From positions 434,001 through 498,000 of the forward strand of contig NZ_AP024718.1 in assembly GCF_030294985.1 (NCBI RefSeq): 64,000 nt of DNA, written 5' to 3'. This document shows, piece by piece, positions 1 through 64,000 of this stretch. A model generated the notes under the pieces. It had not been told where the DNA came from. It saw only the letters and a program-made list of their open reading frames with translations, and did not search any database. The DNA comes from Methylomarinovum tepidoasis (GTDB taxonomy: Bacteria; Pseudomonadota; Gammaproteobacteria; Methylococcales; Methylothermaceae). The position numbers and the translations under genes are program-made. The first letter of the stretch is position 1. Each line of letters begins with the position of its first letter.

Positions 1-696
1 CGCGTCCTGCTCGGCCAGATAGACCAGCAGACCATTCCACAACACCGCATCGCTGCCCGGCGCCAGGGCCAGGTGCAGATCGGCGCTGGAGGCGGTGTAG
101 GTGCGACGCGGATCGATGGCCACCACATACAAATCGGGATTGCGCTCGCGGGCCGCCTGCAGGCGGCGGAACAGCACCGGATGGCACCAGGCCGTATTGC
201 TGCCGGCCAGCACCACCATTTCCGCCTGTTCGATATCCTCATAGCAGCCCGGCACCAGGTCCTCACCGAAGGCCCGCTTGTGGGCCGCCACCGCCGAGGA
301 CATGCACAGGCGCGAATTGGTGTCGATGTTGGCCGAGCCGATGAAGCCCTTCATCAGCTTGTTGGCCACGTAGTAATCCTCGGTCAGCAGCTGTCCCGAG
401 ACGTAAAAGGCCACGCTGTCGGGTCCGTGACGAGTGATGGCTGCCCGGAAGCGTTCCGCCACGGTAGCGACCGCCTGGCCCCAGGAAACCCGCCGCCCGC
501 CGACATGGGGATACAGCAGGCGGTCAGGCAGCTCCAGGGTCTCGGCCAGGGCCGTACCCTTGGAGCACAGACGGCCCAGATTGGCGGGGTGATCGTCCAG
601 GCCCGAAACGGTGACCGAAGCGGTGGTCCATTCCAGCTGCACGCCACAACCGACGCCGCAGTAGGGGCAGGTGGTGAAAACAGATGATGAATCCAT
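1..696 (-). CDS. nasA: Assimilatory nitrate reductase catalytic subunit, C-terminal part beyond the window
   Basis: Reading leftwards from the ATG at 696, the protein begins MDSSSVFTTCPYCGVGCGV, the N-terminal [4Fe-4S] cysteine pattern of periplasmic/assimilatory nitrate reductases of the molybdopterin oxidoreductase family. It continues with the GRLCSKG segment carrying the fourth cysteine and with TNSRLCMSSAV, the region that binds the molybdopterin cofactor in this family. There is no signal peptide, which fits a cytoplasmic NasA rather than a NapA. About 232 residues are visible and the frame stays open to the left edge; the family is usually 700-900 residues. A divergent nitrate transporter and a sigma-54-like promoter sit just upstream. 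The next ATG upstream (707) is out of frame. Formate dehydrogenase is the main alternative, but the neighbours argue for nitrate. Confidence 0.9.
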   Translation of the reverse strand, partial: MDSSSVFTTCPYCGVGCGVQLEWTTASVTVSGLDDHPANLGRLCSKGTALAETLELPDRLLYPHVGGRRVSWGQAVATVAERFRAAITRHGPDSVAFYVSGQLLTEDYYVANKLMKGFIGSANIDTNSRLCMSSAVAAHKRAFGEDLVPGCYEDIEQAEMVVLAGSNTAWCHPVLFRRLQAARERNPDLYVVAIDPRRTYTASSADLHLALAPGSDAVLWNGLLVYLAEQDA

Positions 697-731
697 GAAG
701 TGACCATGATCCTGATTCCGGAAAAAATATT

Positions 732-747
732 AGCATAATTCATGCCA
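732..747 (-). promoter_or_regulatory. Sigma-54 (RpoN) promoter candidate for nasA
   Basis: On the minus strand the sequence TGGCATGAATTATGCT matches the -24/-12 consensus TGGCAY-R-N4-TTGCW at all but one position, with the GG and GC dinucleotides 12 bases apart. The predicted transcription start is near 721, about 25 bases upstream of the nasA ATG. NtrC-like dyads lie further upstream, where sigma-54 activators normally bind. The site is a sequence match only. Confidence 0.6.
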
Positions 748-797
748 GATATTGGAATTCCATGTGTTTTCCCGGCGGGAACCGACCACCCCCCTGC

Positions 798-838
798 GCA
801 CCAAAGCGGTGCGAATTGCGCACCGTGGCGAACGGTGG
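798..838. promoter_or_regulatory. NtrC-like enhancer dyads between the divergent nitrate genes
   Basis: GCACC-N5-GGTGC at 798-812 is a perfect dyad with the arms and spacing of the NtrC binding consensus. A second partial site follows, with GCACC at 820-824 and GGTGG at 834-838; within it CACCGT-N5-ACGGTG (821-837) is another perfect inverted repeat. The first dyad is centred about 107 bases upstream of the predicted transporter start and about 84 upstream of the predicted nasA start, usual enhancer distances for sigma-54 promoters. The inference is nitrogen-limitation control of both transcripts. Confidence 0.6.
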
Positions 839-885
839 CTGACACGATCCCGCTCCCTGCAATCATTCCATGAACCACAAGAAAC

Positions 886-901
886 TGGCATAGATAATGC
901 T
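886..901 (+). promoter_or_regulatory. Sigma-54 (RpoN) promoter candidate for the nitrate transporter
   Basis: TGGCATAGATAATGCT matches the sigma-54 consensus with one mismatch (A for the first T of the TTGCW element) and correct GG to GC spacing. The predicted start near 912 leaves a 32-base leader with a clear AGGGAG ribosome site at 931-936, seven bases before the ATG at 944. It mirrors the nasA promoter on the other strand. Confidence 0.6.
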
Positions 902-943
902 CATAAACCTATGACGACCCAACTCATGCAAGGGAGCCTTTCC

Positions 944-2401
944 ATGTCCGAGCGTTTCCAGCTGTTCTCCTTCCACGGCAGGATGCGCATCCTGCATCTG
1001 ACCTGGCTGGCGTTTTTCATCAGCTTCTTCGTCTGGTTCAACCACGCTCCGCTGATGGCCTCCATCCGCGAGGACTTCGGCCTAACCCCGCAACAGGTCA
1101 AGACCCTGCTGATTCTCAACGTCGCCATGACCATCCCGGCGCGCATCGTCATCGGCATGCTGGTGGACCATTTCGGCCCCAGAAGGATTTATTCCAGCCT
1201 GTTGATCCTGTCGAGCTTTTTCTGCTTTGCCTTCGCCTTGGCGCGAAGCTACGAGCAACTGGCGCTGACCCGCTTTCTACTGGGTTTCGTGGGCGCCGGG
1301 TTCGTCATCGGCATCCGTATGATCAGCGAATGGTTTCCAGCCCGTGAGGTGGGGCTGGCCGAGGGCATCTACGGCGGCTGGGGCAACTTCGGCTCGGCGG
1401 CCGCGGCCATGACCCTGCCTTCGCTGGCCCTGCTGTACGGCGGGGAAGCCGGCTGGCGCTACGCCATCGCCACCACCGGCGTCATCGCCCTGGTCTACGG
1501 CATGATTTACTTTTTCTCGGTCTCCGACACCCCCAGGGGCTCGACCTATTTCCGCCCCAAAAAGGCCGGCGCCATGGAGGTCAGCTCCGTGGGGGACTTT
1601 TTCTTCTATGTGCTGATGAACCTCCCCCTGTACCTGGCTTTGGGGCTCCTGATCTGGAAGCTCACCCATCTGGGCCTGTTCACGGTGATGACCGCCAACG
1701 TCCTGTATATCGTGCTGAGTCTGATGTACACCTACCAAATCTATCACGCCGTCCGCGTCAACCACCGGGTTTTCCGCGAACCGGTGCCGCCCCTGGACCG
1801 CTATAAGTTCAAGCAGGTGGCGATCCTGAACCTGGCCTACTTCATCTCCTTCGGCTCCGAATTGGCGGTGGTGTCGATGCTGCCCCTGTTTTTCAAGGAC
1901 ACTTTCGGCGTCAACCAGGTGCTGGCGGGGATGCTGGCCTCAGGATTCGCCTTCATGAACCTGGTGGCCCGTCCCAGCGGCGGCCTCATCAGCGACAACT
2001 TCAGCCGCAAGCACACACTGCTGGTACTGCTGGGCGGTCTGGGACTCGGCTACCTGGCTATGAGCCAGATTGACGCAAGCTGGCCCTTGTGGCTGGCGGT
2101 CGCCGCCACCATGGCCTGCTCCTTCTTCGTCCAGGCCACCGAAGGGGCGGTGTTCGCCCTGGTGCCCCTGATCAAGCGCCGCCTCACCGGCCAGATCGCC
2201 GGTCTCACCGGCGCCTATGGCAACGTCGGCGCGGTCACCTTTCTGACCGCCTATTCCTTCACCGAGGCCCACACTTTTTTCCTGATCATCGCCACCGCGG
2301 CCTTGGCGGGCATGGCTGCCTCCCTGTTCCTGGAAGAACCGAAAGGGCACATGGCGGAAACCCTGCCGGACGGCACGGTTCAAATGATCGAAGTCGAGTA
2401 A
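944..2401 (+). CDS. MFS nitrate/nitrite transporter, NarK/NasA type
   Basis: This 485-residue polytopic protein begins [20 protein letters not shown]. It has the NarK/NasA-type N terminus ([18 protein letters not shown]), the MFS loop [11 protein letters not shown] and a Gly-rich nitrate-signature helix ([19 protein letters not shown], then [16 protein letters not shown]). A second Gly-rich segment, [20 protein letters not shown], lies near residue 415. It probably imports nitrate for the divergent nasA reductase. I chose the ATG at 944 because AGGGAG lies seven bases upstream and the family motif begins soon after. The open frame extends further upstream, but that stretch overlaps the regulatory elements. 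A hairpin terminator follows the stop. Confidence 0.88.
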
Positions 2402-2419
2402 GCTCCACTCCTCCCCTCT

Positions 2420-2447
2420 GGCGCGGGGTTGGCCCGCGCCTTTTTTT
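2420..2447 (+). terminator. Rho-independent terminator after the nitrate transporter
   Basis: An 8-bp GC stem (GGCGCGGG/CCCGCGCC) with a five-base loop is followed by seven Ts. It lies 19 bases after the transporter stop and ends only 10 bases before the ATG of the phosphatase-kinase gene. The latter must therefore rely on readthrough, regulated antitermination or a promoter inside the transporter gene. Confidence 0.85.
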
Positions 2448-2457
2448 AGATGAAACC

Positions 2458-4149
2458 ATGAACGGCTACCAAATCCAGATCGGCCAGTTTTCCAGCGCCG
2501 GGCGCAAATCCGAAAATCAGGATTCCTTCGGAGTGCTGATTCCCGAAGGCCAGACCCTCACCTACAAGGGCATCGTCGCCGCCGTCGCCGACGGGGTGTC
2601 CGCCTGCGACGATCCCAAACTGGCCAGCGAGTGCTGCATCAAGAGTCTGCTGTCCGACTATTATTGCACCCCGGAAAGCTGGAGCGTGCGCACTTCGGTG
2701 GAAAAGGTGCTGGCGGCCACCAACCGCTGGCTCTACGGCCAGGGCGGCGAGGACCACGTGCTGGCCTCCACCTTGAGCGCTCTGGTGCTCAAGTCCACCA
2801 GCATCCACTTGTTCCATGTGGGCGACAGCCGCATCTACCGCCTGCGCCGGGGGGTGCTGGAACGTCTGACCCAGGACCATCTGTGGGGCGGAAAGCGGCA
2901 CAGCCAGCTGGCGCGAGCCCTGGGAATAGACCTCAACCTGGACATCGATCACCGGGTACTGGCGGCCAAGGAGGGAGATACTTATCTCTTTACCACAGAC
3001 GGCGTTCACGACTACCTCCAGGAAGTCGCCTTACTGACGACCCTCAAGGAGGAACACGATCCGGAGGCTGCCGCCCGCCGAATCGTGGAACAGGCCCTGG
3101 CCAGTGGCAGCACCGACAACCTCACCTGTCAAATCCTCCGCATCGACGCTTTGCCGAAGGCCGATGTCGCCGAATACCACCGCCACCTGACCGAACTGCC
3201 CTTCCCACCGCTGCTGGCGCCCGGCATGAAGTTGGACGGCTATCGCATCGTCCGCGAACTCAATGCCAGCAAGCGGGTGCAGGTTTACTTGGCCCTGGAC
3301 GAGGCAAGCGGCGAAAAGGTGGTACTCAAGACCCCCTCCCCCAACTTCGACGACGACCCCCTGTACATCGACCTGTTCTCCCACGAAGAATGGGTCGGCA
3401 GCCGCATCGACAACCCCTACGTCATGCAAGTGCTGCGTCCCGATCGTATCCGGAGTTGCCTGTATTTGGTGTGCGAATACATCGAGGGCCAGACCTTGCG
3501 CCAGTGGCTGGAAGCCCATCCCAAGCCATCCCTGCGCCTGGTGCGCGACTTGATCTCTCAGATCACCCGGGGGCTGACGGCCTTCCACCGCCTGGAGATG
3601 GTGCATCAGGACCTGAAGCCGGACAACATCCTGATCGACGACCACGGCAGGATCAGGCTGATCGACTTCGGTTCGGTGCGGATCGCCGGGGTGGAGGAAA
3701 TCGTCTCGCCCATCGAACGGATCAATCTGCTCGGCACCCGCCATTATGCCGCCCCGGAATATTTCCTCGGCTACGCGGGAACACCGCGATCCGACCAGTT
3801 TTCCCTGGCGGTGATCGCCTACGAGCTGCTCACCGGCCATCTTCCCTACGGGGACAAGTACGGCGAGGGCAGCGTCACGCGCCTCCGCTATACCTCAGCG
3901 CGGCGTTGGAACCCGGACATCCCGTTATGGCTGGATAAGGCTCTGGAAAAGGCCCTGAGTGTGGACCCGCAGCGCCGTTACGAAACCTTGTCGGAATTCG
4001 TCCACGATCTGGAGCACCCCAATCCCCGCTTCCTTCAGAAGACGCGTCAACCCTTGATCGAACGCGATCCGTTGGGATTCTGGCGTGCCCTGGCGCTGAT
4101 CTCCCTGGGGATCAACGTAGGACTACTGTTGATTTTTCTGCTATCGTGA
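2458..4149 (+). CDS. PP2C phosphatase-Ser/Thr kinase fusion with C-terminal membrane anchor
   Basis: The protein has 563 residues. Residues about 1-240 form a PP2C-type phosphatase with the metal-binding motifs AVADGVS, HVGDSRIYRL, FTTDGVHD and STDNLTC. From about 260 to 520 there is a eukaryotic-like kinase with the catalytic loop HQDLKPDN and the metal motif IDFGSVR; a Lys in KVVLKTPS is the likely ATP-binding residue. The last 20 residues are a hydrophobic tail anchor (ISLGINVGLLLIFLLS). Fusions of this type are known beside nitrate-assimilation genes in proteobacteria, but the substrate is generally undefined. The ATG at 2458 begins the phosphatase domain and follows a terminator by 10 bases, with only a weak ribosome site. 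Confidence 0.88.
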   Translation: MNGYQIQIGQFSSAGRKSENQDSFGVLIPEGQTLTYKGIVAAVADGVSACDDPKLASECCIKSLLSDYYCTPESWSVRTSVEKVLAATNRWLYGQGGEDHVLASTLSALVLKSTSIHLFHVGDSRIYRLRRGVLERLTQDHLWGGKRHSQLARALGIDLNLDIDHRVLAAKEGDTYLFTTDGVHDYLQEVALLTTLKEEHDPEAAARRIVEQALASGSTDNLTCQILRIDALPKADVAEYHRHLTELPFPPLLAPGMKLDGYRIVRELNASKRVQVYLALDEASGEKVVLKTPSPNFDDDPLYIDLFSHEEWVGSRIDNPYVMQVLRPDRIRSCLYLVCEYIEGQTLRQWLEAHPKPSLRLVRDLISQITRGLTAFHRLEMVHQDLKPDNILIDDHGRIRLIDFGSVRIAGVEEIVSPIERINLLGTRHYAAPEYFLGYAGTPRSDQFSLAVIAYELLTGHLPYGDKYGEGSVTRLRYTSARRWNPDIPLWLDKALEKALSVDPQRRYETLSEFVHDLEHPNPRFLQKTRQPLIERDPLGFWRALALISLGINVGLLLIFLLS

Positions 4150-4456
4150 TCCCCGACGCCAGTCAATCGCCTTGCAGGCAGAAATCCTGCCGCCGCTTCG
4201 GCTACGGCCGCAATACCCTGATCCGGAAAATCAACGAACTGGGGCTGGACGAACTTTATTTCACTTGCGCAATCCATTCCATTACCATGAATACGCATGG
4301 CCCGTTTCATCCCCATCATCCCTTGGTCTCCGGATGTGGCCTTGTGGGTGGAGCGGGTCGGACGTTTCGAATCCTTCTCCTTCCCCCCGGAACACCTCGG
4401 CAATGCCCGGACCATCCGCACCACCCTGGCCGGTAAGCTCCGGCCTTACAAATTCA
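4150..4456 (+). other. Gap with no intact gene; possible RelA/SpoT debris
   Basis: No reading frame here has a convincing protein. One short stretch near 4200-4260 reads GRNTLIRKINELGLDEL, which loosely resembles the helical segment upstream of the C-terminal zinc-finger/RIS domain of RelA/SpoT proteins. It is in a different frame from the clear RelA-like remnant just downstream. I see no terminator or RNA gene. Confidence 0.35.
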
Positions 4457-4624
4457 GTGGAGGGCAATCTCCTCACCCGTCTGGCGCGCTGCTGCAACCC
4501 GGCTCCGGGCGATGCGGCGATCGGTTATCTGACCATCCATCACCGCATCACCATCCACCGGCGGGACTGCCCCAACATCGCCAGCCTGTCGCAACCCCGC
4601 CTTTTGGAGGCAACCTGGGAATGA
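4457..4624 (+). pseudogene. RelA/SpoT C-terminal (RIS/zinc-finger) remnant
   Basis: The frame reads LLTRLARCCNPAPGD, then IGYLT and ITIHRRDCPNI, ending with LLEATWE and a stop. This matches the conserved cysteine-containing region of long RelA/SpoT ppGpp enzymes (ARCC-P-PGD, G-x-T, H-x-x-DC-N). The hydrolase, synthetase, TGS and ACT domains are absent, and there is no plausible start in this frame. I call it a decayed gene fragment. The alternative, a stand-alone small domain protein, is less likely because the flanks in this frame are not protein-like. Confidence 0.65.
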
Positions 4625-4634
4625 GGTAACCCTT

Positions 4635-5027
4635 ATGAAACTGCCAACGACACTGCTCTCCCTGCTCATGCTGCTTTCCACCCCGATGATCTTGGCCCAG
4701 CCGGCCATAAGAATCGAACTGGGCGACTTCCGTTTCCATCCGGACGAAATTCGCGTCCCACCGGGAGTGCCAATCGCATTGGAGCTGGTCAACACCGACA
4801 CCATCACTCCCCACGACTTTATCCTCGAAGCTCCGGAAGCCGCTATCAACCTGCGCGTTGACGTACCTCCCGGCAAAACGGTGAAGGCAACGTTTACATC
4901 CCCTTCCACCCCCGGTATCTATCCTTTCTACTGCAGCAAGCGGTTTTTGTTCTTCAAAAGTCACCGGGCGCGGGGTATGGAAGGACGCTTGATCGTCCAG
5001 CCACGCTCAGAGCAACTACGGCAGTAG
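4635..5027 (+). CDS. Exported cupredoxin-domain protein
   Basis: The 130-residue product starts with a signal peptide (MKLPTTLLSLLMLLSTPMILA) followed by a single cupredoxin domain. Likely type-1 copper ligands are the His of TPHDF and the Cys, His and Met of YPFYCSKRFLFFKSHRARGMEG-type spacing (Cys at FYC, His at KSH, Met at GMEG). It should be a periplasmic copper or electron-transfer protein. A GAGG ribosome site at 4623-4626 supports the ATG at 4635. The gene stands alone between the RelA remnant and a tRNA-Cys on the other strand, so its partner is unknown. Confidence 0.75.
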   Translation: MKLPTTLLSLLMLLSTPMILAQPAIRIELGDFRFHPDEIRVPPGVPIALELVNTDTITPHDFILEAPEAAINLRVDVPPGKTVKATFTSPSTPGIYPFYCSKRFLFFKSHRARGMEGRLIVQPRSEQLRQ

Positions 5028-5075
5028 CGGAAACAAGGATTCCAGGTGGGATCTAGGGGTATGGTCAGGTGAAGA

Positions 5076-5149
5076 TGGAGGCGGCGGTCGGAATCGAACC
5101 GGCGTACACGGCTTTGCAGGCCGCTGCATAACCACTCTGCCACGCCGCC
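5076..5149 (-). tRNA. tRNA-Cys (GCA)
   Basis: On the minus strand the 74 bases fold as a cloverleaf with acceptor GGCGGCG/CGCCGCC, D-arm GGCAGAGTGGTTATGCAGC, anticodon GCA in CCTGCAAA, T-loop GGTTCGATTCC, discriminator U and an encoded CCA at 5078-5076. It lies downstream of tRNA-Gly on the same strand with a hairpin between them. Confidence 0.95.
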
Positions 5150-5162
5150 TTGAGGACAGATG

Positions 5163-5186
5163 AAAAAAGCCGCATGGAAGCGGCTT
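5163..5186 (-). terminator. Hairpin with T-run after tRNA-Gly
   Basis: Read on the minus strand, AAGCCGC and GCGGCTT enclose the loop TTCCAT and are followed by further Ts. The element lies 11 bases beyond the CCA end of tRNA-Gly and before tRNA-Cys, so it probably ends or attenuates the tRNA-Gly transcript. Confidence 0.65.
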
Positions 5187-5197
5187 CTTCCTGAACC

Positions 5198-5273
5198 TGG
5201 AGCGGGAAACGGGACTCGAACCCGCGACCCCAACCTTGGCAAGGTTGTGCTCTACCAACTGAGCTATTCCCGC
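5198..5273 (-). tRNA. tRNA-Gly (GCC)
   Basis: The minus strand gives a 76-base cloverleaf with acceptor GCGGGAA/TTCCCGC, D-arm TAGCTCAGTTGGTAGAGCA, anticodon GCC in CTTGCCAAG, T-arm GGGTTCGAGTCCC, discriminator U and an encoded CCA. Confidence 0.96.
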
Positions 5274-5340
5274 GCTGAACGACCTGCTATTTTAAGCACC
5301 GGCGATTTTCTGTCAACCCCGATTTTCAAAGGAGGTGACC

Positions 5341-5877
5341 ATGACCGATCCGGCCTGCAAGAAATTACGCCTGGTCAAGGGCGACATCACCCGCATGGAA
5401 GTGGACGCCATCGTCAATGCCGCCAATTCCTCCCTGCTGGGCGGCGGAGGCGTGGACGGGGCCATCCACCGGGCCGCCGGCCCCGAACTGCTGGAAGAAT
5501 GCCGCAAGCTGGGCGGCTGCCCCACCGGCAAGGCCAAAGCGACCCAAGGCTACCGCCTGCCGGCCAAATACGTCTTTCACGCCGTCGGCCCGGTGTGGCA
5601 CGGCAGCGACCGGGGCGAGGACGAACTGTTGGCCTCCTGCTACCGTGAATCTTTAAGCTTGGCAAAGGAATACGGCGTCCACACCCTCGCCTTCCCCGCC
5701 ATTTCCTGCGGCGCCTACGGCTTTCCGGTGGAGCGGGCGGCGCGCATCGCCATCCGCACCCTGCGCGAAGGACTGCAAAGCCAGCCGCAGATCGAGGCGG
5801 TGTATCTGGTATGCTTCGACGATCGAACCTATCGCGCCTACCGCCAAGCCTTGAAGGAGTTAGAAACTGATGCTTGA
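5341..5877 (+). CDS. Macrodomain protein, YmdB-like ADP-ribose hydrolase
   Basis: The 178-residue protein is a single macrodomain. It has the family motifs [20 protein letters not shown] (N-A-A-N and the Gly loop that binds ADP-ribose), [27 protein letters not shown] and the second Gly loop [12 protein letters not shown]. Relatives deacetylate O-acetyl-ADP-ribose or remove mono-ADP-ribose from proteins. The ATG at 5341 follows a strong AAGGAGGTG ribosome site at 5329-5337. The annotated frame could open two codons earlier at a GTG, which lies inside that site. No obvious partner gene lies nearby; a TnpB element follows. Confidence 0.9.
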
Positions 5878-5901
5878 CAGTTGCTTTCAAATTTTTAATG
5901 G

Positions 5902-5918
5902 TTGCTTGTCATAAGCAA
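5902..5918 (+). repeat. Short hairpin upstream of tnpB, possible left-end element
   Basis: TTGCTT-GTCAT-AAGCAA is a perfect 6-bp stem with a five-base loop, 25 bases after the macrodomain gene stop and about 105 bases before tnpB. IS200/IS605-type elements carry subterminal hairpins at both ends. There is no T-run, so a terminator for the macrodomain gene is less likely. The exact left end of the element cannot be set from one copy. Confidence 0.4.
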
Positions 5919-6022
5919 GATATATCGGGTATCGGCGATGGTGGTAACGTGAAGGAGGTCTGAAGGCAAAACGACTACCATCCGGTCATCGTTCCCTTTT
6001 TCATTAAATCATCCATCCTGAC

Positions 6023-7423
6023 ATGAAGATCACCCGCGTTCTCTACAGCAAGCGCCTCAACGCCGGCAAGTACGCTGCGCTGGAGGAACAGGCACGCCGT
6101 CTCGGGCGCATCCGCACCGAAGTGTGGCGGCGGTTCGGTTCCATCTCGGGGGTGGGTTTGACCGACCGTCAGGTACGGGATGCCTGGCTTCGTGAAGGCC
6201 GCCGGTTCGCTGTTCCCGCCAACGCCTGGAAGGAGACCCTGCGGGACGCGATGGCCGACATCAAGGCGCATCGGGAAGCCGCCAAGGTCAAAGTACGTCA
6301 AGCCATTCGCCGCCACATCCACGACGAGGAAGCACGCAAGCGGCTTTACACCCTGCTGAAGCAGGATGCGTGGACGAAAGACCCTTACCTGCGCCGCCTG
6401 ATGCGCCGCTACTGGCGGCGCGGGCATAACCATACTCACAACCAGATCGTGGTGCGCTCGGACAGCTACACGGTTTTCGAGCAGGGCGGCCGGTGCTGGA
6501 TCAAGGTGCCGGGGCTGGAACGGGGCAAGCGCATCGCCATCCCATTGGACACCACCATCGACCACGCGCCCAGCGGCACCCTGCGGCTGATACTGCGCGA
6601 TGGCGTGGTGGAAGTACACGTTACTGTCGAGGCCCCGCTGGGCCGCCCCTGCGGAGACCGCGAGCTCGGCGTGGACAAGGGCTACACCGAAGCGTTCGTG
6701 GACTCCGACGGCGACCGTCATGGGGAGGCGTTGGGCACCCTGCTCCAATCGGAATCCGACTGCCTGAAGACGAAATACCAGCGCCGGGCCAAACTCCTCG
6801 CCATTGCGAAGAACACCAAAAACGAACGCAAGCGCCAGAACATCCTGCGCCACAACCTGGGGCGGAAAAAGTTGAACCGCCGGGCCGCCAGGGTGAAAGC
6901 CCGCATCCGCGACGAGGCGTTCAAAGCCGCCCATGCCGTGGTGGACAAGGCTGCCGTGATCGCAGCGGAGGACCTGACCGCGCCTATGTCCGGGCGCGCG
7001 TTTTCGAAGAACATGAACCGGCGTCTTGCCGCCTGGACCAAGGGCGTCCTGGCGGAGGCGCTGGAGACGGTATCTCAGCGTAGAGGTTCTACGCTCGTTC
7101 TCGTCAATGCCGCATACACCTCGCAAATCGATAGCCGCAACGGCTGCCTTCTGGGCAGGCGGCGTGGCGATCGGTTTTACTGTTTCGACGGGGCGGTGTT
7201 GCAGGCGGACGTGAACGCTGCGCGAAACGTGCTTGCAAGACTACGTGATCCTGAGATAGATCGCTGGACGCCGTACTGTCAGGTACGCGCCATCTTGCAG
7301 GCGCGGACTGAGCGCCTACGGTTGGGACTACTCAACCAGGACTCCAGTTGCAGATCTTCAGATCTTAAGGATCTATCAACGGAGAGCGAATCACCTAATG
7401 CGCAAATGTGTGCAAGTTTTTAG
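6023..7423 (+). CDS. tnpB: TnpB (OrfB) RNA-guided nuclease family protein
   Basis: The 466-residue protein has the split RuvC nuclease of TnpB proteins: Asp218 in GVDKGYTE, Glu316 in AAEDLTAP and Asp396 in LQADVNAARNV, so the catalytic triad looks intact. The zinc-ribbon region between the last two motifs (TSQIDSRNGC, then FYCFDG) lacks most of the usual cysteines: Asp, Asn and Gly stand where Cys is expected. Family members are guided by an RNA from the right end of the element and cut DNA to maintain the transposon. The C terminus runs about 65 residues past the last RuvC motif, through the predicted guide-RNA region. There is no tnpA. Confidence 0.88.
   Translation: MKITRVLYSKRLNAGKYAALEEQARRLGRIRTEVWRRFGSISGVGLTDRQVRDAWLREGRRFAVPANAWKETLRDAMADIKAHREAAKVKVRQAIRRHIHDEEARKRLYTLLKQDAWTKDPYLRRLMRRYWRRGHNHTHNQIVVRSDSYTVFEQGGRCWIKVPGLERGKRIAIPLDTTIDHAPSGTLRLILRDGVVEVHVTVEAPLGRPCGDRELGVDKGYTEAFVDSDGDRHGEALGTLLQSESDCLKTKYQRRAKLLAIAKNTKNERKRQNILRHNLGRKKLNRRAARVKARIRDEAFKAAHAVVDKAAVIAAEDLTAPMSGRAFSKNMNRRLAAWTKGVLAEALETVSQRRGSTLVLVNAAYTSQIDSRNGCLLGRRRGDRFYCFDGAVLQADVNAARNVLARLRDPEIDRWTPYCQVRAILQARTERLRLGLLNQDSSCRSSDLKDLSTESESPNAQMCASF
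7320..7374 (+). ncRNA. Possible right-end hairpins / guide-RNA scaffold of the TnpB element
   Basis: Two short inverted repeats overlap the 3' end of tnpB: GGTTG-N8-CAACC at 7320-7337 and AGATC-TTAAG-GATCT at 7360-7374. In TnpB systems the guide (omega) RNA is made from this position, ending just beyond the element's right end. I see structure consistent with that but cannot define the RNA boundaries or the guide. Confidence 0.4.
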
Positions 7424-7440
7424 GAACAGGAATGCCCCGA

Positions 7441-8765
7441 TGCCCTCGATTGATCCGGAACTGCGCCGCCCCGCCCAGCATCTGCTGCGCTTCATCGACT
7501 CCTCCCCCACCCCTTGGCACGCCGCCGCCGCCCTGGTGGAATGGCTGGAGGAAGAAGGCTTCAGCGCGCTCGACGAACGCAGCCCCTGGACCCTGGCACC
7601 GGGCGGGCGTCATTACGTGCTACGGGACGACTCCTCCCTGATCGCCTTCATCGTCGGCACCGACGACCCGGTCCGCGCCGGTTTCCGCCTCGTCGGCGCC
7701 CACACCGACTCACCCGGGCTGCGTCTCAAGCCCCGGGCGCCCCATACCGCCGATCCCATGCTGCGCCTGGGAGTGGAGATCTACGGCGGCCCGATCCTGG
7801 CCACCTGGACTGACCGCGATCTGAGCCTGGCGGGCCGGGTGGTGCTGCGGTCCGAGCCGCCGAGCGTATGCCTGGTGGACTTCGGCGAACCGCTGCTGCG
7901 GCTGCCCAACCTCGCCATCCACATGAACCGAAAGGTCAACGACGAAGGACTGAAGCTGGACAAACAGACCGAACTGCCGCTGCTGCTCGAGGTGCTCGCC
8001 GGCGAGCTGCCGCCGCAGGCGCGCTTCCGCCAACTGCTGGCCGAGCGGCTCGAGTGCGAACCGGACGCCATCGTCAGCTGGGAGCTGTCCGTGTACGACA
8101 CCCACAAGGGGGCCTTCTGGGGACCGGCGCAGGAATTCATCGCCGCCGCCCGCCTCGACAACCTGGCCTCCTGCCATGCCGCCATCCGCGCCCTGATCGC
8201 CGAGGAGGAAACCGCCGCGACCCGCGTCTGCGCCCTGTTCGACCACGAGGAGGTGGGTTCGGAAAGCTTCAAGGGCGCCGCCAGCAGTTTCCTCCGCGAC
8301 ACGCTGGAACGCATCGGCACCGCCCTGGGGCTGGACGGCCCGGCCCGCCAGCAGGCGCTGGCGGCCAGCTTCCTCGTCAGCGCCGACATGGCCCACGCCT
8401 ATCATCCCAATTTTCCCCAGGGCTACGACGGCGAACACAAAGTCCGAGTCAACGGCGGCCCGGTCATCAAGACCAACGCCAACCTGCGCTACACCACCGA
8501 AGCCCTGTCACAGGCTTTGTTCATCGGCTGGTGCGAGGAGGCCGAAGTGCCGTGGCAGCATTACGTCCACCGCACCGACCTGCCCTGCGGCTCCACCATC
8601 GGCCCCCTGACCTCAGCCCGGCTCGGGGTACGCAGCATCGACGTGGGCAATCCCCTGTGGGCCATGCACAGCGTGCGCGAGAGCGCGGGAGTCGTCGATC
8701 ACGCCTGGATGATCCGGGTGCTGGAGCGCTTCTTCGCCTGCCCGCTACTGCCGGTCAGCGGTTGA
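7441..8765 (+). CDS. apeB: M18 family aspartyl/general aminopeptidase
   Basis: This 441-residue protein has the M18 metal-site residues in order: His in GAHTDSPGLRLK, Asp in AARLDNLASC, Glu pair in FDHEEVGS, Asp in SADMAHAYHPN and His in WAMHSVRES. The family makes cytosolic dodecameric zinc peptidases that release N-terminal acidic or neutral residues from peptides. I start it at 7441 (MPSIDPELRRPAQHLL) where the family homology begins, with AGGAACAGGA upstream. An earlier in-frame ATG at 7398 lies inside the end of tnpB. Convergent with the GIY-YIG-like gene. Confidence 0.92.
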
Positions 8766-8767
8766 GC

Positions 8768-9178
8768 TTAAAGCTTATTGTTCCACTCCGGTTCAAACCG
8801 TTGGATCAAGGGATTCTCAAATCCCTTGATCTGATCCACGTCCATCCCGTCCAGCCGCAACCGCACTTTGGGGATCCAGGCAAAAATCCGGACCGCTTGT
8901 CCCGCTTGCAGACAATTTTTAATCAAACCAACGATTCGCTCATTGGTTCCGGCCCCAACAAGTCCTTGATAGCGGCCCATCCGGTCTTTGAGTGTGGTCT
9001 TTTCACTCTCACAGATGCCAATGTATCGGATGCTATCGTTTACAACGAAGGCATAGATGGCACGCACATCCGCCAACCGTTCAAGGCGGAATCGGACCTG
9101 GCTTTTCAAGCTTGCATCCAAAGCGCAATATCCAGCCTCGGTGAAACCAAAAGCTTCAAGCTCTGCCAAGCAGCTCAT
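8768..9178 (-). CDS. GIY-YIG-like nuclease domain protein
   Basis: The 136-residue product starts at the ATG inside the TAATG overlap with the purD stop, which implies translational coupling. Residues around 40-55 read RAIYAFVVNDSIRYIGICES, resembling the paired beta strands of the GIY-YIG fold, followed by TLKDRMGRY with a possible catalytic Arg. A distal Glu (NERIV) and an Asn near the C terminus could complete the site. It could be a small endonuclease or a structural relative without activity. A link to purine synthesis is not obvious. Confidence 0.6.
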   Translation of the reverse strand: MSCLAELEAFGFTEAGYCALDASLKSQVRFRLERLADVRAIYAFVVNDSIRYIGICESEKTTLKDRMGRYQGLVGAGTNERIVGLIKNCLQAGQAVRIFAWIPKVRLRLDGMDVDQIKGFENPLIQRFEPEWNNKL

Positions 9179-10455
9179 TACCGCGCCAATGCCCGCCAGC
9201 CGATGTCCCGGCGGTATTGCACGCCGGGCCAGTGGATGCGCTCCACCCATTCGTAGGCTTTATGCCGGGCCTCGGCGACCGTTTTCCCCAGGGCGGTGAC
9301 GCACAACACCCGGCCGCCGGCGGTGACCACCTTGCCGTCCACCAGCCGGGTACCGGCGTGGAACACCTTGAGGTCGTCGCGTTCCTCGGCAGGCAAGCCT
9401 TCGATGACGTCGCCGCTGCGGACCTTGCCGGGATAGCCCGCCGCCGCCATCACCACCCCGAGGGCGAAACGGGGGTCCCATTCGGGATTCAGGCCAGCCA
9501 GACCGCCTTCGACCCCGGCCAGGCACATTTCCGCCAGATCGCCGCGCAACCGCATCAGGATCGGCTGGGTTTCCGGGTCGCCCATGCGGCAGTTGAACTC
9601 CAGTACTTTGGGCTCACCGGCGGGGGTGATCATCAGGCCGGCGTACAGGAAGCCGGTGTAGGGCACACCGTCGGCAGCCATACCGGCGATGGTGGGATGA
9701 ATGACCTGATCGAGGATGCGCCGCTGGATTTCCGGAGTGATGACCGGTGCGGGCGAATAAGCCCCCATGCCGCCGGTGTTGGGGCCGCGGTCACCGTCGA
9801 GCAGTGGTTTGTGGTCCTGGGAGGTGGCCAGGGTGAGGATGTTCTCGCCATCGGCCATGACCATGAAGCTGGCCTCCTCACCTTCGAGGAACGCTTCCAC
9901 CACCACCCGGCGGCCGGCCTCGCCGAACACGCCGGCAGCCATCATGTCGCGCACCGCGGCGATGGCCTCGTCCTCGCTGCGGGCCACCACCACGCCCTTG
10001 CCGGCGGCCAGACCGTCGGCCTTGACCACGATGGGCGCCCCACAGCGACGGATGTGGGCGATGGCCGCCTCCGGCTCGGTGAAAGTCGCATACCGGGCGG
10101 TGGGAATGCCATGGCGCTGCATGAAGTCCTTGCAGAAGGCCTTGGAGCCCTCGAGGCGGGCGGCGGCCCGGGTCGGGCCGAAGCAGCGCAGCCCCCGCTG
10201 GCGGAACACATCGACGATCCCGGCCACCAGCGGCGCCTCGGGACCGACGACGGTGAGATCGATGCCCTCGGAAGCGGCGAAATCGGCCAAAGCGGGCAGA
10301 TCGGTGGCGTCGATGGCCACGTTGTCGATGCCCGGTTCCAGGGCGGTGCCGGCATTGCCCGGCGCCACATAGACCCGCTTCACCCCGGAGGAGTGAGCCA
10401 TCTTCCAGGCCAGGGCATGCTCACGGCCGCCACTGCCGACGATCAGTATTTTCAA
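9178..10455 (-). CDS. purD: Phosphoribosylamine-glycine ligase (GAR synthetase)
   Basis: The 425-residue protein begins MKILIVGSGGREHALAWK, the PurD N terminus, and has VVGPEAPLVAGIVD, the ATP-grasp Gly-Lys segment VVKADGLAAGKGVVVA, QDHKPLLDGDRGPNTGGMGA and LEFNCRMGDPETQ with the metal-binding Glu and Asn. It joins glycine to phosphoribosylamine in the second step of purine synthesis. It lies 21 bases after a small lipoprotein gene of the chaperone operon and overlaps the downstream GIY-YIG-like gene. Confidence 0.97.
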   Translation of the reverse strand: MKILIVGSGGREHALAWKMAHSSGVKRVYVAPGNAGTALEPGIDNVAIDATDLPALADFAASEGIDLTVVGPEAPLVAGIVDVFRQRGLRCFGPTRAAARLEGSKAFCKDFMQRHGIPTARYATFTEPEAAIAHIRRCGAPIVVKADGLAAGKGVVVARSEDEAIAAVRDMMAAGVFGEAGRRVVVEAFLEGEEASFMVMADGENILTLATSQDHKPLLDGDRGPNTGGMGAYSPAPVITPEIQRRILDQVIHPTIAGMAADGVPYTGFLYAGLMITPAGEPKVLEFNCRMGDPETQPILMRLRGDLAEMCLAGVEGGLAGLNPEWDPRFALGVVMAAAGYPGKVRSGDVIEGLPAEERDDLKVFHAGTRLVDGKVVTAGGRVLCVTALGKTVAEARHKAYEWVERIHWPGVQYRRDIGWRALAR

Positions 10456-10476
10456 TGCACGTTCTCCCTTGTCGTA

Positions 10477-10905
10477 TCAGTATCCTGGTGTGAATTTTTC
10501 GCCCTCGCAGACCTCGCGGATGCGGTCCTTCACCAGACGCCCTCCCTGCCAGATCCGCTCGTGGACCTTATGGCAATGGGTCTTGGCGTCGTAGCCCATC
10601 GGCCGGGCCTCGACCCGCTGCCAGCCGTCGGTGCTCTGGTAGGCCACCGGTCGGTTGCTCATCGCCGCCTCGCGGGCGGCCCGAGCGGCGATCTCGGTGG
10701 TGATCGCCCCCAGAGCGCTTCCCAGGGCGCCACCGATCACGGCACCGCGCCAACGGTTGTGTTTGTCGATCAAAGCCCCGGCCGCCGCTCCGATGGCCGC
10801 TCCGGTAGTCCCGCCCTGATAGGTGTAGGGGTTGGTGGTACAGGCGCCCGTCAGCATCAGAAAGCTGCCAAGCACGAATCCGGCGATCGTCTTACGCTGC
10901 CACAT
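10477..10905 (-). CDS. Glycine-zipper lipoprotein
   Basis: The 142-residue product begins MWQRKTIAGFVLGSFLMLTGACTTNPY, a lipoprotein signal with lipobox LTGAC. It is followed by a Gly/Ala-rich zipper (TTGAAIGAAAGALI, then GAVIGGALGSALGA) that could insert in or lie on the outer membrane. The C-terminal half (YDAKTHCHKVHERIW and GGRLVKDRIREVCEG) has two cysteines that may pair. The ATG at 10905 has GGAGAA just upstream and overlaps the end of the zinc-ribbon gene by 14 bases. Function unknown; resembles Rick17-kDa/OsmB-type small surface antigens. Confidence 0.75.
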   Translation of the reverse strand: MWQRKTIAGFVLGSFLMLTGACTTNPYTYQGGTTGAAIGAAAGALIDKHNRWRGAVIGGALGSALGAITTEIAARAAREAAMSNRPVAYQSTDGWQRVEARPMGYDAKTHCHKVHERIWQGGRLVKDRIREVCEGEKFTPGY

Positions 10906-11547
10906 GGTTCTCCTCCGGTATCGTCGCGGGAAGCACCCAACCCAGTTCCACCGCCTCGCCGCCGCAATGCAGCCACAGGCCGGCATCCAGGCCGGCGAGG
11001 CGGACGATGGCGCTGAGATCACGGATGCACCGGGGAAGATTATCGACTTCCGTGAGGATCACGGCAAGGCGACCGTCAAGCAGCCAGTCGATGTGGTAAG
11101 GCGTCAGGAAGCGCCCGCCACCGTACTCGGCCTCCACCGCCACCTCGCTGCGGAAGGGCAGCGATCGGTTGGCCAGTTCGAGGGTCAGGGCCGCCCGATA
11201 CACGGGCGCGCGCAATCCCGCCCCCAGTTCGTAACGCACCCGGCAGGCGGCCTGCCACACGCCCTTGGCCAACGCCTGCAAGCGGGCGTCCGCCGGGGCG
11301 GCATACTGCCAGGGGCGCGCCAGCAATGCCGCCAGACGGGCACCCAGCGGGTCCTCACCATCCAGCTGCCTGGCCCGCTGCAACAGGCGGCGGGCCAGAG
11401 CCGGCTCCCCTGCCTGCAGTTGCTCCAACGCTTGGCGCAACAGGACCCTGGCCTGGCGGCGGGCCTGTTCGGCGGTGCTGAAATCGCTGCCGCAACGAGG
11501 ACAGACCGGATCGGTGAGGTGGGCGCGGCAGGCGGGACAGCGTTCCA

Positions 11548-11548
<1 letters not shown>
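10892..11548 (-). CDS. Zinc-ribbon protein of unknown function in the Hsp70 operon
   Basis: The 218-residue protein starts with a CPAC-x8-CPRCG zinc ribbon (MERCPACRAHLTDPVCPRCG). An Ala/Leu/Arg-rich helical stretch of TPR-like character follows (residues 25-80), then a unique C-terminal domain with VYRAALTLELANRS, LTPYHIDWLLDGR and AGLWLHCGGEAVELGWVLP. Its ATG overlaps the Hsp70 stop as TGATG, so it is translationally coupled to the chaperone. I do not recognise the family. The context suggests an accessory or substrate factor of the HscC-like system. Confidence 0.7.
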
Positions 11549-13251
<1,703 letters not shown>

Positions 13252-13254
13252 GAT

Positions 13255-13869
13255 TCACTCCTGTTCCGTTCGGTTGACGACGACTTCCGCCGGCCGCAGG
13301 ATTTCCTCGCCCCAGCGGTAGCCGGGCCGGGTCTCGGCCACCACCTCGCCTGCCGGGCGGCCGACATCGTGCACCACTTCCGCCACCCGCATGCAACGGG
13401 GCTCGAAGGGCCGGTCGAGGGTTTCGAGGCGGTGCACGTCCATACCTGCCAGGGCCTGATCGAGGCGCGTCAGCGTCAGTCGCTGTCCTGCTATGATGGC
13501 CCGCAGCCGGTCGAGTTCCTTTCCCAGCAGCCAGCGCCTGAACCAACCGGGCCGCCAGCGTTCCAGGGCCTCGACCCCGGCGGCAAGGCGATCACGCCAG
13601 TCGAGCACTTCCCGCAGCAGGGGCTCGAGAGCGCGGCGTCGAGCGCGCGCGAGCGCGTCCTCGTGGCGGGTGCTTTCCCGCCTCAAGGTTTCCAGCGCCT
13701 GCTGCAGACTGGTGAGCGTTTGCCTGGCCTGGCGGCTCTCGCCGCGGACCTCGGTGCGCAGCGCCGCCATTTCAGTCAACAATTGGGCCAGGCCGACTTC
13801 CGTTTCCGGCGTTTCGGGGTGCTCTTCGAGCAGCTGCTCGAAGGCCGCCAACAATTCAGCTTTGTCCAT
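13255..13869 (-). CDS. GrpE-like nucleotide exchange factor
   Basis: The 204-residue protein has a long N-terminal coiled coil (residues about 25-75, rich in Glu, Arg and Leu) and ends in a GrpE-like beta domain with RVAEVVHDVGRPAGEVVAETRPGYRWGEEILRPAEVVV, comparable to the GrpE C-terminal 'GY.l..rvlRpA.V.V' motif. Between them lies an unusual WRPGWFRRWLLGKELDRL insert. It would exchange ADP on the adjacent Hsp70. Its start overlaps the end of the J-like gene by 14 bases and it ends 3 bases before the Hsp70 ATG. Confidence 0.8.
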   Translation of the reverse strand: MDKAELLAAFEQLLEEHPETPETEVGLAQLLTEMAALRTEVRGESRQARQTLTSLQQALETLRRESTRHEDALARARRRALEPLLREVLDWRDRLAAGVEALERWRPGWFRRWLLGKELDRLRAIIAGQRLTLTRLDQALAGMDVHRLETLDRPFEPRCMRVAEVVHDVGRPAGEVVAETRPGYRWGEEILRPAEVVVNRTEQE

Positions 13870-14161
13870 CTTCCTGCACCTGTGCGCAGTCTCGCAACAA
13901 CGCCCGCAGCTGCGCCAGGGAAGGCCGGCCGGCCGGCAACGCCGCGGCGATTTTCTCCGGTTCCGTCACGTGGAACAACTGGTAGTGGATACGGCTGCGT
14001 TCGTCTTTGATCTGCTCGTAGGCCCATTGGATCTGCTGGAACGCCTCAGGCTCCCGTTCAGGGGGATGCCGCCGCACCTGGTCCAGATAGGCGCGGCGGA
14101 TGGTTTCGTCGCCGGCATCCGGCCCGATCTTCAGCACGGCATAAGGGTCTAAGGATTTCAT
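13856..14161 (-). CDS. Short J-domain protein with HPP in place of HPD
   Basis: The 101-residue product is little more than a J domain: LDPYAVLKIGPDAGDETIRRAYLDQVRRH opens helices I and II, and FQQIQWAYEQIKDE is helix III. At the essential HPD tripeptide it reads His32-Pro33-Pro34, confirmed from the codons, so the Asp that normally triggers Hsp70 ATPase is missing. No Gly/Phe region, zinc finger or client-binding domain is present. It is followed by an overlapping GrpE-like gene and preceded by a TPR gene, 12 bases away. Confidence 0.8.
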   Translation of the reverse strand: MKSLDPYAVLKIGPDAGDETIRRAYLDQVRRHPPEREPEAFQQIQWAYEQIKDERSRIHYQLFHVTEPEKIAAALPAGRPSLAQLRALLRDCAQVQEDGQS

Positions 14162-14173
14162 TTCATTTCGATC

Positions 14174-15943
14174 TCACGCTTTTTTGAACCAGCCCGTCAT
14201 CCATACACGGGCAGTTTCGAATATTTCCGCGGGCGACTGCGGAACCGGCGCGGCATCCGGCGTCTCCACCGGCGCCGGTGGAGCGGGATTGGCCGCCAGC
14301 AGGGCATCGATACGGGGGATCAGCCAATCCTGTCCCTGGACAGCTGCCGTTTCCGATGCCCTCACCAGTCGCTGCACCTCGATGAGATCCAGATTGCCGG
14401 GAACCCCGCGGCTCTTGGCCGCCAGGTCGAAATAAACCAGCCGGGGATCGCCTTCCCCCCAGGCCGGATGCCGGCGCACCAGATCCCGCAACCATTGCCA
14501 ACACTCCAACGTCAGCAAACGCTCGCCCAGAGCTTGCAGTTCATCCCAAGTCCAGGGCAGCGTCAACGCGCACTTGAAGTAGCGCCTGCCGACTGAAAAC
14601 AAACGCGAGACAGCTTCCGGATGATGCGCCGCCACCGCGGCCGCCTCGTCGAGCAGGGCCAACATCTGGGTCTTGTCAGGCGGCTGCCGGGAGGCCAGAT
14701 CCATCGCCTGTTTCAACGCCTTGATTTGGGTCTGAAGTTCGGCTTCCGGCCGCCCCAGGCGGATCTGCAGCAGAGCGATGAGCCAGTCCCCCCAGGGCGC
14801 CGGCGCCTGCTCGCGGGCACGGTAAAACTGGATTTCCGCCGAGGCCAGTCCCGCCTGTCGGCGGATGATGCCTTCCAGGGCCAGCAAGCGGGCCCGGTCC
14901 TTAGGCGTCTCAGCCAAACGTTCGACGGCGGCCACTTCCTTGCGGGCCAGATCGCCGCGGCCGGCCGCCAGCTGCCTGCCCACCTGAGCGACGACGGCAT
15001 CGAACAGGCGGCGGCGTGCCTTGCGGTCGAGAGGATTTCGGGCCAGGACCCGGCCGAACAGGCGGATGGCCTTCTTGTAGGCACCGCGCTCGAAAGCCGC
15101 CTCCGCCAGGGCGGCCAGAAAGGCATCATCCTCCGGGAACGTCTCCAAAGCCGCTTCCAGCACCTGGCGGCGGCGTTTGTGATTCCCGCACAGGCGGTAA
15201 TAATCGGCCAGTTCCAGCCAACTTTGGCGGCATTCGGGATCCAGGTGGCAAGCCAGAACCAGGCTGGGTTCGATTTCCGCCGCCGTCGGGCCGAAATGCC
15301 GCCGCGCCAGCACGGCCCGGTGCCGGGCCACAGCCGCGGCCCTCAGGGAGTCGCCGCGGGTCTGATAGACCTTGCCCAGCTGGACCCAGGTCTGGAAGGC
15401 CTCCCGGGGATCACCGTAACGCTCCAGATGCAGCGCCCGCAGACGCAGGCGGTCCAGCTCGTCCAAAGGGCCGAAATGGCGCTCGTAATCCTCCCGGCAC
15501 TGGGGGCAGTGAACCAGCAGCTGCTTCAGCAGATTCGGCCAGGACGGATCGTCATCCTTCCGGGCACGGGCTAACGCTTGGTGGAACAACGCCTCGGCGC
15601 CGGTCTTTGCAGGGCGCAGGGATTCCAGGAATGCCGGCGTCAGCCGGGCCGCTTCCCGGAAGGGCGAATCCTCCCCGATCCGGGCCAGCCGCTCCCCGAC
15701 CCGGCGCTGATCCCGGGGATGCCAAGCCAACGCGGACAGCCACCAGCGCAGATCCCGGTAGGGGGAGCGAAAGGGAATCTGCTTGAGCGCCGCCTCCATG
15801 GCCGCATCGTCTCCCCGGCAGAAGGCCTCGAGGGCGGTCTGGGCGGCCGGCAAGTACCGCGCCAGGGGAGAATCGGCCGGCAAGGCGGCGATCGCCGCCT
15901 CGTCGCCGGCCAAAGCCAACAGCGCCTGCCGCCGTGCGTCCAT
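14174..15943 (-). CDS. TPR-rich protein of the Hsp70 operon
   Basis: The 589-residue protein is almost all helical. TPR-like pairs are clearest at residues 170-330, for example AFQTWVQLGKVYQTRGDSLRAA, SWLELADYYRLCGNHKRRRQVL and AFLAALAEAAFERGAYKKAIRL. There is no signal peptide or membrane segment, so it is likely a cytoplasmic scaffold. It has a CPQC pair near residue 150 that might bind metal. It lies 1 base after gatB and leads the chaperone genes, suggesting it recruits clients or Hsp70 to a complex. No specific family recognised. Confidence 0.75.
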   Translation of the reverse strand: MDARRQALLALAGDEAAIAALPADSPLARYLPAAQTALEAFCRGDDAAMEAALKQIPFRSPYRDLRWWLSALAWHPRDQRRVGERLARIGEDSPFREAARLTPAFLESLRPAKTGAEALFHQALARARKDDDPSWPNLLKQLLVHCPQCREDYERHFGPLDELDRLRLRALHLERYGDPREAFQTWVQLGKVYQTRGDSLRAAAVARHRAVLARRHFGPTAAEIEPSLVLACHLDPECRQSWLELADYYRLCGNHKRRRQVLEAALETFPEDDAFLAALAEAAFERGAYKKAIRLFGRVLARNPLDRKARRRLFDAVVAQVGRQLAAGRGDLARKEVAAVERLAETPKDRARLLALEGIIRRQAGLASAEIQFYRAREQAPAPWGDWLIALLQIRLGRPEAELQTQIKALKQAMDLASRQPPDKTQMLALLDEAAAVAAHHPEAVSRLFSVGRRYFKCALTLPWTWDELQALGERLLTLECWQWLRDLVRRHPAWGEGDPRLVYFDLAAKSRGVPGNLDLIEVQRLVRASETAAVQGQDWLIPRIDALLAANPAPPAPVETPDAAPVPQSPAEIFETARVWMTGWFKKA

Positions 15944-15944
15944 C

Positions 15945-17381
15945 TCAGCCTTCCTGTAACTTCTTTCGTAGCAGTTCGTTGACCTGTTTGGGATTGGCCT
16001 TGCCGCCGGTGGCCTTCATCACCTGGCCGACGAAGAAGCCGAACAACTTGTCCTTGCCGGCGCGGTACTGTTCCAGCTGTTTGGGATTGGCGGCGATCAC
16101 CTCGTCGATGATCTTTTCGATGGCGCCGGTGTCGGTGATCTGCTTCAAGCCCTTCTCCTCGATCAGGGTGTCGGCGTCCTTGCCCGTCTCCCACATCAGC
16201 TCGAACACCTGCTTGGCGATCTTGCCGGAGATGGTGTCATCGGCGATGCGCTTGAGGAGAGCGGCGAGGCGGTCGGCGCTTACCGGGCTCGCCGCGATGT
16301 CGAGGCCGGCCTTGTTGAGGGCGCCGGACAGCTCCACCATGACCCAGTTGGCGACCAACTTGGGATCGACGCCCGCTTCTTTGACCACCTGCTCGTAGTA
16401 GTCGGAAATTTCGCGGGTGGCGGTGAGCACCTCGGCATCGTACGGTTTGAGGCCGTACCGGTCGATGAAGCGGTGGTAACGCTGCTCCGGCAGCTCCGGC
16501 AGCTCCCGGCGTACTTTCTCGATGAAATCGTCGCTGATGACCAGGGGCAAAAGATCGGGGTCGGGGAAGTAACGATAGTCGTTGGCTTCCTCCTTGGTGC
16601 GCATGGGGCGGGTTTCATCCTTGTCGGCATCGTAGAGACGGGTTTCCTGGACGATGGTGCCGCCGGATTCCAGGACCTCGATCTGGCGTTCGATCTCGTA
16701 GGCGATCGCCCGCTCGACGAAGCGGAACGAGTTGACGTTCTTGATCTCGGTGCGGGTGCCGAATTTCTCCGTCCCCTTCGGCCGCACCGAGACGTTGGCG
16801 TCACAGCGGAACGACCCTTCCTGCATGTTGCCGTCGCTGATGCCGAGCCACACCACCAGCTGATGCAGCTTCTTCATGTAGGCGACCGCTTCTTGCGGCG
16901 AGCGCAGGTCCGGCTCGGAGACGATCTCCAGCAGCGGGGTACCGGCACGATTGAGGTCGATGCCGGTCAGGCCATGGAAATCCTCGTGCAGGGACTTGCC
17001 GGCATCTTCTTCCAGATGGGCGCGGGTGATGCCGATGCGCTTTTCCCGGCCGTCCAGATGGATCGTCAGATGCCCCCTGCCCACCACCGGCAGCTCGTAC
17101 TGGCTGATCTGATAGCCCTTGGGCAGATCGGGGTAGAAGTAGTTCTTGCGCGCGAACACCGACCTTCGGGCGATTTCCGCCTCCACCGCCAACCCGAACC
17201 GGACCGCCAGGCGTACCGCCCTTTCGTTGAGCACCGGCAGGGTGCCGGGCATCCCCAGATCCAGGGCGCAGGCCTGGGTGTTGGGTTCGGCACCGTAAGC
17301 GGTGGAAGCCCCGGAGAAGATCTTGGATTTGGTAAGGAGCTGGACATGGATCTCCAGCCCGATGACAGGTTCCCATTCCAT
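15945..17381 (-). CDS. gatB: Glu/Asp-tRNA amidotransferase subunit B
   Basis: The 478-residue protein opens [23 protein letters not shown] and contains [46 protein letters not shown] and the C-terminal YqeY-like helical domain ending [13 protein letters not shown]. It is the tRNA-binding kinase subunit of GatCAB, which converts misacylated Glu-tRNA-Gln and/or Asp-tRNA-Asn to the correct amide form. It sits in the canonical gatC-gatA-gatB order, 24 bases after gatA. Confidence 0.98.
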
Positions 17382-17405
17382 CGTGTCGATTCCTCTGCGA
17401 TTGGT

Positions 17406-18857
<1,452 letters not shown>

Positions 18858-18880
18858 GGCGATCCTTGGAAACGGTAAGT

Positions 18881-19168
18881 TCATTCGATGACTTTGGGAA
18901 CCAGATACAGGCCGTTTTCCACCGCCGGGGCGATGGCCTGGAACTTTTCCCGCTGGTTCGGTTCTGTGACCTCGTCGGGCCGCAGCCGCTGCGGCAGGTC
19001 GAGGGGATGAGCCATGGGCTCGACGGACTCGGTATCGACGGCATTCATCTGGGCGACGAAGTCCAGGATTCCGGACAGGTCATGGGCGTATTTCGCCGCC
19101 GCCGCGTCGTCGATGCCGATGCGGGCCAGCCAGGCGATCTGTTTGACTTCTTCGATGGAAAGAGACAT
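18881..19168 (-). CDS. gatC: Glu/Asp-tRNA amidotransferase subunit C
   Basis: The 95-residue protein [20 protein letters not shown], with the family tail [10 protein letters not shown]-like ([25 protein letters not shown]), stabilises GatA against GatB. It leads the operon; the start at 19168 has GGAG upstream, and the more distal ATG at 19216 adds an unlikely Cys-rich leader. It diverges from mreB across about 114 bases. Confidence 0.96.
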
Positions 19169-19258
19169 GGCGGACTCCTGCTCGAAAGCGTTTTTCATGC
19201 AGCAATCGCATATCATAATCCATCCCTTGCCCGATCCCCTATCCGGTTGTTAAAGTAA

Positions 19259-20326
<1,068 letters not shown>

Positions 20327-20338
20327 CGGCACCATACC

Positions 20339-21211
20339 TTGACCGCTAAACCCATCTTCACCCGCGGCCCGTCGCTGCCGGCCCGCCTGGCGTTGTGCGT
20401 GATCGCCTCGCTGACCCTGATGGCGGCGGACCACCACCACCGCCTCGATTGGGCGCGCCAGGCGCTGGCCTTCTGCGTCTATCCGGTCCAGTGGCTCGCC
20501 AGCGCCCCGGTCCGGGGCGCGGAAGCGCTGTCCGAACGGCTGGCCGCACACCAGGCGCTGGTGGCGGAAAATCAGGCCCTCAAACGTCAGGTCGCCGAAC
20601 TCAAACGCCGCACCCTCAAGTACGAGGCGCTCAAGAAGGAAAACGACCGCCTGCGCGCCTTTCTGGACAACTCCTTCAAGCTGGGCGAGCAGATGCTGGT
20701 GGCCGAGCTGCTGGCGGTCAATCTGGCCCCCTACGAGCACCGGGTGCTGGTCAACAAGGGCAACCAGTTCGGGGTGCACGTCGGCCAGCCGGTCGTGAGC
20801 GTCGACGGGGTGGTGGGTCAGGTGGTGCGGGTCACGCCACTGACGGCGGAGGTGCTGCTCATCACCGATCCCAACCATGCCATTCCGGTCCAGGTCAACC
20901 GCAACGGCCTGCGTGCCATCGCCGTCGGCAGCGGCGAGTACGACCACCTCGAACTGCCCAACCTGCCCAACAACGTGGACATCCGTCCCGGCGACCTACT
21001 GGTTTCCTCCGGTCTCGGCGGGGTGTTCCCCCAGGGCTATCCGGTGGCCCGGATCACCACGGTCGAACCGCAGCCGGGCAAACACTTCGCCAGGATCCAG
21101 GCCAAACCGACCGCTGCCCTCGACCGCATCCGCGAAGTGCTCATCACCTGGAGCCAGAACACGCCCTCCCCGTTCCTGCCGGCGTCCCCCGCTGATGCAG
21201 CCCGCCCTTGA
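20339..21211 (+). CDS. mreC: Rod shape-determining protein MreC
   Basis: The 290-residue protein has one N-terminal membrane segment (LALCVIASLTLMAAD), a coiled coil (ALVAENQALKRQVAELKRRTLKYEALKKENDRLR) and the two-barrel periplasmic domain with ITDPNHAIPVQVNRNGLRAI and GDLLVSSGLGGVFPQGYPVA. It links MreB to PBP2. The start is a TTG at 20339, 12 bases after mreB; no ATG lies near the expected N terminus. It overlaps mreD. Confidence 0.95.
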   Translation: MTAKPIFTRGPSLPARLALCVIASLTLMAADHHHRLDWARQALAFCVYPVQWLASAPVRGAEALSERLAAHQALVAENQALKRQVAELKRRTLKYEALKKENDRLRAFLDNSFKLGEQMLVAELLAVNLAPYEHRVLVNKGNQFGVHVGQPVVSVDGVVGQVVRVTPLTAEVLLITDPNHAIPVQVNRNGLRAIAVGSGEYDHLELPNLPNNVDIRPGDLLVSSGLGGVFPQGYPVARITTVEPQPGKHFARIQAKPTAALDRIREVLITWSQNTPSPFLPASPADAARP

Positions 21212-21683
21212 CCGCAATCCTTACCCCCTGATCGCAGCGACCCTCGCCGGCGCGCTGTGGCTGCGGCTGCTGGCCCTGCCCGAGGCCATCGCCCCCTTCA
21301 ATCCCGACTGGGTGATGCTGGTGCTGATCTACTGGAGCCTGGCCCTGCCGCAGCGGCTGGGAGTGGGACTGGCCTGGATCGTCGGCCTTTGGACCGATGC
21401 CGCTACCGCCAGCCTGCTGGGGCAGCACGCCCTCGTCTATGCGGTCGCCGCCTTCATCTGCGTCCGTTTCCACACCCGCCTGCGTATCTTTCCGCTCAGC
21501 CAGCAGATGCTGCTGGTCCTGGCCTTCCTGCTCGCCGCCCAGGTCCTGACCTTCTGTTTCGAGCTCCTGCAGGGACGAAGCGGACTGCCCTGGACCTACT
21601 GGCTCCCATCGCTGACGGGAACGCTGACCTGGCCGCTGGTTCTAAGCCTGTGCCGTTACCTGAAACGCCGCTACCTGGGCTGA
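21195..21683 (+). CDS. mreD: Rod shape-determining membrane protein MreD
   Basis: The 162-residue protein has five or so membrane segments and the MreD motif FNPDWVMLVLIYWSLALPQRLGVG. It overlaps the end of mreC by 17 bases in another frame and completes the mreBCD trio. Confidence 0.93.
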   Translation: MQPALDRNPYPLIAATLAGALWLRLLALPEAIAPFNPDWVMLVLIYWSLALPQRLGVGLAWIVGLWTDAATASLLGQHALVYAVAAFICVRFHTRLRIFPLSQQMLLVLAFLLAAQVLTFCFELLQGRSGLPWTYWLPSLTGTLTWPLVLSLCRYLKRRYLG

Positions 21684-21684
21684 C

Positions 21685-23520
21685 ATGGCGCATTTCCGGC
21701 TCAAAGATGCCGTTCATGAAAACCGTCTGTTCCGGCAGCGGATCCTGACGTCCGCCGCCGTAGTGCTGGCGCTGACCCTGGCGCTCGTCGCCCGTCTGGT
21801 CTACCTTCAGATCTTCGGCCACGAACACTACGCCATGCTGGCCCGCGACAACCGGGTCAAGATCGCACCCCTGCCCCCGACCCGCGGGCTGATCTACGAC
21901 CGCCACGGCCGCATCCTGGCGGAGAACGTCCCGGTCTACAGCCTGGAGATCGTTCCCGAGCAGGTCGAGGACATGGAAGCGACCCTCGCCCGCCTGCAGC
22001 GGCTGCTTACCGTCACCCCGGAGGAGGTCACCCGTTTCCGCCAGCAGCTGCGGCGCCACCGGCGCTTCGACAGCATCCCTTTGAAGCTCCATCTGAGCGA
22101 TGACGAAGTGGCGCGTTTCGCCGCCCGCAGGCCTTTCTTCCACGGCGTCGACATCCACGCCCGGCTGGTGCGTCATTACCCTTACGGGGAGCTGACCTCC
22201 CACGTGGTGGGCTACGTCGGCAGCATCGACGAACGCGAGCTCAAACGTCTCGACCCGACCGAATACCGCGGCACCACCCATATCGGCAAGGTCGGCATCG
22301 AACGCGCCTACGAGGGACTGCTCCACGGTCATACCGGCTACGCCGAGATCGAAACCAACGCCCGCGGCCGCGATCTGCGGGTGTTGCGTGAAGTCACACC
22401 CCGCCCCGGCGCCGACCTCCATCTAGGTCTGGACATCGATCTACAGCGTCTCGCCTACGAGGGCCTGGGGGAACACAACGGCGCCGTGGTCGCCATCGAA
22501 CCGGCCAGCGGCCAGGTGCTGGCCCTGGTGAGCAAGCCGGGCTTCGACCCCAACGCCTTCGTCTACGGTATCCACCGCCAGGAATACCAAGCGCTGCAGC
22601 GCTCCCCCGACCGCCCCCTGTTCGACCGCACCCTGCGGGGCCGCTATCCGCCCGGCTCCACGATCAAGCCGTTCGTGGGGCTGGCGGGACTGGAATATGG
22701 GGTCATCGACGCCCGCCGGGAGATCTTCTGTCCCGGCTACTACCAGCTTCCCGGCGTCTCGCACCGCTACCGCGACTGGAAGAAATGGGGCCACGGTCAG
22801 ATCGACCTCAAAGACGCCATCGCCCAGTCGTGCGACGTCTATTTCTACGATCTGGCTCACAACCTTGGCATCGACCGCCTCCACGACTTCCTGGACCGTT
22901 TCGGCTTCGGCCGCCGCACCGGCATCGATCTGGTGGGGGAAAAGGCCGGACTGTTGCCATCACGTGACTGGAAGCGCAAGGTTTTCCACCAGCCCTGGTA
23001 TCCAGGGGAAACCCTGATCGCCGGCATCGGCCAGGGCTTTCTGCAGGTGACGCCCCTGCAGCTGGCCCGGGCGGTGGCCACCCTGGCCAACCGTGGCCGG
23101 CTCGTCCGCCCTCACGTCGCCGCCTACCAGGTCAGCGGGGAACGCTCGGTGCCGCTGTTCCCGGATCCCGACGAAGGCCGCGTTGCGCTCGCCCCCCGCC
23201 ACCTCCGCACCATCGTCGACGCCATGATCGCGGTGGTCCACGGTCCCCGTGGCACCGCCCGCCGCATCGCTAAGGATCTGGACTTCCTCATCGCCGGCAA
23301 GACCGGCACCGCCCAGGTGTTCACGGTAAAACAGGACGAGGAATATCGGGCCAGCAAACTCGCCCGGGAACTCCACGACCACGCCCTGTTCATCGCCTTC
23401 GCCCCGGTGGACCACCCCAAGATCGCAGTGGCGGTGATCGCCGAACACGCCGGCCACGGCGGCTCGGTGGCCGCCCCCATCGCCCGCCGCATCATTCTCC
23501 ATCATCTCAGGCAGCCATGA
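21685..23520 (+). CDS. mrdA: Peptidoglycan transpeptidase PBP2
   Basis: The 611-residue class B penicillin-binding protein has an N-terminal membrane anchor, the pedestal motif PPTRGLIYDRHGRILAENVP, and the transpeptidase box: SxxK in PPGSTIKPFV, SxN in AQSCDVYFY and KTG in AGKTGTAQVF. It cross-links lateral-wall peptidoglycan with RodA. It starts 1 base after mreD and overlaps rodA by 4 bases (ATGA). Confidence 0.97.
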   Translation: MAHFRLKDAVHENRLFRQRILTSAAVVLALTLALVARLVYLQIFGHEHYAMLARDNRVKIAPLPPTRGLIYDRHGRILAENVPVYSLEIVPEQVEDMEATLARLQRLLTVTPEEVTRFRQQLRRHRRFDSIPLKLHLSDDEVARFAARRPFFHGVDIHARLVRHYPYGELTSHVVGYVGSIDERELKRLDPTEYRGTTHIGKVGIERAYEGLLHGHTGYAEIETNARGRDLRVLREVTPRPGADLHLGLDIDLQRLAYEGLGEHNGAVVAIEPASGQVLALVSKPGFDPNAFVYGIHRQEYQALQRSPDRPLFDRTLRGRYPPGSTIKPFVGLAGLEYGVIDARREIFCPGYYQLPGVSHRYRDWKKWGHGQIDLKDAIAQSCDVYFYDLAHNLGIDRLHDFLDRFGFGRRTGIDLVGEKAGLLPSRDWKRKVFHQPWYPGETLIAGIGQGFLQVTPLQLARAVATLANRGRLVRPHVAAYQVSGERSVPLFPDPDEGRVALAPRHLRTIVDAMIAVVHGPRGTARRIAKDLDFLIAGKTGTAQVFTVKQDEEYRASKLARELHDHALFIAFAPVDHPKIAVAVIAEHAGHGGSVAAPIARRIILHHLRQP

Positions 23521-24635
23521 ACGCCACCCTGGACACCTATTCGACCCAATCGCGCAGCCTGTGGCTGCGCCTCCACATCGATCCGTGGTTGCTGGGAGGG
23601 CTTTTGGCGCTGGCCGGCATCGGCCTGCTGATCCTTTACAGCGCCGGAGGTGGCAACCCGGTGCTGGTCTACAAACAGGCGGCCCGCCTCGGTCTGGCCT
23701 TCACGGTCATGCTGGCGCTGGCGCAGGTCCACCCCCGCACCCTTTATCGCTGGAGCCCTTATCTGTACGCTGCCGGCATCCTGCTGCTGGTCGCGGTGTT
23801 GGGGGTCGGGGATGTGGGCAAGGGCGCCCGGCGCTGGCTGGATCTGGGATTCGTCCGCTTCCAGCCGTCGGAATTCGTCAAGATTTTCACCCCCATGCTG
23901 GTGGCGCGTTTCCTGGCCCAGCAACCGCTGCCGCCGGGGCTGAAAACCCTGGCCTGGGCGGGGCTGTGGATCGCGCTGCCGGTGCTGCTGATCGCCAAAC
24001 AGCCGGATCTGGGCACCGCCCTGCTGGTGGCCACGGCAGGTGGGGCGGTGGTGTTCTATGCCGGTATTTCCTGGCGGCTGCTGGCAGTACTCGGCGGCGC
24101 CGTTCTCGCCGCCCTGCCGGCCGTGTGGATGCTGCTGCACGACTATCAGCGCGACCGGGTGCTGATGTTCCTCAATCCAGAGCAGGATCCCCTGGGGCGC
24201 GGCTACCACACCATCCAGGCCAAGATCGCCATCGGCTCCGGCGGCCTCCGGGGCAAGGGCTGGCTCGGCGGCACCCAATCCCATCTGGAATTCCTGCCGG
24301 AACCGCACACCGACTTCATCTTCGCGGTACTGGCCGAGGAATTCGGCCTCATCGGCTGCACCGCCCTGCTGGGACTGTACCTGTTCATCGTCGGCCGTGG
24401 CATGGCCATGGCCCTGGAGGCTCAAGACACCTTCAGCCGCCTGCTGTGCGGCGGCCTGGCACTGACCTTTTTCGTCTACGTGTTCGTCAACGTCGGCATG
24501 GTCATCGGCCTGCTGCCGGTGGTGGGAGTGCCGCTGCCGCTGGTCAGCTACGGCGGCACCTCGATGGTCACCCTGCTGGCGGGCTTTGGTATCATGATGT
24601 CCCTGCACACCCATCGCAAACTGGTGCCTTCCTGA
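23517..24635 (+). CDS. rodA: Peptidoglycan glycosyltransferase RodA
   Basis: The 372-residue SEDS protein has about ten membrane segments and motifs GARRWLDLGFVRFQPSEFVKI, KQPDLGTALL, ILAEEFGLIG-type (VLAEEFGLIGCTALL) and GVPLPLVSYGGTSMV. It polymerises glycan strands with PBP2. Overlaps mltB as TGATG. Confidence 0.97.
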   Translation: MNATLDTYSTQSRSLWLRLHIDPWLLGGLLALAGIGLLILYSAGGGNPVLVYKQAARLGLAFTVMLALAQVHPRTLYRWSPYLYAAGILLLVAVLGVGDVGKGARRWLDLGFVRFQPSEFVKIFTPMLVARFLAQQPLPPGLKTLAWAGLWIALPVLLIAKQPDLGTALLVATAGGAVVFYAGISWRLLAVLGGAVLAALPAVWMLLHDYQRDRVLMFLNPEQDPLGRGYHTIQAKIAIGSGGLRGKGWLGGTQSHLEFLPEPHTDFIFAVLAEEFGLIGCTALLGLYLFIVGRGMAMALEAQDTFSRLLCGGLALTFFVYVFVNVGMVIGLLPVVGVPLPLVSYGGTSMVTLLAGFGIMMSLHTHRKLVPS

Positions 24636-25611
24636 TGAACGCTGCCGCCCGCTGCAACCTGCTCGCCCTGCTGTTGGCCGCCGCCCCGGCCTTCGGCCTC
24701 CCGCTCGACGAGCACCCCGAGGCTCGGCGCTTCATCGACACCCTGGTGGCCCGCCACGGCCTCGACCGCGACGCCCTCACCCAAGCGCTGGAACAGGCCC
24801 GGATCGACGCCGGTATCCTGAAAGCCATCCAGCGCCCGGCGGAAGGACTGCCCTGGCACCGTTACCGCAAGATCTTCCTCACCGAGAAGCGTATCGCCGG
24901 TGGGGTCGAATTCTGGCGCCGACACCGCCGGCTGCTCGATCAGGTGGCGCAAAAGTACGGCGTTCCGCCCGAGGTCGTGGTCGCCATTCTCGGGGTGGAA
25001 ACCTTCTACGGCACCCGCACCGGCGGTTTCAGGGTGCTCGACGCCCTCGCCACCCTGGGGTTCGCCTATCCGCGCCGGGCCCCGTTCTTCCGCCGCGAGC
25101 TGGAACAGTTCTTCCTGCTGGCCCGGGAGGAGCGATTGCCGCCCACCGAACCGGTGGGTTCCTACGCCGGAGCGATGGGCTGGCCCCAGTTCATGCCCTC
25201 GAGCTACCGCCGCTATGCCGCCGATTTCGATGGCGACGGCAAGCGCGACATCTGGACCAACCCCGCCGACGTGGCCGCCAGCGTGGCCAACTACTTCGTC
25301 GAGCACGGCTGGCGGCGCGGCCAGCCGGTCGCCCTGCCCCTGCCGGCGGAGGCGGCAAAGCTCGGGGACGAGACCCTGGAGGCCAGATACCCCCTGGCGG
25401 AACTGGAAGCCAAGGGCTTGAAACTGCCGCCCCTGCCCGGGATGCAGGACCTGCGGGGAAATGTCGTCGTCCTCGACGGCGAATCCGGCCCGGAAGCGTG
25501 GCTGGGACTACCCAACTTCTACGTCATCACCCGCTACAACCGCAGCCGCCTCTACGCCATGGCGGTCCACCAGCTGAGCCAGGCCATCAGGCAACGCATG
25601 GAGGCCGCACG

Positions 25612-25615
<4 letters not shown>
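24635..25615 (+). CDS. mltB: Membrane-associated lytic transglycosylase B
   Basis: The 326-residue exported protein has a signal sequence (MNAAARCNLLALLLAAAPAFG) and the SLT2 motifs AILGVETFYGTRTGGFRVLDALATLGF (catalytic Glu), GSYAGAMGWPQFMPSSYRRYAADFDGDG. It cleaves glycan strands to 1,6-anhydroMurNAc ends. A cysteine at position 7 does not make a clean lipobox, so it may be soluble. It starts inside the rodA stop (TGATG) and overlaps rlpA. Confidence 0.94.
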
Positions 25616-26352
<737 letters not shown>

Positions 26353-26369
26353 ATTCCGAAAAATCCGCC

Positions 26370-27530
26370 ATGCGACGACTTCTTCCGTTCCTGCTTCCCC
26401 TGTTGTGGCTGGCCCTGCCAGCCCGAGCGGTGATTCCGCCACCGCCTCAGCTGGCGGCCAAAAGCTATCAGCTGATCGATTTCCACAGCGGCAGCGCCCT
26501 GGCCGGCAAGGCGGCCACGACGCGCCTGCCGCCGGCGAGCCTGACCAAGATCATGACCGTCTATGTCGCCTTCCACGAGCTGGAACAAGGCAACCTCAAA
26601 CTCGACGACAGGGTGACCGTCAGCGAAAAGGCCTGGCGGGCGCCGGGCTCGCGGATGTTCATCGAAGTGGGCAAGCAGGTCCGGGTCGAGGATCTGCTCA
26701 AGGGCATCATCGTCCAGTCGGGCAACGACGCCAGCATCGCTCTGGCCGAGCACATCGCCGGGGACGAACGCACCTTTGCCGAGCTGATGAACCAGCACGC
26801 CCGGCGCTTAGGGCTGACCGACACCCATTACGTCAACAGCACCGGCCTGCCGGACCCGGACCACTACACCACCGCTCGCGACTTAGGGATCCTGACCCGG
26901 GCGCTGATCCGGGAATTTCCCCAGTATTACCCATGGTTCGCGCTCAAGCGGTTCACCTACAACGGCATCACCCAGCATAACCGTAACCTGCTGCTGTGGC
27001 GCGACCCCACGGTGGACGGCGTCAAGACCGGCCATACCGAGGAAGCCGGTTACTGTCTGGTGACCTCGGCCAAGCGCGGTGACCAGCGCCTGATCTCGGT
27101 GGTGATGGGCACCGCCAGCGAGAACGCCCGCGCCAGCGCCTCCCAGGCGCTGCTGAACTATGGCTTCCGCTTTTTCTTCACCCGCCGGCTGGTGGACGCC
27201 GGCAAACCCCTGGAGGAAGTCAGGATCTACAAAAGCGCCCGCAAGACTCTGCCGGTCGGCGCCAGCGAGGCGGTGTACGTCACCATCCCCAAGGACAAGG
27301 CCGACGCCCTGGAGAGCGAAATCGTCGTGGAACCGTGGCTGACCGCTCCGGTCGCCAAGGGTCAGGCGGTCGGCGTGCTCAAGGTCAAGGTGGGGGACGA
27401 AACCATCGCCGAGCATCCCCTGGTCGCCCTGGAGGACGCACCCGAAGGGGGGCTGGTCAGCCGCCTCATCGACGAAGGCTGGCTGTTGTTCGATCAGTGG
27501 CGGACGGGGCGCGCCAATGGCGATGAATGA
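26370..27530 (+). CDS. dacA: D-alanyl-D-alanine carboxypeptidase (PBP5/6 type)
   Basis: The 386-residue exported serine peptidase has the active-site motifs SLTK (PPASLTKIMTVYVA), SGN (VQSGNDASIALAEH) and KTG (VDGVKTGHTEEAGYCL), followed by the PBP5 C-terminal beta domain and an amphipathic tail (LVSRLIDEGWLLFDQW) that anchors it to the inner membrane. It trims the terminal D-Ala of peptidoglycan stems. It overlaps the D-amino acid aminotransferase gene. Confidence 0.96.
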   Translation: MRRLLPFLLPLLWLALPARAVIPPPPQLAAKSYQLIDFHSGSALAGKAATTRLPPASLTKIMTVYVAFHELEQGNLKLDDRVTVSEKAWRAPGSRMFIEVGKQVRVEDLLKGIIVQSGNDASIALAEHIAGDERTFAELMNQHARRLGLTDTHYVNSTGLPDPDHYTTARDLGILTRALIREFPQYYPWFALKRFTYNGITQHNRNLLLWRDPTVDGVKTGHTEEAGYCLVTSAKRGDQRLISVVMGTASENARASASQALLNYGFRFFFTRRLVDAGKPLEEVRIYKSARKTLPVGASEAVYVTIPKDKADALESEIVVEPWLTAPVAKGQAVGVLKVKVGDETIAEHPLVALEDAPEGGLVSRLIDEGWLLFDQWRTGRANGDE

Positions 27531-28371
27531 TACACGCGCTTATCTCAACGGCCGTTTTCTGCCCCTGAGCCAGACCCGGGTGTCGGTGCTCGACCGCGGC
27601 TTTCTGTTCGGCGACGGGGTCTACGAGGTCATTCCCGCCTATGGCGGCCGCCTGTTCCGTCTCGACCAGCATCTCGAGCGGCTGGAAAACAGCCTGCGCG
27701 CCATCCGTCTCGAGCCGCCCCTGAGGCGGGCGCAGTGGCGGGAGATCCTGACCGAACTGCTCGACGGCGATGCCGACCAGGCGGTCTATCTCCAGGTGAC
27801 CCGCGGCGTGGCGCCCAGGCGCGACCACGCCTTCCCCCCGGTCGTCGAACCGACGGTGCTGGCCTGGGCCTTCGCCATCGACACCGCCCCGCCCGCGCCG
27901 GCCAAAGCCATCACCCACGAGGACATCCGCTGGCAGTGGTGCCACATCAAGGCCATCACCCTGCTCGCCAACGTCCTCCTGCGCCAGGAGGCGGCGGAAC
28001 GCGGCTGCCAGGAGGCGATTCTGATCCGCGACGGCCGCGTCACCGAAGGCGCCGCCAGCAACGTCTTCGCCGTCGTCGACGGCGTCATCGTCACCCCGGC
28101 CAAGGGACCGCACCTGCTGCCGGGCGTCACCCGCGACCTGATTCTGGAACTGGCCCGGGAACAGGGACTTCCCTGCCAGGAACGCGATCTGGACGCGGCC
28201 GAACTGGCCCGCGCCGGGGAAATCTGGCTTTCCAGCTCCACCCGCGAACTGGTGCCGGTGGTGACGCTGGACGGCGAGGCGGTGGGGGACGGCCGCCCCG
28301 GCCCGCTGTGGCGCCGTCTCTACCGGGCGTTTCAGGACTACAAGCGTCGTTTCCACGAGCAAGCGTCATGA
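27517..28371 (+). CDS. dat: D-amino acid aminotransferase
   Basis: The 284-residue fold-type IV PLP enzyme opens with LNGRFLPLSQTRVSVLDRGFLFGDGVYEVIP, has the PLP Lys in WCHIKAITLLANVLLRQEA and EGAASNVFAVVDG. It interconverts D-alanine and D-glutamate, supplying peptidoglycan precursors, consistent with its place after dacA. Branched-chain aminotransferase or aminodeoxychorismate lyase are structural alternatives. Two ATG codons (27517, 27523) are possible. Confidence 0.88.
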   Translation: MAMNDTRAYLNGRFLPLSQTRVSVLDRGFLFGDGVYEVIPAYGGRLFRLDQHLERLENSLRAIRLEPPLRRAQWREILTELLDGDADQAVYLQVTRGVAPRRDHAFPPVVEPTVLAWAFAIDTAPPAPAKAITHEDIRWQWCHIKAITLLANVLLRQEAAERGCQEAILIRDGRVTEGAASNVFAVVDGVIVTPAKGPHLLPGVTRDLILELAREQGLPCQERDLDAAELARAGEIWLSSSTRELVPVVTLDGEAVGDGRPGPLWRRLYRAFQDYKRRFHEQAS

Positions 28372-28631
28372 GCCAGGTCACCGGACTGGAATTTCCCTGC
28401 GAGTGGCCGGTCAAGGCATTCGGGCCCGGCACCGAGGCTTTCGAACTGGACGTGGTGCGCATCGTCCGCCGGCACGCCGGCGACCTGCGTGAGAATGCGG
28501 TGACCACCCGTCCCAGCCGCAACGGCAAATACGCCGTGGTCACCGTCACCATCCGCGCCCGCAGCCGCGCGCAGCTCGAAGCCTTGTACACCGAGCTGCG
28601 GGCCCATCCCGACGTGGTCATGACCCTGTGA
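28368..28631 (+). CDS. ybeD: YbeD/DUF493 family protein
   Basis: The 87-residue protein has the DUF493 pattern EFPCEWPVKAFGPGTEAFELDVVRIVRRHAGD and an ACT-like fold ([33 protein letters not shown]). It conserves the dacA-ybeD-lipB-lipA synteny of E. coli; its role, probably regulatory or linked to lipoylation, is unsettled. It overlaps lipB as GTGA. Confidence 0.92.
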   Translation: MSQVTGLEFPCEWPVKAFGPGTEAFELDVVRIVRRHAGDLRENAVTTRPSRNGKYAVVTVTIRARSRAQLEALYTELRAHPDVVMTL

Positions 28632-29299
28632 ACACGGTACGGCTGCGCTGGCTGGGACGGCGCCCCTACCTGCCGGTGTGGCGGGCGATGCAGCGCTTCA
28701 CCGCCGCTCGCACCCGGGAGACCGAAGACGAAATCTGGCTCCTGGAACACGAACCGGTCTACACCGTCGGGGTGCGCGGCGACCGCGCCCTGCGCCGCAT
28801 CTGCGACATCCCGGTGGTCGCCACCGATCGCGGCGGTCTCATCACCTATCACGGTCCCGGCCAGCTGATCGCCTACCCGCTGCTGGATCTGGCGCGCCTG
28901 GGTCTGAGCGTGCGCGACCTGGTCACCGCCCTGGAAACCGTCACCATCGACGTGCTGCGCCAGTACGGCATCGCCGGCCACGCCCGCCGCGACGCCCCCG
29001 GCGTCTATGTGGACGGTGCCAAGATCGCCTCCCTCGGCATCCGGGTGCGGCGCTTCCGCAGTTACCACGGCCTCGCCCTCAACGTCGATCTGGACCTGGC
29101 CCCGTTCCAGCGCATCGACCCCTGCGGCTACCGCGGCCTGGCCATGACCCGGCTGGCCGATCTCGGCGTCGGCGCCGGGGTCCACGAGGTGACCGTCCCC
29201 CTTTTGGGCGCGCTGCTGAAGCGCCTGGGTCTGACGTCCGTTAGCACCCGCCTTGACAACCTGCCCGACGAGGACATCCGCCATGACCGACCCGCTTGA
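28628..29299 (+). CDS. lipB: Lipoyl(octanoyl) transferase
   Basis: The 223-residue protein transfers octanoate from acyl carrier protein to lipoyl domains. It shows [34 protein letters not shown] and the catalytic Lys in [26 protein letters not shown] with [11 protein letters not shown] (acyl-accepting Cys). Starts at a GTG overlapping the ybeD stop. The end overlaps lipA. Confidence 0.96.
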
Positions 29300-30278
29300 C
29301 GAACTGCGCGCTCCCTCACGCCGCCGCCCCGACACCCATCAGCGGGGTGCTGCCAAACTGGCGCGGATTCCGGTGAAGGTGGAACCGGCCGCAGAACCCC
29401 TGCGCAAACCGGCCTGGCTGCGCATCCGCATCGCCAGCGATCCCAACGTCGTCCGGGTCAAGCGGCTGCTGCGCCAGCATCGCCTCAGCAGCGTGTGCGA
29501 GGAGGCCGCCTGCCCCAACCTGGGGGAATGCTTCGGCCACGGCACCGCCACCTTCATGATCCTCGGCGACCTGTGCACCCGCCGCTGCCCCTTCTGCGAC
29601 GTCGCCCACGGCCGGCCGCAACCGCCCGATCCCGAAGAACCGCAGCACCTCGCCCGGGCCGTGGCCGAACTCGGGCTGCGCTACGTGGTGATCACCTCGG
29701 TCAACCGTGACGACCTGCGTGACGGCGGCGCCGCCCATTTCGCCGCCTGCATCGCCGCCCTCCGCGCCCGGGCCCCGGACACCCTCGTCGAGATCCTCAC
29801 CCCGGACTTCCGCCGCCGCGAGGACAAGGCCCTGGCGCTGCTGGCCCGCCAGCCGCCGGACGTCTTCAACCACAACCTGGAAACCGTCCCCCGCCTCTAC
29901 CGTCAGGCCCGCCCCGGCGCCGACTATCAGGGATCGCTGCGGCTGCTGCAGGCGGCCAGAGAAGCGTTGGCGGTTCCCACCAAATCCGGCCTGATGCTGG
30001 GGCTGGGGGAGACGGAAGCGGAAATCGTCGCCGTGCTCGAGGACCTGCGCCGCCACGGCGTGGAGATGCTGACTCTGGGGCAGTACCTGCAGCCGTCGCC
30101 GGACCACCTGCCGGTGCGCCGCTACGTGCCGCCGGAGGAATTCGACCGTCTGGCCGAACACGCCCGGGACCTGGGCTTCCGCCAGGTGGCCTCCGGTCCC
30201 CTGGTGCGCTCTTCCTATCACGCCGACCAGCAGGCCCGAGCCCTCTTTTCAGCCACTCCAAAAGGAGAAGAAAAATGA
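29283..30278 (+). CDS. lipA: Lipoyl synthase
   Basis: The 331-residue radical-SAM enzyme has the auxiliary cluster cysteines [12 protein letters not shown] and the radical SAM cluster CTRRCPFC, with [16 protein letters not shown] and GLGETEAEI. It inserts two sulfurs into octanoyl chains made by LipB. I start it at MTDPLDELR (29283), inside the end of lipB. The last Ser of the family C terminus is seen in VRSSYHADQ. Confidence 0.97.
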
Positions 30279-31132
30279 GCGATCGCCCCGTCATCGCCTG
30301 GCTCGGCACCGGCCTGATGGGCGCGCCGATGGCCGCCCGCCTGGCACGGTACGGATTCACCGTCCACGCCTGGAACCGCACCGCGGCGAAAGCCGAAGCG
30401 CTGGCCGCCGCCGGCGTCCGTCCCGAACCCACAGCGGCGGCCGCGGTGACCCCGGCCCGGATCGTGTTCACCACCTTCAGCGATCACCCCGCCACTGAAA
30501 CCGTGCTGACGGGATTGCCGCTGGAGGGCAGAATCCTGGTACAGATGGCCACCGTCGGGGTGGAACAGAGCCGGCGCCTAGCGGCGCAGGTCGAGGCGGC
30601 AGGCGGGCGCTACCTGGAAGCGCCTGTCCTCGGCAGTATTCCCGAAGCCAGGGCCGGCACCCTGATCATCATGGCCGGCGGCCGCCAGACCGATTTCGAA
30701 ACCGTGCAGCCGCTGCTGGCCATTCTCGGCAAGGAAATCCGCCTGATCGGCCCTGCAGGACAGGCGGCGGCCCTCAAACTGGCCCTCAACCAGCTCATCG
30801 CCACCCTGACGACGGCCTTCGCCACCAGCCTGGGCTTCGTGCAGAAACACCAGGTGTCGGTGGACACCTTCATGGACATCCTCCGCGCCAGCGCCCTGTA
30901 CGCCCCCACCTTCGACAAGAAACTGCCGAGGATGCTGGCCCACGACTACGCCGATCCCAACTTCCCCACCGAACACCTGGTCAAGGACATCGACCTGTTC
31001 CTGGCCGAAGCCCAGGGCCTCGAAGGGAAACTGCCAACGGCCGCCGCGGCCCTGTACCGCCGGGCCCTGCAGCATCACCGTTTCGAGGACTATTCCTGTG
31101 TCTTCGAAACGGTGACCGGAAACGAGCCCTGA
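30275..31132 (+). CDS. Beta-hydroxyacid dehydrogenase family (HIBADH/GLYR-like) protein
   Basis: The 285-residue protein has the N-terminal dinucleotide motif [20 protein letters not shown] followed by WNRT, and the catalytic Lys region [15 protein letters not shown]. This fits 3-hydroxyisobutyrate or succinic-semialdehyde reductase relatives; Arg after the Rossmann beta2 strand (WNRT) favours NADPH. Its ATG overlaps the lipA stop (ATGA) and has an AAGGAGA site. Substrate cannot be told from sequence. Confidence 0.85.
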
Positions 31133-31708
31133 TCAGCCGCCGACCAGCGCCGCTTGCAGAGCACTGGCCAGAGCGTTGCCACCGGTTTCCTTGACGTAAT
31201 TCACCACCACGGGGATGAACTGACTGACCATGTCGGAAGACAGGTTCAGTTGCCTGAAACCCTGGATCAGATTGGCGGCCTGGTTCACCGTATCGCCGGC
31301 GCCCCCCATGAGCGAGGAGAGGCCGCCGCTTGTCTGGCCGGTCTTGGGGGCCGCCGCCATCAGCTGGTCCACGCCCGGCACCGATTGCTCCAAAGCCTTG
31401 AACTGTTCCGGCGCCATCCTTTGCCTGGCGGTCTGGAACAACAAGCCGGCACCGCCGGCGGCCTGCTCCGGTGCGACCCCCAGCTGCCGGGTCAACTGCT
31501 GTACCAGGGGGTGACCGGCGAGCGATCCGGCCGTGCGCAGGGCGGCTCCGCTGCGACCGGTGGTCTGGCTGACATCCGCTGCCGACCGGACGGCATTGCC
31601 CCAATCGTTCGCGCTTGCGGCCGCTGCTCCGGAATTTCCTCCCTGGCCAGCACAGCCTACGGCAAGACTCATTCCCGCCAGCGCGGGCAGAATGGCATAT
31701 CGACGCAT
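31133..31708 (-). CDS. DUF2780-like lipoprotein
   Basis: The 191-residue product begins MRRYAILPALAGMSLAVGCAGQG, with lipobox AVGC. The rest is Gly/Ala-rich and helical with LVQQLTRQLGVAPEQAAGGAGLLF, a pattern seen in DUF2780 (VcgC/VcgE) proteins, and SDMVSQFIPVVVNYVKETGG. No known function. Its stop abuts that of the convergent dehydrogenase. Confidence 0.72.
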   Translation of the reverse strand: MRRYAILPALAGMSLAVGCAGQGGNSGAAAASANDWGNAVRSAADVSQTTGRSGAALRTAGSLAGHPLVQQLTRQLGVAPEQAAGGAGLLFQTARQRMAPEQFKALEQSVPGVDQLMAAAPKTGQTSGGLSSLMGGAGDTVNQAANLIQGFRQLNLSSDMVSQFIPVVVNYVKETGGNALASALQAALVGG

Positions 31709-31743
31709 TTTTTGACTCCGTTTGGTTGATGCAAAAGGGGATT

Positions 31744-31956
31744 CTACCCCGCCCGTCGGGCAGGGCCCAACTCCGGCGCTTCGTCTTTGCCCCGCAGCCG
31801 CAACAAGGCCGGTGGCGTGTCATGACCGGAAGCCAGGCGCACCAGGTGACGGGCGAACAGGATCAATACCAAATTGACGGTAATAACGCCCCAGGTCAGA
31901 CCGTCTACCCGGTCCAGGAGGCCGGCCAGCCGGTCCCAGTTCAAGCGCCCGTCCAT
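31744..31956 (-). CDS. Small membrane protein, unknown
   Basis: The 70-residue frame starts MDGRLNWDRLAGLLDRVDGL and has one hydrophobic segment (TWGVITVNLVLILFARHLVRLA) followed by a basic/acidic tail. Its start overlaps the end of the SprT-like gene by 16 bases, which is why I accept it as a gene. Function unknown. Confidence 0.5.
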   Translation of the reverse strand: MDGRLNWDRLAGLLDRVDGLTWGVITVNLVLILFARHLVRLASGHDTPPALLRLRGKDEAPELGPARRAG

Positions 31957-32459
31957 TCCAGCCGCTGCCCGCAGAACTTGCAAACGTATTCCCGCTCCCC
32001 CCGCTGAATCCGACCGTGGCGGATCGAGGTCAGCGCGTGCTCGCGGCAGCCGCAGCGGTAGCGGAACCGTTGCAGGCGGCGGGCCTGGCCCCCAGCGACG
32101 TCGTAATCGTGACAGCGCTGCGGTTCCAGCCCGAACAGCCGCATCACCGCCTGCCATTCCGGTCCGTGCGGCTTGGCCCGCCTGCCGTATTGCCACCAGA
32201 CCACCGCGTGGGCCAGTTCGTGGGCCACCACCGTATGCAGGAAGTCCTCCCAATTCTGCCGCAGCAGCACCGGATTGAAGCGCAGCCGCACCCCACTGCG
32301 GCCGGCGACCATCTGCCCGGCCGCCTTGCCCCTGAGGTCGAAAGCCACCTCGAAAGCCGGCAGTACCTGCCAGCGGAAATGCGCCCCCGCAAGCGCCAGC
32401 AATTCGCCGAGACGCTGATAGATTTGGGCGATCTGCGGTATCTCCGGTCGTGGTTCCAT
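31941..32459 (-). CDS. sprT: SprT-like zinc metalloprotease family protein
   Basis: The 172-residue protein has the SprT HExxH motif (VVAHELAHAVVWW) preceded by LRFNPVLLRQNWEDFLHT, and the C-terminal zinc ribbon RYRCGC-x-EHALTSIRHGRI and YVCKFCGQRLEW. SprT/Spartan-like proteins are linked to DNA-protein crosslink handling or metal-dependent proteolysis; bacterial function is little known. It lies 3 bases after the DciA-like gene. Confidence 0.88.
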   Translation of the reverse strand: MEPRPEIPQIAQIYQRLGELLALAGAHFRWQVLPAFEVAFDLRGKAAGQMVAGRSGVRLRFNPVLLRQNWEDFLHTVVAHELAHAVVWWQYGRRAKPHGPEWQAVMRLFGLEPQRCHDYDVAGGQARRLQRFRYRCGCREHALTSIRHGRIQRGEREYVCKFCGQRLEWTGA

Positions 32460-32462
32460 ACT

Positions 32463-32915
32463 TCAATCCTTGTGCGACCGCCAGGTGTCCAGCAACCGCA
32501 GCAGCGAGGCGCGCACCGCCTCGTCCGCCACCCAGGCGACCTGCTGGCGCAGCTGGGCGACGATTTCCGGCGGCGGCAGGCGCGGTGGTGCCGCCTCTAT
32601 AGCGGGCGGCCGTGACGGCGGCAGCACCCGGGCCCGCAGCCGGGTGACCGGTGCGATGGCCGCAAGCGCGGGCAGCAGGCGGGGCTGAAGATAGCGCAAC
32701 TGCGTGGCCCAGGCCGGCGAATCGGTATAGAGGATCAACGTCCCATCGCGCCCGAACACGCAGGCCAGGCAATGATCGCGCAGGGCTGGCGGCAAACTGC
32801 GGCGCAGCGCTGTCAAAAGCCGCTGATGCAGCGCCAGGCGGGCCTGCAGACTGCGGTTTCCGGACGCGCTGCGCAGCCAGTCGCGCACCGGCCTGGGGGA
32901 TTTTTCGGCCACCAT
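32463..32915 (-). CDS. dciA: DUF721/DciA-like protein
   Basis: The 150-residue product starts MVAEKSPRPVRDWLRSASG. It has the DUF721 core: LPPALRDHCLACVFGRDGTLILYTDSPAWATQLRYLQPRLL, the KH-like region of DciA helicase loaders. In bacteria without DnaC, DciA helps load DnaB. A longer frame reaches 33008 but the family homology starts later. It diverges from secA. Confidence 0.75.
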   Translation of the reverse strand: MVAEKSPRPVRDWLRSASGNRSLQARLALHQRLLTALRRSLPPALRDHCLACVFGRDGTLILYTDSPAWATQLRYLQPRLLPALAAIAPVTRLRARVLPPSRPPAIEAAPPRLPPPEIVAQLRQQVAWVADEAVRASLLRLLDTWRSHKD

Positions 32916-33045
32916 TTCCTGAACGTTTTTAAGGTTGAAGCGTCCAAAAATGCGACGATCCGGTTTCCGGCCATCCTCAAGGGTAAGGTAAAATGGCGGG
33001 CAGTCCACGGGTCGCCGTTCCCATCAACCTCGGAATTTAAACACA

Positions 33046-35795
<2,750 letters not shown>

Positions 35796-35796
<1 letters not shown>

Positions 35797-37016
35797 TGGC
35801 GGTCGGTCCCGATACCTTTCCGGCCATGCCGGCCATCGCCGGCATCCGCCTGGGCACCGCCCACGCCGGCATCCGCAAATCTGAGGCCGACGATCTCACG
35901 GTCATCGAACTGCCCCCGGGGGCCCAGGTGGCGGCTACCTTCACTCGCAACGCCTTCTGCGCCGCCCCCGTCCTCGTGGCCCGGGAACATCTGGCACGCG
36001 GCGGCGACATCCGCTGGCTGGTGATCAACGCCGGCAACGCCAACGCCGGCACCGGCGCCGAAGGGCTGGCAGCCGCCCGCGCCACCTGCGCCGCCCTGGC
36101 GGAACTGAGCGGCGGCAAGGCCGATCAGGTCCTGCCTTTTTCCACCGGCGTCATCGGCGAACCCCTGCCGGTGGCGAAGCTGACCGCCGCCCTGCCGGCC
36201 GCCCTCGCCCGGCTCGATGCCGCCGGCTGGGAAGCGGCGGCCCGGGCGATCATGACCACCGATACCCGCCCCAAGGGCGCGGCAGCCACCTGCAGCGTCG
36301 AAGGCCGGCCGGTCACGGTCGCCGGCATCGCCAAGGGCAGCGGCATGATCGCCCCCAACATGGCCACCATGCTGGCCTACGTGGGCACCGACGCCCACGT
36401 CGATCCGGCCGCGCTCCAGACCCTGCTCCGGGAAGCGGTGGCGGTCAGTTTCAACGCCATCACCGTCGATGGCGACACTTCCACCAACGACGCCTGCGCC
36501 CTCATGGCCACCGGCCGGGCCGGCCATTCCCCCCTGACCCCCGCCCATCCCGACTGGGGCGGGTTTGCCGCCGCGGTCACCCGGGTCTGCCGCGAGCTGG
36601 CCGAGGCCATCGTCCGCGACGGCGAGGGTGCGACCAAATTGATCCGCATCCGGGTGGAACAAGCCGCAGATGGGGAGGAAGCCCGCCGGGTCGGCTTCAC
36701 CGTCGCCAACTCCCCCCTGGTCAAGACCGCCTGCTTCGCCGGCGACCCCAACTGGGGTCGGATCCTGGCGGCGGTGGGACGCGCCGGCATCGAGGGGCTG
36801 GACATCGGCCGGGTGGAGATCTGGCTCGACGAGGTGCGCATCGTCCGCGCCGGCGGCCGCGACCCGGACTATACCGAAGCGACCGGGCAGAAAGTGATGG
36901 CGCGCGACGAGATCGGCATCCGCATTCTGTTGGGCCGGGGACAGGCCGGGGCGGAGATCCTCACCTGCGACCTGTCCTACGACTATGTCCGCATCAACGC
37001 CGAATACCGCACCTGA
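35796..37016 (+). CDS. argJ: Bifunctional ornithine acetyltransferase/N-acetylglutamate synthase
   Basis: The 406-residue proenzyme has the self-cleavage site in [21 protein letters not shown] (Thr of ATML becomes the nucleophile), [21 protein letters not shown] and [16 protein letters not shown]-type ([16 protein letters not shown]). It recycles acetyl groups in arginine synthesis. It begins inside the secA stop (TGATG). Confidence 0.97.
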
Positions 37017-37959
37017 GCTTCACGTCGCCGCCGGCGTGATCCGAGACGCCGGTGGGCGGGTGCTGCTGAGCCGGCGGCCGCAGCACGTCCACCAGGGGGG
37101 GCTGTGGGAATTTCCCGGCGGCAAGTGCGAGCCGGGGGAAACCGCCCGTCAGGCGCTGATCCGGGAGCTGGCCGAGGAACTGGGCATCGCCGTGACCGCC
37201 GCCGAACCCCTGATCCAGGTCCGCCACCGCTATCCGGACCGGTCCGTCCTGCTCGACGTTTTCGAGGTCACCGGCTTCGAAGGCGTCCCCGAAGGCCGGG
37301 AAGACCAACCCCTGGCCTGGGTGGCGCCGGAGGAACTGGACCGCCATCCCCTGCCGGCCGCCGACCGCCCCATCGTCACCGCCCTGCGGCTGCCGCCCTA
37401 CTACCCCATTCTCGAAGGCGGGCGGACGGCGACACGTTATCGACGCTGGCTCGAGCACCTGCTGGCGACAGGCCACACGCTCATCTACTGGCGGGCCCGG
37501 GACCTCGATCCTGAAGCTTACCGCAGATTGCTGGGGTGCTTCCTGCCCCGGGCCCGGCAGGCCGGCGCCACGCTGATGGTGCGCGCCGACCTCGAACTTC
37601 CCCCCGCCCCGGGGCTGGGGCTGCACCTGGATCGCACCACCCTGGCACGCTGCCGCCAGCGGCCGGCGGGCTGGCGCCGGGTCGCTGCGGCCTGTCACAC
37701 CCTGGCCGAGCTTCGCCAAGCCCAGTCCCTGGGTCTGGATTTCGCCGTCCTCTCCCCCGTTCTGGCCACGCCCACCCATCCCGAGGCCCGCCCCCTGGGC
37801 TGGGACAGCGCGCACGACTGGATGCAGCAGGTCAATCTTCCGGTCTACCTCCTCGGGGGGTTGCAGCAGCGGCATTTGTATCAGGCGCGCACCTGCGGCG
37901 CCCGCGGCCTGGCAGGCATCCGCACTTTTCTTCCGGAAGACGGATTCAACTACACTTAA
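36985..37959 (+). CDS. Nudix (MutT-like) hydrolase fused to a thiamine-phosphate-synthase-like domain
   Basis: Residues 12-135 are a Nudix domain with the box [24 protein letters not shown] (G-x5-E-x7-REL-x-EELGI). Residues about 160-320 resemble a ThiE/TMP-synthase barrel ([44 protein letters not shown]). Fusions of this kind are annotated in other proteobacteria as MutT-like 8-oxo-dGTPases of the GO system; the second domain's role is unknown. Overlaps the argJ end by 32 bases. Confidence 0.85.
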
Positions 37960-38075
37960 GAAGACGAGCTATCAGCGCCACGCTAGAATTTTTCTTCCGA
38001 GTCTGCCATGCCACTGAGTTTCTGCGACAAAGAACCGCCCTGCCGAGCTGGAACGGCGCATTACAAGGTGTCTCC

Positions 38076-39380
38076 ATGTTGAAACGCCTGTTGAAAAAAG
38101 CCGGCAGACCCGCCGGGCCCCGACGCAAACCGGCTGCCACCCTCACACCCAGACCGGTGACGTTGACGGAGCTGCAGCAACTGATCCCGATCCGCAATCT
38201 GCCCGAGGAGGAGCTGCGCGCCTTCTCCCTGAACCAGACCACGGAAACCTACGGCGCCGGCTCCATCCTGTTCGAAACAGGCACCTCGGAGGACACCGTG
38301 CTCTATCTGCTGAACGGCACGGTGACGATGATCCTGGGCGAAAACCAGGAATACGAGGTCGTCGCCGGCTCGGCCAAATCCCGTTTCCCCCTGTCCCACG
38401 GAGACGCCCACAAGGCCACCGCCGTGGCCAAAAGCGACGTCGAGGTGCTGCGGGTCTCCGCCCGCGTGATGCACAAGAATCTGGTCCTTGACGATGACCG
38501 CCTGTCGCGGCCGGAAAACTGGGATGTCCCGGCCTGGGTGCGCAAAACCACCCTCTATCAGGCTTTCTGCCAATATCTGACCGACGAGGAAACGAAACTG
38601 CCGATGCTGCCCGACATTGCCGTGCGCCTGCGCCGGGCCATCGACAGGGACGACATCGGTATCGCCGAGGCGGCCAGGATCGTCCAGCTGGATGCCAGCG
38701 TCGCCGCCCGTCTCATCCAGGTCGCCAACAGCCCCCTGTACCTGGCGGCCAGGCCGGTGACCAACTGCCTGGAGGCGGTCAACCGCCTGGGACTGAAAGC
38801 CACCTGCAATCTGGTGATGTCGTTGTGCCTGAAGGATTTGTTCCAGTGCCGCGACCCTCGGCTGCGGAAACGGATGCAAAGGATCTGGCGGGACGGGCTG
38901 CACCTCTCCGCCCTGACTTACGTGCTCGCCAAGGACAACCGCTGGCCCGATCCGGAAGAGGCGTTGCTGGCCGGGCTGACCTGCGAGATCGGCGCCATTC
39001 CCTTCCTGGTGTTCGTCAGCGACTTTCCCCGGGACCACTATACCGAGGAAGATCTGGACCGGACCCTGAAGGCCGTCTTGGGCCCGGTCGGGCACTACCT
39101 CCTGAAAACCTGGGGATTCGCCGACGAACTCACCCAGGTGCCGTTGCTGGCCGAGGCCTGGCACTACGACAGCGGCCCCGAACTGACTCTCAGCGACCTG
39201 GTGATGCTGTCGAAATTGCATCACTGCATGGAGCAGGGCCAACGGGACCAGGTTCCCATGATCAGCGCCATCCCGGCCGGCCAGAAACTGCGCGACGGCC
39301 GCCTGTCACCGGAATATTCCCTCAAAGTGTTGCACGAGGCCAAGACCGAGATCCAGGAAACGCTGGCGCTGCTGCGCTGA
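38076..39380 (+). CDS. HDOD signalling protein with N-terminal cyclic-nucleotide-binding-like domain
   Basis: The 434-residue protein has residues about 40-135 like a CNMP-binding beta-roll (FSLNQTTETYGAGSILFETGTSEDTVLYLLNGTVTMI) and residues about 170-400 an HDOD domain (LPDIAVRLRRAIDRDDIGIAEAARIVQLDASVAARLIQVANS). The first domain lacks a clear phosphate-binding cassette Arg, so ligand binding is uncertain. Such proteins usually act as adaptors in signalling. It stands alone between a Nudix gene and a lytic transglycosylase. Confidence 0.85.
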   Translation: MLKRLLKKAGRPAGPRRKPAATLTPRPVTLTELQQLIPIRNLPEEELRAFSLNQTTETYGAGSILFETGTSEDTVLYLLNGTVTMILGENQEYEVVAGSAKSRFPLSHGDAHKATAVAKSDVEVLRVSARVMHKNLVLDDDRLSRPENWDVPAWVRKTTLYQAFCQYLTDEETKLPMLPDIAVRLRRAIDRDDIGIAEAARIVQLDASVAARLIQVANSPLYLAARPVTNCLEAVNRLGLKATCNLVMSLCLKDLFQCRDPRLRKRMQRIWRDGLHLSALTYVLAKDNRWPDPEEALLAGLTCEIGAIPFLVFVSDFPRDHYTEEDLDRTLKAVLGPVGHYLLKTWGFADELTQVPLLAEAWHYDSGPELTLSDLVMLSKLHHCMEQGQRDQVPMISAIPAGQKLRDGRLSPEYSLKVLHEAKTEIQETLALLR

Positions 39381-39390
39381 AGCCGCAGGT

Positions 39391-40191
39391 TCAGAAGCGC
39401 AGCGGCTGGGGGATCGCATGGCGCCGGCGGCGGTAGTCCGCCAGGATCTTCCGCACATAGAGGCGGGTCTCCCGATAGGGTGGAATGCCCCGGTGCCGCC
39501 GGACCGCCGCTTCCCCTGCGTTGTAGGCCGCAAGCGCAAGTCCCACGTCGCCTCTGAAATGGCGCAGCAGCCAGCGCAGATAGAGCGCTCCGCCGATCAG
39601 ATTCTCCACCGGATCGAGCCGGTTCACCCCGAAACGCCGGGCCGTTTCCGGCATCAGCTGCATCAGCCCGTAGGCCAGCTTGGGAGACAGGGCAGTGGGA
39701 TTGAAATCCGACTCGGCCTTGACGACCGCCACCACCAGACGGGGATCGACCCCCAGTTCGGCACCCAGCAGCTTCGCCCAGGCAACCACGCGGCGACGGT
39801 CGAAACGCCCGGGATCCCGGGTCAGGGGGCAACGCGGATCTGCGGCCGGCCGGAAACCGCGCAACCGCCGCACCATCCGCAGGGCGTAACCGTCCCCGTG
39901 GCGGGCGGCACGCCGAAACCATCCCAGAGCGATGCGGGGATCGCGCGCCACCCCCCGGCCGTTGAAACGGAGCCAGCCCAGACGGAACATGGCCCGGCGG
40001 TCGTGCAATGCGGCCGCAAGGCAGTAAAGGCGGTATGCCCGCCCCAGATCCTGCTGGCCTGCGGCCCCAAGTTCGAAGCTGCGGGCGGCCTGCCGCAAGC
40101 GCGCGGCGGGCAACCCATCCGCCCGGCTCCATGACGGCCAGGAGAGCAGCAGCAGACAACCCAGGAGAAGCCAACACTGCCAGGATTTCAT
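39391..40191 (-). CDS. Lytic transglycosylase with Sel1-type repeats
   Basis: The exported protein (266 residues from the ATG at 40191) has signal peptide MKSWQCWLLLGCLLLLSWPS, then Sel1/TPR-like repeats (AYRLYCLAAALHDRRAMFRLGWLRFNGRGVARDPRIALGWFRRAA, residues 50-95), then an SLT domain with the catalytic Glu in VVKAESDFNPTALSPKLAYGLMQLMP and ALAAYNAGEAAVRRHRGIPPYRETR. It cleaves peptidoglycan; the Sel1 part probably binds a partner. Upstream ATG/TTG codons at 40197 and 40203 are also possible. Confidence 0.9.
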   Translation of the reverse strand: MKSWQCWLLLGCLLLLSWPSWSRADGLPAARLRQAARSFELGAAGQQDLGRAYRLYCLAAALHDRRAMFRLGWLRFNGRGVARDPRIALGWFRRAARHGDGYALRMVRRLRGFRPAADPRCPLTRDPGRFDRRRVVAWAKLLGAELGVDPRLVVAVVKAESDFNPTALSPKLAYGLMQLMPETARRFGVNRLDPVENLIGGALYLRWLLRHFRGDVGLALAAYNAGEAAVRRHRGIPPYRETRLYVRKILADYRRRRHAIPQPLRF

Positions 40192-40294
40192 CGCCATCCC
40201 CAAAGTGATCGCCTTGTCAATTCAATTAGCAAAATAGATACCACTCCACGAATTCCGGTGATCCGTCCCGACAGCTGTAAAAATTTCTGACAGC

Positions 40295-40915
40295 TCAGGC
40301 CAGCAGCTGCCTGAGCAGGTCGGTCAATGCCTCCCGTTGCCGTGACAGCCGCAGGCGGTCGGCGACGACGATGCTCTTGAGTTCGTTCAGGGCCTGATCG
40401 AAATCGTCGTTGACGACCAGAAAGTCGTATTCGTCGTAATGGGCGATCTCGGCCTTGGCGTCGCGCATGCGCCGGGCGATGGTTTCCTCGCTGTCCTGGC
40501 CGCGCCGGCGCAGGCGTTGTTCCAGCACCTCCCGGGAGGGAGGGAGAATGAAGATCGAACGGCATTCGGGCAGTTTCTCCCGGACCTGACGCGCGCCCTG
40601 CCAGTCGATCTCCAGGATGACGTCGTAGCCCCGTTCCAACTCGTCCAGCACCGGCTGGCGGGCGGTGCCGTAGTAATGGTCGAACACCCTGGCGTATTCG
40701 AGAAACGCCCCCTCTGCGATCATGCGTTCGAAGGTCTGGCGGGAAACGAAATGATAGTCGCGCCCGTCGACCTCACCCGGACGGACGGGACGGGTGGTAT
40801 GGGAAACCGAGATGACCAGACGGTCCATCTCCTCCCGCAGGCGTTTGAGCAGACTGGTCTTGCCCGCCCCGGAAGGGGCGGAAACGATGAAAAGAGTCCC
40901 TTTGCTCATATTCAT
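40295..40915 (-). CDS. gmk: Guanylate kinase
   Basis: The 206-residue enzyme phosphorylates GMP. It has the P-loop FIVSAPSGAGKTSLLKRL, the GMP site SVSHTTRPVRPGEVDGRDYHFV and ILEIDWQGARQVREK. The ATG at 40915 overlaps the yicC stop as ATGA; an alternative ATG is 40909. Nearby yicC is its usual gammaproteobacterial neighbour. Confidence 0.96.
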   Translation of the reverse strand: MNMSKGTLFIVSAPSGAGKTSLLKRLREEMDRLVISVSHTTRPVRPGEVDGRDYHFVSRQTFERMIAEGAFLEYARVFDHYYGTARQPVLDELERGYDVILEIDWQGARQVREKLPECRSIFILPPSREVLEQRLRRRGQDSEETIARRMRDAKAEIAHYDEYDFLVVNDDFDQALNELKSIVVADRLRLSRQREALTDLLRQLLA

Positions 40916-41778
40916 TCGATGTTCTGTACCTGTTCGCGCATCTGTTCGATCAGCACCTTCATCTCCAGGGCGCACTGGGTCAGGGCGGTGGAAGCGGCCT
41001 TGGCGGCCAGGGTGTTGGCCTCGCGGTTCATTTCCTGACACAGAAAATCCAGCCGCCGGCCCACCGGCGCATCTTGGGTCAGGAGGCGCTCGATCTCGTC
41101 CAGATGGGTCTCGAGCCGGTCCAGTTCCTCGCTGACGTCCAGCTTCTGAGCCAGATACACCAACTCCTGTTCGAAGCGGTCGCGGTCCGGCTCGGCGCAG
41201 ACTTCCTCGATGCGGGCGGTCAGCTTCTCCCGCAGTGCAGCCAGGGCCTGCGGCAGGCGCTGCCGCGCTTCGGCCACCCAGCGGCGCAGTTCCTGCACCC
41301 GCTGGCGCAGGAACTGCGCCAGCCGCTCACCCTCCCGCCGCCGTACCGCAACCAGCTGCGTCAGGGCCTGGTCGAGCGCCTCCAGAACGGCGCCTCCCAA
41401 TGTCTCCCGATCCACTTCCGGCTCCTTCAACACCCCGGGCCAGCGGGCCACATCGATCGGGGAAGGCGGCGTCGAGGCCGGCAGCTGGGTCTCGATGCCC
41501 ACGAGCGCCCGCACCAGCGCGGTCACCAGCGGCTGGTTGAGCGCGAAGGTCCATTCCACATCCGGCAAAGGATCAAGACGCAGGGCGCATTCCACCTTGC
41601 CCCGTTTCAGCTGCCGGGAGACGCGTTGGCGGATCTCCGGCTCCAGGAAGCGGAAATTTTCCGGCAGCCGCGGGATCAGATCCAGGTAGCGGGAATTGAC
41701 CGAGCGGATTTCCCAGCGCACCGCGTAAGGTTCCGCCCGTGCCTGAGCCTCGGCGAACGCCGTCATGCTTTTGATCAT
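40912..41778 (-). CDS. yicC: YicC family endoribonuclease-like protein
   Basis: The 288-residue protein begins MIKSMTAFAEAQARAEPYAVRWEIRSVNSRYLD, the YicC N terminus, and ends LDFLCQEMNREANTLAAKAASTALTQCALEMKVLIEQMREQVQNIE, the DUF1732 C-terminal motif. Relatives are RNases linked to small-RNA turnover. It is upstream of gmk in the standard order; the longer frame from 41790 adds three residues. Confidence 0.92.
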   Translation of the reverse strand: MIKSMTAFAEAQARAEPYAVRWEIRSVNSRYLDLIPRLPENFRFLEPEIRQRVSRQLKRGKVECALRLDPLPDVEWTFALNQPLVTALVRALVGIETQLPASTPPSPIDVARWPGVLKEPEVDRETLGGAVLEALDQALTQLVAVRRREGERLAQFLRQRVQELRRWVAEARQRLPQALAALREKLTARIEEVCAEPDRDRFEQELVYLAQKLDVSEELDRLETHLDEIERLLTQDAPVGRRLDFLCQEMNREANTLAAKAASTALTQCALEMKVLIEQMREQVQNIE

Positions 41779-41792
41779 GGCCTCTTCCATCT

Positions 41793-42737
41793 ATGCTTAA
41801 GGGACATGATGGTAAGCGCAATCCACCGCCGATGAAAGCCCAGTCCCCGGGACCGCCCCCCGAGCGCCCCTTCGACCACCTCCCCAGCGGGCTGGTGGTG
41901 GACCGATACGTCATCGAGCGCCCGCTGGCCGACGGCGGTTTCAGCGCGGTCTATCTCGCCCGGCGGCTGGAGGATATGACCCAGGTGGTGGTCAAGGAGT
42001 ACCTCCCCCGCCGTCTCGCCTACCGCGACTGGAACGGCGCCGTGGTCCCCAACGACGAGGACTGCCGCAGCGCCTTCCTGCGGGGACGGAAACTGTTCGT
42101 GGCCGAGGCGCAGATGCTAGCGACCCTAAAGCATCCCAACATCGTCGAGGTCAACAGTTTTTTCCATGCCAACGCGACCGTCTACATGGTCATGAGCTAC
42201 GATTACGGCAAACTGCTGTCCTGGCACCTGAAACACCGTCCCCGCCAGCTGAACGCCGCCTTCCTGCGACAGCTGGCCCTGGCGCTGCTGTCCGCCCTCG
42301 AATGCATCCACGGCCACGGTTTCGTGCATCTGGACCTGAAGCCGGAGAACATCCTCATCCGTCCCGACGGCAGCCCCCTGTTGCTCGACTTCGGCGCCGC
42401 CCGCCCGTTTCCCGCCGCCACCGACTGGCGTCGCCCGGGCAAGGTCCGCACCCCCGGATTCTCGCCTCCCGAACAGTATGGAAAGCACTGGCCCCTGGGC
42501 CCCTGGAGCGATTTCTACGGACTCGGGGCCACCCTGCGCTACTGCCTGGAACGACGCCCCCTGCCCGAAGCCTCCCGGCGCTTGAAGCAGGATTCGCTCA
42601 CACCCCTCGCCACCACCTCGACGGGACGGCACCCGCCCCTCTTTCTCGAAGCCATCGACCGCTGTCTGGCGCTGGAGCCGGGAAAACGCCCCCAGACGGC
42701 GGCCGAACTGCGCACGTTGCTGGCTTCAGAAAGATAA
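41793..42737 (+). CDS. Eukaryotic-like Ser/Thr protein kinase
   Basis: The protein (314 residues, or about 301 from the in-frame ATG at 41832) is a kinase: glycine loop IERPLADGGFSAVYLARR, Lys in VVVKEYLP, catalytic loop HLDLKPENIL, DFG in LLDFGAARPF and GFSPPEQY in the activation loop. No membrane segment or sensor domain is visible. It diverges from yicC by 14 bases and converges on the downstream membrane gene. Target unknown; closely related kinases often sit in type VI secretion clusters, but none is visible here. Confidence 0.85.
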   Translation: MLKGHDGKRNPPPMKAQSPGPPPERPFDHLPSGLVVDRYVIERPLADGGFSAVYLARRLEDMTQVVVKEYLPRRLAYRDWNGAVVPNDEDCRSAFLRGRKLFVAEAQMLATLKHPNIVEVNSFFHANATVYMVMSYDYGKLLSWHLKHRPRQLNAAFLRQLALALLSALECIHGHGFVHLDLKPENILIRPDGSPLLLDFGAARPFPAATDWRRPGKVRTPGFSPPEQYGKHWPLGPWSDFYGLGATLRYCLERRPLPEASRRLKQDSLTPLATTSTGRHPPLFLEAIDRCLALEPGKRPQTAAELRTLLASER

Positions 42738-42757
42738 CCGGGGAAAGGGGGCTCACG

Positions 42758-43198
42758 TCAGGGCTGCAGGACGATCAGCAATTCCAGCACCAGCCATCCG
42801 GCCAGGATGGTGGCGAAAATCAGATGCATCAACACCCGGATCGGCAGTCCGGGTGGTGCCTCTTCCGTGAAGGGAACGAAATAGTCCGCCACCCCCAGCA
42901 GCTTCTCGCAGGCCAGGATCCGGCGGCACTTGAGGTCGTAGAACTTCTGGGTCCGGCTGTCGAGGATCCAGAACAGCACCGTGAGCACGATACCGAACAG
43001 GGCGATGTAGATGTGATAGGGATGCAGCTCGGCGATGGCGAAGGTGGCGGCCCCGACCACGGCGTTGATGGCGACGAAGATGGCAAAGCGCAGGTAACGC
43101 AGCCGGATGTAGGCCCGGGCGTTGATGCACGCCTGGCGGTAAAGCTCCAGTAGCACTTCGACGTCAATCTCGTCCAGATGGTGTTGATGAACTGTCAT
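42758..43198 (-). CDS. Membrane protein, RipA-like octameric family candidate
   Basis: The 146-residue protein has an N-terminal helical region (HLDEIDVEVLLELYRQACINARAYIRLRYLR), two adjacent membrane segments (FAIFVAINAVVGAATFAIAEL and IYIALFGIVLTVLFWILDS), the charged stretch RTQKFYDLKCRRILACEKLLG and a third hydrophobic segment near the C terminus. This layout resembles RipA-type membrane proteins, but I am not certain of the family. The ATG at 43198 is preceded by AAGGGGGG; it lies downstream of purA. Confidence 0.55.
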   Translation of the reverse strand: MTVHQHHLDEIDVEVLLELYRQACINARAYIRLRYLRFAIFVAINAVVGAATFAIAELHPYHIYIALFGIVLTVLFWILDSRTQKFYDLKCRRILACEKLLGVADYFVPFTEEAPPGLPIRVLMHLIFATILAGWLVLELLIVLQP

Positions 43199-43230
43199 GG
43201 TTCCCCCCTTGTCTGTTCCAGAGCGGCCCT

Positions 43231-45725
<2,495 letters not shown>

Positions 45726-45802
45726 GGATGGCGACTCCGAATCTACAAACGAAGGCCGGTCCCGATTGCCATCGGAACCGGCACCCGATTCAGCCTGGAC
45801 GC

Positions 45803-46678
45803 TCAGCGCTTCGGCTTCTCGTGCTTGAAGTAGCGGAAGAAGTCCGAAGCCGGCTCGAGGACGATCATGTCCCGCTCCTGGTCGAACGACTTCTGATAGG
45901 CGTTCAAACTGCGATAGAAAGCGAAGAACTCCTCGTTCTTGCCGTAGGCCTTGGCGTAGATGTCCGAGGCGACGGCGTCCCCTTCACCGCGGATCTTTTC
46001 CGCGTCGCGGCGGGCTTCGGCGATGATCACCTCACGCTGGCGGTCGGCGTCGGCCTTGATGCGCTCGGCCGCTTCCATCCCCTGCGAGCGGAACTCCTTG
46101 GCCACCCGGGCACGCTCGGAACGCATCCGCTCGTACACCGAGCTGGACACCCGCGGCGGCAGGTCGATACGCTTGATGCGAATGTCGATGATCTCGATCC
46201 CCAGCTTTTCGGCGATCGGCTGGGTCGCCTTAAGGAGGATCTGACGGATCACCTCGCGATCGGTGGACACCAGCTGGCGGATGGTGCGCTTGCCAAACTC
46301 GCTGCGCAGCTCGTCCTTGATGATCTGGTCCAGGCGGATGTTGGCCTGGCGCGGATCGCCGCCGACGGTGATATAGAACGTTTTGACGTTCTTGATCCGC
46401 CACTTGACGAAAGAATCGACGATGACGTTCTTCTTCTCCGAGGTCAAAAAGCGCTCCGGCTTCGAGTCCAGGGTGAGGATGCGGGCGTCGAACTTCTTGA
46501 CGCTGTTCCACACCGGAACCGGAACCTTGAAGTGCAGGCCCGGCGCGTAGTCGTAGCGGACGATCTCACCGAAGCGGAACTTGATCGCCTTTTCGGTCTC
46601 GTGAACGGTGAACAGTGAGTTGTATCCGAGGAACAACAACAGGACCAGCAGGCCCAATCCCCATTTCGACTGTGCCAT
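45803..46678 (-). CDS. hflC: Membrane protease regulator HflC
   Basis: The 291-residue prohibitin/SPFH protein has one N-terminal membrane segment (LGLLVLLLFLGYNSLFTVHETEKAIKFRFGEI), the SPFH domain and the HflC signature RIKRIDLPPRVSSSVYERMRSERARVAKEFRSQG with a following EARRDAEKIRGEGDA coiled coil. With HflK it forms a cage around FtsH. It overlaps hflK as TGATG. Confidence 0.97.
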   Translation of the reverse strand: MAQSKWGLGLLVLLLFLGYNSLFTVHETEKAIKFRFGEIVRYDYAPGLHFKVPVPVWNSVKKFDARILTLDSKPERFLTSEKKNVIVDSFVKWRIKNVKTFYITVGGDPRQANIRLDQIIKDELRSEFGKRTIRQLVSTDREVIRQILLKATQPIAEKLGIEIIDIRIKRIDLPPRVSSSVYERMRSERARVAKEFRSQGMEAAERIKADADRQREVIIAEARRDAEKIRGEGDAVASDIYAKAYGKNEEFFAFYRSLNAYQKSFDQERDMIVLEPASDFFRYFKHEKPKR

Positions 46679-47841
46679 CAGCGTCCCCTCCCTTCACGAC
46701 CACGCACCACCCGGCGCAGTGGCTGGCGCTGCAGCATCTGCTGGGCCGCCGCCGGCCCGCTGAGCACCGTCTGCGAATGGGGCAGGTTTGGCACCGCTGC
46801 CGCCTTGAGGCGGTCGAGCGGCAGATAGAGCAGATTGTTGCCCCCTTTCACGTCCACCATGATCGTCTCCGTCTTGCTGAACACCGCCTCCAGAGCGTCG
46901 AGATACAGACGGGTCCGGGTCACTTCCGGCGCCTGTTCGTACTCGGCCAGGATCTGCTCGAAACGGCTGGCCTCACCCTGAGCCTTGGCGATCATCTTCT
47001 GTTTGTACCCTTGGGCTTCCTCGAGGATGCGAGCGGCCTGGCCGCGGGCCTTGGGAATCACCTCGTTGGCATAGGCCTGGGCTTCGTTGATGAAGCGCTG
47101 TTTGTCCTCGCGGGCCTTGATGGCGTCCTCGAAGGCATCCTGCACTTCCTCCGGCGGCTGGGCGTCCACTAGGTTGACGGTTTCGACGGCGATGCCGGAA
47201 CCGTAACTGTTCATGATCTGCTGCACCAGCTTCTTCACTTCGGCAGCGATCTCGCTGCGGCCTTCGGTGAGGACGAAATCCATGGTGTGCTGTCCTACGA
47301 CCTCACGCAAGGCGCTTTCGGTCACTTCGCGCAGGGTCTTTTCCGGATCCTTGATGTTGAACAGGAAATCCCGGGCGCTGCTGACGGTGTACTGCACCGC
47401 CAGGCGTACGTCGACGATGTTCTCGTCCCCGGTGAGCATCAGGGCTTCCTGGGGCACCGACCCGACCCCGGTGCGGTAACCCAGTTCGAGGAAACGCTGG
47501 TGTTCCACATCGACGATGTCGACGGCCTCCACCGGATAGGGAACGTGCCAGTGCAGACCCGGCATCGTGGTTTCGGTGTAGCGCCCGAAACGGGTCACGA
47601 CCCCGCGGTTGCCCTCGTCGACGATGTAGAAGCCGGACAACAGCCACAGGATGAATACGATGCCGACCAGTGCCCAGACGACGAAGGCCGATGCCGTAGC
47701 ACCACCGCCGCCACCGCCGAACAGGCGGCCGATCTTTTCCTGCAGCGAACGAATGATTTCTTCCAGATCCGGCGGACTGCCGCCCGGCTCCTGACCGCTC
47801 CAGGGGTCTTTCTTGCCTCCACCCGGTTCATTCCAGGACAT
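46678..47841 (-). CDS. hflK: Membrane protease regulator HflK
   Basis: The 387-residue protein has the Gly-rich N terminus (MSWNEPGGGKKDPWSGQ and LFGGGGGG), a membrane segment (VVWALVGIVFILWLLSGFYIV), the HflK SPFH motif GNRGVVTRFGRYTETTMPGLHWHVPYP and AEVKKLVQQIMNSYGSGIAVETVNLVDAQPPEEVQDAFEDAI. Start at 47841 follows AGGAGCAC. The poorly conserved last 20 residues are basic (RRVVRGREGRGR). Confidence 0.96.
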   Translation of the reverse strand: MSWNEPGGGKKDPWSGQEPGGSPPDLEEIIRSLQEKIGRLFGGGGGGATASAFVVWALVGIVFILWLLSGFYIVDEGNRGVVTRFGRYTETTMPGLHWHVPYPVEAVDIVDVEHQRFLELGYRTGVGSVPQEALMLTGDENIVDVRLAVQYTVSSARDFLFNIKDPEKTLREVTESALREVVGQHTMDFVLTEGRSEIAAEVKKLVQQIMNSYGSGIAVETVNLVDAQPPEEVQDAFEDAIKAREDKQRFINEAQAYANEVIPKARGQAARILEEAQGYKQKMIAKAQGEASRFEQILAEYEQAPEVTRTRLYLDALEAVFSKTETIMVDVKGGNNLLYLPLDRLKAAAVPNLPHSQTVLSGPAAAQQMLQRQPLRRVVRGREGRGR

Positions 47842-47906
47842 GGATTTGTGCTCCTGATTGTGATTCTTGGAAAATTGACCGCGCAGCGATCGCAAATGGC
47901 GCTAGT

Positions 47907-49193
47907 TTAGCATTTCAGTTCCGGTTCGAGCGCCTCATTATACCCGGCCAAGTGCCTGAGCACGCCCCTGTGGCGCTCGGGCAGCTCCACTTCCATGTTC
48001 CAGCCGCCGTCGGGATCGACCTCGTCGTGCAGGACTTTGCCCAGACGGAACAGGCGGGCGCGCACCCCCCCTTCCGCGGGAAGCAGATGCACACGGGCGC
48101 GGAAAACGTGCTCGCCCAGACGTTCGGCCAATGCCTCCTTCAGCAGCTCCAGGCCGGCGCCGGTGGCCGCCGACAGCCACACCCGCCGCGGCCGGCCCTG
48201 CGCGTCCCGCTCCAGCCGCGGCTGCCGGTCGAGGCGATCGATCTGGTTGTAGACTTCCAGCACCCGGTCCCGCACCACGCCGAGCTCATCGAGGACGTCG
48301 TACACCGCCTCGACGTTCTCCCGCCGGCGCGGATGGCTGGCGTCGATGACGTGCAGCACCACCTGGGCCTCGCAAGTTTCCTGCAGGGTGGAACGGAACG
48401 CGGCCACCAGCTCGTGGGGCAGGTGACGGATGAAACCGACGGTGTCGGCCAGTACCGCCGCGCCGCTGTCGAGCTCGATGCGGCGCAGGGTGGAATCGAG
48501 GGTGGCGAACAGCTGATCGGCGGCATAGACCCCCGAGTCGGTCAGCGCATTGAATAAGGTGGACTTGCCGGCGTTGGTATAGCCTACCAAGGCGATGGTG
48601 GGCAACTCCGCCTTCCTGCGGGCGCTGCGTCCCTGGGCGCGGTGCTTGTCCACCCGTTCGAGACGCTGGCGAATCTGGCGGATGCGCTGGCCGATCAGGC
48701 GGCGGTCGGTTTCGAGCTGGGTTTCCCCCGGACCGCGCAGGCCGATTCCGCCTTTCTGGCGCTCCAGGTGGGTCCAGCCCCGCACCAGGCGGGTCGAAAG
48801 GTGGCGCAGCTGGGCCAGCTCCACCTGCAGCTTGCCCTCGTAGGAACGGGCCCGCTGGGCGAAAATGTCCAGGATCAGGCCGGTACGGTCCACCACCCGA
48901 ACCTGCAGTTCACGTTCCAGGTTGCGTTCCTGGCTGGGGGACAGGGCGTGGTTGAACAGGACCAGCTCTGCCTCGTGGGCGGCGACGGTCTGGCGCAACT
49001 GTTCCAGTTTGCCGCGGCCGATGAAGAAGCGGGGGTCGGGACGCTGGCGGCTGCCGGTCACGGTCGCGACCGGCTCGGCCCCGGCGGCCCGGGCCAGGGC
49101 GTCCAGCTCGGCGAGATCCTCTTCGTCGAAGGTGGTGGCGATGTGGACCAGAACGGCGCGCTCACCGGCGCCGGGACGCTCGAAAAGCTGCAT
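47907..49193 (-). CDS. hflX: Ribosome-dissociation GTPase HflX
   Basis: The 428-residue GTPase has the HflX N domain (FIGRGKLEQLRQTVAAHEAELVLFNHALSPSQERNLE), the linker RSYEGKLQVELAQLRHLSTRLVRGWTHLERQKGGIGLRGPGETQLETDRR, P-loop VGYTNAGKST, G3 DTVGFIRHLPHELV and G4 NQID. It rescues stalled 70S ribosomes under heat stress. Start taken at the ATG at 49193 rather than the upstream TTG. Confidence 0.97.
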   Translation of the reverse strand: MQLFERPGAGERAVLVHIATTFDEEDLAELDALARAAGAEPVATVTGSRQRPDPRFFIGRGKLEQLRQTVAAHEAELVLFNHALSPSQERNLERELQVRVVDRTGLILDIFAQRARSYEGKLQVELAQLRHLSTRLVRGWTHLERQKGGIGLRGPGETQLETDRRLIGQRIRQIRQRLERVDKHRAQGRSARRKAELPTIALVGYTNAGKSTLFNALTDSGVYAADQLFATLDSTLRRIELDSGAAVLADTVGFIRHLPHELVAAFRSTLQETCEAQVVLHVIDASHPRRRENVEAVYDVLDELGVVRDRVLEVYNQIDRLDRQPRLERDAQGRPRRVWLSAATGAGLELLKEALAERLGEHVFRARVHLLPAEGGVRARLFRLGKVLHDEVDPDGGWNMEVELPERHRGVLRHLAGYNEALEPELKC

Positions 49194-49219
49194 CAACCGG
49201 TCGGACTATCGAGGTGCAT

Positions 49220-49468
49220 TCACGCGCCGGGACCGCCTTCGTCCGGATTGCCGTGGGGGATGCGCACCGGCCGAGCCGGCACGATGGTGGAAATGGCGTG
49301 CTTGTACACCATCTGGCTGACGGAATTCTTCAGCATGATGACGTACTGATCGAACGAATCGATCTTGCCCTGTAGCTTGATCCCGTTGACCAGATAGACT
49401 GAGACGGGAATGTGCTCTTTCCGCAACGTGTTCAGGAACGGATCCTGTAGATTCTGGCCTTTGGACAT
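49220..49468 (-). CDS. hfq: RNA chaperone Hfq
   Basis: The 82-residue Sm-like protein begins [34 protein letters not shown], has the Sm2 motif [10 protein letters not shown], and a short, Gly/Pro tail ([10 protein letters not shown]). It matches small RNAs to mRNAs. Two codons upstream is another ATG; 49468 has GGAG-type sequence before it. It heads hfq-hflX-hflKC and diverges from ispH. Confidence 0.98.
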
Positions 49469-49621
49469 CCGCAATTCTCCTTATTGTTTTGCCCGGGAAG
49501 GATGGTTGGTATTAAAACAGATTCTATTCAAATTGGCCATGCGCCATTATCATAGACGCTCTCCAGGTTGGAAAGTTTTCCCTCAACCCTTCCATCAGCC
49601 ATTTTCCAAGGTTCAATATCC

Positions 49622-50566
49622 ATGCAAATTCTGCTCGCCAATCCTAGAGGTTTCTGCGCCGGCGTCGACCGGGCCATCGAAATCGTCGAACGCGCCATCG
49701 ACGCCTTCGGCGCGCCGGTCTACGTGCGTCACGAAGTGGTCCACAACCGCTACGTGGTCGACAACCTGCGCCGACGCGGGGCCATCTTCATCGAGGAACT
49801 GCACGAGGTCCCGGAGGGCGCCACCCTGATCTTCAGCGCCCACGGCGTTTCCAAAAAGGTGCAGGAAGAGGCCGAAAGGCGCAATCTCAAGGTTTTCGAC
49901 GCCACCTGCCCCCTGGTGACCAAGGTTCACATCGAGGTCCACCGCCTCGCCAGGGAAGGGCGGGAAATCATCTTCATCGGCCACGCCGGCCACCCGGAGG
50001 TGGAAGGCACCATGGGTCAGTACCAGACCGACAACCCCAAAGGCGGCATCTATCTGGTGGAAACCCCGCAGGACGTGGACAAGCTCCAGGTCAACGACCC
50101 GGACAATCTCGCCTACGTGACCCAGACTACGCTGTCGATGGACGACACCAAGGCCATCGTCGAAGCACTAAGGCGCCGTTTCCCCAACATCGTCGGCCCC
50201 AAGAAGGAAGACATCTGCTACGCCACCCAGAACCGCCAGGACGCGGTGAAGAAACTAGCCGGACAGTGCGACGTGGTCCTGGTGGTCGGCTCCCCCAACA
50301 GCTCCAACTCCAACCGCCTGAGGGAAATCGCCGAAAAGTTGGGCCGACCGGCCTATCTGCTGGACGATGCCGCCCAGCTGCGGCGCGAGTGGGTCGAAGG
50401 CGCCCGCACCGTCGGGGTCACCGCCGGCGCCTCGGCGCCGGAAGTGCTGGTCCAGCAGGTCATCGCCCGGCTCAGGGAATGGGGCGGCGAGACGGTGGAG
50501 GAAACCCCCGGTGTGGAGGAAAAGGTGGTGTTCTCCATCCCCAAGGGGCTGCGCCAGTCCGCCTAG
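49622..50566 (+). CDS. ispH: 4-hydroxy-3-methylbut-2-enyl diphosphate reductase
   Basis: The 314-residue iron-sulfur enzyme has [25 protein letters not shown] (first Cys), [12 protein letters not shown] (second Cys) and [13 protein letters not shown] (third Cys), plus [16 protein letters not shown] and [11 protein letters not shown]. It makes IPP and DMAPP, the last step of the MEP isoprenoid pathway. AAGGTT precedes the ATG at 49622; a 54-base in-frame extension to 49568 is unlikely. Convergent with the RCK channel gene. Confidence 0.97.
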
Positions 50567-52329
50567 GCGCCCGCTCCGGACGAGGCCGGCGACCAGCACA
50601 GGGCGGAGACGCCGTAGCGCCGGCGGTACAGCCAGCGCAACAACCAACCGTGGGGCAGGTCGCGACCGGTCACCACGTAAAACAACAGGTGTTCGTTGTT
50701 GAGGGTCGCCTCCAGCCAGGTGAGCGCCGCCTCGGTGCCGCACAGCAGCAACTCGTCGTCCGGTTGCACTTCCATGTCGTCCTCCGGCAGAAACGCCAGC
50801 CTCTCATCACGACTGCGGATGACGAAGGGAACGATCGCCAGACGCGCATCCCGTTCCCGTGGATCGCGCAGCAGATCCCCCAGGCGGATCCGGGCGCCTT
50901 CGCCCCAAGCCCGATACAGGGCGGGCGCGTGTTTTTCGGACAACACCACCGATCCGAGCTGCGGCCACTCGTCGCCGATCGTCTCTTTGAGGCGAATCAG
51001 CAACCGTTCCATGAACTGGACATCGAGACGGTGACGGCGCAGTAGGAAGCTGAAGAACGGCCGCAGCAACGGCGCCGTGATCATGAACAGAATCTTGCGC
51101 GCCGTCACCAGCGACGGCTGCATGATGATGTCGGCATTGGCGGCGTTGAACGCCACCTCGTTCTGGTGGCGGTTCTGGCGCACGATCATGAATACCCCGG
51201 GGTTGAGCCCCCGGGCGTTGATGATGATGCTGAGGTTGTGACCGTCGTCGTCGTTGGCGGCCACCACCCCGACCGCCTTGCGAATCCCTGCCGCCTTGAG
51301 GGTCTTGGCGGTAGCCCGGCCGCGAATGTAGATGTCGATGTCCTCTTCCGGGGGATGCGGGTCGATCACTGCCGTTTCCACTCCGAAATTGTGCAGCACA
51401 TGATTGACTTCCCGCCCCATGCGACCGTAACCACAGATAATCCAGCGCCCCGGCGGCGGCAGCCTTAAACGCATGTCGAGGGTCATGCCCCGGGCGTGGG
51501 CCAGCCACTCGTTGAGCACGTAAAGCGGCGGGTTGACGATCGCCGCCCCCAGCCCCCGGGCGAACACCTTGAACGGATCCACGAAATGGGTGTCGCGCCC
51601 CAGGGTGGCCAGGGTCTCCTCATGGAACTGGGAAGCCGACACGGCGATGATACGAATGTTGGGGTTGAGCAGACGGGAGACGGCGGCGATCTTGAGATTG
51701 ACCTCCTCGTCGTGGGTCAGGGCGATCACTCCCTTGCAGTTGGGGGCCTGCACCCCGGCGTCGATGAGAAAGCGGGGCACGCTGGCATCGCAGCACAACC
51801 CCGGCATCGGCACATTGTAGTCGCGCAGCCTCAACGCCCGGATGCGGTTTTCGTCCTTGTCCAGCACCACCGCCGGAATGCCGGCGTCGCTCAATCCCCG
51901 GGCCAGCAGGCTGCCGGTGTCGCCGAAGCCGCAGAGGATGTAGTAATCCTCGCTGATGCGCCGTACCGCGGCGATGAAATGCCATTCCTCCCGCGCCAGC
52001 TGAAAGAAGCGGTTCTGCAACAGACGGATGATGGCGCCGATGGAATACAGCCAGGTGATGACGGTGACGAACAGGCAGACGATGGCCCACAGGCGTTGGG
52101 CGTCGCTGAATTCCTCGGGAATCTCGCCGAAACCGGTGGTGGTGGCGGTGTACATGACGAAGTAGAAGGCATGGAAGATGCTCATCGGCTCGCCGTCGCG
52201 GCCAGGGATGAGCGCCATACCGAGGATCGCCACCGCATAGACGCAGATGAGCACCAGGATGGGGGTGCGCATCTCGCGCAGGATGATGAAGATGACCGGG
52301 TTGTTCGCCGGTCTCGGACGGATCGCCAT
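50563..52329 (-). CDS. Two-RCK ion channel / TrkA-N domain protein
   Basis: The 588-residue protein has two membrane segments around a pore loop with filter-like [14 protein letters not shown], two Rossmann RCK (TrkA-N) domains ([21 protein letters not shown] at about 130 and [21 protein letters not shown] at about 295) and TrkA-C-like regions. It is most like bacterial K+ channels gated by nucleotides or ions, although TTGFG differs from the classic TVGYG filter. A small membrane protein gene follows the upstream position and may be a partner. The stop overlaps that of ispH. Confidence 0.85.
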
Positions 52330-52335
52330 GACCGG

Positions 52336-52719
52336 TCAGCGCCGCAGCATCAGGGTCTCGGCTACCACCATCACCACCGACACGATGTTGGCCACCAGCG
52401 CCCCGCCGCTCAGGGAAACGATGCTGGCGGTCACGTCCGGGGTCATCCCCGTTTCGGTCACGTGGACCACCACGGTCCAGTAGATGGCCGCCGCGATCAA
52501 TTCCAGATCCGCCACCAGGCTGGTGGAGAGGAGAATGGCGCCGATCTGGGTCCGATCCCCCAGCTTCAGGCCGGTGGCGATGAGGTTGACCACCACCAGC
52601 ACGAACAATTCGTAGGCGTTGTGATATTGGGGATTGTCCATCTCGCCGAGGAAAAAGCCGAAGTTGAGGGTCAACGCCAGGACGATGAAGAAACCGAAGA
52701 TGACTTTTTCCAGATTCAT
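52336..52719 (-). CDS. Small four-helix membrane protein, DUF6394-like
   Basis: The 127-residue product (MNLEKVIFGFFIVLALTLNFGFFLGEMDNP) has four hydrophobic segments and conserved polar residues within (HNAYELFVLVVVNLIATGLKLGDRTQIGA). It is encoded 6 bases before the RCK channel, so it is probably cotranscribed and may be a channel accessory. The family name is my recollection only. Confidence 0.6.
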   Translation of the reverse strand: MNLEKVIFGFFIVLALTLNFGFFLGEMDNPQYHNAYELFVLVVVNLIATGLKLGDRTQIGAILLSTSLVADLELIAAAIYWTVVVHVTETGMTPDVTASIVSLSGGALVANIVSVVMVVAETLMLRR

Positions 52720-52848
52720 GCGCTACCTCGCGGCCGGTTTGGGAAGGGCGCATTATCGCGCGTTTGCCGCCACAGCGGAATCCGTTCGCTCCGATCCCAT
52801 GACGCTGGAGGTCAATCGGTTATCATAGCCCGGTCGTTCATTTCCACC

Positions 52849-53253
52849 ATGAAGCCCATGTCCGAATCCTCCCAACGCATGCGCCTGGACAAATGGCTCT
52901 GGGCCGCCCGTTTCTTCAAGACCCGCACCCTGGCCGCCGAGGCCGTCAAGGGCGGCAAGGTCCATGTGAACGGGCAACGGGTCAAGCCCAGCAAGGAAAT
53001 CGGCGTCGGCAGCCGGATCGAGATCACCAAGGAACCCTACACCTGGGAGATCACCGTGGTCGCCCTCGAAACCCGGCGGCGCCCGGCCAAGGAAGCGGTC
53101 CTGCTCTACGAAGAAACCCCGGAAAGCCACGCCCGCCGCCAGGAAGAAGTGGCCCGCCGGCGCGCTCAGCGGGAGGCCGCAGGCCACCCCCAGCGCCGCC
53201 CGGACAAGAAACAGCGCCGCCTGATCCACCGCTTCAAGCGGGGGGCGGACTGA
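52849..53253 (+). CDS. hslR: Heat-shock protein 15, S4 RNA-binding
   Basis: The 134-residue protein has an S4 domain (MRLDKWLWAARFFKTRTLAAEAVKGGKVHVNGQRVKPSKEI) and a basic Arg-rich C terminus (RRAQREAAGHPQRRPDKKQRRLIHRF). Hsp15 binds 50S subunits carrying stranded nascent chains and, with HflX in this window, fits ribosome rescue. ATG 52849 or 52858 may be the start. Overlaps xseA as TGATG. Confidence 0.92.
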   Translation: MKPMSESSQRMRLDKWLWAARFFKTRTLAAEAVKGGKVHVNGQRVKPSKEIGVGSRIEITKEPYTWEITVVALETRRRPAKEAVLLYEETPESHARRQEEVARRRAQREAAGHPQRRPDKKQRRLIHRFKRGAD

Positions 53254-54611
53254 TGGCGGAGGTCGTCGATCCGTCCCGTCAGGTGCGGGACGTTTACAGC
53301 GTCTCGCGCCTCAACCGCGAGGTCAAATGGCTGCTGGCAGATAGCTTTCCCCGACTCTGGATCGAGGGGGAGATCTCCAATCTGGCCCGTCCGGCTTCCG
53401 GCCATTGGTACTTCAGCCTCAAAGACGCCAAGGCCCAGGTGCGCTGCGCCATGTTTCGGCGCCACAATCAAAACCTCGGTTTCGTGCCGGAAAACGGTCT
53501 CCAGGTGCTGGTAAAAGCCCAGGTGAGCCTGTACGAACCGCGGGGAGACTACCAACTCCTGGTGGAGACCATGGAGCCTGCCGGCGACGGGGCCCTGCGG
53601 CGGGCCTTCGAAGACCTCAAGCAGCGCCTGGCGGCCGAGGGACTGTTCGCCGCCGAACACAAACGTCCCCTCCCCGCCTGGCCGGAACGCATCGGCGTCA
53701 TTACCTCGCCGACGGGGGCTGCGATCAGGGACGTGCTGACGGTGCTGCGACGGCGCTTCGCCGCCCTGGAAGTGATCCTCTACCCGTGTCAGGTCCAGGG
53801 GGAACAAGCCGGGAGGGAAATCGTCGCCGCCCTGGAGCGCGCCAACCGCCACGGCGTCTGCGACGTGCTGCTGCTGGTGCGCGGCGGCGCCTCCCTGGAA
53901 GATCTCTGGCCTTTCAACGGGGAACAGGTCGCCCGCGCGATCCGCGCCAGCCGGATCCCGGTCGTCACCGGCATCGGCCACGAAATCGATTTCACCATCG
54001 CCGATTTCGCCGCCGACCATCGCGCCCCGACCCCTTCCGCCGCAGCCGAAACCGTCAGCCCGGACGGCGAGGCGGTCACGATCCAGATCCGCCGCCTGCG
54101 GGAAAGCCTGCACCGGGCCGTGCAGCGGCAGCTGGGGCGACTCGAGCACAATACGGCGTGGCTGGCACGCCGGCTGCACGTGCTCCATCCCCGGCGGCGG
54201 CTGAGCGATCACGCCCAGCACCTTAACGAACTGGAGGCTCGGCTGCGGCGGGCGCAGAGCCGTTACCTCCAGGAACGGCGGCAACCATGGCACCTTCTCC
54301 GCCATCAACTGCTGCGCCACCACCCGCAGCAACGACTGCAGCGGCACCGACAATCCTTGACCACCCTGCGGCAGCGCTTGCATCAGAGTCAGGCGCAACG
54401 CCTTTCCCTGGCCCACACCCGCCTGGGCACACTCAGCCGGACCCTGGCGACGGTCGGTCCGCTGGCGACGCTGGAACGAGGCTACGCCCTGGTCACCGAT
54501 ACGCAGGGACACGTCCTCACCGCCGCGGACCAGGTCCGTCCCGGGGATGCCGTCGAGGTGCGGCTGGCCCGGGGACGACTGCACTGCCGGGTGGAAAAAA
54601 CCGGGCGTTAA
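53253..54611 (+). CDS. xseA: Exodeoxyribonuclease VII large subunit
   Basis: The 452-residue protein has the OB-fold N domain (VSRLNREVKWLLADSFPRLWIEGEISNLARPASGHWYFSLKD), RIGVITSPTGAAIRDVL, the active-site block GGASLEDLWPFNGEQVARAI and TGIGHEIDFTIADFAADHRAPTPSAAAE, then a long helical arm rich in His and Arg. It processes single-stranded DNA in repair. It starts in the hslR stop (TGATG) and ends before a terminator. Confidence 0.96.
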   Translation: MAEVVDPSRQVRDVYSVSRLNREVKWLLADSFPRLWIEGEISNLARPASGHWYFSLKDAKAQVRCAMFRRHNQNLGFVPENGLQVLVKAQVSLYEPRGDYQLLVETMEPAGDGALRRAFEDLKQRLAAEGLFAAEHKRPLPAWPERIGVITSPTGAAIRDVLTVLRRRFAALEVILYPCQVQGEQAGREIVAALERANRHGVCDVLLLVRGGASLEDLWPFNGEQVARAIRASRIPVVTGIGHEIDFTIADFAADHRAPTPSAAAETVSPDGEAVTIQIRRLRESLHRAVQRQLGRLEHNTAWLARRLHVLHPRRRLSDHAQHLNELEARLRRAQSRYLQERRQPWHLLRHQLLRHHPQQRLQRHRQSLTTLRQRLHQSQAQRLSLAHTRLGTLSRTLATVGPLATLERGYALVTDTQGHVLTAADQVRPGDAVEVRLARGRLHCRVEKTGR

Positions 54612-54637
54612 AAAGGCGCCCCTCGAAGGACGCCTTT
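54611..54637. terminator. Convergent terminator between xseA and cytochrome c4
   Basis: AAAAGGCG and CGCCTTT form a stem around CCCCTCGAAGGA. On the minus strand the hairpin is followed by five Ts (CCTTTTTAA), so it is a fair terminator for the cytochrome c4 gene; on the plus strand the T-run is only three, a weak stop for xseA. I treat it as shared. Confidence 0.6.
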
Positions 54638-54662
54638 GCCTGGACTTGCGGCTGATGTCGGA

Positions 54663-55265
54663 TCAGTCCTTCACCACGCTCAACCCCACCTTGCTGGCGT
54701 AATAGGCGGAAACGTTCTTGACGTCCTCTTCCGACAATCCCTGCACCATGGACTGCATGACCGGGTTGGCGCGCTTACCGGTTTGATAGTCCTGGATGGC
54801 CTTGACCAGATAGCTTTCGTACTGACCGGCCAGACGCGGGAAGTTGGGTGCCGGCGGGTTGCCGTCCTCGCCGTGACAACTGGCGCACTTGGCGGCCACC
54901 TGCTTGCCCTTGTCCACGTCACCGGTGACCGGCCCTTCCTGTTCCTTACCCTCCAGCTTGGTCAGATAGGCAGCGATGTCGGCGATATCCTGTTCGCTCA
55001 GGCTGCCGGCGTTGCCGTTCATGCTGGCATGCTTGCGGGCTCCTGTTTTGTAGGTCTGCAGGGCGCTGACGAGATAAGGCTCGGTCTGACCGCCGATCTT
55101 GGGCACATGATAGCTGGGATAGGCGTTGGAGTAGCTGGGAATGCTGTGGCAACCCCGGCAGGCATAGAATTTTTCCTTGCCGGCGACCGGATCGCCTGCC
55201 GCCTGTACCGTACCTGCCGCCAGCAGCCAGACACCGGCCGCTCCCAAAAAGGTTTTCTTGTTCAT
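54663..55265 (-). CDS. Cytochrome c4 (dihaem)
   Basis: The 200-residue exported protein has signal peptide MNKKTFLGAAGVWLLAAGTVQA and two c-type haem sites: YACRGCHSIP and KCASCHGEDG, each with a Met in the following helix (HASMNGN, NPVMQSM) as the sixth ligand. It carries electrons in the periplasm to terminal oxidases. Monocistronic; the promoter region lies between 55266 and 55307. Confidence 0.95.
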   Translation of the reverse strand: MNKKTFLGAAGVWLLAAGTVQAAGDPVAGKEKFYACRGCHSIPSYSNAYPSYHVPKIGGQTEPYLVSALQTYKTGARKHASMNGNAGSLSEQDIADIAAYLTKLEGKEQEGPVTGDVDKGKQVAAKCASCHGEDGNPPAPNFPRLAGQYESYLVKAIQDYQTGKRANPVMQSMVQGLSEEDVKNVSAYYASKVGLSVVKD

Positions 55266-55307
55266 GGATTTGTCACTCCCCCAAACGGACAAAAAACAAC
55301 CTGTCAA

Positions 55308-56282
55308 TTATAACAATTCCCGCACCGCATCTCGCTCTTCCAGCAGCTCTTTCTCGGTCGCGGCCAGATGCTCACGGCAAAAATCGTCCAGTTCCAGGCC
55401 GGAAACCACCTGCCAGTCCCGCTGCCGCGTGGTCACCGGGAAGGAAAACACGATGTCCCTGGCGATGCCGTAACTGCCGTCGCTCCAAACCGCCATGCTG
55501 ACCCAGTCGTCTTGCGGGGTGCCGAACACCCAGTCGCGCATGTGTTCGATGGCGGCATGGGCCGCAGACCCGGCACTGGAGCGCCCTTCCAGATCGATGA
55601 TGTTCTCGCCCCGATGCTGGACCTGGGGAATGAAAGTGTTCACGTACCAATCCCAGGGCACCTGCTCCAACGCCGGCCGCCCTTCCACCTCGGCATGCAG
55701 CAGATCGGGAAACATGGTGGCGGAATGGTTGCCCCAGATGGAGATGCGCCGCACCGCCGTGACCGGCACCTGACACCGGGCCGCCAGCATGCTGCGGGCG
55801 CGGTTGTGATCGAGGCGGGTCATGGCGGAAAATTGGCGGGGATCCAGATCGGGGGCGTTGTGAATGGCGATCAGGGCGTTGGTGTTGACCGGATTGCCGA
55901 CGACCAAAATGCGGGCCTCCCTGGCCGCGACCCGATTGAGCGCCCGCCCCTGTTCGGCGAAGATGCGGGCGTTGGCCTGGAGCAAGTCCTTGCGCGCCAT
56001 CCCCGGCCCTCGGGGACGGGCGCCGACCAGAAACACCAGGTCGGCATCGGAGAAGGCTTCGTCAGGGACATGGGTGGTCGTCACCCCCGCCAGCAACGGG
56101 AAGGCACAGTCGAGCAATTCCAGGGCGACGCCCTGCATCACCCGATCCATCGCCTCCACATCGAGCAGATGCAGGATCACCGGCTGCTGCGGTCCCAGCA
56201 ATTCTCCTGCGGCGATACGGAACAGCAGGGAATAACTGATCCGTCCGGCGGCCCCGGTCACTGCAATGCGTATCGGCGTCAT
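55308..56282 (-). CDS. mdh: Malate dehydrogenase
   Basis: The 324-residue protein is MDH: N-terminal NAD motif [20 protein letters not shown], catalytic Asp/Arg in [14 protein letters not shown], His in [15 protein letters not shown], and [15 protein letters not shown]. It oxidises malate to oxaloacetate in the TCA cycle. The ATG at 56282 follows GGCGAG; the frame from 56306 is unlikely. Confidence 0.95.
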
Positions 56283-56368
56283 CTCGCCCCCATCAGTGTG
56301 TGCCAATCCCCAATTACTTTACCTTTACCCGAAAGATTTGACAAAACGGGTAGCACAAGCCTTTACAG

Positions 56369-57550
56369 TCAGACCGCAGCTTGCAGGCGATAGCCTCGCA
56401 GCAGCGCGGCGAATTCCCGCAGGGTGTCGATGCCGCTCTGCTCCGCTTCCTGACACCACCTCTTAAGCTGTTGAAGACGCGCTTCCGGGTGGGGCAGGTT
56501 GCGCGCCCAGATCGTCTTGAGGCGGTTCTTGAAATCGTAGACCGTCTCCAGCGTGTCGCTGGCCTCGATGGCCCGCTGCAGCAACCGCTCCCGCTCGCCG
56601 TCGAGCGTGAGGTCCTCCCGCACCAGCAGCGGCCTGGCCTGGCGGAACAATCGGCGCAGGTAGCGATCGGCGCGGCGGGACTCCAGACGCAGGACCGGGA
56701 GAATCACCTTGCGGGCGTAGAGGGTCAGTACGTGGAAACGGTTGCGCATCAGCGCCTTGACCGTCTCGGCGCTCGGCTCGCCAGCGGCGGCCTCGATCCT
56801 CACCTTGGGTGCAACCCGCTTCACCCTGGCCAGCCCGAACAACGACAGCAGGCGGATGTACAGCCACCCCAGATCGAATTCCCACCAGCGCAGGGAGAGC
56901 TTGGCCGAGGACGGGTAGGCGTGATGGTTGTTGTGCAGCTCCTCGCCACCGATGAGGATGCCCCAGGGGATCAGATTGGTGGCCGCATCCTCGGTTTCGA
57001 AATTGCGGTAGCCGACGTAATGCCCCAGGCCGTTGATCACCCCGGCGGCCCACACCGGAATCCACAGCATCTGCACCGCCCACACGGTCAGACCCAGGAC
57101 ACCGAAACAAACCAGATCGATCGCCAGCATCAACGCGATGCCCAGATCGCCGATGCGGGGATGACTGTAGATGTGACACTCGAGCCAGTCGTCGGGCGTC
57201 CCCCAGCCGTACTGCTCGATAGCTTCACGATCGGCGCGGACCTGGTTGTAAAGCTCAGCCCCTTCGAACAGCACCTTCCGGATGCCGAGCACCTGGGGGC
57301 TGTGGGGATCCTCCTCGGTTTCACAGCGGGCGTGATGCTTGCGGTGGATCGCCGCCCAGTCCTTGGTGCGCATGCCGGTGGTCAGCCACAGCCAGAAACG
57401 GAAAAAATGACTGACCAGGGGGTGCAGATCCATGGCCCGGTGGGCCTGGCAACGGTGAAGGTAAAGGGTGACCGAGACGATGGTGACGTGGGTGAGGGCA
57501 AGGATGACGAGCAGGTAACCCCACCAGGGGAGTTCAAAGAGTCCAAACAT
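56369..57550 (-). CDS. Membrane fatty acid desaturase (acyl-CoA delta-9 type)
   Basis: The 393-residue protein has the three histidine boxes of membrane desaturases: HRCQAHRAM, AIHRKHHARCETEEDPHSP and ELHNNHHAYP, with several membrane segments. It introduces a double bond in fatty acids, adjusting membrane fluidity. The ATG at 57550 begins MFGLFELPWWGYL; the frame opens earlier at 57571. A C-terminal helical extension of about 120 residues (LMRNRFHVLTLYARKVILP to the end) is longer than the simplest family members. Confidence 0.9.
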   Translation of the reverse strand: MFGLFELPWWGYLLVILALTHVTIVSVTLYLHRCQAHRAMDLHPLVSHFFRFWLWLTTGMRTKDWAAIHRKHHARCETEEDPHSPQVLGIRKVLFEGAELYNQVRADREAIEQYGWGTPDDWLECHIYSHPRIGDLGIALMLAIDLVCFGVLGLTVWAVQMLWIPVWAAGVINGLGHYVGYRNFETEDAATNLIPWGILIGGEELHNNHHAYPSSAKLSLRWWEFDLGWLYIRLLSLFGLARVKRVAPKVRIEAAAGEPSAETVKALMRNRFHVLTLYARKVILPVLRLESRRADRYLRRLFRQARPLLVREDLTLDGERERLLQRAIEASDTLETVYDFKNRLKTIWARNLPHPEARLQQLKRWCQEAEQSGIDTLREFAALLRGYRLQAAV

Positions 57551-57582
57551 GAAGAAAAAACCGGAAATCAAAAATGAAACAA

Positions 57583-57600
57583 GCCGCCCTGAAGGCGGCC
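57583..57600 (-). terminator. Hairpin with weak T-run upstream of the desaturase
   Basis: GCCGCC-CTGAA-GGCGGC is a perfect 6-bp stem. On the minus strand it is followed by TTGTTTCATTTTT, so it may terminate the argS-SPOR-lipoprotein transcript ending near 57685. Confidence 0.45.
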
Positions 57601-57684
57601 TTTCTCAATGCGGAAACATTCAGAAAGCACGTTCGAGTGTAGCCCAAAGCCACACCTGCCACAAGGGAAACTTCAATAACGATC

Positions 57685-57873
57685 TTAAAACGGCCGATAG
57701 CCGTAAACCGCGTTAAGATGATGCAGGAATGCGTGGCGCTGGTGTCGGCCAGAGCAGGGCGGGCGATCCGCGCGGTATCGTCGAGCCGGACCGCCTCGAC
57801 GATACCCCGGCGCCGCGGCACTGCATCCCAGCAATCCGACCGCCACCCCTAGCGACAGGAACCCGCGTATCAT
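57685..57873 (-). CDS. Tiny lipoprotein-like gene after the SPOR protein
   Basis: The 62-residue frame starts MIRGFLSLGVAVGLLGCSAAAPGYRRGG, a lipoprotein signal with lipobox LLGC. Its ATG overlaps the SPOR gene's TGA (ATGA), a pattern used by real genes here. The rest is Arg- and His-rich. An ACGGC-N5-GCCGT hairpin with TTTT (57690-57704) overlaps its stop. It may be spurious, but the lipobox and coupling support it. Confidence 0.45.
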   Translation of the reverse strand: MIRGFLSLGVAVGLLGCSAAAPGYRRGGPARRYRADRPPCSGRHQRHAFLHHLNAVYGYRPF

Positions 57874-58439
57874 CGCTTCGCCGTCTGGACCACGCTGTCG
57901 ATGCGGTGCCGGCGCAACCGGGTGCGAATCCGCTCCACCTCGGTCATGGAGGTGAAAGGCCCCAGCCGCACCCGGTACCAGGTCGCCCCCCGCACCTGGG
58001 CCCGCTCGATCTGTGCTTCGACCCCGAGCAACGCCAGCTGCGCCTTGAGCCGGTCGGCATCGCGAAAACTGCGAAACGATCCAGCCTGAACGAAATAACG
58101 CCCTTTGGAGGCCCGCCCCAACTGTTCCTCGCGCTTGCGGGTGCGGACCTCGCCTTCCGGCACGATGACCTCCTTTTCCGGCAGGAGGGTATAGAAGGTA
58201 AAGCGCGGTTCCTTGGCCTTGCCGCCTTTTTCGGCCGCCTCCGGCCGAGGGGTTGCCGGGGGCTTCTTCGCGGCCGGCGCAGGGGGCGCCTCCCGGGACA
58301 GGTCATAGAGGAAGTAGCCGAAACCGCCGAGCACCGCCAGCACTGCGCCCCAGAGCCACCAGGGCGCCCGCCGTTCCCGCCGCGGTGGACGGCGGGAACG
58401 GGAGGCGGGGCGGCGGCGGGGCGGCGGACGGCGGGCCAT
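57870..58439 (-). CDS. FtsN-like SPOR-domain protein
   Basis: The 189-residue protein has a basic cytoplasmic tail (MARRPPPRRRPASRSRRPPRRERR), one membrane segment (WWLWGAVLAVLGGFGYFLY), a Pro/Ala/Lys linker and a C-terminal SPOR domain (RYFVQAGSFRSFRDADRLKAQLALLG and WYRVRLGPFTSMTEVERIR). This is the layout of FtsN-type division proteins that bind septal glycan. It lies 0 bases after argS in the order argS-ftsN common in these bacteria. Confidence 0.9.
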   Translation of the reverse strand: MARRPPPRRRPASRSRRPPRRERRAPWWLWGAVLAVLGGFGYFLYDLSREAPPAPAAKKPPATPRPEAAEKGGKAKEPRFTFYTLLPEKEVIVPEGEVRTRKREEQLGRASKGRYFVQAGSFRSFRDADRLKAQLALLGVEAQIERAQVRGATWYRVRLGPFTSMTEVERIRTRLRRHRIDSVVQTAKR

Positions 58440-60197
58440 CTACATCGACTCGGGTGCGCTGACGTCCAACAACCCCAGACCGTTGGCAATCGTCTGCCGC
58501 ACCGCCGCGATCAGGCACAGGCGGGCATTGCGCAAGGCGGCATCTTCCACCAGGAAGGTATGGGCGTTGTAATAGGTATGGAATTCGGCCGCCAGCTCAC
58601 GCAGATAGTGGGTCAACTGATGGGGCTCGCGCAGCAGGGCGGCGCGCTCGACCACCTCCGGATAGCGCCCGAGAGTGGCGAGCAGCGCCTGCTCGTGGGA
58701 TTCGGTCAGACGGGGCAGGTTCTCCAGCCCGGCCTCCCGGTCCCATTCCCAGCCCTTCTCGCGCAACTGGCGGAACACGCTGCACACCCGCGCGTGGGCG
58801 TACTGGACGTAATAGACCGGATTGTCGTTGGACTGGGACACCGCCAGCTCCAGGTCGAAATCCAGGTGCTGTTCCGGCTTGCGCATCACGTAGAAGAAGC
58901 GGGCCGCGTCCTTGCCGACCTCCTCCCGCAGCTGGCGCAGGGTGACGAATTCCCCGGCGCGGGTGGACATGGGCACCTTCTCCTTGCCGCGGTAAAGGAC
59001 AGCGAACTGCACCAGCCTGACCTCCAGGACGTCCGGATCGGCCCCCAGGGCCTGGATCGCCGCCTTCAGCCGGGGCACGTAACCGTGGTGGTCGGCGCCC
59101 CAGACGTCGATCAGATGTTCGAATTCCCGTTCGAGCTTGTCCAGGTGATAGGCGATGTCGGAGGCGAAATAGGTGTACTGGCCGTTGTCGCGCACCACCA
59201 CCCGGTCCTTCTCGTCCCCCAACCGGCTGGAGGCGAACCAGACGGCGCCGTCCTTCTCGTACAGCCAGCCGCCCCGGCGCAGCGTCTCCAGCGCCTGCTC
59301 GACCCGCCCGGCGCGGACCAGGTCCCGCTCCGAGAACCACTGGTCGTAGTGGACGCCGAAGGCTTCCAGGTCTTCACGGATATCGGCCAGGATCGCCTGC
59401 AGGCCGGTCTGGAAAACGTCCTCGTAAGCCGCCTCCCCCAACAGCTGTCTGGCCCGCACGATCAGGGCGTCGATGTAGGTTTCCTTGTCCCCTTCCGGAG
59501 CGTCCGGCGGCAGACCGGCGAGCACTTCGGCCGCCGGGCGACGGTAGCGGTCGCCGACGCGCGCGTGCAGCGCCTGGGCGATGTCGCGGACGTAATCACC
59601 GCGGTAACCGTTGGCTGGAAACGGCACCGCCTCGCCACACACCTCCAGATAGCGCATCCAGATGCTGACGGTAAGGATGTCCATCTGGCGGCCGGCGTCG
59701 TTGACGTAATATTCACGGTGCACCCGGAAGCCGGTGGCGGCCAGCAGATTGGCGACGCTGGCCCCGTAGGCGGCGCCGCGGCCGTGGCCGACATGCAGGG
59801 GCCCGGTGGGGTTGGCGGAGACGAACTCGATGTGAATGCGCCGCCCCCGGCCGATGTCGCTGTGGCCGAAGCGCCCGCCCTGTTCCAGGATCCGGCCGAC
59901 GATGGCGAACTGGGCCGCCGGATCGATGAAGAAATTGATAAAGCCGGGACCGGCGATCTCGACCCTGCGAATCCACGCTTCCCGGGGCAACGCCACGACG
60001 ATGGCCTCCGCCAATTGCCGGGGCGGTTTCCCCGCTGCCTTGGCCAGAACCAAAGCGACATTGGTGGCGAAATCCCCGTGCGCGGCATCGCGGGCGCGGT
60101 CCACTTTGACGACGGCCCGAACGTCGGACGGCAACACGCCCTGCCGTTGCAGGCGCTCGACCGCCTTCTCCAACAAACTTCGCAGCTGGTCTTTCAT
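58440..60197 (-). CDS. argS: Arginyl-tRNA synthetase
   Basis: The 585-residue class I synthetase has the HIGH-type motif [29 protein letters not shown]-like [13 protein letters not shown], the KMSKS-equivalent [15 protein letters not shown] and the C-terminal anticodon-binding helices ([20 protein letters not shown]-type [12 protein letters not shown]). It charges tRNA-Arg. Genes diverge to the right from here toward the repeat-protein cluster. Confidence 0.97.
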
Positions 60198-60469
60198 GCT
60201 CTCTAACTGAAAAAAGGTAACTATTATCTTTGAAACCGGCCATGACTACAAAAAATGAGCCCTACCCGACCGGCGCCACGACACAGGGACAACCCAAGAA
60301 AAAGAATATGGATATGAAAAATTATTATCTATATGGCTGGCAGAAAAAACAGAACAGGTCCGTGTATCACAGGCGAGTGAGATGTTCAGCTAACGAACAT
60401 TGAGACTCGATCACAACCAAACAGACCGAAAGGCAACCTACAGACTGATTTCAAACAGGAGATACGATC
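60198..60469 (+). other. AT-rich leader upstream of the repeat-protein cluster
   Basis: The 272 bases between argS and the first repeat gene contain no gene or clear RNA. They are much richer in A and T than the preceding DNA (AAAAATTATTATCTATATGG is typical at about 60316-60336), the first sign of the composition change at 60.2 kb. This is where the promoter of the cluster must lie; I cannot pick a confident -35/-10 pair. An AGGAG site at 60459-60463 serves the first gene. Confidence 0.6.
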
Positions 60470-60784
60470 ATGACCAAGACCATCACTGCACTGACCGCCG
60501 CTATCGTGGGTTTGACCCTGGCTTCTGGCGCCATGGCCGCCGGCTCTAAAATCAAGAACTCGACCATCACCAACAAGTCCACGGTCAAGAACGCCGCCAA
60601 CCTCGCCATCAGCACAGGGATTGGAAAGGCAGAAGCCAACCAGGGCAGCATCAAGATCAAAGGCTCCACGGTCAAAAACTCGACCATCACCAACAAGTCC
60701 ACGGTCAAGAATGCCGCCAACCTCGCCATCAGCACCGGCCTCGGCAGCACCAAGGCCAACCAAGGTTCGATCGACATCGAATAA
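60470..60784 (+). CDS. Exported repeat protein 1, candidate fibre subunit
   Basis: The 104-residue protein has a Sec signal (MTKTITALTAAIVGLTLASGAMA) and then nothing but two 40-residue repeats, residues 25-64 and 65-104. Each reads like GSKIKNSTITNKSTVKN, then AANLAIS, a Gly-rich turn, then ANQGSI. Short beta strands of alternating Ile/Val and Asn/Ser/Thr with Gly turns and a conserved Asn-Gln pair resemble curli CsgA logic, although the exact Ser-x5-Gln repeat is not the same. I infer a secreted self-assembling protein. It lies directly upstream of a related protein and of a CsgG-like lipoprotein. No function is known to me. Confidence 0.8.
   Translation: MTKTITALTAAIVGLTLASGAMAAGSKIKNSTITNKSTVKNAANLAISTGIGKAEANQGSIKIKGSTVKNSTITNKSTVKNAANLAISTGLGSTKANQGSIDIE
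60542..60781 (+). repeat. Two tandem 120-bp coding repeats
   Basis: Repeat 1 (60542-60661) and repeat 2 (60662-60781) have exactly the same 120-bp period. Their first 70 bases differ by only a few substitutions, with the 34-base core beginning AACTCGACCATCACC shared exactly. This indicates recent in-frame duplication. Confidence 0.92.
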
Positions 60785-60798
60785 TCAGGAAACGTAAC

Positions 60799-60822
60799 GG
60801 GGCCAAGGATGGCCTCATTTTC
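60799..60822 (+). terminator. Weak hairpin between the two repeat genes, possible attenuator
   Basis: GGGGCC-AAGGAT-GGCCTC forms a 6-bp stem (one G-T pair) followed by ATTTTCC. It lies 15 bases after repeat gene 1 and just before the ribosome site of repeat gene 2. It could reduce expression of downstream genes relative to gene 1 or stabilise the upstream mRNA. Confidence 0.45.
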
Positions 60823-60838
60823 CTTGGAGGATCTCCCC

Positions 60839-61282
60839 ATGTGGACACGAATTCTGATTTTCCTTATAAGTATCGGCCTGGCATTCACCGGAATAAAAAC
60901 CGTTCTCGCAGCCGGCTCTAAGATCAAGAACTCGACCATCACCAACAAGTCCACGGTCAAGAACGCCGCTAACCTCGCCATCAGCGGCGCCGGTAAGGCA
61001 GAAGCCAATCAAGCCAGCATCCAGGTCAAAGGCGCCCGTCTGAATAATGTCACGGTCATCAATCGGGCCAAGGTCACCAATTCCGCCAACGCCGCCATCA
61101 GTGCAGGCGGCACTGCCCGGGCCAATCAGGGATCGGTGGTAATCAAGCGATCTCTGAACGGAGTGACTGTCGTAAACAATGCTAACATCAAGAATTCTGC
61201 TAACGTCGCTGTAGATGTCATGGGAACCGGTGGCTTATTGGGCACCAATGAATCCAATCAGGGTTCTATTGTGATCAAATGA
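60839..61282 (+). CDS. Exported repeat protein 2, candidate fibre subunit
   Basis: The 147-residue protein (start ATG 60839, with TTGGAGG at 60824-60830) has a signal peptide (MWTRILIFLISIGLAFTGIKTVLA) and three repeats: residues 26-64 nearly identical to those of protein 1, 65-103 (GARLNNVTVINRAKVTNSAN, then AAIS and ARANQGSV) and 104-147 (LNGVTVVNNANIKNSANVAV, longer turn, NQGSIVIK). All three keep the ANQ/SNQ-x-S-[IV] end. The graded divergence suggests different roles along a fibre. Alternative: a beta-helix surface protein. Composition is lower in GC than argS. Confidence 0.8.
   Translation: MWTRILIFLISIGLAFTGIKTVLAAGSKIKNSTITNKSTVKNAANLAISGAGKAEANQASIQVKGARLNNVTVINRAKVTNSANAAISAGGTARANQGSVVIKRSLNGVTVVNNANIKNSANVAVDVMGTGGLLGTNESNQGSIVIK
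60914..61279 (+). repeat. Three degenerate coding repeats in repeat gene 2
   Basis: Repeats run 60914-61030, 61031-61147 and 61148-61279. The first matches the 63-base core of the repeats in gene 1 with only one or two changes per copy (such as GCT for GCC); the others are related only at protein level. Gene 1 and the first third of gene 2 therefore share a recent common source. Confidence 0.85.
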
Positions 61283-61297
61283 TTTGAGATAGATACC

Positions 61298-61648
61298 ATG
61301 ACTTACCGCAACCTCCAATCGATCGCCAATAGATTGACATTGTGTTCTTTGGTGCTAGCGCTTGGCGCCGTCCCTCCCGTGATGGCCAACGATCTCAACG
61401 ATGGCATTGCTATCGACGACCCGATCGATGATTCACTCAAGCCTACCCTAAACGTCCCCTTCATTCTTATGAAAGCCAAGGCAGCTGAATTAAGAGCCAA
61501 GAAAGGCTTGAAATCTTCACGCCCGGTCATCACTCAGGGTGAACAGGGACAGGGAAATATCACTTTCGGTATTGGCAGTAAAATTGCGCCCGGCACTACA
61601 ATCATTAACTCATCTGAGATCAAAAACTCTAATGCTATATCCCGCTGA
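61298..61648 (+). CDS. Exported protein with one C-terminal degenerate repeat
   Basis: The 116-residue product has a signal peptide (MTYRNLQSIANRLTLCSLVLALGAVPPVMA), an acidic central part (DLNDGIAIDDPIDDSLKP) and a basic helix (LMKAKAAELRAKKGLKSS). It ends with GIGSKIAPGTTIINSSEIKN and NAIS, a recognisable copy of the repeat found in proteins 1 and 2. A protein with a unique N part and a single subunit-like repeat could be a nucleator or anchor, as CsgB is for CsgA, but this is inference. Start codon ATG 61298 follows a weak site; 15 bases after gene 2. Confidence 0.7.
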   Translation: MTYRNLQSIANRLTLCSLVLALGAVPPVMANDLNDGIAIDDPIDDSLKPTLNVPFILMKAKAAELRAKKGLKSSRPVITQGEQGQGNITFGIGSKIAPGTTIINSSEIKNSNAISR

Positions 61649-61667
61649 ACCGATACGGTGATACCTC

Positions 61668-63344
61668 ATGAAAGCCTGCCTGCCCTCTTTCCTATACCCG
61701 CTTCGCCACGTTCTGTTATCCACCGGGATACTCTGCTTCATCTCTGCCTGCGGTATTAATCCCCAGGATGTGGATCTAGATTTAAACACTTCCTTACCTG
61801 AAGTTAAAACTACCGTCTTTAGCGAAGCAATCCATAATCTAGGCCGTCTCAATGCCATCTATGGCAGGGATCCGCTCTATATCATGGCGAAGCCAGCCTT
61901 CGATCGTACCGGCACCTCTCTTCCCACCCAAGGTGAGATTCCCCAAGATATTTCGGAAATGGTGAAAAGCACCCTGAACGCCATCGGAGGCGGTATCTGG
62001 TATGTACCATACGATCCGGAATTCATGCTCAATACCGCCCAGACCGGCTATTCGGAATGGGGTGACAAATTGCTACCCAATGTAGTCCTGGTGGGAGGAC
62101 TGACCGAATTCGACCGAGGTCTGGTTACCAAGGAGGAAGGGGCTGACGTCAGTGGCAGCGCTGAAGAATTGGGAGTCCCCATGGGGCTTGACTTCGAGGA
62201 TACTCGCAAAAGTTCTCTAGCCCGCATTACGCTCGATTTCAATTTATTGGATTTCAAAACTTTCACCGGCATTCCCTTCATGCAGGCGGTCAATTCCATT
62301 CAGGTTCACAAAGGGCTCGGCGTCGATCAGCTGGGATTCACCGTCTACGGCCAAACCCTGGGGCTTCGGGGCAATATCAAGAAAATCCAAGGACGCCACG
62401 CCGCCACCCGCCTGCTGGTCCAGCTCAGCATCCTGCAAATTATTGGCAAATACCAGAAACTTCCCTATTGGCGGCTGATTCCCAATGCCGAACCGGATCC
62501 GGTAGTCCTCGATGCCCTGCGCGACGAGTTTTACCGACTGGAACAGCCGGACCGGATCGCCAAAATCCAGGAGCTACTGTATCTGTATGGAAAAGACGTG
62601 GAAATCACCGGCAAACTTGATGCGAAGACCCGAACAGCCATCTCCCAGTTCAAGCAAGAAAAGAACCTCTCGGCTCCAGATATAAGCGAAGAAATTTACT
62701 TGGCGTTGTTCGAAAGCGTTCCCCTGGATCGGGAGACGCTCGCACGCCGCCAACGGGTTGACAGACTGCTGGCCGCCTATAACCAACGCTTGCGTGAACT
62801 GGCCTTCCAGGCCCAGGCGGCTCCGACCGCCGCCGTCGAACCGCAAACGCCGCCACCCAAAGCGACACATCGTATCGGGCAGAAGAAATCGCAACCGACA
62901 GAGCCCAAGAAGAAATCCCTGGGCGAAGTGCGGGTATGGCTGAGCAAATCGGCTTACCAGATCGGTGAGCCGCTGGAAATCTTCTTCGAAGTGACCGAAC
63001 CGATGTTCGTACGAATCATCACCATCAATTCGGTGGGAAAGATGGCCACCCTGTTTCCCAACCCCTATCAGAATGACAATTTTGCCCGCCCAGGAAAAGT
63101 CTATCGGATTCCACCCGCCAATGCCCCGGTGAAATTGACGGTGGGGGCTCCCGTGGGGACAGACACCATTTATGCCATCGCCTCGGTCAACCCCATCCCC
63201 GCCGATTCCCTTCCTCTGGATGACCAGGGACACGTGATCACTGAAGGAATAGAGAAGCGTTTCGCCTTTGCCGAAGAAGCGTTTCAGATTCTGCCCAGCA
63301 GCGCCAGCCAAGCCGCGGTAGAAACGGGGGGAGATCAGCCATGA
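61668..63344 (+). CDS. CsgG-like outer-membrane lipoprotein with peptidoglycan-binding and DUF4384-like domains
   Basis: The 558-residue lipoprotein has lipobox ISAC (Cys28). Residues about 69-265 resemble CsgG: PLYIMAKPAFDRTGT, IWYVPYDPEFMLN, LPNVVLVGGLTEFD, ARITLDFNLLDFKTFTGIP and HAATRLLVQLSILQI correspond to successive CsgG strands and helices. Residues 296-335 (RIAKIQELLYLYGKD, GKLDAKTRTAISQFKQEKNL) are a peptidoglycan-binding domain. A Pro/Lys linker (383-417) leads to a DUF4384-like beta domain (420-508: VRVWLSKSAYQIGEPLEIFFEV, NPYQNDNFARPGKVYRIP). CsgG forms the export pore for curli subunits; this version is probably such a pore tied to the wall. It is the core evidence that the cluster secretes proteins 1-3. 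Confidence 0.75.
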   Translation: MKACLPSFLYPLRHVLLSTGILCFISACGINPQDVDLDLNTSLPEVKTTVFSEAIHNLGRLNAIYGRDPLYIMAKPAFDRTGTSLPTQGEIPQDISEMVKSTLNAIGGGIWYVPYDPEFMLNTAQTGYSEWGDKLLPNVVLVGGLTEFDRGLVTKEEGADVSGSAEELGVPMGLDFEDTRKSSLARITLDFNLLDFKTFTGIPFMQAVNSIQVHKGLGVDQLGFTVYGQTLGLRGNIKKIQGRHAATRLLVQLSILQIIGKYQKLPYWRLIPNAEPDPVVLDALRDEFYRLEQPDRIAKIQELLYLYGKDVEITGKLDAKTRTAISQFKQEKNLSAPDISEEIYLALFESVPLDRETLARRQRVDRLLAAYNQRLRELAFQAQAAPTAAVEPQTPPPKATHRIGQKKSQPTEPKKKSLGEVRVWLSKSAYQIGEPLEIFFEVTEPMFVRIITINSVGKMATLFPNPYQNDNFARPGKVYRIPPANAPVKLTVGAPVGTDTIYAIASVNPIPADSLPLDDQGHVITEGIEKRFAFAEEAFQILPSSASQAAVETGGDQP

Positions 63345-63646
63345 AAAAGCGTGTCCTGCTTCTCATCATCGCCCTGACAGGGCTGACAGCCTGTGAAACC
63401 GCCCCTGTCCGCCGGGAGGACTACATCGCCCAGCATCCGGAATGGGATCCGGAAACGGTGCGCCTGATCCGGGCCGGCATGATCGCCAAGGGCATGACCA
63501 AAGAACAGGTTCGGGCCGCCTGGGGGCGACGCTGCTATACCTGCCAGGGAACCAAGAAAGGCGATTGGGGTGAATCCTGGGAATATCGGACCCAAGTGGT
63601 GTTTTTCGGCCCGGATGGCCGTGTAACAAGGTGGGAACCGAAATGA
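63341..63646 (+). CDS. Small BamE/SmpA-like lipoprotein
   Basis: The 101-residue product has signal MKKRVLLLIIALTGLTACETAP with lipobox LTAC. The mature part has GMIAKGMTKEQVRAAWGRR and EYRTQVVFFGPDGRVTRW, the helix-then-sheet pattern of SmpA/BamE proteins, plus a CYTC pair (residues 65-68). It overlaps the CsgG-like gene by four bases (ATGA). It may help assemble or localise the pore. Confidence 0.7.
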   Translation: MKKRVLLLIIALTGLTACETAPVRREDYIAQHPEWDPETVRLIRAGMIAKGMTKEQVRAAWGRRCYTCQGTKKGDWGESWEYRTQVVFFGPDGRVTRWEPK

Positions 63647-63666
63647 ACAACCATATGAGGTTAACG

Positions 63667-64000
63667 ATGACCAAGAAAGCGACTCATACGCAATGGTTAT
63701 TCCGGATTTTTGTACTGGGACTGACCATTCTGCCCCCCATTGTCTATGGGGAAGAGGTCAAATTGTTCCAGAACCCACCTTCTGCGGAAGAGATGGGAAA
63801 ACTGCTCTTCCCTGAGAAAGCCGCCAAACCCAAGACCCGATCCCTGGCTTTCAGTCCGGTGGAAGCGCAAAGCGCTCCCAAAGAGTCGATCGCCATCGCC
63901 CTGCCGATTCAGTTCGACTTCAACTCCGCCACCATTCGGGACGATGCCAAACCGTTTCTGGATGAAATCGGCCGAATGCTGACCATGGCGCAATTTCGCA
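63667..64000 (+). CDS. OmpA-like peptidoglycan-associated protein, cut by the right edge
   Basis: The visible 111 residues have a signal (MTKKATHTQWLFRIFVLGLTILPPIVYG), a linker and the start of an OmpA C-terminal domain (IALPIQFDFNSATIRDDAKPFLDEIGRML), which binds peptidoglycan. GAGG at 63657-63660 favours the ATG at 63667; the ATG at 63643 overlapping the previous stop is also possible. It probably completes a wall-anchored envelope complex with the CsgG-like protein. Confidence 0.8.
   Translation, partial: MTKKATHTQWLFRIFVLGLTILPPIVYGEEVKLFQNPPSAEEMGKLLFPEKAAKPKTRSLAFSPVEAQSAPKESIAIALPIQFDFNSATIRDDAKPFLDEIGRMLTMAQFR

Follow-up and report, generated by a model that had tools for sequence, protein, structure and literature searches.

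The curli pore is a nonameric barrel of 36 strands. The Fap system of Pseudomonas produces functional amyloid subunits that contain imperfect repeats and are encoded in a dedicated operon, and its export occurs via the FapF channel rather than a CsgG-family pore. In the Caulobacter holdfast anchor, the curlin-like HfaA assembles into SDS-resistant multimers, and the CsgG-like HfaB is required for the localisation of HfaA and HfaD (PMC6707917). At least in its main text, Dueholm 2012 names no Methylo- or Nitrospira- taxon and has one Deltaproteobacteria system, in Desulfovibrionales. Papers linking CsgG with DUF4384, Desulfobulbaceae, methanotrophs or Nitrospira in this sense were not found, which is weak evidence as only open-licence literature was covered, and the literature searched contained no description of the system reported here.

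The locus lies at the end of the 64,000-nucleotide stretch of DNA that was analysed (the window) and looks like an undescribed machine building surface protein fibres, with both export and fibre formation being inferred. ORF calling confirmed the six consecutive plus-strand genes of the preliminary description, in the order R1, R2, R3, CsgG-like, BamE-like and OmpA (Table 1). All six proteins carry a signal peptide or lipobox, as read by eye. R1 is presumed to be the major fibre subunit. The likelier start of R2, whose role as a second subunit is inferred, is the ATG at 60839, which has GGAGG ahead of it; the mature part begins at about 60911. The OmpA-type assignment of the sixth protein was supported by its OmpA domain; its gene is cut by the window end and finishes at the window-equivalent position 64227 (L002:8227). 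The BamE-like label of the fifth protein is less secure, as the PF04355 match exists but misses the cut-off. Beyond the window, the same operon continues with genes for a DUF2807 protein (E 1e-38), p155, a Wzy_C protein and an autotransporter barrel; the earlier sequence-only reading had not extended over the whole operon. Terminator or promoter logic between R1 and R2 was rejected, with one weak stem at 60799-60816 and sites no commoner than in shuffles.

Table 1. Features of the locus in window coordinates
Feature	Position	Strand	Basis
R1, exported protein of 104 aa	60470-60784	+	Exactly two 40-aa repeats behind a Sec signal
R2, exported protein with three 39-43-aa repeats	60809-61282	+	ORF
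R3, exported protein of 116 aa	61298-61648	+	ORF; related ORFs upstream of CsgG-like genes
CsgG-like outer-membrane lipoprotein	61668-63344	+	CsgG fold 41-278, PG-binding ~295-335, DUF4384 430-508
Small lipoprotein, weakly BamE-like	63341-63646	+	PF04355, E 0.018, below cut-off
OmpA-family peptidoglycan-binding protein	63667 to past window end	+	PF00691, E 1.2e-20

Absence of a CsgG fold from the structure prediction would have refuted the preliminary description. The AlphaFold model of the CsgG-like protein contained this fold, hairpins included, and structure search matched it to 6l7a_A with a Foldseek E of 5.9e-10 and a VIA Z of 15.4 over 211 residues. CsgG chains made up the 25 best Foldseek and the 8 best VIA matches, with FlgT (4.6e-4) and PelC (Z 12.0) ranked lower. 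The model has two long hairpins, formed by strands 139-164/172-195 and 200-226/229-240. The lipid-facing stretch of the first hairpin in the window copy is short and only weakly hydrophobic, as read by eye, and this counts against a pore. At the sequence level, the Pfam profile for CsgG (PF03783) matched neither the window protein nor any other protein of its genome, and sequence searches of solved structures returned nothing for the CsgG part. Weak PF03783 matches were present in 12/52 relatives of the pore protein (best 1.6e-3), hhalign to a CsgG/HfaB-type profile gave 91.5%, and the HfaB model matched 15/52 pore-family members (best 1.3e-4), all of which link the protein to CsgG/HfaB-type proteins at the profile level. 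The other domains proposed for this lipoprotein fared unevenly, with DUF4384 passing the Pfam cut-off and PG_binding_1 falling just below it. Both domains are C-terminal to the CsgG fold, and DUF4384 is found in the Gammaproteobacteria copies.

Relatives were identified in 55 public contigs from Gammaproteobacteria (mostly Methylococcales), Desulfobacterota, Nitrospirota and one Campylobacterota MAG. In nearly all of them the repeat genes and R3 lie upstream of the pore gene, and of the 54 pore-bearing contigs, 47 have repeat ORFs and 49 have R3; two genomes (G176 and G291) have the same layout with repeats too diverged for profile detection. In the order of the window organism, repeats were detected in all 11 pore-bearing genomes and in none of the 50 others, and in the class of a Desulfuromonadaceae genome in 8/9 compared to 0/186. 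Although these counts are not phylogenetically independent, they bear out the expectation that repeat and pore genes are conserved together. Such strict pairing, without any other exporter conserved across phyla, fits an exporter function. The core shared across phyla consists of the repeat protein(s), R3 and the CsgG-like protein, often with DUF2807, and BamE, OmpA and DUF4384 are lineage-specific additions. The BamE-like lipoprotein was present at 12 loci and is conserved only in the Methylococcales copies of the operon.

The locus might instead encode a holdfast-like anchor, in which the CsgG-like protein would export R1-R3 and short surface oligomers would hold polysaccharide, without long free fibres. 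The properties of HfaA and HfaB described above are in keeping with this, as are weak matches of the HfaB model NF037935 to 15 of the 52 pore-family members (best E 1.3e-4, none in the window protein) and the O-antigen-ligase-like Wzy_C and DUF2807 genes of the methanotroph operon. However, only some of the methanotrophs have Wzy_C, and the neighbourhood conserved in Desulfobacterota and Nitrospirota lacks it. R1, R2 and R3 matched neither HfaA nor HfaD, which were also missing among the 25 families that the repeat alignment listed, although the presence of models for both in the library searched is unconfirmed. In addition, bulk structural use is suggested by tandem gene copies and by R proteins that reach 972 aa. 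We consider an anchor of this kind unlikely.

The two repeats of R1 are identical at 32 of 40 residues. They are not made only of Asn, Ser, Thr, Ile and Val, as had been stated, since Ala, Lys and Gly are also abundant in the mature protein (S 14%, K 14%, A 12%, I 12%, N 12%, T 12% and G 10%). R1 has no aromatic residue and no Cys; in the repeats as a whole, F/W/Y amount to 1.1% and Cys is nearly absent, and because of this a conductive-filament reading was set aside. The claim that the repeat sequence differs from CsgA was upheld, as hmmscan found no curlin repeat (Curlin_rpt) in R1, R2 or their long relatives and the repeat period is 36-43 residues. Pfam and NCBIfam matches of R1 and R2 to GlmU hexapeptide, synuclein, pentapeptide, CsgH and Mop were weak or below cut-off and were treated as composition or solenoid resemblance. 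The AF2 model of R2 was a confidently predicted three-coil beta-solenoid (pLDDT 89.6, pTM 0.81). A fold search with this model against the PDB gave no match at E <= 0.001 and no close structure, a result that was not read as establishing a new fold; the best VIA match, a CsgA fibril (8enq, Z 3.4), was not significant.

Similarity between loci was compared with 300 composition-preserving shuffles per protein, searched against the non-gammaproteobacterial loci at a 40-bit threshold. With R1, 27 ORFs reached 40 bits (best 71 bits), compared to at most one ORF in 1/300 shuffles. With R2, 36 ORFs did so (best 81.6), compared to at most 11 ORFs in 69/300 shuffles (best 48.9 bits), and 33 of the 36 real matches end <=4.2 kb upstream of a CsgG-like gene. 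R2 and three-repeat segments from Desulfobacterota and Nitrospirota share 31-46% identity. As far as sequence comparison can tell, the similarity of R1 and R2 across loci is more than chance.

Mature R1 and R2 start directly with the first repeat, without a separate N-terminal targeting segment like curlin N22. The mature protein begins and ends at repeat boundaries, which suits end-to-end stacking. Relatives carry 1-3 tandem copies of the subunit gene, and one genome (G003) has three near-identical tandem copies of R1; copy number that varies by near-identical tandem duplication is as expected for a structural subunit. R1 and R2 could also be exported surface adhesins or coat proteins that remain folded monomers without polymerising, for example surface- or mineral-binding solenoids. 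This would be compatible with array lengths between 2 and about 20 coils or more, with the orphan arrays located elsewhere in some genomes and with weak solenoid matches to pentapeptide-repeat and ice-binding proteins. Sequence searches of solved structures gave the repeats weak matches to pentapeptide and designed-solenoid proteins. Yet two-coil proteins of ~80 residues in one to three near-identical copies resemble polymer subunits, and ends at repeat boundaries point the same way, making monomeric adhesins quite unlikely.

Alignment of mature R3 revealed an N-terminal acidic DLxDGI stretch, an NxxFIxxxAxA motif (in 26/28 proteins), a variable linker and a C-terminal solenoid-like strand. 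An R3-related ORF lies upstream of the CsgG-like gene in 49/54 loci, and R3 immediately precedes the pore gene, an arrangement also seen for csgF and csgG. R3 is a candidate that probably takes a CsgF/CsgB-like adaptor-nucleator role, which is inferred. None of the 28 R3 proteins matched the CsgF profile, and homology to CsgF was rejected, as hhalign paired only the signal peptide (2.1%). An NxxF[IL]xxxAxA-like motif is common to R3 and CsgF; the resemblance was spotted post hoc and amounts to no more than a lead. CsgE had no match among the window operon proteins or the R3 family, the only proteins searched, and no CsgA/B, CsgE or CsgF signatures were found in the proteins of the system.

The observed genes, domains, predicted folds, conserved operon and co-occurrence are best explained, with a probability of roughly 0.7, by CsgG-type (type VIII-like) export and surface assembly of a beta-solenoid fibre or coat, with pore formation, export, polymerisation and the role of R3 all inferred. 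R1 and R2 would be exported by Sec, kept in the periplasm in an unfolded or partially folded state and passed across the outer membrane via an oligomeric pore of the CsgG-like lipoprotein. Outside the cell they would fold into beta-solenoid coils of about 36-43 residues, and end-to-end stacking of these coils would give a fibre or coat in which every coil serves as template for the following one. R3 may leave by the same pore and anchor or nucleate the fibre at the pore mouth, like CsgF and CsgB. In methanotrophs, the PG-binding and DUF4384 domains together with the BamE-like, OmpA and DUF2807 proteins could tether the pore to wall and surface. There are no experimental data behind this reading, which counts against it, as do the missing targeting segment ahead of the repeats, the failure of the R3 and CsgF profiles to match outside the signal peptide, the lack of a significant structural match for the solenoid model and the phylogenetic non-independence of the co-occurrence counts. 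A non-spanning periplasmic ring or scaffold of the PelC or FlgT kind, with the R proteins as periplasmic solenoids stabilising the wall or envelope, is very unlikely, since, despite a core fold shared with PelC and FlgT (Z 12.0-12.8) and PG-binding, OmpA and BamE-like domains that point to the periplasmic side, the model has long hairpins, its CsgG match scores clearly better, and the pairing with repeat proteins is strict with no other exporter conserved across phyla. We lean, only a little beyond even odds, towards a second, sequence-distinct CsgG-type fibre-secretion lineage that is widespread in Desulfobacterota, Nitrospirota and methanotrophs, with a new family of 36-residue beta-solenoid substrates, R3 replacing CsgF/CsgB and no CsgE.

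If this is right, CsgG-type secretion and surface polymers reach sediment sulfate reducers, Nitrospirota and methane oxidisers, carriers that profile searches for csg genes miss, and may matter for biofilms and aggregates involved in methane and sulfur cycling. A pore that works with a repeat of unrelated appearance would reveal which components of curli export, among pore, adaptor and targeting signal, cannot be dispensed with, providing an independent natural test of the minimal needs of CsgG-type amyloid export. For nanopore and fibre engineering, the system would also offer a new pore as well as a solenoid repeat with almost no aromatics. As the carriers include Methylotuvimicrobium buryatense 5G, a named isolate whose genome has been sequenced, the system should be testable.

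Among known systems, outer-membrane lipoproteins of the PelC, FlgT and LptE-like kind share the core alpha/beta fold (VIA Z about 9-13), but CsgG gives a better match that extends to the hairpins, and the stretch read contains no Pel, flagellar or LPS-transport context. Fap likewise has repeat subunits in a dedicated operon, but its channel is FapF rather than a CsgG-like pore. The HfaA-HfaB-HfaD anchor also has small surface proteins that multimerise and a pore partner of the CsgG family, and is linked by the weak HfaB profile matches (PMC6707917), whereas its accessory genes differ and no holdfast export genes occur in the stretch read. Compared to curli, the window system has a repeat of 36-43 residues with no curlin motif and almost no aromatics, subunits without an N-terminal targeting stretch before the repeats, and a pore protein that is missed by PF03783 and carries a C-terminal PG-binding domain (in Gammaproteobacteria also DUF4384). 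It shares with curli the CsgG fold of the pore lipoprotein with two predicted hairpins per protomer, small beta-solenoid subunits that consist of repeats and are exported by Sec, a small exported protein whose gene immediately precedes that of the pore, and the clustering of subunit and pore genes. The system fulfils the broad type VIII (nucleation-precipitation) criterion, since in its relatives, too, a gene for a CsgG-fold protein goes together with dedicated genes for repeat subunits.

The preliminary description had placed six plus-strand genes within the final 3.5 kb of the window, and reading of the ORFs confirmed this arrangement. Two small exported repeat proteins (R1, R2) and a third exported protein (R3) are encoded upstream of the CsgG-like lipoprotein, here called the pore, although pore function is inferred.

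Genes of the operon at the end of the window
Gene	Position	Strand	Features
R1	60470-60784	+	signal peptide, then two 40-residue repeats, 32/40 identical
R2	60809-61282	+	three repeats; preferred start 60839
R3	61298-61648	+	N-terminal half of its own kind; C-terminal end repeat-like (one)
CsgG-like/PG-binding/DUF4384 lipoprotein	61668-63344	+	
101-aa lipoprotein	63341-63646	+	BamE match, sub-threshold
OmpA protein		+	extends past window end; OmpA E 1.2e-20

The operon was followed in the whole 2.44 Mb genome, whose relatives are Methylothermaceae, Methylohalobius and other Methylococcales. At this locus (L002; window position = L002 + 56000), a domain search identified DUF2807 (1e-38), a 155-aa protein, an O-antigen-ligase-like Wzy_C protein (1.7e-13) and an autotransporter barrel (1.9e-60) after OmpA. 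The adjoining genes, kept in most of the genus, encode a minus-strand protein that combines Sel1 repeats, a long coiled coil and a caspase (C14) domain and has a lipobox (L002:12091-14904, window-equivalent 68091-70904), followed by sigma-70-like and zinc-finger/anti-sigma-like genes (L002:15853-17644). Caspase-like proteins recur near the operon, and some Ser/Thr kinase-like proteins of the order likewise carry DUF4384-like C-terminal domains (L031:8129-9787, L032:5114-7075, L033:5121-6836), hinting at a wider DUF4384/caspase/kinase context.

Pfam CsgG (PF03783) matched neither the window protein nor, in a profile search, anything in the whole window genome, which therefore has no sign of canonical curli. 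In an alignment of 52 pore relatives, PF03783 weakly matched 12 and the model of HfaB, the Caulobacter holdfast CsgG-like protein, matched 15 (best 1.3e-4). Profile-profile comparison of this family gave 91.5% against CsgG/HfaB-type proteins and 34% when limited to two bona fide CsgG sequences. Despite the PF03783 miss in the window protein, the alignment points to a place for the family with CsgG, as judged from sequence. PG-binding domains were present in 26/52 pores and DUF4384 in 14/52. The AlphaFold2 model (mean pLDDT 82; 57-70 in parts of the hairpins) had CsgG topology including two long hairpins. All 25 top Foldseek matches were CsgG chains (6l7a_A, E 5.9e-10), as were the eight top VIA rows (Z 13.2-15.4, up to 215 residues), with FlgT, PelC and LptE-like folds ranking below. 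The rmsd of the VIA matches was high (5-8 Å), presumably because the hairpins bend.

Of 61 genomes of the order, 11 have the pore (N-terminal part), and all of these 11 also have the repeats; a profile search found repeats in 0/50 of the remainder. Two genomes (G036, G041) matched the DUF4384 domain only. In the class of a Desulfuromonadaceae genome, 9/195 genomes had the pore and eight of these the repeats, the ninth match being a partial gene; the profile search detected repeats in 0/186 pore-less genomes. A sample of 274 genomes from the window's class contained seven with the pore, with strong matches in G000, G016 (Methylotuvimicrobium buryatense 5G), G096, G238 and G265 and weak ones in G176 and G291. 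Of these seven, the repeat profile detected only G000 and G016. In G238, visual inspection of the locus showed R3 and diverged repeats, and the G096 contig stops short of the genes upstream of the pore. G176 and G291 encode tandem two-repeat exported proteins too diverged for the profile, an R3-like gene and a pore with DUF4384, together with OmpA in G176. Their loci (L151, L152) represent a very diverged version, with tandem GGVQIQGNTTINA-type two-repeat proteins bearing a C-terminal Cys pair, the R3-like gene and CsgG/PG-binding/DUF4384. These genome counts are of non-independent events. Scanning 84,980 species genomes yielded 55 loci; of 54 analysed, 47 had repeat ORFs and 49 had R3. In the pore tree, Gammaproteobacteria fall on one side and Desulfobacterota/Nitrospirota on the other (99/96), suggesting that the system is old or rarely moved. 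The MAG P_S1_bin.9 contains a second CsgG-like gene (L072:9463-11170), which is divergent, lacks DUF4384 and is accompanied by small repeat genes of its own on both strands.

Across phyla, the consensus repeat unit was SxVxGxVINxSxVxNAANVAxGxxxxANMGSVxxK. Its length is 36 residues in most members of Desulfobacterota/Nitrospirota and ranges from 37 to 43 among methanotrophs. The window R2 was 31-46% identical to three-repeat segments of Desulfobacterota, Nitrospirota and a Campylobacterota MAG. R1 matched 27 ORFs (shuffled R1, at most 1) and R2 matched 36 (shuffled, at most 11), with best scores above those of the shuffles; the real matches are thus not reproduced by shuffled sequences. AlphaFold2 predicted a three-coil beta-solenoid (pLDDT 89.6, pTM 0.81), for which a structure search found no good match among solved structures; the first VIA row was the CsgA fibril 8enq at only Z 3.4, uninformative by itself. 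Some genomes have extra or orphan repeat arrays. M. buryatense 5G has additional two-repeat genes apart from the pore operon, three chromosomal and one on a second contig (C1:3345930-3347027, C2:56880-57158), and orphan long arrays lie elsewhere in Nitrospirota/Desulfuromonadaceae genomes (G333:C4:98141-98644; G332:C31, C60). In genome G003, R1 is present in three tandem copies at 590-bp spacing (L020:2756-4525), the first two identical across 590 bp, and in one copy in the window genome; this is a recent amplification, unless a repeat collapsed in the window assembly.

Among accessory genes, DUF2807 was widely common (25 loci). BamE-like and OmpA proteins were seen solely in gammaproteobacterial operons, chiefly those of Methylococcales type (12-13 loci); Desulfobacterota/Nitrospirota loci have in their place an LPP20-like 250-aa protein (21 loci), and also small exported proteins.

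In curli, CsgG forms a nonameric channel whose upper lumen is lined by the N-terminal 27 residues of CsgF, arranged as a loop-helix-loop; CsgF also bridges to CsgB (PMC7304575). Mature R3 has an N-terminal acidic loop, an NxxFIxxxAxA segment, a variable linker and a C-terminal solenoid-like strand. This layout is analogous to that of CsgF, and the R3 gene, like csgF, directly precedes the pore gene. One loose motif fitted 26/28 R3 proteins and 2/3 CsgF sequences. Since this motif was defined post hoc and a profile comparison found no match between R3 and CsgF, a CsgF/CsgB-like adaptor-nucleator role for R3 is only a hypothesis, drawn by analogy. In the proposed mechanism, repeat subunits would be secreted through the pore, fold outside the cell and stack into fibres nucleated by R3, and the PG-binding, OmpA and BamE-like parts may tether the system. 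The steps observed are the gene set, the predicted folds and the conservation of the set.

No publication on such a system was found in the open-licence literature, although one may exist elsewhere. Strict membership of the curli family was rejected, as none of the proteins searched from the operon and its relatives matched curlin repeats, CsgE or CsgF, and the window pore does not reach the PF03783 threshold. Collectively, the system very likely functions like curli export, with secretion and fibre stacking inferred. The most fitting classification is as a previously undescribed form of CsgG-type secretion whose subunits belong to a new family.
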